This document shows positions 1 through 32,128 of a DNA stretch of 32,128 nt, piece by piece (the first letter of the stretch is position 1; each line of letters begins with the position of its first letter). The position numbers were made by a program, and so were the translations under genes. The notes beneath the pieces are model-generated. The model was not told the origin of the DNA. It saw only the letters and a list, made by a program, of their open reading frames with translations, and ran no database searches. Source of the DNA: an uncultured Bacteroidales bacterium. GTDB lineage: Bacteria; Bacteroidota; Bacteroidia; Bacteroidales; Paludibacteraceae. The stretch spans positions 1-32,128 of the forward strand of contig CASDOZ010000021.1 in the NCBI GenBank assembly GCA_949282265.1, read 5' to 3'.

Positions 1-2640
1 GTGCTCTACAGCAAAGACATGACACAGCTCCGGCAATATCCCGCCGGCAAGACCGACGCGGAGTTCAAGGTGCCCGACGGGGTTACAGCCATATTGGCTC
101 ACTCCTTCTTTGGCAACGCCCACCTGAAGGCAGTGAGCCTGCCCGATGGGCTTACGACCATAAATGCCAGCGCGTTCTATAGGTGCTCGGGCCTCGAGGC
201 CGTGAACATTCCGGAAGGCGTGACCGTCTTGAATAACTCAGTGTTCTATGATTGCCCATCGCTGAGGAGCGTGACCCTGCCGAGCACGCTCACGAACATA
301 AACGCGAGCGCGTTCAGCGGATGCAGCCGCATTGAGAGCATCGTGTCGCTGGCCGCGACGCCTCCCACCGTAGGCAACTCCAACGTGTTCTATCTCGTGT
401 CGAAAATGGTGCCTGTCTATGTTCCCTCCGCCAACGTGAACGCCTACAAGAAAGCCAACATATGGAAAGACTTCAAGAACATCGTAGGCATTCAAGGCAG
501 CGGCGCTTGCGGCGACGGGCTCACTTGGGCGCTCGGCGCGGACAGCGTGCTCGTGATTACGGGCAGCGGCGAAATGGCCGACTACGGCGCCTCCGGCGCT
601 TCGGCCGCCCCGTGGAACGCCCAAGCGGCCGCCATCAAGGCGATAAACCTTGGCGCGGGCGTGAGCAAGCTGGGCTCCTATGCCTTTGCCGGCTGCACCA
701 ACGTGAAGGCCATGTATGCCGACGCGACCACCCCGCCGGCCATGGCCGATGCCAACAGCGTGAGCGGCCTGCCGAACGGAATGCCGGTTTACGTGCCGAC
801 GGGCAGCGTGGATGCCTACAAGGCCGCCGACAACTGGAAGAGCATGAACATACAGGGCATGATAGCCCACGGCAAGTGCGGCGACAACCTGACGTGGACG
901 CTCACCGCCGCGCCCGACACCACCCTGACCATTTCCGGCACGGGAGCCATGTGGGACGCCTCCGAAGCCAGCACCAACTTCGCGCCTTGGTACGGCTACC
1001 TCAACAACATAAAGAGCATCGTGATGAACGAGGGAGTAACGACCATTGGAGCCTCCGTGTTCCGCTATTGCCAAAACATGACAAGCCTGAGCCTGCCGAG
1101 CACGCTCACGCGCATAGACGCCTACGCCTTCTTCATGTGCAGGAGCATCGAGAGCATAACCATTCCGGAGGGAGTAACGTACATTGGAGGCTTTGTGTTC
1201 AGCGACTGCCACAGCCTGAAAAACCTTGTCCTGCCGAGCGCGTGGAACAATACCAATAGCGAAGGGGCTTTCGCCGCCTGCTACTCGCTTGAGTCGTTCG
1301 TTCTGCCCAACGACACCGCCGCCGGCGACCACCGCGTGATAGACGGCGTTTTGTTCAGCAAAGACTCCACCATATTGCGCTACTATCCCGCCGGCCGCCG
1401 CGGAACCTACAGGGTTCCCGACTACGTCAAGACTCTGTACATTAACTCGTTCCGCGCCGTGAGCGCCAGTCGCGTGGAAATCAACGACAGCGTAAGCCTC
1501 GGCTCCCATGTGTTCTACTACTGCGACAGCCTGCGCACCGTGCGCCTGCCGCACGACCTGAAAGAGCTGCGGGCAAGCACGTTCTGCTTTGCCAACTCGC
1601 TCGAGACCCTGACCATACCCGCCGGCGTGACGGAGATTGAAAACCATGCCATAAGGTGCCAGGGCCTGCGCAGCCTCGTCATGCTGCCCGCCGCCCCGCC
1701 AACCGCATATCAATCCACCTTCTATGCCACGCCGAAGGATATTCCGGTTTACGTGCACGCCTCGTCGCTCGCCGCCTACCAGGCCGCCGACTATTGGGAC
1801 GAGTTCACCAACTACGTGGCCTACAAGGCCGCCGGCTTCTGCGGCTACGACCTGCTCTGGATGGTAATGCCCGACAGCACGCTCGTCCTTTCGGGCTATG
1901 GCGACATGGATGACTTCACCGAGGCCGAGCCGGCTCCGTGGAGCAACATGGACATCAGCCGCGTGAAGATTGGCGCGAACGTTACGGGCATTGGCCAAAT
2001 GGCCTTTGCGGGCTGCACCCGCCTCGCCGCCATCGAAGTGGAAGAGGGCAACACCGCCTTCGTGGTGAAAGACAGCGTGCTCTACACCGCAGACGGCAGC
2101 ACCATAGTGGCCTATCCCGCCGCCAAGCCCCAAACCAAGTTCGAGACCGGCGCCGAGGTTACGACCATCGCGTCCTACGCCTTTGCCGCCGCCACCAACC
2201 TGACCGAGCTGGAACTGACCGCCGGCGTGAGCCGGATCGGCGAAGGCGCGTTCAGCGGTTGCACCAACATAGCTTCCATCGTTTCGCGCCCGATCGTGCC
2301 GCCCACCATCGCCGACAACACGTTCAGCGGTGTGGACAAGAGCATACCGGTTTACGTTCCGGCCAACAGCCTGAACGACTACGAGGAAGCGGAACACTGG
2401 AAAGACTTCTTTGAGAACTTCCAAGTGATTCCGGGTAGCGGCCTCGCCGTTGTGGAACAACTGGAAGGCGTGTTTGTGGTGAACGGCCGCGTAATGGTAT
2501 ACGGCTACACGGGCCAAATCCGCGTCTTCGACGTATCGGGCCGCTGCGTACTCACCACCACCGAAAACAGCTTCACGTTGCCGCAAGGTGCTTACCTGCT
2601 CCGCGCCGGTAACGCCGCCGCCAAGGTGCTGGTGCCGTAA
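1..2640 (+). CDS. BspA-like leucine-rich-repeat surface protein (5' end outside window)
   Basis: This is the 3' part of a large cell-surface protein built from BspA/LRR_5 repeats. The typical consensus (IPxGVTxIGxxAFxGCxxL) recurs from about residue 25 onwards. A second module beginning CGxxLTW and running to a GxGxMxD...APW stretch occurs at about residues 170, 293 and 612. A third motif, PVYVPxxxxxxYxxAxxW, closes several blocks near residues 138, 262, 581 and 782. The last 60 residues form a beta-rich tail ending in a GxYLLRxG...KVLV pattern, resembling a type IX secretion sorting domain. The frame is open at base 1, and the first residues (VLYSKD) match an internal repeat (VLFSKD), so the GTG at base 1 is not a real start. 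Codon use is clearly GC-richer than in the rest of the window. BspA proteins are known for adhesion and host-protein binding; the ligand here is unknown. Confidence 0.85.
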   Translation: MLYSKDMTQLRQYPAGKTDAEFKVPDGVTAILAHSFFGNAHLKAVSLPDGLTTINASAFYRCSGLEAVNIPEGVTVLNNSVFYDCPSLRSVTLPSTLTNINASAFSGCSRIESIVSLAATPPTVGNSNVFYLVSKMVPVYVPSANVNAYKKANIWKDFKNIVGIQGSGACGDGLTWALGADSVLVITGSGEMADYGASGASAAPWNAQAAAIKAINLGAGVSKLGSYAFAGCTNVKAMYADATTPPAMADANSVSGLPNGMPVYVPTGSVDAYKAADNWKSMNIQGMIAHGKCGDNLTWTLTAAPDTTLTISGTGAMWDASEASTNFAPWYGYLNNIKSIVMNEGVTTIGASVFRYCQNMTSLSLPSTLTRIDAYAFFMCRSIESITIPEGVTYIGGFVFSDCHSLKNLVLPSAWNNTNSEGAFAACYSLESFVLPNDTAAGDHRVIDGVLFSKDSTILRYYPAGRRGTYRVPDYVKTLYINSFRAVSASRVEINDSVSLGSHVFYYCDSLRTVRLPHDLKELRASTFCFANSLETLTIPAGVTEIENHAIRCQGLRSLVMLPAAPPTAYQSTFYATPKDIPVYVHASSLAAYQAADYWDEFTNYVAYKAAGFCGYDLLWMVMPDSTLVLSGYGDMDDFTEAEPAPWSNMDISRVKIGANVTGIGQMAFAGCTRLAAIEVEEGNTAFVVKDSVLYTADGSTIVAYPAAKPQTKFETGAEVTTIASYAFAAATNLTELELTAGVSRIGEGAFSGCTNIASIVSRPIVPPTIADNTFSGVDKSIPVYVPANSLNDYEEAEHWKDFFENFQVIPGSGLAVVEQLEGVFVVNGRVMVYGYTGQIRVFDVSGRCVLTTTENSFTLPQGAYLLRAGNAAAKVLVP

Positions 2641-2678
2641 GCGAATGACCTCCCCTTCCTGTTAGCGGGAAGATATGG

Positions 2679-2716
2679 AATCCCCGAAAGCGAGAGCCGC
2701 TTTCGGGGATTTTTTT
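2679..2716 (+). terminator. Rho-independent terminator after the BspA-like gene
   Basis: A perfect 13-bp stem (AATCCCCGAAAGC at 2679-2691 with its complement at 2699-2711) has a 7-base loop and runs into seven T. It lies about 40 bases after the stop codon of the surface protein. It could also stop transcripts arriving from the minus-strand acetylesterase gene, although it lacks a comparable A run on its left side. Confidence 0.9.
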
Positions 2717-2778
2717 AGTTTACGCGCGCAACTGCCTGAGTAAGTCCCGACAGTAAAAACTGAAACCAAGGCCGCAGA

Positions 2779-3579
2779 TTAGTGCGCTGTGATAGGCGTT
2801 GTGTAAATGGGTTGCGCTGCCGGCTCGGGCAACAAGCAGCCCACAAGCGCGGTTATGCCCGCATCGCGGATGGCTTGTGCGGCCATTCCTGCCATGACCA
2901 GCGCGCCAGCTTCGTTGAAGTGGGTGTCGTCCACTTTGCCATCAGGAAATTTGCTCCAAGTGCCGGGTTGTACGTGCATGTAGTAGTTTTTGCTGGCTTC
3001 CTCGCCTGTCTGTTCCAGCCATTGGGCGCTCATCTGGTTCATGTCGAGCAAGGGCACGTTCAGCTCGGCGGCTGTTTGGCGCATAGCCTCGGGATAGCCT
3101 TCCAAAGTATTTTGGCATTGTCCGCCATCGGTAAAGGCGCGGCGCACCACCGAGGTGGCCAGCACGGGTTGTGCTTGGCGTTGGCGCACATCGTTCACCA
3201 TGCGGGTTAGGTTGGCTTTGTAGGCATCAAGGTCGGAGTAGCGGGTGCTGTCGTTCAGTTTTTGGTCGTTGTGGCCAAACTGAATGATGACAATGTCGCC
3301 CGGTTTGATGCGTGCCGCAAGGGTATCCCAACGGCCTTCGTTTATAAAAGACTTGGTACTGCGGCCATTGCGGGCATGGTTCTGCACGCAAATGCGGCTC
3401 GTATCAAGGAAAGTCGGGAACACCTGTCCCCAGCCACGTTCCGGCGAAGCCTCCAGCTCGTCCTTGTCGGCCATGGTGGAATCGCCTGCCAGAAAAAGGG
3501 TCGGCTTCTGCACGCGGGCAGTACAAGCAGCCATACATGCCATAACCATACAAACAACTGACAACTTGATAATTTTCAT
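2779..3579 (-). CDS. Rhamnogalacturonan acetylesterase-like SGNH/GDSL lipoprotein (CE12 type)
   Basis: This 266-residue protein belongs to the SGNH esterase fold and most resembles rhamnogalacturonan acetylesterases, which remove acetyl groups from pectin backbones. The N-terminus is a lipoprotein signal with a lipobox ending MAAC (Cys19), so export and outer-membrane anchoring are expected. The SGNH blocks are all visible: GDST with the nucleophile Ser34, NGRST with Gly72, GHND with Asn104, and DDTH with the Asp217/His220 dyad. It lies 21 bases downstream of the GH105 gene on the same strand, so the two are probably one transcript. Both belong to the degradation of the rhamnogalacturonan side of pectin. 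Other acetylated sugars cannot be excluded as substrates. Confidence 0.85.
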   Translation of the reverse strand: MKIIKLSVVCMVMACMAACTARVQKPTLFLAGDSTMADKDELEASPERGWGQVFPTFLDTSRICVQNHARNGRSTKSFINEGRWDTLAARIKPGDIVIIQFGHNDQKLNDSTRYSDLDAYKANLTRMVNDVRQRQAQPVLATSVVRRAFTDGGQCQNTLEGYPEAMRQTAAELNVPLLDMNQMSAQWLEQTGEEASKNYYMHVQPGTWSKFPDGKVDDTHFNEAGALVMAGMAAQAIRDAGITALVGCLLPEPAAQPIYTTPITAH

Positions 3580-3600
3580 ATTGCAACCAAATTTATTGTC

Positions 3601-4803
3601 CTACTCTTCTGCCGATTTGGCCAATTCCAAAGCTGCCAGAATAAACGGTCCGACCACTTTCGGGTCATCGTTCCGTATCGGTTCCGATATATAATATTCG
3701 AAAGTCCCGCTCCGGTACGGTTTCCCACCCAGACCGGCCACGGCACAAGCCCGCGTAATGGAGGTCGTGCCATCGGGGTTCAGCTGCGTGCTGTATTCGC
3801 ACAAGCCATCGAACGTGCGGCATGCCGTTTCCAAGAAACTGTTGGGCAAGTAGCCCATGCGTGCACCCTTGGCCATAGCGTAGCAGAACATGGTCGTCCC
3901 GCTCGATTCCAGATAGTTGCCTTCCCTGTCCGGAAAATTGGTAACCTGATACCACATGCCGGTTTCCTTGTCCTGAAAGGCCAGCAGGCCGTTACATACG
4001 CGGTTCAAAATCTCAATCATCTGCTGACGCCCGGGCTGGTCGGTCGGCATGTAGTCAAGCACATCCACAATGGCCATGACGTACCACCCTATGCTGCGGC
4101 TCCAGAAATGGGGCGAGCAGCCGGTTTCCTTGTTTGCCCATGCCTGTTCCCTGCTCTCATCCCAGGCATGATAATTCAAACCTGTCAAGGAGTCGCAAGT
4201 ATGCTTGTCAACCACCATAAACTGATTGACAATGTCGGCAAAATCATCCCACTGCTCATGTTCGCTGGCATAACGGGCATAAAAGGGTGAACCCATGTAA
4301 AGACCATCGAGCCACATTTGCCAGGGGTATATTTTCTTGTGCCAGAAACCGCCCTCGGACACACGCGGCTGGGTTGCCAGTTGCGAACGCAAGGTGTCTA
4401 TGGCCATGCCATATTGCGGTTTGGGCACATAGCGGGACAAATCGTACAGAAAAATACCACCGTTCACGCGGTCAATGTTATAGTCGCGCAACTTATAAGT
4501 CTTAATCGTACCCAACGTGTCAATAAAATAATCGGCAAACTCGGTTACGTAATCCAAATAAACGGGATTTCCCGTTACGTCATACACCTGCAAAATGGCC
4601 TTGGCAATCAAACCCTGCGTATAATCCCATTTGGGTTTCTTGACAAAATCGGCCATCCACAATTGCGGATTGTGTTCCATTTCGGAATCGGCAATACGCA
4701 CCGCCCAGTCCGTATAATAAGCGCGGTCATGCCGGCACGTGCAAGCCAACATGGCTTGCAGACAAAAAGCCACCAATGCGGCCATAAGCATGTTTTTCCT
4801 CAT
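3601..4803 (-). CDS. GH105 unsaturated rhamnogalacturonyl/glucuronyl hydrolase, lipoprotein
   Basis: This 400-residue protein is a six-hairpin glycosidase of family GH105 (YteR/GH88-like). The family hydrates and releases the unsaturated uronic acid left at oligosaccharide ends by pectate or rhamnogalacturonan lyases. Hallmarks are the WDYTQGL motif near residue 59, NIDRVNGG near 109, the MWLDGLYMGSPF block with the probable catalytic Asp166, HAWD, and the FWSRSIGWY block. The N-terminus is a lipoprotein signal with lipobox MLAC (Cys21), consistent with periplasmic or outer-membrane action. It is the first gene of a two-gene operon with the acetylesterase. A -7 element (4830-4837) lies about 30 bases upstream of the ATG. 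The length is normal for the family. Confidence 0.88.
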   Translation of the reverse strand: MRKNMLMAALVAFCLQAMLACTCRHDRAYYTDWAVRIADSEMEHNPQLWMADFVKKPKWDYTQGLIAKAILQVYDVTGNPVYLDYVTEFADYFIDTLGTIKTYKLRDYNIDRVNGGIFLYDLSRYVPKPQYGMAIDTLRSQLATQPRVSEGGFWHKKIYPWQMWLDGLYMGSPFYARYASEHEQWDDFADIVNQFMVVDKHTCDSLTGLNYHAWDESREQAWANKETGCSPHFWSRSIGWYVMAIVDVLDYMPTDQPGRQQMIEILNRVCNGLLAFQDKETGMWYQVTNFPDREGNYLESSGTTMFCYAMAKGARMGYLPNSFLETACRTFDGLCEYSTQLNPDGTTSITRACAVAGLGGKPYRSGTFEYYISEPIRNDDPKVVGPFILAALELAKSAEE

Positions 4804-4829
4804 AACTTGAATTTTTGATGAATTTGGTG

Positions 4830-4837
4830 CAAAAATA
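4830..4837 (-). promoter_or_regulatory. Bacteroidetes -7 element before the GH105/acetylesterase operon
   Basis: On the minus strand this reads TATTTTTG, a match to TAnnTTTG, about 27 bases before the GH105 start codon. I see no convincing TTTG element 19-21 bases further upstream, so the call rests on the -7 box and its position. Confidence 0.5.
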
Positions 4838-4891
4838 CGATATCCAGCTGTGAACGGGGTGTGTTTTTTAGTAAAAAAGGATGATTATTTG

Positions 4892-5413
4892 TCATTTGTC
4901 CTGCAAATCCAGCAGTCCATCGGGCAGATGCACATATATTGACTTGCCCTGATAATCTATTTGATCGACGAAAGCATCATGCGCGGGCATCACGACACGC
5001 CCGTCATCCACAACGAACAATACGTTCATGGTCGTATCATCCACGGCTGTGATATGTCCAAGTGAACCTGCTTGCCGGTCAATCACCTCAAAACCGACCA
5101 GGTCGTGCAAAGTAATATCATCCCCATCGGATAATTCGCGATACGCCAACGGAAGATAAATAGTCTTGCCGGCAAGTTCCCGCGCATCTGCCTCCGAATC
5201 GACCCCCTCAAACTTAACAAGGGCAGTTGTTTCCGTCTTGAAACGATACCATTCCAAATAAAACGGCACAAGAATTTCATCCATTTCCAACACAAAAAAA
5301 GGCGCATCCGCATCGTCGAACACAGTGTTCGTGAAACTGCACGTAATCTCGCCTTGCAAGGCATGAGGCGCATGTGTAGTCCCAATCGGGAACAATTCAT
5401 CTTTCCTAATCAT
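4892..5413 (-). CDS. rimM: Ribosome maturation factor RimM
   Basis: This 173-residue protein matches RimM, which binds ribosomal protein S19 and assists maturation of the 30S head and 16S rRNA. The N-terminal RimM barrel starts with the typical IGTTHAPHALQGEITC segment. The family then has a PRC-barrel, here GFEVID....GSLGHITAVDDTTMNVLFVV and a closing VMPAHDAFVDQID segment. The length is normal. It stands alone between two divergent pectinase operons, an odd place for a ribosome assembly gene, and its GC content matches its surroundings. No clear promoter was found in the 190 bases separating it from the polygalacturonase gene. Confidence 0.9.
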   Translation of the reverse strand: MIRKDELFPIGTTHAPHALQGEITCSFTNTVFDDADAPFFVLEMDEILVPFYLEWYRFKTETTALVKFEGVDSEADARELAGKTIYLPLAYRELSDGDDITLHDLVGFEVIDRQAGSLGHITAVDDTTMNVLFVVDDGRVVMPAHDAFVDQIDYQGKSIYVHLPDGLLDLQDK

Positions 5414-5542
5414 GACACCAAACAGCGTTTATAGACCTAATATTTACATTTCCGGTGCGAATGTACGATTTTTCCACTATATCCTTGCCAAATAATCCAC
5501 CTAATTTGTCAAAATCTACACGCACGGCTGTCCACGAGCAAC

Positions 5543-5550
5543 TACTTTTG
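5543..5550 (+). promoter_or_regulatory. -7 element before the polygalacturonase operon
   Basis: TACTTTTG matches the TAnnTTTG consensus and lies 53 bases before the GH28 start codon. No good TTTG is seen at the usual distance upstream. Confidence 0.5.
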
Positions 5551-5603
5551 CAAACAGATAAAAACGATTCCTTCAAAAAGACGTTATTTAATACTTTAAA
5601 AAC

Positions 5604-7199
5604 ATGAAAAAAATACTCCCACTCCTATTTGTCGGCGCGCTGCTGGCGAGTTGTGCACCGGCCAGACAAGCACAAGAAGGACTTCGCCAAGTGGAAATCA
5701 ACAGTTTGTACCAGGGATTGCCGTTCGACATGCCCGTGCTCCAACTGCCGGAATTTCCTGCCCGCCGTGTTTCCATAGTTGATTACGGAGCCATCTCCGA
5801 CGGGACGACCCTGAACACGCAAGCCATCCAGGCTGCCATAGACGACATATCTGCCCAAGGCGGCGGCTATGTGGATATTCCGGCCGGCATCTGGATAACG
5901 GGGCCTATCGTGCTGAAAAACAACGTATGCCTGCACACTGCCCACAATGCGCTGGTACAGTTCACTGCCGACTTCTACCAATACCCAATCATAGACGCAA
6001 GTTTTGAAGGCGTAGATACCAAACGTTGCCAATCGCCGATTTCGGCCGTAGGCGCTGAAAACATCGCCATCACGGGACAAGGCGTGTTCAACGGCACGGG
6101 TGATGCCTGGCGGCCGCTCAAAAAGTCGAAAGTAACATCCGCCCAATGGAAAGCCAAAATCGGGCAAGGCGGCGTACTCAGCGACGATGGCAACACCTGG
6201 TGGCCGACCGAGGGCGCAAAATACGCCCAACAGTTTTGCCGCGACCAAAATGTTCCCGAAGGTTTCACGACCGCCGAAGAATGGGAATATGTCCGCGCAT
6301 TCCTGCGGCCGGTCATGGTCAATTTTATCAAATGCAAGAACATCTTGCTGGACGGCGTAACATTTGAAAACTCGCCGGCATGGAACCTGCACCCGCTCAT
6401 GTGCGAAAACGTGATTTTGAACAACTTGACGGTACGTAACCCGTGGTACTCGCAAAACGGCGATGGCGTGGACGTGGAGTCGTGCAAAAATACGATTATC
6501 CGCAACTGCAATTTCGATGTAGGTGATGATGCCATCTGCATGAAATCGGGCAAGAACGAAGACGGACGCAAACGCGCCATCCCGACCGAGAATGTGATTG
6601 TCGATGGCTGCACGGTTTACCATGGCCACGGCGGATTCGTAGTCGGCAGCGAAATGTCAGGCGGCATAAGCAACATCTACGTGGCCGACTGCCTGTTCAT
6701 CGGCACGGACGTCGGTCTGCGGTTCAAAAGTACACGTGGACGCGGCGGTATTGTCGAAAACATTTACATTAAGGACATAAACATGGCCAACATACCAACC
6801 GACCCGTTGCTATTCGACCTCTTTTACGGCGGCAAAGGCGCAGGCGAAGAAACCGACGAAGAAATAGCCGCACGCGCGGCCGCCCCGGTTCCGGAAGTAA
6901 CCATAGAAACACCGCAATTCAAAAACATTTACATAGAAAACATCATGTGCAACGGTGCCAAACGGGCCATGTACTTCAACGGACTACCTGAAATGAAAAT
7001 CCAGAACGTGCACATCTCAAACGCTGTCATCAAAGCCGACAAAGGCGCCGAGTTCCGTCAAACGGACGGATTGACAATCAGCAACATGCAAATCATAAAC
7101 AAAACAGGAGAACCAGTATTTTTCAATGAAGTGACAAATCTGAAAACAGAAAACATATCAGATGCCCATAACAACATTATTGCAATAAATAATAAATAA
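5604..7199 (+). CDS. GH28 polygalacturonase-like glycosidase, lipoprotein
   Basis: This 531-residue protein belongs to glycoside hydrolase family 28, parallel beta-helix enzymes that cleave galacturonic acid linkages in homogalacturonan or rhamnogalacturonan. All four signature sites are present in order: NGDGVD near residue 286, GDD at 307-309, GHG near 340-343, and an RFK variant of the RIK motif near 373. The N-terminus carries a lipobox (LLASC), so the enzyme is exported and lipid-anchored. The NTD motif appears as NGD, seen in exo-acting or rhamnogalacturonan-specific members, so exo-action is possible but not proven. It is followed after 4 bases by the DUF4861 gene and faces the GH105/acetylesterase operon across rimM. 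The products would feed one pectin pathway. Confidence 0.9.
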   Translation: MKKILPLLFVGALLASCAPARQAQEGLRQVEINSLYQGLPFDMPVLQLPEFPARRVSIVDYGAISDGTTLNTQAIQAAIDDISAQGGGYVDIPAGIWITGPIVLKNNVCLHTAHNALVQFTADFYQYPIIDASFEGVDTKRCQSPISAVGAENIAITGQGVFNGTGDAWRPLKKSKVTSAQWKAKIGQGGVLSDDGNTWWPTEGAKYAQQFCRDQNVPEGFTTAEEWEYVRAFLRPVMVNFIKCKNILLDGVTFENSPAWNLHPLMCENVILNNLTVRNPWYSQNGDGVDVESCKNTIIRNCNFDVGDDAICMKSGKNEDGRKRAIPTENVIVDGCTVYHGHGGFVVGSEMSGGISNIYVADCLFIGTDVGLRFKSTRGRGGIVENIYIKDINMANIPTDPLLFDLFYGGKGAGEETDEEIAARAAAPVPEVTIETPQFKNIYIENIMCNGAKRAMYFNGLPEMKIQNVHISNAVIKADKGAEFRQTDGLTISNMQIINKTGEPVFFNEVTNLKTENISDAHNNIIAINNK

Positions 7200-7203
7200 G
7201 AAC

Positions 7204-8412
7204 ATGAAACAGAATATCTGGATATTATTTTGCATAATAATAACCATCATGCCCGCAGGCGCCAAAAGTGTGAAAATTGACATAAAGACCGCCAATGGAT
7301 GCACCCTACGCGACCAACCGGTAGTCCTAAATTTAGAAGACTACAACACACAATTCGACAAAAACGAATGTAATCAATTAGCCGTATTCGTCAATGGCAA
7401 GCAAGTCAGCTCGCAACTGGATGATTTGAACAGCGACGGCATAGCCGACGAACTGGTATTTTTCCCCGTCAATGAAGGAGACACCGATAAAATTACTGCC
7501 GTGTTGAAACCCATAGCCGACAAGAAACGTGCAACATTCCCCAAGGAAGTTTATGCAGAAATGCTACTCAAACAACCAGATGGCAGTGTAAAATATGTTA
7601 CCGAGGCGTCATCCGTCAAAAACGACATGTACAACAAAATGCATCATCATGGCGTGGCCTGGGAATCAGCCTTGGTCGCATACAGAATTTATTTCGACAA
7701 TAAAAGCACCATCGATGTTTACGACAAGAAAAAGCCCCAGTTGGAACTGGAAGCCAGCCAATGGTATCCAAACGATGAACAATTGGCACAAGGATTCGGT
7801 GATGACGTACTGCGCGTAAGCGGCAGCGTTGGTGTCGGCACCGTGAAAGGCTGGAATGGCACAAAGGCAGTCCACATAGACAAATTCGGTAAACGGACCC
7901 AACGCATTGTATCCCAAGGGAATCTGCGTACCATCTGCGAGACGGAAGTGGAAGGATGGCAATACGAGGGCAAGACCATCAACATGACCGTACGCTACAT
8001 CCAGTATGCGCGCCAGCGCGACTGTGTCGTTGAAGTTCGTGCCGACCAAGACATTGACGCATTAGCCACCGGTGTGCAAAAAGTGAAGGATGGCGGGCTG
8101 TTCACCGACCCTGAAAACGGATTGCTCGGCTCATTCGGAACTGACTGGCCGGTCAATGATACCATCAAGTACGCCAAGGAAACCGTCGGTTTGGGCGTGC
8201 TCGTGGACAAAGACGTGCCCGGACAGCACTACGTGCAAGACAAAGTAAACAATCTGGTGCTGATGCCCTACAAAAAAGGCACTGTACTACGTTTCCGAAT
8301 GACAGCCGTATCAAGCAAGGATGCCCCATGGACACAAACGGCCTTTTTCGATGATTTTCTGCAAGCATGGTTGCAAGAACAACGTTGTAAACCAGTTATA
8401 ACACAAAAATAA
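7204..8412 (+). CDS. DUF4861 domain protein, exported, pectin-cluster associated
   Basis: This 402-residue protein matches the DUF4861 family as I remember it from Bacteroidetes polysaccharide loci. Features include an N-terminal hydrophobic signal peptide (about residues 4-20) and an early LNLEDY...LAVFVNGKQV segment. The middle holds GVAWESALVAYRIYFD, and the end carries TDWPVNDTIKYAKETVGLGVLV and QHYVQDKVNNLVLMPY blocks. It starts 4 bases after the polygalacturonase stop, so the two are co-transcribed and probably translationally linked. The family is predicted to fold as a beta-sandwich. No activity can be read from the sequence, but the repeated association with GH28, GH88 and GH105 genes suggests a role in pectin breakdown. 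Function is therefore inferred from neighbours only. Confidence 0.75.
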   Translation: MKQNIWILFCIIITIMPAGAKSVKIDIKTANGCTLRDQPVVLNLEDYNTQFDKNECNQLAVFVNGKQVSSQLDDLNSDGIADELVFFPVNEGDTDKITAVLKPIADKKRATFPKEVYAEMLLKQPDGSVKYVTEASSVKNDMYNKMHHHGVAWESALVAYRIYFDNKSTIDVYDKKKPQLELEASQWYPNDEQLAQGFGDDVLRVSGSVGVGTVKGWNGTKAVHIDKFGKRTQRIVSQGNLRTICETEVEGWQYEGKTINMTVRYIQYARQRDCVVEVRADQDIDALATGVQKVKDGGLFTDPENGLLGSFGTDWPVNDTIKYAKETVGLGVLVDKDVPGQHYVQDKVNNLVLMPYKKGTVLRFRMTAVSSKDAPWTQTAFFDDFLQAWLQEQRCKPVITQK

Positions 8413-8490
8413 GGCAAACCACACCGCAAAACAAATTTCCCGTTGGCGGCTATTGTGTTATTTTCACTTTTTTATTTATTCGGATTTAGG

Positions 8491-8498
8491 TAACTTTG
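8491..8498 (+). promoter_or_regulatory. -7 element before the PPi-phosphofructokinase gene
   Basis: TAACTTTG matches TAnnTTTG exactly and lies 40 bases before the start codon. The expected upstream element is only a T-rich stretch around 8470. Confidence 0.6.
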
Positions 8499-8537
8499 CG
8501 CCGTTTTAATACTAACACGACCAATTAATTTTCGAGT

Positions 8538-10190
8538 ATGAAAAAAAGTCCATTACAAATTGCACGGGCAAGCTACCAACCCAAATTGCCCAAAGCATTG
8601 CAAGGCAATGTGGTGTTGTCCGAAGGACATGCTACCCAATCCGTAGCTGACCAGGAAGAAATCAAGAACCTGTTCCCGAACACATACGGTATGCCCCTGA
8701 TCCAGTTCAAGGAAGGTGAAGCCAAAAGCTATCCGGCTGTAAACGTAGGTGTTATCCTCTCTGGCGGACAAGCCCCCGGCGGACACAATGTAATTTCTGG
8801 CCTCTTTGACGGGCTGAAAAAGCTGAATCCGGCCAACAGATTGTACGGTTTCCTGGGAGGTCCGAGCGGACTTATCGACCACAAATATATCGAACTGACC
8901 GCCGACATCATTGACGAATACCGCAACACCGGCGGTTTCGACATCATCGGCTCGGGACGTACCAAACTGGAAGAAACCTGGCAATTCGACAACGGCATAA
9001 CCATTTGCAAGGAATTGGGCATCAAAGCCATTGTTATCATCGGCGGAGACGACTCCAACACCAATGCCTGCGTATTGGCAGAATATTACTTGCAAAAACA
9101 GTGCGGCATCCAAGTAATCGGCTGTCCCAAAACCATTGACGGCGACCTGAAAAACGAAATGATCGAAACCTCGTTCGGATTCGACACCGCCTGCAAGGTA
9201 TATTCCGAATTGATCGGAAACATACAGCGCGATGCCAATTCCGCAAAAAAATACTGGCACTTTATCCGCTTGATGGGACGTTCCGCTTCGCATATCGCAT
9301 TGGAATGCGCCCTGCAAAGCCAACCGAACATCTGCATCATTTCCGAAGAAGTTGAAGCCAAGAACATGACACTGAACGACATTGTGAACGACATTGTGAA
9401 AGTTGTCGTAGCACGTGCCGAAGCCGGCCTGAATTTCGGAACCGTCCTGATTCCGGAAGGCCTGATCGAATTCATTCCGGCCATGAAGAAACTGATTGCC
9501 GAATTGAACGACATGCTGGCACATAACGAAGAGTTCAACGCACTTGACACGGATGACGAAAAACGTCAATACGTAAAAGCCAAACTCACGCCGGAAAGCA
9601 GAACCGTCTATTCTGACCTGCCAAAAGGTATCGCACGCCAGTTGACACTTGACCGCGACCCACACGGAAACGTACAAGTTTCGCTGATCGAAACAGAAAA
9701 ACTCCTGATCGAAATGGTTGCCAAACAGTTGGCAATCCTGAAAGGAGAAGGCAAATACAAAGGCAAATTCGCCAGCATCAACCACTTCTTCGGTTATGAA
9801 GGACGTTGCGCCATACCTTCCAATTTCGATGCAGACTACTGCTATTCGCTCGGATATGCCGCTTCCATCCTGATTTCGGAAGGCAAAACGGGCTACATGG
9901 CTTCCGTACGCAACTTGACGGCTCCTGCGGCCGAATGGATTGCCGGCGGAGTGCCCATCACCATGATGATGAATATGGAAAAACGGCACGGTGCCATGAA
10001 ACCAGTTATCCAAAAAGCATTGGTCAAACTGGATGGCAAACCGTTCCAATATCTGGCAGCACACCGCGAAAGCTGGGCAGACGCCAACACAAGCTACGTC
10101 TATCCGGGACCGATACAATACTACGGTCCAAGCGAAGTTTGCGACCTGCCGACCCGTACTCTGCTAATCGAGCACGGCAAAATCGGATAA
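8538..10190 (+). CDS. pfp: Diphosphate--fructose-6-phosphate 1-phosphotransferase (PPi-PFK)
   Basis: This 550-residue enzyme phosphorylates fructose 6-phosphate with pyrophosphate instead of ATP, reversibly, in the cytosol. It has the long form typical of the plant-beta-like PPi-PFKs. The phosphate-binding segment is [14 protein letters not shown] (about 71-84). The GGDDS motif at 169-173 has an Asp where ATP enzymes have Gly. The PKTIDGD motif (197-203) carries the Lys that marks pyrophosphate use. TSFGFDTA and MGRSASH follow in the normal order. It has its own promoter-like element and terminator, and transketolase follows on the same strand. PPi-PFKs can also phosphorylate sedoheptulose 7-phosphate, which would connect it to its neighbour. 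Confidence 0.93.
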
Positions 10191-10210
10191 TGTTAAGTTG
10201 ATATTTATTC

Positions 10211-10250
10211 AAGAACCGTCTGGAACATGTTTTCAGGCGGTTCTTTCGTT
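10211..10250 (+). terminator. Terminator between pfp and tkt
   Basis: A 12-bp stem (AAGAACCGTCTG at 10211-10222 pairing with 10234-10245, with one G-T wobble) has an 11-base loop and ends in a T-rich stretch. It separates the pfp and tkt transcripts. Confidence 0.8.
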
Positions 10251-10356
10251 TAAAGGCACAGGCGCACGCCAGCCGGACAACCCCTTGCCTTACCGAAAAC
10301 GACGAGAAAAGGTGAAATAATAATCCGGCACAGACCTTTTTTTCAGTTTTTATAGT

Positions 10357-10364
10357 TATCTTTG
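10357..10364 (+). promoter_or_regulatory. -7 element before transketolase
   Basis: TATCTTTG matches TAnnTTTG and lies about 31 bases before the tkt start. A T-rich stretch near 10337-10343 sits where the upstream element should be, but it is not a clean TTTG. Confidence 0.6.
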
Positions 10365-10395
10365 CGCATATAAAAACTACATTAACAAAACTGAT

Positions 10396-12405
10396 ATGAA
10401 CACAACGCAATCTTTGAATCGTGCTGCGGACAACATTCGCATTTTAGCTGCAGCTATGGTAGAAAAGGCAAAATCTGGTCATCCTGGCGGTGCTATGGGT
10501 GGCGCCGATTTTATAAACGTACTATATTCCGAATTTTTAGAATACGATCCAGAAAATCCAACATGGGAAGGGCGGGATCGTTTCTTTCTAGACCCCGGAC
10601 ACATGGCACCGATGCTTTATGCCGTATTGAGTTGTACTGGGAAATACTCATTAGATGACCTTAAAAACCTGCGACAATGGGGCAGTGTTACTCCTGGACA
10701 CCCGGAAGTCGATGTCATGCGTGGCATAGAGAACACCTCCGGCCCGCTCGGACAAGGACATACCTACGCCGTAGGCGCCGCCATTGCCGCCAAATTTTTG
10801 AAAGCGAAATTTGGCGATGTCATGGACCAGACCATTTATGCATTCATTTCCGATGGAGGTGTACAGGAAGAAATATCACAAGGTGCCGGACGTCTGGCCG
10901 GACACCTCGGCTTGGACAACCTCATCATGTTCTACGACTCAAACGACATCCAGTTATCAACAGCCACAGAAGCCGTTACATCTGAAAATGTAGCTCAAAA
11001 ATATGAAGCATGGGGATGGCGCGTTCTGGAAATCAATGGCAACGATGCCGAACAAATCCGCAACGCACTGAAAACAGCCAAAGCCGAAACAGAAAAACCG
11101 ACACTGATAATCGGGAAAACCATCATGGGCAAAGGCGCACTCAAAGAAGATGGCAGCAGTTTTGAGAAACAGTGTTCCACGCATGGGCAACCTATTGGCA
11201 AAAGCGGCGCATCATTCAGCCGCACCATCGCCCATCTGGGCGGCGATCCGGAAAACCCATTTGTGTTCTTCGAAGAGACCAAAGCCCTATATGCCAAACG
11301 CGCTGAAGAACTGAAAGAAATCGTCGCACGCAAATACGCCCGCAAAGAAGCCTGGGCAAAAGCCAATCCGGAATTGGCCGCCAAAATGGCCGAATTTTTC
11401 AGTGGGAAAACCCCGCAAGTAAACTGGGACGGCATTGTACAAAAACCAGGAGCTGCCACACGCGGCGCATCGGCTGTTGTTTTAGGCGCATTGGCCGAAC
11501 AAGTGGAAAACATGATCTGCGCAAGCGCCGACTTGTCCAATTCGGACAAAACGGACGGTTTCCTGAAAAAAACAACCGCCATGCAAAAAGGCGATTTCAG
11601 CGGTGCGTTCCTGCAAGCCGGCGTGTCAGAACTGACCATGGCCTGCTGTTGCATCGGCATGGCGTTGCACGGAGGTGTCATCGCCGCATGTGGTACTTTC
11701 TTCGTATTCTCCGACTACATGAAACCGGCCGTGCGTATGGCTGCCTTGATGGAATTGCCCGTCAAATTCATCTGGACACACGATGCCTTCCGCGTCGGTG
11801 AAGACGGCCCGACACACGAACCGGTAGAACAAGAGGCACAAATCCGCCTGATGGAAAAACTCAAAAACCACAAAGGGCATAACTCCATGTTGGTTATCCG
11901 CCCGGCCGATGCCGATGAGACAACCATTGCTTGGAAAATGGCTATGGAAAACACGGCCACACCTTCCGCACTGATTTTGAGCCGCCAGAACATTGCCAGC
12001 CTGCCCAATGCAGACGTAAAGCAGGCCGAAAAAGGCGCATACATCGTCAATACGGATGAACAACCTGATGTGGTACTGGTTGCTTCCGGATCGGAAGTAT
12101 CGACCTTGGTTGCCGGTGCAGAACTGCTCCGCAAAGATGGCATCAAATTACGCATCGTTTCCGCTCCTTCAGAAGGCTTGTTCCGCAGCCAACCCATCGA
12201 ATACCAGAATGAAGTGCTGCCGCCCGTCATCAAACGCTTCGGCCTGACAGCCGGACTTCCGGTAACGTTGCAAGGCCTAGTCGGCGAGAACGGCAAAATC
12301 TGGGGATTGGAATCGTTCGGTTTCTCCGCCCCTTACGAAGTGTTGGACGAAAAACTCGGCTTCACTGCCGAAAATGTTTATAAGCAAGTAAAAGCCATGT
12401 TGTAA
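10396..12405 (+). CDS. tkt: Transketolase
   Basis: This 669-residue thiamine-diphosphate enzyme moves two-carbon units between sugar phosphates in the pentose phosphate pathway. The N-terminal domain begins with the family's KSGHPGGAMGGADF segment. It continues with the GPLGQGHTYAVGAAIA block and a cofactor-binding stretch in which the usual GDG appears as SDG (ISDGGVQEEISQGAG), followed by NLIMFYDSND. The pyrimidine-binding domain shows the conserved WTHDAFRVGEDGPTHEPVEQ stretch, and the C-terminal domain ends with ESFGFSAPYEVL. The length is normal for a full transketolase. The first roughly 250 bases use more AT-rich codons than the rest. It has its own promoter-like element and is followed by a terminator. 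Confidence 0.95.
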   Translation: MNTTQSLNRAADNIRILAAAMVEKAKSGHPGGAMGGADFINVLYSEFLEYDPENPTWEGRDRFFLDPGHMAPMLYAVLSCTGKYSLDDLKNLRQWGSVTPGHPEVDVMRGIENTSGPLGQGHTYAVGAAIAAKFLKAKFGDVMDQTIYAFISDGGVQEEISQGAGRLAGHLGLDNLIMFYDSNDIQLSTATEAVTSENVAQKYEAWGWRVLEINGNDAEQIRNALKTAKAETEKPTLIIGKTIMGKGALKEDGSSFEKQCSTHGQPIGKSGASFSRTIAHLGGDPENPFVFFEETKALYAKRAEELKEIVARKYARKEAWAKANPELAAKMAEFFSGKTPQVNWDGIVQKPGAATRGASAVVLGALAEQVENMICASADLSNSDKTDGFLKKTTAMQKGDFSGAFLQAGVSELTMACCCIGMALHGGVIAACGTFFVFSDYMKPAVRMAALMELPVKFIWTHDAFRVGEDGPTHEPVEQEAQIRLMEKLKNHKGHNSMLVIRPADADETTIAWKMAMENTATPSALILSRQNIASLPNADVKQAEKGAYIVNTDEQPDVVLVASGSEVSTLVAGAELLRKDGIKLRIVSAPSEGLFRSQPIEYQNEVLPPVIKRFGLTAGLPVTLQGLVGENGKIWGLESFGFSAPYEVLDEKLGFTAENVYKQVKAML

Positions 12406-12438
12406 ACATGCCTGGCTATAGATAATTCACAGAATCAG

Positions 12439-12479
12439 AACCGTATGGAACACATTAATGTATCTCCATAAGGTTTTAC
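12439..12479 (+). terminator. Terminator-like hairpin after tkt
   Basis: An 11-bp stem (12439-12449 with 12465-12475, one mismatch) ends in a short T run. Its loop contains a small palindrome, ACATTAATGT. It lies 34 bases after the transketolase stop and is the likely end of that transcript. Confidence 0.6.
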
Positions 12480-12485
12480 AAACAC

Positions 12486-12518
12486 GAGGGTGTCCGGCAA
12501 CGCAAAAACCGGCCCCTC
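12486..12518 (+). promoter_or_regulatory. Second hairpin in the mntP leader, possible attenuator
   Basis: GAGGG and CCGG on the left pair with CCGG and CCCTC on the right around an A-rich loop, with a small bulge. It ends 13 bases before the mntP start codon. In other bacteria mntP is often controlled by the yybP-ykoY manganese riboswitch, but I do not see that motif's conserved core here. This may simply be a second terminator. Confidence 0.3.
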
Positions 12519-12531
12519 TTGATATTTTTAT

Positions 12532-13131
12532 ATGGATTTACTTTCTATCATTATAATTGCCATTGGGTTGGCAATGGATTGTTTTGCTGTTTCCATAGCC
12601 AAAGGTATGGCTGTACGGAAATTTTACCCCAAATACGCTTTACGCACTGCATTCTTATTCGGCCTTTTCCAAGGATTTATGCCGCTCATCGGCTATTTGG
12701 CAGGCATCAGTTTTGCCAAAACGATAGCAATCATCGACCATTGGATAGCGTTTGTATTGCTGGGATTCATCGGTGCAAAAATGATTATTGAATCTGTGCG
12801 GGAGAAGCCAGACATGACATGTAATGAAAATCAAGAGAATACCAGTAACCAGGACATTACTACCCTATTTTCCTGGAAAACATTATTTTCTTTAGCCATA
12901 GCAACCAGCATCGATGCGTTGGCCACCGGGCTGATTTTTGTCCCGACTCCAGAATGGACGGTTATCGCATTCTGCATCATCGGAATTGTCAGCTTCCTGT
13001 TCTCCATGTTCGGAATGTGGATTGGAGCCACTTTCGGCAAACGTTTCCGGCTGAACGTGGAAGTCATTGGTGGAATTATCCTGATTCTAATCGGCACGAA
13101 AATTCTGATAGAACATTTGCTATGCAACTGA
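12532..13131 (+). CDS. mntP: MntP-type manganese efflux pump
   Basis: This 199-residue membrane protein belongs to the MntP (formerly DUF204) family, which exports Mn2+ across the inner membrane. It has six hydrophobic segments arranged as two related halves. The first half carries the conserved AMDCFAVSIAKG motif near residue 14, and the second carries SIDALATGLIF near residue 126. The acidic residues in these motifs are characteristic of the family. A polar loop of about 25 residues separates the halves. The start is the ATG shortly after the GC-rich leader hairpin. The stop codon is only 4 bases from the convergent lytic transglycosylase gene, so there is no room for a dedicated terminator between them. 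Confidence 0.9.
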   Translation: MDLLSIIIIAIGLAMDCFAVSIAKGMAVRKFYPKYALRTAFLFGLFQGFMPLIGYLAGISFAKTIAIIDHWIAFVLLGFIGAKMIIESVREKPDMTCNENQENTSNQDITTLFSWKTLFSLAIATSIDALATGLIFVPTPEWTVIAFCIIGIVSFLFSMFGMWIGATFGKRFRLNVEVIGGIILILIGTKILIEHLLCN

Positions 13132-13135
13132 AATA

Positions 13136-14482
13136 TCAGCGCGTCAAATACTTTCGGTAAGTATTCAGGACATTTTCCACGTATTTACAAGCTTGCCCTC
13201 CACGATAAAATCCGAATTTGACGACAGGATCTTCATAATAAACCGGATCACTTTTTTTCATCAGGTAATACTCCACATTGTCGTACCATACATGCGGATC
13301 TTTACCATACTTTTCGGCCAAAGCCATTGCATCCAAAATATGCGCAGGACCAGCATTGTAACTTGCCAGAATAAATTTCTGCTGTTCCATCTCATCATCT
13401 ACCTTGCGGTAGATATTCTGCAAATGCTTGATATACTGCACGCCTGCCGCAATATTGGCTTCCGGCTCGAATATCGTGACAGAATCCAGCCCGTAGGCTG
13501 CCGCCGTTGTCGGCATCAACTGCATCAAACCCTCTGCACCAGCATATGAAACCGTCTGCGGATTAAACCGCGATTCGTTGTAAGCCAAAGCCGCCAACAG
13601 ACGCCAATCCCAACCGATTATGGGCGCATATCTCCGGAAATAATCATCGTATGGCGAAATGGCACCATGAGCAAGCAGCCGTTCCGCCCGAGAAGAAACA
13701 TATACATTTTGCTGCAAATAACGTCTTTCCATTGAATTGACCCAACGCCGGTCCAAATTCTCCCACCATTCAGCCACGGCTGCGTACAACAACGGTGTAT
13801 TCCGGCGCATGACCCAACCACGGCGTTGTGGAAAACTGACCTGCAAACGCACATCCAATTGCCGGTTATATCGCCTGTACAAAGAAGCCAACTGCCCGTA
13901 TGCCAACGTATAATCAATCTTTCCATCTGCAACCAACTCAATCAGTTCCGATGACAAAACCGTATCCGGTGCCAGGACAATCTGGACTTTCCCGCCAATT
14001 TCTTCGTTCAAGGCTTTCATGCGTTCCTGAAAAGGACTTCCTCGCCGGATGTAAATTCGTTTTCCATCCAGGCCCGTAACATCAGTTACAGCCTGCCTGC
14101 CTTGCCGCTGAACCAATACCATGGCATCGTCCGCCGAAGTAAATACTTGCAAATACTTCTGCTGCAAATCCCGTGTTTCCGCGCAGGAATAAGCAATCAT
14201 ATCAACCTGATTACCATCCAACAATTCGTACAATTCCGGATCGCTCTCGACTGGTACAATTTTCAGAGGTTTTTTCAAATAATCGGCCAGGTTTTTGCAC
14301 AATTCATAGTCATAGCCCCCCGGACGGCTCTTGTGTTGGAAATATGATGCAGGCGAATAAAGCATGGCAACCCTTAACGTATCACGGACATGCTCTTCGG
14401 ACAAATCATGCGAAACGAACTGCTCCCTTTCTGAACATGAAAGAAAGAACAACAGGGATATTGCCAACAGTTTAAATCTCAA
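13136..14482 (-). CDS. mltF: MltF-like membrane-bound lytic murein transglycosylase
   Basis: This 448-residue lipoprotein cleaves peptidoglycan glycan strands with formation of anhydro-muropeptides. It joins a periplasmic solute-binding-like domain (about residues 35-260, beginning LRVAMLYSPASYF) to a lysozyme-like SLT domain (about 285-430). The catalytic Glu303 lies in the ALAYNESRFNPQ motif, followed by GAEGLMQLMP and the ILASYNAGPAHI block. The N-terminus has a lipobox, FLSC, with Cys16. The best start is a TTG at 14482. It overlaps the stop codon of the upstream exonuclease gene in TTGA, which points to translational coupling; no in-frame ATG lies near. It is the last gene of the udk-exonuclease-mltF operon. 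Confidence 0.88.
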   Translation of the reverse strand: MRFKLLAISLLFFLSCSEREQFVSHDLSEEHVRDTLRVAMLYSPASYFQHKSRPGGYDYELCKNLADYLKKPLKIVPVESDPELYELLDGNQVDMIAYSCAETRDLQQKYLQVFTSADDAMVLVQRQGRQAVTDVTGLDGKRIYIRRGSPFQERMKALNEEIGGKVQIVLAPDTVLSSELIELVADGKIDYTLAYGQLASLYRRYNRQLDVRLQVSFPQRRGWVMRRNTPLLYAAVAEWWENLDRRWVNSMERRYLQQNVYVSSRAERLLAHGAISPYDDYFRRYAPIIGWDWRLLAALAYNESRFNPQTVSYAGAEGLMQLMPTTAAAYGLDSVTIFEPEANIAAGVQYIKHLQNIYRKVDDEMEQQKFILASYNAGPAHILDAMALAEKYGKDPHVWYDNVEYYLMKKSDPVYYEDPVVKFGFYRGGQACKYVENVLNTYRKYLTR

Positions 14483-15219
14483 TATAATATATGTTCTATG
14501 TTTTCCGGTTTTATCGTGTCCTCACCACAAAGGCGGAACAACACTTGTGCTGTCGCAACCACATCTTTTTGGCAATAAGTGGCAATACGGCGTATATCAT
14601 GCTCACCATAATAAACTCCCGCAACTTCCGACCCATTAATGTCATCCTTTGGCGTCGGAATGCCAAACACGGCCGTCAGTGTTTTCAAAGACGTATAATT
14701 CTTATAATCACCGAATTTCCATAAATCAAGCGTATCTATAAAATTGACTTCCCAAGGTTTTTTGCCTGAAATCCGTATCACATCAGGAAGTTTCAAGCCT
14801 TGAATCAGTGCACGCCTGCAAATGTACGGAATGTCAAATTCCTTTATGTTATGCCCACAAAAAGTATGATTCGGACTGCTGAAAAAGCGGGCTACCAAAT
14901 CGAAAAAATCTACTAAAATCTGCCGTTCATCATCACCGGCAAACGACCGGGCACGGAAACAACGTTCTCCTTGGCGGCTGTGACAGAAACCGACAGAAAT
15001 ACAGACTATTTTGCCAAACTCGGCATAAATTCCCGCTGAATCCTTAAAACCTTCGGCCGACGAGAGTTCCGCATATTTCTGGGGAATGTTTTTTTGCAGA
15101 CGGCTAAATTTTTCCTCCCACAATTCTTGCATTTCCACCGACAAATCGCAGAAATCAGCAACCATAGGCACAGTTTCTATGTCTATGAACAATATCTTAT
15201 CAAACGAAATATTGATCAT
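14479..15219 (-). CDS. DEDDy 3'-5' exonuclease related to the PolB proofreading domain
   Basis: This 246-residue protein resembles the stand-alone family of predicted 3'-5' exonucleases related to the proofreading domain of B-family DNA polymerases (DNA_pol_B_exo2). The three acidic motifs are visible: FIDIET with Asp13 and Glu15, GHNIKEFD with Asp129, and YCQKD with Tyr215 and Asp219. The site is therefore of the DEDDy type and complete. It should remove nucleotides from single-stranded 3' ends, but its role in these bacteria is not established. Its ATG overlaps the udk stop codon in a 4-base ATGA (15216-15219), and its own stop overlaps the mltF start. It is the middle gene of a tightly coupled three-gene operon. 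Confidence 0.8.
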   Translation of the reverse strand: MINISFDKILFIDIETVPMVADFCDLSVEMQELWEEKFSRLQKNIPQKYAELSSAEGFKDSAGIYAEFGKIVCISVGFCHSRQGERCFRARSFAGDDERQILVDFFDLVARFFSSPNHTFCGHNIKEFDIPYICRRALIQGLKLPDVIRISGKKPWEVNFIDTLDLWKFGDYKNYTSLKTLTAVFGIPTPKDDINGSEVAGVYYGEHDIRRIATYCQKDVVATAQVLFRLCGEDTIKPENIEHILY

Positions 15220-15827
15220 TTTTTCAATTTATGTTCCAGATACTCCGTAATCATGTCAATCGCCACCTGGTTATGGCCGCCTTCCGGCACAATCAAATCA
15301 GCATAACGTTTGGTTGGTTCAATAAACTGCTGGTGCATAGGTTTCAGCACGCGCGTATAGCGTTCCATGACCGCTTCCGCCGTCCGTCCGCGCTCAATCA
15401 CATCGCGGTTGATAACGCGGATCAGGCGCTCATCGGAATCAGTATCCACAAAGATTTTCAAATCCATCTGGTTGCGCAACTTTTTGTCGCACAAGGCCAG
15501 AATTCCCTCTACAATGATCACTTCCTTGGGTTCTATGTGGATGGTTTCGGGCTGGCGCGTACAAGTAATGTATGAATAAGTAGGCTGCTCAATAGCCTTT
15601 CCATCTTTCAGCATTTTCAAATGCTGCTCCAACAAAGTCCACTCAAAAGCATCCGGGTGGTCGAAATTAATATTCTGCCGTTCTTCTACCGGCACATGGC
15701 TGCTATCCTTGTAATAAGAATCCTGTGGCAACACAACCACTTCGTTTTTAGGCAATTTCTCCACTATTTTACGTACCACAGTAGTCTTTCCTGAGCCAGT
15801 CCCCCCCGCTATTCCAATGATTAACAT
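15216..15827 (-). CDS. udk: Uridine kinase
   Basis: This protein phosphorylates uridine and cytidine to the monophosphates in the pyrimidine salvage pathway. It starts with MLIIGIAGGTGSGKTT, which contains the Walker A loop. DSYYKD, the NFDHPDAFEW block, the VIVEGIL motif and the RxxRDxxERGR lid follow. The frame stays open upstream to 15884, but the ATG at 15827 gives the normal start and length (204 residues). A promoter-like element at 15882-15889 would start the RNA downstream of the longer alternative start. It is the first gene of an operon with the exonuclease and mltF, and the stop overlaps the next start. Confidence 0.93.
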   Translation of the reverse strand: MLIIGIAGGTGSGKTTVVRKIVEKLPKNEVVVLPQDSYYKDSSHVPVEERQNINFDHPDAFEWTLLEQHLKMLKDGKAIEQPTYSYITCTRQPETIHIEPKEVIIVEGILALCDKKLRNQMDLKIFVDTDSDERLIRVINRDVIERGRTAEAVMERYTRVLKPMHQQFIEPTKRYADLIVPEGGHNQVAIDMITEYLEHKLKK

Positions 15828-15881
15828 GGTATTTTCTGAATTTATATGCTGAGATTTTACGTTTCCTATATGTTCAAGGGA

Positions 15882-15889
15882 CAAAAATA
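15882..15889 (-). promoter_or_regulatory. -7 element before the udk operon
   Basis: On the minus strand this reads TATTTTTG (TAnnTTTG), 55 bases before the udk ATG. It is back-to-back with the -7 element of the divergent U32 gene at 15913-15920. No clean upstream TTTG is seen. Confidence 0.45.
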
Positions 15890-15912
15890 ATAACTTATTT
15901 TTGAAAAATAAC

Positions 15913-15920
15913 TACCTTTG
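15913..15920 (+). promoter_or_regulatory. -7 element before the U32 gene
   Basis: TACCTTTG matches TAnnTTTG and lies 11 bases before the start codon, implying a very short leader. Confidence 0.45.
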
Positions 15921-15931
15921 CATGAAAATAT

Positions 15932-17776
15932 ATGGAAAATGATGTACAAAAAATAGAACTGCTGGCGCCTGCGCGCGATGCGGAAGTCGGCATTGAAGCC
16001 ATCAACCACGGCGCGGATGCAGTCTATATCGGCGCGCCGAAATTCGGGGCAAGGGCGGCTGCTGGCAATTCCATCAACGACATAAAACGGCTTGCGGATT
16101 GTGCACACCGGTTTGGAGCCAAAGTGCTGGTCGCCCTCAACACGATTCTGGACGACCAAGAACTGGAAGAAGCCGCACAGCTGGTGCATGCACTTTACAA
16201 TGCAGGTGCGGATGCCCTGATCATCCAGGACATGGGGCTTCTGGAACTCGACTTGCCGCCCATACGCCTGCACGCCAGCACGCAGTGCAACAACCGCACA
16301 ATAGGGCAAATCCGCATGTTGGAACAAATCGGTTTCCAGCGCGCCGTGCTGGCACGCGAACTCAGCATAACGGAAATTGCCGCCATACGGGCAGCCACAA
16401 CCATCGAACTGGAAGCCTTTGTGCAAGGTGCATTATGCGTCAGTTACAGCGGGCAGTGCTATTTGAGCCAAGCCTTGTGCGGACGCAGCGCGAACCGCGG
16501 CACATGCGCGCAAATGTGCCGGTTGCCATATGACCTTCTCGATGTCGATGGGAATATCCTGCTCAAAGAAAAACACCTGCTTTCGCTGAAAGACATGGAC
16601 CGTTCCGACTATCTGGCAGAAATGATACGCGCCGGAATCACGACTTTCAAGATTGAAGGCCGGCTCAAAGACATGCAATATGTGAAAAACACGGTAGCCT
16701 ATTACCGCCGCAAGCTGGACGCGGTCTTGGAAGGCATATCCGGCTTTCAAGCCGCATCGCACGGGAAAACGCGCTTCTTTTTCGAGCCAAACCCGCAAAA
16801 AACATTCTTCCGCGGCGCAACCGACTACTTCCTGCACGGACGAACGACAGACATGATACAGCCCGACACGCCGAAATCCATCGGCGAACCAATCGGGCGG
16901 ATAACCCGCATCGGCAAAAATTTCCTGGAAACAGACAGCAAAAAGACATTGGCCAACGGCGATGGTTTGTGCTACATACGACCGCAAGAGCAACAACCGG
17001 CCAAACGGTTCGGCGGCTTCCAGGTAAACAGCGTGGAAGGACGGCACATAATACCGGCACAAATGCCGGATATTGCCATCGGTACAATGCTGTACCGGAA
17101 TTATGACCGCTTGTTCGATAAACAATTACAACAAAAAACGGCTGAACGCAAACTGCCGTTGCGGATTGTTTTCTCGGAAACACCCGACGGTTTCAGGTTG
17201 GAAATGACCGAAACAGAAAGCGGACACCGTGCCCTACTGGATTATCCGGCCGAAAAGCAAGCCGCACGAAACACAGAACAAGCCACACAACAAATCCGGA
17301 CGCAATTGACCAAACTGGGAAATACTTGCTATGAAGCACAAAGTGTGGAAATCCGCACGAAACAAACATGGTTTGTCCCTGCTGCCGAATTGAATGAAAT
17401 GCGCCGCCGCACCGTGGAATTGCTTGACCAGACAAACCCGGAAAACAAACCAACGACAAACACCAAACCGTTGCGTACAACAGGCATAAACCTGCCTGAA
17501 CAGCAACTGAACCATACCGCCAACATATATAACCACATGGCACGGCGATTCTATGAAACAAATGGTGCAACACACGTAGAACCAGCCTACGAACAACAGC
17601 CACCCGAACGTACGGCGGTTATGACTTGCAAGTATTGCATCAAATACCAATACGGTTGGTGCCCGAGACAACATCCGGCTCAAAGCCCGAAAGAACCGCT
17701 TTTCCTGCAAACCGGCAAACAGCGGCTATTGCTCAAATTCGACTGTAAAAACTGCGAAATGCAAATCATTAAATAA
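15932..17776 (+). CDS. Peptidase U32 family protein (RlhA/TrhP-like)
   Basis: This 614-residue protein belongs to the U32 'collagenase-like' family. Characterised members in Escherichia coli are not proteases but act in hydroxylation of RNA bases, TrhP on tRNA and RlhA on 23S rRNA. It opens with ELLAPARDAEVGIEAINHGADAVYIG, a barrel start typical of the family. The conserved cysteine cluster follows in GALCVSYSGQCYLSQALCGRSANRGTCAQMCRLPY (about residues 166-200). The long C-terminal half and overall length are closer to RlhA than to the shorter TrhP. The very end adds CKYCxxxxYGWCP and FDCKNCEM, a second set of cysteines that could hold a metal or iron-sulfur centre. Which RNA it acts on cannot be decided from the sequence. 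Confidence 0.85.
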   Translation: MENDVQKIELLAPARDAEVGIEAINHGADAVYIGAPKFGARAAAGNSINDIKRLADCAHRFGAKVLVALNTILDDQELEEAAQLVHALYNAGADALIIQDMGLLELDLPPIRLHASTQCNNRTIGQIRMLEQIGFQRAVLARELSITEIAAIRAATTIELEAFVQGALCVSYSGQCYLSQALCGRSANRGTCAQMCRLPYDLLDVDGNILLKEKHLLSLKDMDRSDYLAEMIRAGITTFKIEGRLKDMQYVKNTVAYYRRKLDAVLEGISGFQAASHGKTRFFFEPNPQKTFFRGATDYFLHGRTTDMIQPDTPKSIGEPIGRITRIGKNFLETDSKKTLANGDGLCYIRPQEQQPAKRFGGFQVNSVEGRHIIPAQMPDIAIGTMLYRNYDRLFDKQLQQKTAERKLPLRIVFSETPDGFRLEMTETESGHRALLDYPAEKQAARNTEQATQQIRTQLTKLGNTCYEAQSVEIRTKQTWFVPAAELNEMRRRTVELLDQTNPENKPTTNTKPLRTTGINLPEQQLNHTANIYNHMARRFYETNGATHVEPAYEQQPPERTAVMTCKYCIKYQYGWCPRQHPAQSPKEPLFLQTGKQRLLLKFDCKNCEMQIIK

Positions 17777-17826
17777 TTGATTGGCAACCTCCCAGAAAAC
17801 AATTTCATAAAAATACGGCCAAAAAT

Positions 17827-17857
17827 TTTGCCATCACAATAAAAAGATGTACTTTTG
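17827..17857 (+). promoter_or_regulatory. Complete Bacteroidetes promoter for the tRNA gene
   Basis: TTTG at 17827-17830 and TACTTTTG at 17850-17857 are separated by 19 bases, an ideal match to the TTTG/TAnnTTTG arrangement. The -7 box lies 18 bases before the mature tRNA 5' end. Confidence 0.85.
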
Positions 17858-17875
17858 CACTCGCAAAACGGGAAT

Positions 17876-17952
17876 GGCGCGATAGCTCAGCTGGTTAGAG
17901 CGCATGATTCATAATCATGAGGTCCCCAGTTCAATCCTGGGTCGCGCTACCA
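17876..17952 (+). tRNA. tRNA-Met (anticodon CAU, elongator type)
   Basis: The 77-base sequence folds into a full cloverleaf: a 7-bp acceptor stem with a G1-U72 wobble, a D arm GCTC...GAGC, an anticodon stem CATGA/TCATG with loop TTCATAA, a T arm CCCAG/CTGGG with TTCAATC, and an encoded CCA end. The anticodon is CAU. The anticodon stem lacks the three G-C pairs of an initiator tRNA, so elongator methionine is most likely. A lysidine-modified isoleucine tRNA shares this anticodon and cannot be completely excluded. Confidence 0.95.
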
Positions 17953-17954
17953 AC

Positions 17955-17984
17955 AAAAAGGCTTCCAAAATGGAAGCCTTTTTT
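17955..17984 (+). terminator. Terminator after the tRNA
   Basis: A 13-bp perfect stem (AAAAAGGCTTCCA with its complement) and 3-base loop ends in six T. It begins 3 bases after the tRNA CCA end. The A and T runs on both sides mean it could act in both directions. Confidence 0.93.
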
Positions 17985-18156
17985 GTGCCCTGCAACAACT
18001 GCACAACAAGTCGGACGAGGATAATTTATACGAATTGTTTCTATGTTTGCACACAAGATTAACACAAACAGCACTTGTTCTCGTCGAATTATGGTTCAAT
18101 TAACTAACTTAACTACTACTCTCCATATAAACAAATACCTGTCGCCATGCAGGACA

Positions 18157-18738
18157 TTATTGCCGTCGTTCCAATTCGTTGCGCAGCAAAATCGCCTTTT
18201 CATATTCTTCGTTACTAACATAACGTTGCAAGGCCGAACGCAAAAAATCCGTATCAAATCTTGATAAATCGCCAGAATCCGCCAGGCAACTCTCCAACGA
18301 ATCCTCCGGAGCCAAAACACGAGTCTTATTTTGCTGTTTCCACAATTGTTCCAACAAATCTTCCACAATGTAAATAGGAGCTCCACAACGCAAAGCCATA
18401 GCTATGGCATCTGAGGGGCGCGCTTGAACCGAAACCATTTCATCAAGTGTCCTGATAAACATTTCAGCCTGAAAAATCCGATCCTGCACATCTGTAATCA
18501 GCACTTTATACAAACGGCCATGAAGCACCTCCAAAATATCCTTCAGCAAATCATGTGTCATTGGACGTGGAATAGCAATATCATCCCGTATCTGGCAAAT
18601 AGCATCCGCCTCAAAACGCCCGATAGTCAACGTAATACAACGAGGCCCGTTCACTTCACAGATATTCAACAAAGCTGTCATGCTCGATTGCACATAAAAC
18701 AACGAACCAACCCGCATCTGCACTTCTTTCCTATCCAT
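18157..18738 (-). CDS. Bifunctional nuclease (BFN/DUF151) domain protein with UVR motif
   Basis: This 193-residue protein has an N-terminal bifunctional nuclease (DUF151) domain, about residues 10-135. It includes the conserved IGRFEADAICQ segment and the RPSDAIAMALRCGAPIYI block. The last 30 residues (LRSALQRYVSNEEYEKAILLRNELERR) form a UvrB/UvrC-type helical hairpin, a protein-interaction element. This two-part layout is common in Bacteroidetes. Plant members were reported to cut both RNA and DNA; the bacterial role is not established. The gene stands alone on the minus strand. A TATCTTTG element lies about 30 bases upstream of its ATG. Confidence 0.85.
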   Translation of the reverse strand: MDRKEVQMRVGSLFYVQSSMTALLNICEVNGPRCITLTIGRFEADAICQIRDDIAIPRPMTHDLLKDILEVLHGRLYKVLITDVQDRIFQAEMFIRTLDEMVSVQARPSDAIAMALRCGAPIYIVEDLLEQLWKQQNKTRVLAPEDSLESCLADSGDLSRFDTDFLRSALQRYVSNEEYEKAILLRNELERRQ

Positions 18739-18765
18739 AAAAAACTATGTGTTATTCATTTCGGA

Positions 18766-18773
18766 CAAAGATA
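18766..18773 (-). promoter_or_regulatory. -7 element before the bifunctional nuclease gene
   Basis: On the minus strand this reads TATCTTTG, an exact TAnnTTTG match, 27 bases before the start codon. The nearest TTTTTG-like upstream element is 25 bases away, longer than usual. Confidence 0.5.
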
Positions 18774-18866
18774 AAAATAAAAGCTGGAATCGAAAAAACA
18801 AAAACACAGCTTCGCGAATCACTGATTCATATTAGCCAGACGGTTATTTTTCCCCATTTTTAGGTA

Positions 18867-18897
18867 TTGACTCCGTCAACATAACGGAATAATTTTG
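18867..18897 (+). promoter_or_regulatory. Promoter for the ICMT-like methyltransferase gene
   Basis: TTG at 18867-18869 and TAATTTTG at 18890-18897 are 20 bases apart, matching the Bacteroidetes arrangement, with the start codon 32 bases further on. Confidence 0.6.
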
Positions 18898-18929
18898 GCA
18901 CAAAAAAAAGTTCAACATCATTCACAACT

Positions 18930-19487
18930 ATGGAAACCACTTTGCATTTTAAATGGCAGAATGCCTACATCTGGATTTTGTTTATGATTATCGTACAATT
19001 TATTGCCCTGTTTCTCGCAAAAGATGCTGGCAAGCGGGCCGTGGATACGTCATGGTACGGGAAAAAGGAAAAAACGCTCATGTTCTGGAATTTCCTTTTT
19101 CAATTTTTGCTGATAGGCGTATCATTTTTTGTCCCGGTGCATTACGGAAGATCTTGGTTGTTCGCGACAGGGACGTTATTGTACATATTGTCTTTTGCCG
19201 GTTTTGTCGCCGCTTTCCATGCCTACGGCACAACTCCTTTAAATGAAACGGTAACACGCGGTGTATATCGCATATCCCGCAATCCGCAATACTTTTTCTA
19301 CAACATGAGTTTGGTTGCGGTGTTCCTGATGACCGGTTGTTCCTTATGGATATTGTTGCCAAGTGCCTTATTTATCATTGCAGCCCATTTGATAATCTTG
19401 TGTGAAGAAAAATATTGCGAACGGACTTATGGCGAAAATTATGTAGGGTACAAAAAACGCACACCGAGATATTTCCTGTTTTTCTGA
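18930..19487 (+). CDS. Integral membrane methyltransferase, ICMT/PEMT-like
   Basis: This 185-residue protein has four to five hydrophobic segments and the C-terminal signature of the isoprenylcysteine carboxyl-methyltransferase / phospholipid methyltransferase family. The signature consists of RGVYRISRNPQYF near residue 110, then EEKYCERTYGENYVGYKKRTPRYF at the end. These segments form the S-adenosylmethionine site at the membrane surface in characterised relatives. The methyl acceptor cannot be predicted; bacterial homologues act on lipids, small molecules or are unassigned. The gene has a plausible promoter of its own and is followed by a soluble methyltransferase gene about 100 bases downstream on the same strand. 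Confidence 0.8.
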   Translation: METTLHFKWQNAYIWILFMIIVQFIALFLAKDAGKRAVDTSWYGKKEKTLMFWNFLFQFLLIGVSFFVPVHYGRSWLFATGTLLYILSFAGFVAAFHAYGTTPLNETVTRGVYRISRNPQYFFYNMSLVAVFLMTGCSLWILLPSALFIIAAHLIILCEEKYCERTYGENYVGYKKRTPRYFLFF

Positions 19488-19584
19488 CAGCAAAATTTTT
19501 AAGCGACAAAATCTAAAAAACATCGGGATGATTTACGGAATAAAATGACAGATTGACCCAAAACATAAAATACCTCTCGAATAT

Positions 19585-20262
19585 ATGACAAAGAAAAATT
19601 TTATCAACCGTTTATTGCAACATACGCAAAACCCGAATGGTTTTTGGGGACGCATGATGCTGCGTGGAATGAATCGAGGGCACGCCCCGCTGGCCACATG
19701 GGGCATGTCACACATAACATGGCAAACCGACTGGCAAGTGCTTGATATCGGCTGCGGAGGCGGTGCAAACATTGCAGAAATGTTGCGGCGCTGCCCGGAA
19801 GGAATGGTTTATGGCGTGGACATATCGGCCGAAAGCCGGAGTTTCTCACGAGAAAAGAACCGGAAAGAGCTGGGACGGCGATGTTTCATCAACGAAGGGC
19901 GCGCCGACAGCCTGCCATTCCCTGATGCCAAATTCGACCTTGTTACGGCTTTCGAGACGGTCTATTTCTGGGGCGACCTTGCTATTGCCTTCCGCGAAAC
20001 GGCACGTGTGCTGAAACCTGGCGGCCTTTTTCTCATCTGCAACGAGATGGCCGACCCCTCGGATACGTTTTGGACAAAGCGGATAGACGGCATGGTTATG
20101 CACTCCGCCGAAGAAATGGAAAAAACCTTGCTTGACAACGGATTTGTCCAAGTTGAATTATTCCCCCGCAAGAAAAATATTTGTCTAATTGCACATAAAC
20201 ATTTGATAAACAACAAACAACAAGGCGATATTAGCTCAGTTAATATATCACAAAAACTATAA
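19585..20262 (+). CDS. Class I SAM-dependent methyltransferase
   Basis: This 225-residue cytosolic protein has the Rossmann methyltransferase fold of the UbiE/Methyltransf_11 type. Motif I is VLDIGCGGGANI (residues 52-63), followed by the acidic GVDIS, the LPFPDAKFDLVTAFETVYFW stretch and the VLKPGGLFLICNE post-motif. The substrate cannot be read from the sequence; relatives act on small molecules and quinones. About 20 C-terminal residues after LIAHKHLI look unstructured. The DNA coding for them contains a short stretch similar to a tRNA D-arm, so the original gene end may have been replaced. No clear promoter is seen in the 97 bases before it, so it may be read together with the membrane methyltransferase. 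Confidence 0.82.
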   Translation: MTKKNFINRLLQHTQNPNGFWGRMMLRGMNRGHAPLATWGMSHITWQTDWQVLDIGCGGGANIAEMLRRCPEGMVYGVDISAESRSFSREKNRKELGRRCFINEGRADSLPFPDAKFDLVTAFETVYFWGDLAIAFRETARVLKPGGLFLICNEMADPSDTFWTKRIDGMVMHSAEEMEKTLLDNGFVQVELFPRKKNICLIAHKHLINNKQQGDISSVNISQKL

Positions 20263-20333
20263 TTTACAAAATCATATAGAAAATATCAATACTCGTATAG
20301 AGTAAACCGTTAGGTTGGCACGAACAAACGCCC

Positions 20334-20341
20334 TACTTTTG
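20334..20341 (+). promoter_or_regulatory. -7 element before the peroxiredoxin gene
   Basis: TACTTTTG matches TAnnTTTG and lies 46 bases before the peroxiredoxin ATG. A TTG at 20315-20317 is slightly too close (16 bases) to be an ideal partner. Confidence 0.5.
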
Positions 20342-20387
20342 TCAACGAAATCAAACCACTAATTATTCATTTATAAAAAGTAAAACT

Positions 20388-21095
20388 ATGGAAACAAATC
20401 AAGTAAACGCAATGCCGAGAATCGGCGACCCGGCTCCGGCCTTCACTGCAAAAACCACACAAGGTGTCATCAACTTCCCGAACGATTATAAAGGCAAATG
20501 GAAAATCCTGTTCAGCCATCCGGCCGACTTCACGCCGGTGTGCACATCCGAATTTATGACCTTCGCCACAATGGCTGACGAATTTGAGGCGCTCAACTGC
20601 CAGCTCGTCGGGCTTTCGGTGGACGGGCTGTACAGCCACATAGCCTGGCTGCGCACCATCCAGGACAAAATCGAATACAAGGGCATGAAAAACGTGGCTG
20701 TCAGATTCCCGCTTATTGAGGACATCACCATGGAAGTGGCAAAACTTTACGGCATGATACAGCCGGGCGAAAGCCAGACATCAGCCGTGCGCGCGGTGTT
20801 CTTTATCGACCCGGAAGACAAAATCCGCACCATACTGTATTACCCGCTCGCCCTGGGGCGCAATTTTGACGAAATCAAGCGTGTGCTTATCGGGTTGCAG
20901 ACGGCCGATAACTTCAGTGTGGCGCTGCCGGCCGACTGGCGTCCGGGCGACGAAGTGATTGTACCCACCGCAGGCTCGTGCGGCGTTGCCAAAGCCCGCA
21001 TGGATGGCGAAGAAGGTCCCATGAAATGCTACGACTGGTTCTTCTGCACCAAGCAACTGAGCAAGGAAGAAGTAGAAAGCAAGTTGGGTAAATAA
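20388..21095 (+). CDS. Prx6-type peroxiredoxin with archaeal-like C-terminal cysteines
   Basis: This 235-residue enzyme reduces hydrogen peroxide and organic peroxides in the cytosol. The peroxidatic cysteine is Cys52 in DFTPVCTSEF, and the conserved arginine is found in the TSAVRAVFFID segment. The Prx6-type C-terminal domain includes LQTADNFSVALPADWRPGDEVIVP. Near the end CYDWFFC (Cys214 and Cys220) has the same spacing as the resolving-cysteine pair of the archaeal thioredoxin peroxidase from Aeropyrum. A three-cysteine mechanism is therefore likely, rather than the one-cysteine mechanism of animal Prx6. The length agrees with that group. It has a promoter-like element and is followed by a hairpin, so it is probably monocistronic. 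Confidence 0.92.
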   Translation: METNQVNAMPRIGDPAPAFTAKTTQGVINFPNDYKGKWKILFSHPADFTPVCTSEFMTFATMADEFEALNCQLVGLSVDGLYSHIAWLRTIQDKIEYKGMKNVAVRFPLIEDITMEVAKLYGMIQPGESQTSAVRAVFFIDPEDKIRTILYYPLALGRNFDEIKRVLIGLQTADNFSVALPADWRPGDEVIVPTAGSCGVAKARMDGEEGPMKCYDWFFCTKQLSKEEVESKLGK

Positions 21096-21121
21096 CCGCA
21101 AACCTTGACAAAAGCCAACAG

Positions 21122-21149
21122 CCCCGTTTCCGTAACCGAGGAAACGGGG
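21122..21149 (+). terminator. Hairpin after the peroxiredoxin gene
   Basis: A perfect 10-bp stem (CCCCGTTTCC at 21122-21131 with 21140-21149) has an 8-base loop. The T tract is weak and displaced, so termination is likely but may be incomplete. Confidence 0.65.
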
Positions 21150-21219
21150 AATGGCATTTTATAACCTAACAAAAACAAGGATTTTTCCAATGCAGGGAAC
21201 AAATCCGGCAGACAAACCT

Positions 21220-21227
21220 TATCTTTG
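21220..21227 (+). promoter_or_regulatory. -7 element before the CDF transporter gene
   Basis: TATCTTTG matches TAnnTTTG, 35 bases before the start codon. No clear upstream TTTG was found. Confidence 0.5.
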
Positions 21228-21262
21228 CAACGGAAAACAATACACGCTAAAATCAACTTGTC

Positions 21263-22165
21263 ATGGAACATCACCATCATCATCACGAGCATCAGGAAAT
21301 AACCGGCTCACTGAATAATATTTTCATTATCAGCATTGTGCTAAACCTGCTTTTCGTGCTGACGGAAGCTATTGTCGGATTCGTTTACAACTCATTGGGA
21401 TTGCTTTCCGATGCCGGCCACAACCTGAGCGATGTGTTCAGCCTGTTGCTGGCTTTGTTCGCGTTCCGCATGTCGCGCCGGCAGGGCAACCGCCATTTCA
21501 CATACGGATACAAGAAAAGCACAGTGCTCGCCTCGTTGGCCAATGCCATTATCCTGCTGGTTGCCGTAGGTGCCATTATCACCGAAAGCGTGTACAAGCT
21601 GCAACATCCGGAACCCGTCTCGGGCGCAGCCGTATCATGGACAGCCGGCGTCGGCATTCTGATTAATGGCCTGACAACATGGCTGCTGATGAAAAACCGC
21701 AAGCACGACCTCAACGTGCGCGGCGCATTCCTGCACATGGCAATGGACACGCTCGTGTCTGTCGGCGTAGTCATTTCTGGCATCATTATCATCTACACCG
21801 GTTTCGTGCTTATCGATACGCTCATCAGCCTGGCCATCGCCGTCATTATCCTGATTTCCACATGGAACTTACTGAAAGAGAGCGTTTTCATGTCGCTCGA
21901 TGCCGTGCCCGCCAGCATCGATATGGACGAAGTGGAACAAGGCATCAGCCGGACGGAAGGCGTGAAAAGCTGGCATCACCTGCACGTGTGGGCCGTCAGC
22001 ACAACGGAGAATGCCGCCACAGTGCATATTGTCATAGAAGATGCCGAAAAAATGGAACACATCAAACACGAACTGAAACATGCGCTTGCCGAAAAAGGCA
22101 TACAGCACAGCACCATAGAATGCGAGCTTGCCGGCACGGAATGCTGCGACAAAGAGTGTTGCTAA
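21263..22165 (+). CDS. Cation diffusion facilitator, probable Zn2+ exporter (CzcD-like)
   Basis: This 300-residue protein is a CDF family proton/metal antiporter of the inner membrane that exports zinc and related divalent ions. The metal site is visible: Asp50, His53 and Asp57 in SDAGHNLSD (second helix) and His158/Asp162 in HMAMD (fifth helix). The HxxxD pair is the zinc-type pattern. The C-terminal cytosolic domain contains WHHLHVW. The N-terminus is unusual in having six consecutive histidines at residues 3-8, and the C-terminus ends CCDKECC. Both are likely metal-sensing or delivery tails. Two decayed fragments of a related gene lie further along the window (26754-26835 and 28177-28265). 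It is convergent with the C10 protease gene. Confidence 0.93.
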   Translation: MEHHHHHHEHQEITGSLNNIFIISIVLNLLFVLTEAIVGFVYNSLGLLSDAGHNLSDVFSLLLALFAFRMSRRQGNRHFTYGYKKSTVLASLANAIILLVAVGAIITESVYKLQHPEPVSGAAVSWTAGVGILINGLTTWLLMKNRKHDLNVRGAFLHMAMDTLVSVGVVISGIIIIYTGFVLIDTLISLAIAVIILISTWNLLKESVFMSLDAVPASIDMDEVEQGISRTEGVKSWHHLHVWAVSTTENAATVHIVIEDAEKMEHIKHELKHALAEKGIQHSTIECELAGTECCDKECC

Positions 22166-22306
22166 AAAAGGAGAAGCACTCAATGTTATAACCTACAAGG
22201 TATCTCCCGTACATTATACATTACAAGACAAAAGGAGACATACCATTCTCAAATTCTAGTACATCTCCTTATTCATATATCTCCCCTCGATATAGAAGAA
22301 AAATAA

Positions 22307-25300
22307 TTATTTCTTCAAGAGCTTAATCGTACGTTTCAATGTTTTTGTTTGTACCACAAGCACGTACGTCCCTTGATTCCAATACGACATATCTATACTA
22401 TATTCATTTGACGCAGGACTATCTTCTTCAAATACTTTTGTACCGGCTAATGTGTACACACTAATACGTTCCAAAACTTCACTACCACGTATTGTAACAA
22501 AATTCTGCACAGGATTTGAATAATAAATACGCAACGACTTTGAATCATCCTCAGTACCTGGTAAACTTGTCAAGCTTTTCTGAACCTCCACATTAGTTAC
22601 ATTACCACCAGTATCGTAATAAAGTAAGGTAGGAGTAAGGTCTTTAACAGTCGCAAATGCAACATAATAATTACCAAGAGCCAAATTACCGACATTTCCT
22701 TCAATGTTCAAAGGCACCGAACCTTTTGCAGGAACGTCTACCTGCTGATAAACGACACTCGGTACTGTTGTTTGGGAATTTACCAAACTTAAAATCGGTC
22801 CTTCTGCATTCTCATTCACTTCAACATATATACCTGTCGTTCCAGAGTCATCAATTGTAATAAAATTATATAATCCGTCAATAACAAGTGCATAACTCAA
22901 CATATATTGTCCCGCAGGCACTGAAGCAGGAATATTCCAGGTATAATCAGATTTAACCTTTTGTCCTTTAGGAACATTCATTGACACAATCTGCTCATGA
23001 TACAAAGAAATTTCACCATCCCACAAAACTACATGCACATCATCATTAAAATCTGCGCCATCGTTCTGTAATGTAAGTTCCATATCATAATCCGTTGTTT
23101 TTACAAACTCTGTCAAAGAAGTAGTTTCTCCCTGAACAACTTTCAGTTCAGGTTCTGTTGGTTCGGGCGTACTGGCGGTAACGGTTATAAACCTCTCCTG
23201 AATCTGCATATTAAGATCTCGGTAAGATGCATTCGGTTCATCTGAATATTTCACCACATAACCGAATTTATAAGTTCCCGGAGCTATTTTATCGGGGACA
23301 TTAAATTTGTAAGGAATAAATGCTTCCTGCCCCTGTTTCAAATTAACAGGAATAGGTTCAAGATGAATCATTCCATATCCGTGTTTCAAAACAGCAAATA
23401 CTTCTCCAGTAAAGTCTGTTCCATGATTAAGTACAGCAAGAGTCATATCATAATCTTTTCCTATTTCACAGGTATTGACATAAACACTTGACTTTTCATC
23501 TACACTCAATACCGGAGTCGTTGACGCATCTGTTATGCCGGTAATACCTTCAACCACCTTATATCCAGTTTCCCAATACATATATTCATCAAACTTTCCT
23601 TCTTCCAATTCTATAACATGTAGCAAAACTGTTGATGCTTTAGGCCATTTACCTTCCAGATTTCCGGTAACACGTACACGTGCCGAATCTCCGGGAGCAA
23701 CAGTTACAGGTCCGTCTGTAAACATAAGACTCATAAGATTTTCCCTTTCCTGATCTATCATTGCAACAGACAATTCCTTTTCAAATAGTTCCTTCCCTGC
23801 ATTATGCACCCAGAAAACGATCTGGAAATCTCCCGTCTCAGGGAAATACGGCTGATAAAAGTTTGCCCAAGGTAAAGACAAATCTTTAAACAAAACAGTA
23901 GGACAAACCAATACTTTGCATTCTGTATCTTCATCCAACTCTACTTTTTCATCAACAAAACTTTTTACCACTACATGCCAATTAAAGAAACCGGGAGACA
24001 TGTTGTTTATTCGCAAATTTACAGGAGTGCTTTCTCCACCGGGCAAATCAACAGAAACTGCCGATGACTCATAATAAACCTGTCCATCATACTCCAGAAC
24101 AAGACTTACCCGACCGGAAAAGTTATTGTTACCTATATTTTCCAACATTACTCTTGCATCAATTCCCTTTTCTACATTAACAGTATCAGGAACTTCGGTT
24201 TGAGCGGAAAGTAAACGCAATTTTGGAGCTTCATTCTGTATAACTTCAATGCCAAAATGTTGTTTACCATTATCAAAAACGACTTCAAGCGGAGTAGAGC
24301 CTAAGTATCCTGCATTATAAACCACACTTAACAGATATTCTCCTGCATTAAGTTTGTTGCCTACATTATCAACTATGTTTACAGTCTGTTTTCCTCCAGA
24401 TGGTATTTCACAGGTAATAGGTGCAGAATAAAATAAAGTCTTGCCATCCAAATCCATGTAGCACAGAGATACAGAACCATTGAACCCGTATTTGCCTGTA
24501 TTCTGCAATGAAGCCGTTACTGTAAAATCACTATACTGACTGATTTCTTGAGGAAAAGCCGATTCCGAATACACGCCGTCCAACTTTATCGTCTGATTCA
24601 AATTATCATCTCCAGGCTTCGCGCCTCCCGAAAGGTAAATTTTATCGCCTTCGACACGAGCCATAACCGATTGCAGGTTCTGAGAAACTTTAACAGGTTG
24701 CCAATTGTAGCCACTGCCATCAACATAATCGGAAAATGCCAACACAAGTTTATATTCACCATCTGCCAGGTCTTCAGGGAAGTTAAAAATCATGTTTTGG
24801 CTTGTGAAAGAATAATAATAATTGCGTTTCAATTCCAAATATCCACTATTCATAGGGACAGAAGCTACCTGCTCGCCCGAACCATTATAAAACAACAGCC
24901 CCAAATTAAAACGTACAGCATCCGAAATCCAATTTTCTGATTCGATTCTTTCTGACTCAAACAAGAGAGAATTACCTTTTGTAACCACATCATTAACAGG
25001 TATCAGACCTGTTGATAAAATCTGCGCTCCATTATCCGGGACACCACCTTCATCTGGCTGAATTCCTGTCAATATTCCCTGATGGAGGTTATAGCCGCCC
25101 TCATATCCTCCGGTACCTTGTCCTTCGGGCTCCAAAGCATGTAACAGGAAATAACCGTCATACGCTCCTGCCCATCCCCAATTGATATGGAAAAAACCAT
25201 TTGCGTCATAACCGTCACAGACAAAAGCATGACCTCCATTATCGGGTGTAGATCCCGCATAATACAAAGGTCTGCCCGCATCCAGTTCGCTACGGACAAG

Positions 25301-26257
25301 TTCTTCCCATTCTTCAGAAGAGCAACCATTTCTATAGTGTAATGCCATTCCACCATCATAACCAAAATACTTGTATAAGGCATTTGGTACATTTACACTA
25401 GGTGTACCACTTACTTTTGAAGTATATTTCATTTCAACGGATACACCACAATGATACATAAGTGTGGCAACTGCGTCTTTTTCTGTTTGTGTAGGGGCTT
25501 TGTCTGGTTGCCAACCTTCGGGCCACCACTCTTCGGGCCACCATTTTTCGGGTTCATTATCACCAAGATCAACTCTTGCCATACCATAAGTAGGCAACAT
25601 ATTGTCCCAATCATAGTTGGCACCGTCAAAATTAACGGTCAATTCCTGTCCTCCTTCACTCCAATAATAAGTATGGGAACCTTTTCCCTGCTTCGGATGC
25701 TTATGATAACGCATAATTTGCGCCATAGCCGTAGCGACACAACCTGTAACACTGTTTTTGCCCTCATATATCGGACACATATTATTGAAAGGTTCACTTT
25801 GATCCCATTTTATCTCTCCTAACAATGGAGCCACCACGCCCGAAGAAGTCTGTCTTAAGTTGGAGGAAGATGCCGTTCCAGAACGTAAAAACCGCATATC
25901 ACCGTATGCACCATTATACAAAGCATCCATTTGATTGGCATACTCGTTCAACCACCATTTCATGTTTGGCGGTATATTATCTATGTCAAACGAGCCATTA
26001 TCGGTATAAACTATAACAAAGCCATTTGATTTACCACGGTTAAAGACATAAAAACGACTGAGTCCATCATTACGTAAAGACACGTAAGCTGTAGTCAACT
26101 CTCCGGCATCCTTAGCAGCAGAACGCAAAGATGGTATAACCCTCGTAAAATTGGCTGCAATCTTTCGAGCTTGCTCTTCATTAACAGAGGCTGCCCATAA
26201 CTGAATGCTACCAACAAACAAAACAAATAAACATAAAAAAATCTTTTTCATAAGCAT
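22307..26257 (-). CDS. C10 family (streptopain-like) cysteine protease with type IX sorting domain
   Basis: This 1316-residue protein is secreted. It has a signal peptide (about 1-22), an inhibitory propeptide starting SVNEEQARKIAANF, and then the C10 peptidase domain related to SpeB of Streptococcus and to PrtT/interpain of Bacteroidales. The catalytic residues are Cys173 in VTGCVATAMAQ and His343 in GGHAFVCDGYD, with the INWGWAG loop at 358-364. Residues of about 420-1240 form a series of CARDB-like beta-sandwich repeats. The last 75 residues (from LRIYYSNPVQNF) are a type IX secretion sorting domain, so the protein should be displayed on or released from the cell surface. An unusual tryptophan-rich insert lies at 238-251. 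The start may be the ATG at 26257 or the one at 26251. Confidence 0.9.
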   Translation of the reverse strand: MLMKKIFLCLFVLFVGSIQLWAASVNEEQARKIAANFTRVIPSLRSAAKDAGELTTAYVSLRNDGLSRFYVFNRGKSNGFVIVYTDNGSFDIDNIPPNMKWWLNEYANQMDALYNGAYGDMRFLRSGTASSSNLRQTSSGVVAPLLGEIKWDQSEPFNNMCPIYEGKNSVTGCVATAMAQIMRYHKHPKQGKGSHTYYWSEGGQELTVNFDGANYDWDNMLPTYGMARVDLGDNEPEKWWPEEWWPEGWQPDKAPTQTEKDAVATLMYHCGVSVEMKYTSKVSGTPSVNVPNALYKYFGYDGGMALHYRNGCSSEEWEELVRSELDAGRPLYYAGSTPDNGGHAFVCDGYDANGFFHINWGWAGAYDGYFLLHALEPEGQGTGGYEGGYNLHQGILTGIQPDEGGVPDNGAQILSTGLIPVNDVVTKGNSLLFESERIESENWISDAVRFNLGLLFYNGSGEQVASVPMNSGYLELKRNYYYSFTSQNMIFNFPEDLADGEYKLVLAFSDYVDGSGYNWQPVKVSQNLQSVMARVEGDKIYLSGGAKPGDDNLNQTIKLDGVYSESAFPQEISQYSDFTVTASLQNTGKYGFNGSVSLCYMDLDGKTLFYSAPITCEIPSGGKQTVNIVDNVGNKLNAGEYLLSVVYNAGYLGSTPLEVVFDNGKQHFGIEVIQNEAPKLRLLSAQTEVPDTVNVEKGIDARVMLENIGNNNFSGRVSLVLEYDGQVYYESSAVSVDLPGGESTPVNLRINNMSPGFFNWHVVVKSFVDEKVELDEDTECKVLVCPTVLFKDLSLPWANFYQPYFPETGDFQIVFWVHNAGKELFEKELSVAMIDQERENLMSLMFTDGPVTVAPGDSARVRVTGNLEGKWPKASTVLLHVIELEEGKFDEYMYWETGYKVVEGITGITDASTTPVLSVDEKSSVYVNTCEIGKDYDMTLAVLNHGTDFTGEVFAVLKHGYGMIHLEPIPVNLKQGQEAFIPYKFNVPDKIAPGTYKFGYVVKYSDEPNASYRDLNMQIQERFITVTASTPEPTEPELKVVQGETTSLTEFVKTTDYDMELTLQNDGADFNDDVHVVLWDGEISLYHEQIVSMNVPKGQKVKSDYTWNIPASVPAGQYMLSYALVIDGLYNFITIDDSGTTGIYVEVNENAEGPILSLVNSQTTVPSVVYQQVDVPAKGSVPLNIEGNVGNLALGNYYVAFATVKDLTPTLLYYDTGGNVTNVEVQKSLTSLPGTEDDSKSLRIYYSNPVQNFVTIRGSEVLERISVYTLAGTKVFEEDSPASNEYSIDMSYWNQGTYVLVVQTKTLKRTIKLLKK

Positions 26258-26753
26258 AAAAATCTAAGTTTAACTCTTAATAATTCCTATTCATTAGCAA
26301 CCCCAACTTGTTAGCAAAAACACCTAAAACATTGCTCCATTTGTTGGCTATTTTATTAGTTTATTTCTACTTTTGTCTTCAAAAATAGAAATCCATATTA
26401 AAATATCCAAAATGTATTAATCATAATAATTATCACACAAGACATCAAAATCCTGAGAGTCAAACCTTAAAACACACAATAAACACAATTGCTAAATATA
26501 ATTAAAACATCAAAACTGGATCTACGAAAACAAAAAACATAGACAAGCCGCATTAAATTGTATAAATATGTTCAAACTCGTCTAAATAATACTGTTTCAC
26601 TATCCCTCTGCATGCGGCAATAACTGCCTACCTGAAAAGTCTATTTTTTGCAGGCAATTTTTACAAAACGATCCTCTCTCCTTACCACACCACGTATAAA
26701 AAAACACCTGCATTTACGGGAAAGAAATAAAACGTCGGAAGCATGAGTCATAC
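26258..26753. other. AT-rich intergenic region upstream of the protease
   Basis: I see no coding signal in these roughly 500 bases. They hold the protease promoter (26380-26411) and a weak 7-bp inverted repeat, GCCGCAT at 26547-26553 with its complement at 26612-26618. A small hairpin around 26626-26656 ends in five T. The right edge runs into a relic of a CDF transporter gene. Base composition changes repeatedly, which fits DNA put together by insertions and losses. Confidence 0.5.
26380..26411 (-). promoter_or_regulatory. Promoter for the C10 protease gene
   Basis: On the minus strand a TTTG at 26411-26408 and TATTTTTG at 26387-26380 are 20 bases apart, the Bacteroidetes arrangement. The start codon is about 120 bases further on, leaving a long AT-rich leader. 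Confidence 0.6.
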
Positions 26754-26835
26754 AAGGCATACAGCACAGCACCATAGAATGCGAACTCACCGGCACGGAA
26801 TGCCACGACAAAGGCTGTTGCTGAAAAAAGAGAAG
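26754..26835 (+). pseudogene. Relic of a second CDF transporter gene (3' end)
   Basis: These 82 bases match the 3' end of the CDF gene (22095-22176) without gaps at 73 of 82 positions. In the transporter frame they encode GIQHSTIECELTGTECHDKGCC followed by TGA, where the intact gene ends with TAA. Most differences are synonymous or conservative, so the piece comes from a functioning paralogue that diverged before it decayed, not from a fresh copy. Nothing of the transporter precedes it here. Confidence 0.85.
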
Positions 26836-26957
26836 AACAAGACACTACTCTAAACAACATTCAGTTTTTCCATCAAAAAGCCAATCTTCATAAGCCATTA
26901 GTTATCAACAAATAACGTTTCGATAATTCATGAAGCATCAAAAAAACACCCGCAATG

Positions 26958-26991
26958 TTTGCAAATTTAGTTTTTAATCGTAAATTTGCAA
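26958..26991 (+). promoter_or_regulatory. Promoter inside a perfect inverted repeat, upstream of the ATPase gene
   Basis: TTTG (26958-26961) and TAAATTTG (26981-26988) are 19 bases apart, a full promoter match, ending 20 bases before the ATPase start codon. The boxes lie inside two 11-bp arms, TTGCAAATTTA at 26959-26969 and its exact complement at 26981-26991, separated by 11 bases. Because of the symmetry the minus strand also shows CTTG and TAAATTTG with a 19-base spacing. The arms are two helical turns apart, as for a dimeric regulator. Confidence 0.7.
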
Positions 26992-27007
26992 GAAAATAAA
27001 AAAGGCT

Positions 27008-28168
27008 ATGATTCAGAGGTTGTTGCAAACGAAACTTTCAGAGTTGATACAAAAATATCCGATTGTAACCTTGACTGGCCCCAGACAATCCGGTAAATCA
27101 ACATTATTGCGATATTCATTTCCCGACTACAAATATGTTTCACTCGAGGATCCTGATATGCGTTTGTTTGCAACAGACGATCCGCGGGGATTTCTGTCAA
27201 CCTATCCAGATAAAACCATCATAGATGAAGTACAAAGAGTACCATCCCTGTTTTCCTATATTCAAACACACACCGATAAAGCCGGGAAAGAAGGAATGTA
27301 TTTGCTTGCGGGCTCCCATAACTTTTTGCTAATGGAGAACATAAACATAAACCAGTCTTTGGCTGGCAGAACCGCCATTCTGAAATTATTGCCCTTTTCC
27401 CATACGGAAATGAAACAAGGTGGTATCCTCCCAAGCTCCATTGATGAAGAGATATTCAAAGGAAATTACCCGCGACTCTACGACAAAAATATTGCTCCAT
27501 CAGACTATTATCCGTTTTACGTGCAAACCTACATCGAGCGTGACGTGCGCTTAATGAAAAATATTGGAGACCTAAGCAAATTCATCCGCTTCATAAAACT
27601 CTGCGCAGGACGTATCGGACAATTGCTAAACTTGTCTTCTTTAGCCAACGAATGTGGCGTAGCGGTTTCAACTATCTCCGCATGGATTTCCGTCTTAGAG
27701 GCAAGCTACGTATGCTATCTGCTAAAACCCGATTACAACAATTACGCAAAACGGCTGGTAAAAACGCCCAAACTCTATTTCTATGATACCGGACTGGCCT
27801 GTTCACTCCTGGACATACGGACATCGGAGCAAGTGTCAACCCATTTCCTGCGAGGAGGATTGTTCGAAAACATGGTAATCAACGAATTCATCAAATCCTC
27901 GTATAACAGGGGCGAAGAACCATCCTTGACATTCTGGCGTGACAGCACCGGAAACGAGGTGGATCTGCTGCAATATGTTAACGGGAAACCATATGCTTAT
28001 GAAATAAAATCCGGCGCAACATTCTCACCCGATTTTTTCAAAGGAATTTCCAAGTGGGCGAAACTGTCTGGTACAAGTTCGGACCGATGTTTTGCCATTT
28101 ATAATGGAGACAACAACATGCAAACTTCCTCAGGAAAACTCATAAAATGGCCTGAATTGATTATCTAA
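27008..28168 (+). CDS. AAA ATPase with DUF4143 domain
   Basis: This 386-residue protein belongs to the widespread family of AAA ATPases with a C-terminal DUF4143 domain. The Walker A loop is GPRQSGKST (24-32) and the Walker B is TIIDEVQ (70-76). A sensor-like LLAGSHNF follows near residue 97, where most members have LTGSQ. The C-terminal part carries GNEVDLLQYVNG...YEIKSG, an Asp...Glu-x-Lys arrangement like PD-(D/E)XK nuclease folds. The physiological role of the family is not established, and members are scattered as if mobile. Here the gene is monocistronic behind a symmetric promoter. It is flanked by two pieces of a decayed CDF transporter gene and converges on the reverse transcriptase operon. 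Confidence 0.85.
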   Translation: MIQRLLQTKLSELIQKYPIVTLTGPRQSGKSTLLRYSFPDYKYVSLEDPDMRLFATDDPRGFLSTYPDKTIIDEVQRVPSLFSYIQTHTDKAGKEGMYLLAGSHNFLLMENININQSLAGRTAILKLLPFSHTEMKQGGILPSSIDEEIFKGNYPRLYDKNIAPSDYYPFYVQTYIERDVRLMKNIGDLSKFIRFIKLCAGRIGQLLNLSSLANECGVAVSTISAWISVLEASYVCYLLKPDYNNYAKRLVKTPKLYFYDTGLACSLLDIRTSEQVSTHFLRGGLFENMVINEFIKSSYNRGEEPSLTFWRDSTGNEVDLLQYVNGKPYAYEIKSGATFSPDFFKGISKWAKLSGTSSDRCFAIYNGDNNMQTSSGKLIKWPELII

Positions 28169-28176
28169 ATGCACAC

Positions 28177-28265
28177 CACATGGAATTTGCCGAAGGAAAG
28201 CGTTTGCATGTCGCTTGATGCCGTGCCGGCCAGCTGAAACATCCCTTGCCGAAAAAGGCATACAG
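28177..28265 (+). pseudogene. Relic of a CDF transporter gene (internal part, with deletion)
   Basis: Bases 28177-28234 match CDF positions 21859-21916 at 50 of 58 bases without gaps, encoding TTWNLPKESVCMSLDAVPAS in the transporter frame. Bases 28234-28265 then match CDF positions 22073-22105 with a one-base gap. About 156 bases of the gene are missing between the two parts, and the frame ends at a TGA at the junction. It begins 9 bases after the ATPase stop codon. It shares only the GGCATACAG stretch with the other relic. Confidence 0.85.
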
Positions 28266-28282
28266 TACTATTTTTGAGAAAC

Positions 28283-28330
28283 AAAAAACAGAATCCAGAT
28301 ATAAGAAAAAACTTACAACTGAATCCTGTT
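28283..28330 (-). terminator. Long intrinsic terminator of the reverse transcriptase locus
   Basis: On the minus strand AACAGGATTCAGTTGTAAG (28330-28312) pairs with 28305-28287 around a T6 loop. The 19-bp stem has 15 Watson-Crick pairs, three G-U pairs and one U-U mismatch. It is followed by a T run (28288-28283). It lies about 205 bases after the drt3b stop, so the transcript includes the non-coding stretch between them. Confidence 0.8.
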
Positions 28331-28534
28331 TCCATTTACACAAAATTTTGGACAGTATCTTAAATATATACCAGTCTTATTTCACCAACAAGTATTTAAT
28401 AATGTTGAAAAGCAAAGAAATCACATTTGATCTAAGCTCTATTTCCAACCTTTGAGCTATTTCATAATCCTTGTATCCGTCATACATGTGAAAGGTTATG
28501 TGTGTGATATTGGTTGGACCATCCACTTTTAAGA
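28283..28534 (-). ncRNA. Candidate DRT3 non-coding RNA with (CA)4 template motif
   Basis: No protein is supported here. On the minus strand, 28 bases after the drt3b stop codon, CACACACA occurs (28506-28499). A TCCAACC/GGTTGGA stem (28518-28512 with 28450-28444) can enclose it. A competing AACCTTT/AAAGGTT stem (28497-28491 with 28453-28447) uses the same 3' strand. A small hairpin, TGTAT-GACGG-ATACA, occupies 28486-28472. The stretch ends at a strong terminator. DRT3 systems include a non-coding RNA; as I recall, recent work found that one reverse transcriptase copies an ACACAC template in it. The 5' end is not fixed: the RNA may be processed from the operon transcript or start inside drt3b, where a TAACTTTG lies at 28634-28627. 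Confidence 0.6.
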
Positions 28535-30742
28535 TTATGAATAAACCTCTTGTGAAATCTTTGCTTGTAATTCTTTATTCAAATCAAATTTTGTCCATTT
28601 AGTGAAAATATACTTGTTTTGCTCTGCAAAGTTAATAATACTTTCCTGTATTTTTAAATCTTTGATACCCATTTCTGTTAGAAAAAGAATCTTATCAGAT
28701 TTACAAAGATAAGGACAAGTCATAAAATCAGCGGTCATAATTGACAATTCTGCATTTCTGTTTCTCTCTGTAATAGGAACTGATCTATATATATCTAAAA
28801 TTTCTTTTATTAAATCTATTTTAAGGTCTTTGTATGCTTCATGATTTCCGTAGTAATATAAAAGAACCTGGCATATAAACATATTGTATTTATTTATACT
28901 ATTCTTAATATATTGTTTAAGTATGTCAGAAGAGAACAGGTAACGTGTACCTAAACTTTTAGCAATAACCAGCAGATAAATACTCTCATGCATAGCATTA
29001 TTATATTCTCCTGTCGTCTTTAATATTAAGCACAACTCATCTTGTATTTTCTTAAGTATATTATTACGATAGTAGTCATCAAAACGAATGTATTTTTCCT
29101 TTTTCTGTCTGTAATCGCTTCTAATGTATATAACAATAGAGTTAAGAAGCTTTTGAACCTTCAATGTTGTATTAATTTGTCGATTGGCATTATACATAAA
29201 AAAAGCAATGTCAATAATAGCACTAAGATATGATACTAATTGTTTCTGAGCAGACACTCTTATTTTTATGGCTTTCTCTTTTTCATCTGAATCTTTGAAC
29301 TTAGATGTACAAAGAGCCTTATATCCAGCATCAAAATTAGTCAAAAATCTATCCACTCTACGGCCTAATATTTCTAGTGTGTAATTAACAACGTCATTGT
29401 AAGAAACATCTGTCTCACTGATGATAGATTTAAAGTCAGCAATAGTATAGTTTGGATCTGCATATAATGAAAGCTTTGATGATAGCACCTTAGTTAAATC
29501 AATACTATTATCTGCTTCTACTACTTGATCTTCTATTGTCGTATTTGAAATATCATCTACATCGTCTAAAATATCTTCAGCTGGTAAATTAATCTCATCG
29601 TGTTCCCATATTTTTTGTTTCGTTAATGTTTGTACCAGCATATTTATCCTTAACTTCGCTTTTGTCACATTTGTAATAAAAGGTCTCTCATATTCTATAG
29701 TTTTGGATGGACTTATACAGAGCTTATATTCTGACAACCATTTAGTAAAACATTCAATAATAGTTTGTTCGTCTTTTTTATTGTTGTAAAAAAGAAAATA
29801 ATCATCTACATATCGATAACATTCATAGTTAACTTTATGTATCAAGTTTTTATTATTAAGTTCATACTCTACTTTTTCATCAATATTTTGCAAAATTATT
29901 TCAGCGAAAATTCTAGAAAATTCAGGACCAATTACAATACCATTTGTTTCTCTGGCATTAAAAGATTGCATCATGTCATCAAAAGCATCACCTAACCAAC
30001 TTCCTTTATAACCAGGCATAAGCTTCACACTATTTCTTCCTCCTCCAACTGCCCAAGTTATAGAATGTGTATAGATACTGTCAAAACAGCTTTGAAGATC
30101 AAACTTAACTAGATATTTGAATTTCTTTTCTGCTCTTTGATATCGATAGTCTTCATAAAATTTATAAATGTTTGAGTACTTCTGATAACTAAAGTAACTC
30201 TTAAGGTTTTCATATTCATTAAAATACAATTCAACACTTTCACGTTTCTTTCCCAATAATTTTGCGTGTAATCTATCCTTATAGTAGAAATATTGAGCAA
30301 CTTTTACTGGCTTTCTTAAAGAGAAACTACTTCTTGAACATAGATATAATATGGAATATCTATATTTATCATAAAAATCAACTGCTTGTAGTTGATTTAA
30401 TGGATGGATAATAGATAGTATTCTACTTTTGCCGGTTTTGTGCGCAATGTTAAATTGAAAAGGATAAAATACACTATTTTGTTTTAAGGATGCAGTATTA
30501 GAGAAACCAAATAATAGATGAGCAAAGCCAAGCCCTCCCTCATCTATCTTTTTTTTCTGTTTTAGAAAAATATATGATTTACCTTGTTCGTTACATTCTT
30601 CCTCTATATAGAACTTGTATTTTGAGACGAAACGATAAAAATACCGGTTTGAAAAAGTCAATGGTGTTTCATATGGTAATACATCAGAAAATAAGACTCT
30701 TTCTTTACCATATTTTAATTTGATTTTCTTTCTTTTTTTCAT
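28535..30742 (-). CDS. drt3b: Drt3b-like antiviral reverse transcriptase
   Basis: This 735-residue protein is a reverse transcriptase that I assign to the second subunit of type 3 defence-associated RT systems (UG8 group). The N-terminus, with KERVLFSDVLPYETPLTFSN, fits my memory of Drt3b. The palm motifs are VKFDLQSCFDSIYTHS (catalytic Asp215), GIVIGPEFSRIFAEIIL (about 269-284) and YRYVDDYFLF with YVDD at 311-314. A helical region of more than 350 residues follows with no recognisable domain. The ATG at 30742 overlaps the stop of the drt3a 3' reading frame in ATGA; a GTG two codons upstream is a weaker choice. The gene is much richer in AT than the core genes, as expected for transferred defence DNA. 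Confidence 0.82.
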   Translation of the reverse strand: MKKRKKIKLKYGKERVLFSDVLPYETPLTFSNRYFYRFVSKYKFYIEEECNEQGKSYIFLKQKKKIDEGGLGFAHLLFGFSNTASLKQNSVFYPFQFNIAHKTGKSRILSIIHPLNQLQAVDFYDKYRYSILYLCSRSSFSLRKPVKVAQYFYYKDRLHAKLLGKKRESVELYFNEYENLKSYFSYQKYSNIYKFYEDYRYQRAEKKFKYLVKFDLQSCFDSIYTHSITWAVGGGRNSVKLMPGYKGSWLGDAFDDMMQSFNARETNGIVIGPEFSRIFAEIILQNIDEKVEYELNNKNLIHKVNYECYRYVDDYFLFYNNKKDEQTIIECFTKWLSEYKLCISPSKTIEYERPFITNVTKAKLRINMLVQTLTKQKIWEHDEINLPAEDILDDVDDISNTTIEDQVVEADNSIDLTKVLSSKLSLYADPNYTIADFKSIISETDVSYNDVVNYTLEILGRRVDRFLTNFDAGYKALCTSKFKDSDEKEKAIKIRVSAQKQLVSYLSAIIDIAFFMYNANRQINTTLKVQKLLNSIVIYIRSDYRQKKEKYIRFDDYYRNNILKKIQDELCLILKTTGEYNNAMHESIYLLVIAKSLGTRYLFSSDILKQYIKNSINKYNMFICQVLLYYYGNHEAYKDLKIDLIKEILDIYRSVPITERNRNAELSIMTADFMTCPYLCKSDKILFLTEMGIKDLKIQESIINFAEQNKYIFTKWTKFDLNKELQAKISQEVYS

Positions 30743-31179
30743 ACCCACGATCTTTTAATTACTTGTAAGCGATGTTTGCTAATACAAAATCGTTTTCTGG
30801 ACTCAAACCCCTTAACAAAATTTGCGTTTTTTAGTAGCACTCTTTTTAATTTGTCCTCCTCTGTCTTACGTTCCATTTCTGATCCAAATCCTGAAATAGG
30901 TAATGATATTTTCGCTATCTTTTTTTCCAAGTTTTTGTCATATAAACTTAAAACTGAAGAATTATCTAATATTTGATTAGAGTAATATGCTCCAATTTTT
31001 ATTCCTTTTTTATTGTTATGTAGATTTGTATTAGCAGTCAAAATACGTAGGGCATCAAACAAATAAGATTTAGCCTTTAAATAATCTATTGACAATAAAT
31101 TAGAGAAAGTATCAAATATTTTATTTATACGCGTTATAGTTTTTTTTGATTTTTTTACTCGAATGACATACCTTAACAA
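30739..31179 (-). CDS. C-terminal part of the Drt3a-like protein, shifted reading frame
   Basis: This open frame is not a gene of its own. Its nominal start is a TTG inside the end of the RT frame, and its first residues are the wrong-frame reading of that end. From the A8 run at 31147-31140 on, it supplies TITRINKIFDTFSNLLSIDY and about 110 further residues, the helical C-terminal region expected after the RT palm. Removing one A from the run joins it to the upstream frame and gives a protein of about 460 residues. Its TGA stop overlaps the drt3b ATG, so translation of this frame is expected to feed drt3b. The intact open frame argues that the break is recent, regulated or artefactual. Confidence 0.7.
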   Translation of the reverse strand: MLRYVIRVKKSKKTITRINKIFDTFSNLLSIDYLKAKSYLFDALRILTANTNLHNNKKGIKIGAYYSNQILDNSSVLSLYDKNLEKKIAKISLPISGFGSEMERKTEEDKLKRVLLKNANFVKGFESRKRFCISKHRLQVIKRSWV

Positions 31180-32122
31180 TGCCGTTAGAAATACTAAAAC
31201 GATAACCTAAAAAATCGAATTCGTATGACTTACCCGTTGTAGCATCAATAACTATTGTTTTATCAAGTGACAATGTTAGTCCTTTTTCCTTAAATATATT
31301 CTCAATTAAACTTTTATAATAATCAATTGCTTTATTATCTTTAGGAGTTTGAACAGGATGTATGATAATTATGATGTCATCCACATACCTATTATAGTAA
31401 ATTATTTCACCTATTTTCTGTTTTATATCCTGATCTGTCTTGGACAAATACAATTCTGCTAAATATGAACTTATTGCACACCCTCTTGGAATCCCTGTAT
31501 TGGAAGTTGTTACCAAACATCTACAGTTTTTCTTTTCAAATTCATTGCAGATCAACCCTTTTAACATTGTTTTATTTTTATAGTCTAAAAGGGTATTGTC
31601 ATCAATTATTTTAAACAATTGATTGTGCGGTATTGATTCAAAGCAATGTTGTATATCTGTCCTTATAATATATTTTGGATGCTTATCTTCACCAAGTAAT
31701 TGTTTAACTTGACTTAATATATTGTTACGACTAGACATTTGCAGGTTGAAAGTGTGTTTCAAATTTCTACATAAAATTTTCATTGCAAAAAATTCTTCTG
31801 CAGTTTTTCCTATCAAATAATTTGGTTTCTTAGGATCATCTGATTGCTTTGATGTTAATGTAAACTTGAATCCACGCCTGTTTATTCCTTCGGAGATTTT
31901 AAAAAGACACTTAGTCAACAAGTCTTTTTGCTTTATCGCATTATCTTTCATCTTTATCTCTAACTCAAGAATTTCAGTTTCTTGTTCTTCAGTACGTATT
32001 TCTTTTGAAATTTTTTTTAGAGAATTTATACTATGACGCATAACTCTATATTCCTTTGCAGCTTCTAAATATTCTGCTGAAAGGAATTCCTTCTTTACTT
32101 GTCCTTTGCGATTTGATTGCAT
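31121..32122 (-). CDS. drt3a: Drt3a-like antiviral reverse transcriptase, frame broken near 3' end
   Basis: This 333-residue frame holds the catalytic part of a reverse transcriptase that I assign to the first subunit of type 3 defence-associated RT systems (UG3 group). A charged helical N-terminus (about 30-70) precedes IIRTDIQHCFESIPH (catalytic Asp156), NTGIPRGCAISSYLAELYL (about 208-226), YNRYVDDIIII with YVDD at 246-249, and FDFLGYRFSISNGIVKV (303-318). No maturase, integrase or retron-type features are seen. After SSKKIKK the frame runs for only six more residues to a stop, while the sequence expected after this point continues in the +1 frame from an A8 run. The ATG is 6 bases from the window edge and the frame is open before it, so the start could lie further upstream. 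Confidence 0.78.
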   Translation of the reverse strand: MQSNRKGQVKKEFLSAEYLEAAKEYRVMRHSINSLKKISKEIRTEEQETEILELEIKMKDNAIKQKDLLTKCLFKISEGINRRGFKFTLTSKQSDDPKKPNYLIGKTAEEFFAMKILCRNLKHTFNLQMSSRNNILSQVKQLLGEDKHPKYIIRTDIQHCFESIPHNQLFKIIDDNTLLDYKNKTMLKGLICNEFEKKNCRCLVTTSNTGIPRGCAISSYLAELYLSKTDQDIKQKIGEIIYYNRYVDDIIIIIHPVQTPKDNKAIDYYKSLIENIFKEKGLTLSLDKTIVIDATTGKSYEFDFLGYRFSISNGIVKVCHSSKKIKKNYNAYK

Positions 32123-32128
32123 AAAGAC

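Follow-up and report, generated by a model that had tools for sequence, protein, structure and literature searches.

The DNA directly past drt3b in this locus very probably codes for a DRT3 ncRNA of Bacteroidales, one that belongs to a compact, pseudoknotted class (probability about 0.87). In the window, by which we mean the whole 32,128-nt stretch of DNA that was analysed, the ncRNA probably extends over 28405..28534 of the (-) strand, as indicated by a covariance-model (CM) match at 28411-28529 and a U-rich tail at the end. The position of the stretch, the conservation of its CA repeat, the covariation of the pseudoknot in relatives and the conserved residues of Drt3b were all observed; from them we infer that the window RNA is transcribed and processed, that its repeat is used as a template, and that its structured flank has a boundary role. 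The template and its place are already known, and the architecture of the ncRNA is the new part.

In E. coli DRT3, according to the main text of PMC13174585, the ncRNA gene lies downstream of drt3b, and Drt3a synthesises poly(dTdG) by copying a conserved 5'-ACACAC-3' found in a loop of this RNA; poly(dCdA) is the product of Drt3b, in which E22 and R241 act as gates and Y666 as the primer. The first-pass annotation of the window had likewise described an ACACAC template from which one RT makes poly(GT). It had also located a (CA)4 repeat 28 bases past the drt3b stop, and the repeat is present there. On the operon (-) strand, 28 bases separate the drt3b stop (28535-28537) from CACACACA at 28506-28499, so that the repeat starts at nt 29 past the stop. 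CACACACA occurs a single time within the window, and since 1.08 occurrences are expected by chance, it carries no weight alone. The pairing segments proposed along with it were also found: CCAACC...ACACAC...GGTTGG occurs once in the window, with 0 expected. At sequence level, the window thus holds an ncRNA gene with ACACAC 3' of drt3b, in the published E. coli place.

We then asked how the repeat behaves among relatives, which were gathered by the Drt3b protein only, without the repeat as a criterion. Loci were taken from the 4 best other genomes, 3 of 164 plasmid records (many of these being other RTs), 80 of 90 matches found and all 18 of another search. With the window this gave 106 loci, of which L043 and L067 stop at a contig end, leaving 104 with enough downstream sequence. 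The results showed that (AC)3 lies within 240 nt past the drt3b stop in 101/104 loci and within 96 nt in 89/104. Control stretches of 90 nt from cluster representatives contained (AC)3 in 10/1311 cases inside drt3b and in 2/833 cases 300-1500 nt downstream. Since a handful of contigs had been collected twice, the 101 repeat-bearing sequences were clustered, giving 69 clusters.

The three exceptions were inspected individually. In L130 and L131 the drt3b frames are broken, and ACACAC lies farther downstream with a flank as in the far-type locus L123 (defined below); in L132 the repeat lies in the gap between the two RT genes, on the other strand. The repeat was also present in all five extra plasmid loci (L148-L152, at nt 68-157) and in all four E. 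coli loci fetched of the 22 found (at nt 42-129). Disappearance of the CA repeat from relatives whose RTs are intact had been named beforehand as an observation that would count against a template; instead (AC)3 is kept in 101/104 loci. Invariance of the repeat across Bacteroidales had likewise been proposed as a check, and ACACACAUA is invariant in the 16 aligned Bacteroidales sequences, window included. A chance 8-mer in a 3' UTR beside a mobile-element remnant would be in keeping with the expected count of 1.08, with the fold z of -0.67 and with the dispersed repeat that adjoins the region (both described below), but the repeat in place in 101/104 loci refutes this reading for the family, the invariance of ACACACAUA also speaks against it, and we hold it as extremely improbable. 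Comparison of the sequences thus argues that the CA repeat is almost certainly the template part of a DRT3 small RNA, as the first-pass annotation had suggested, and CACACACA (28499..28506, (-)) would serve in poly(GT) synthesis by Drt3a.

The proteins encoded beside the repeat were assessed in the same way. Drt3b (UG8 RT; 28535..30748, (-)) matched the PADLOC Drt3b model at 3e-178 over residues 3-737 of 737, and E27, R279, YVDD 313-316 and Y736 are present. The E. coli locus L182, whose 667-aa Drt3b has E22, R241, Y276-V277-D278 and Y666 at the published numbers, was used to match E27, R279 and Y736 of the window to E22, R241 and Y666 as given in the main text of PMC13174585. The A/C gate and primer residues of a DRT3 Drt3b (E, R and the C-terminal Y) are therefore all found in the window. 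In the set of 98 Drt3b proteins with 600 aa or more, R279, Y313, D315, D316 and Y736 are conserved in 98/98 and E27 in 95/98, the exceptions being L044 (a gap), L069 (Q) and L127 (D). The E. coli locus L181 has at 2960-4999 an annotated Drt3b without the C-terminal tyrosine tail present in L182. Together, the almost universal repeat, seen here in a broader set than the published one, and the A/C-selecting residues of Drt3b give strong comparative support to two RTs matched for complementary strands.

The drt3a gene (UG3 RT) is in a different condition. PADLOC Drt3a matched two pieces in separate frames (3.3e-66 and 3e-18): an N-terminal piece at 31121..32128 (-), cut by the contig end, and a C-terminal piece at 30739..31179 (-) in a different frame. 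The frame splits at an A-rich run within 31121-31179 of the window, and in 71/71 assessable relatives (34 others were not placeable) the two pieces form one open frame. The split may stem from an error in the assembly, or the gene may be dead; because of the split, the window copy is possibly inactive. Homopolymer runs in draft assemblies are common error sites. A decayed DRT3 locus, in which the RNA and drt3b look intact and the broken drt3a kills the system, is a serious alternative to which we give somewhat less than an even chance: the single open frame of the relatives, the end of the contig inside drt3a and the dispersed repeat downstream are all consistent with decay, whereas the break falls at just such an error-prone run of a draft assembly and drt3b is intact with its key residues preserved.

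We next examined the predicted RNA itself. S1 is formed by a 5' arm, GUGGAUGGU (28518..28526, (-)), which pairs with ACCUUUCAC (28488..28496, (-)) at 8/9 positions with one U-U; this 3' arm begins 2 nt past CACACACA. The 5' strand of the putative pseudoknot, CCAACC (28512..28517, (-)), would pair with a 3' strand, GGUUGG (28445..28450, (-)), that lies inside the loop of SL3, a hairpin of AGCUC and GAGCU (28435..28458, (-)); covariation of the two strands is seen at family level. The duplex of CCAACC and GGUUGG in the window has a computed energy of -7.7 kcal/mol. A further hairpin, SL2 (UGUAU and AUACA; 28472..28486, (-)), is predicted by single-sequence folds, and the RNA may end in a U-rich tail at ~28418-28405.

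Support for the pseudoknot is weaker in the window's subgroup than family-wide. When the hairpin was chosen blind in the window, SL3 was recovered and its pairing ranked 0.029 among swaps; a refined blind choice in the window picked another hairpin instead of SL3. The window was the best of 20 shuffles in a joint test and shows the features of the near-type class as proposed here, and the nearest cluster (the L004 group) ranked 15 of 20 in the same test. The window and the L004 group have identical pseudoknot cores, so no covariation is seen there. We consider it probable, though well short of sure, that the pseudoknot exists in the window copy.

The stability of the fold tells a different part of the story. 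The first-pass annotation had described the region as a structured stretch that ends in a strong terminator, and its 28283-28534 segment does fold with a z of -2.74. This value includes a dispersed repeat at ~28285-28362 (strand not assigned), which is present at 7 places in the genome, counting the window, lies outside the RNA and has some copies near contig ends; it is perhaps an insertion-sequence end or a small mobile repeat. Folded without it, 28405-28534 gave a z of -0.67, with 55/200 shuffles equally good, which is ordinary stability. The hairpin at 28284-28333 in the fold of 28283-28534, which had been taken for the terminator, lies within this seven-copy repeat, and a terminator scan of 28200-28800 found none. 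Single-sequence folding was thus misleading because of the dispersed repeat. Overall, the repeat, its position and its pairing partners stood, and the terminator and the single-sequence structure did not. The proposed structure of the window RNA rests on comparison and not on fold stability.

To describe this comparison, the clusters were divided by the distance of the template from drt3b. The template starts 24-87 nt past drt3b in 59/69 clusters (near type) and farther away in the other 10/69 (far type). Two features of the near type were recognised by eye, then by script: the template loop is closed by a stem, S1, the 3' arm of which comes shortly past the template, and the stretch that separates S1 from the template is complementary to the loop of a 3' hairpin, SL3. 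SL3 was picked blind to the pairing of loop and flank before the pseudoknot was scored. The results showed that the mean pseudoknot pairing of the 59 clusters was 14.26 with their own partners vs 10.99 with permuted partners (z 12.1, 0/2000), and S1 pairing also exceeded permutation in these clusters (z 6.8, 0/2000). At the level of single clusters, 30/59 had a rank of at most 0.1 by blind hairpin choice, several hairpins being wrong, and 31/59 by the refined choice. Against dinucleotide shuffles, the joint descriptor placed 31/59 clusters best of 20 and 41/59 in the top two, with 28/59 not best.

Covariation was measured in 15 aligned RNAs of Bacteroidales, the window excluded, the tested structure having been derived from the same sequences. 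Pseudoknot cells were paired in 82.5% of cases, and covariation of the pseudoknot was 0.565 vs 0.289 when shuffled (0/500) and at most 0.199 when slid. Two of five covariation measures gave no clear win in this alignment, namely both-side changes (92/500) and further pair types (81/500). SL3 was paired in 87.8% of cells. S1 was paired in just 52-60% of cells in fixed columns, because the offset of its arm differs among rows. In the 10 far-type clusters the same descriptor gave no signal (S1 z 0.7, pseudoknot z -0.2). Taken together, these comparisons suggest that many near-type DRT3 RNAs fold as a pseudoknot unlike the E. coli version.

A DRT3 ncRNA with an ACACAC template could also have a loop pairing that is incidental, with no functional pseudoknot. 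The minimum-free-energy folds of the window pair CCAACC and GGUUGG as an ordinary nested helix, in L182 of E. coli a hairpin precedes the template and the terminator carries a tetraloop, and the far-type clusters lack the signal, all of which would fit incidental pairing. The nested fold, however, rules out S1, which is itself supported, and the loop pairing covaries in 15 relatives in which SL3 is paired in 87.8% of cells. We therefore regard incidental pairing as unlikely, and a functional pseudoknot in the near-type RNAs is preferred.

A CM, R1, was built without the window and searched against 99 sources (the window and 98 loci). Its best match in the window was 28529-28411 (-), with 23.9 bits, an E of 0.0044 for 32 kb and an E of 0.11 among the 99 sources; this match did not align SL3 as drawn. 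In the whole genome of the window (G000), the CM gave no match at E <=0.01. Among the 99 sources there were 27 matches at E <=1, of which 26 lie directly past drt3b and 13 are training rows, and one (L082, 7733) is off place. At E <=0.03 there were 23 matches, 13 being training rows and some others near-copies of them. No alphaproteobacterial locus reached E 1 in the 99 sources. Applied to 295 genomes with stricter filters, R1 found one site, that of L013/L180 (G193 C86 583-686), which lies past a C-terminal drt3b fragment near the contig start. For comparison, the published CM, seeded from EcoDRT3 and close relatives, gave 32 unique hits in the main text of PMC13174585, where a legend gives 41 systems. 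Rfam at gathering score had no match in the window except the tRNA at 17876-17949. A CM of the near-type class could aid annotation of these RNAs; the present one, which missed G000 at genome scale, is too insensitive.

These structures suggest how the template might be presented. Drt3a would copy CACACACA in repeated rounds to give poly(GT), and Drt3b would make poly(AC) with no nucleic-acid template. In each round, copying of CACACACA by Drt3a would proceed toward the 5' side and halt at the structured flank; the GT product would then slip back by one or more units, and the next round would begin. The template would be bracketed by S1 and, at its other edge, by the pseudoknot or, in some groups, a hairpin; the pseudoknot and S1 may do the job of the E. 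coli hairpin just 5' of the template. This bracketing and boundary role is proposed by analogy with the boundaries of DRT10 and telomerase, for which the available text of PMC12632851 describes a template boundary element that is a stem-loop or a pseudoknot. The pseudoknot beside the template thereby offers a testable idea for the stop of Drt3a at the template edge, parallel to the telomerase boundary element. The spacer between pseudoknot and template is 2-59 nt (median 20) by the descriptor, so the pseudoknot would not always be the boundary itself, which weakens the boundary idea.

Among known systems, the DRT10 ncRNA and telomerase RNA share with this RNA a short template that is copied repeatedly and has a structured 5' edge, and they differ in RT group, repeat and operon (available text of PMC12632851); no membership is claimed. 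The DRT2 ncRNA, as described in the available text of PMC12039810, is likewise RT-bound and has a pseudoknot and a template region, but its template assembles a repetitive gene. The word 'pseudoknot' is absent from the main text of PMC13174585, and the available texts of PMC12596737 (on DRT2) and PMC12632851 contain both 'DRT3' and 'pseudoknot'. No pseudoknotted compact or opposite-strand DRT3 ncRNA is described in the mostly open-access literature covered.

We further compared the window with E. coli DRT3. The two share Drt3a and Drt3b, an ncRNA past drt3b, ACACAC and the E, R and Y residues of Drt3b; closure of the template loop by a stem is a further likeness to L182, as read from one fold. 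They differ in the place of the repeat, which is at nt 29 in the window and at nt 129 in L182, and in the surrounding structure: the window has a predicted pseudoknot with the loop of a 3' hairpin, whereas in the one fold of L182 a hairpin immediately precedes the template and the terminator has a tetraloop. An E. coli-type stem-loop directly 5' of the template was not found in the window, where 28 nt precede the repeat and the putative pseudoknot strand is present instead. The pre-template stem-loop is a feature of the E. coli RNA and not of the whole DRT3 system. Three other E. coli loci (L183, L184 and L033) are near-type loci with the repeat at nt 42. L181 and L182 adjoin P4-like satellite genes.

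Another arrangement was found in phage and Lactobacillales plasmid loci. Of 28 further loci, L153, L154, L158 and L169 were inspected for repeats. In L132, L153, L144, L146 and L147 (5/7), the gap between the RT genes holds ACACAC when read on the opposite strand to drt3b, and just ACACA is found in this gap in L145 and L154; L146 and L147 are nearly identical, so the 5/7 are not all independent. The inter-gene loci opposite drt3b are L132 3282-3446, L153 ~3040-3215, L144 3364-3455 and L146 3263-3521. E26 and R256 (L132 numbering) are kept in the four aligned Drt3b proteins of opposite-strand loci, and these kept gate residues fit an ACACAC template rather than GUGUGU. For the L132-like loci we also weighed a GUGUGU template in sense orientation and set it aside; the fold z favoured the opposite strand in L132 (-5.90 vs -3.65) and L146 (-6.72 vs -3.15; 60 shuffles each). 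There was little difference in L144 (-1.05 vs -0.12) and L145 (-2.69 vs -2.49; 60 shuffles). Between L132 and L153, the changes in a hairpin, on our reading, preserve G-U pairs and GNRA loops solely on the opposite strand. In plasmids of Pediococcus and Lactiplantibacillus, drt3a, assigned there by position and label, is oriented divergently to drt3b; L146 and L147, both Lactobacillales plasmids, carry a drt3b homologue and a divergent RT, both labelled RNA-directed DNA polymerase.

The inter-gene repeat on the opposite strand is a possible third DRT3 RNA architecture, for which the case is thin. Taken jointly, we lean slightly toward one chemistry, with ACACAC, served by three or more RNA architectures. 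One is that of E. coli; a second, compact and pseudoknotted, lies past drt3b in Bacteroidota, Alphaproteobacteria and other groups, and its SL3 loop would hold the 5' flank of the template; a third is an opposite-strand type between the RT genes of the phage and Lactobacillales plasmid loci. If this is true, template presentation in the compact type would depend on completed transcription.

A last feature lies near the 3' end of the predicted RNA. UGUGAU at 28420..28425 (-) complements AUCACA (28503-28508), which sits at the template's 5' edge, and this complementarity could act as a template lock. A similar complementarity was seen in L004, with GUGUGAAA against UUUCACAC, making two independent sequences in all.
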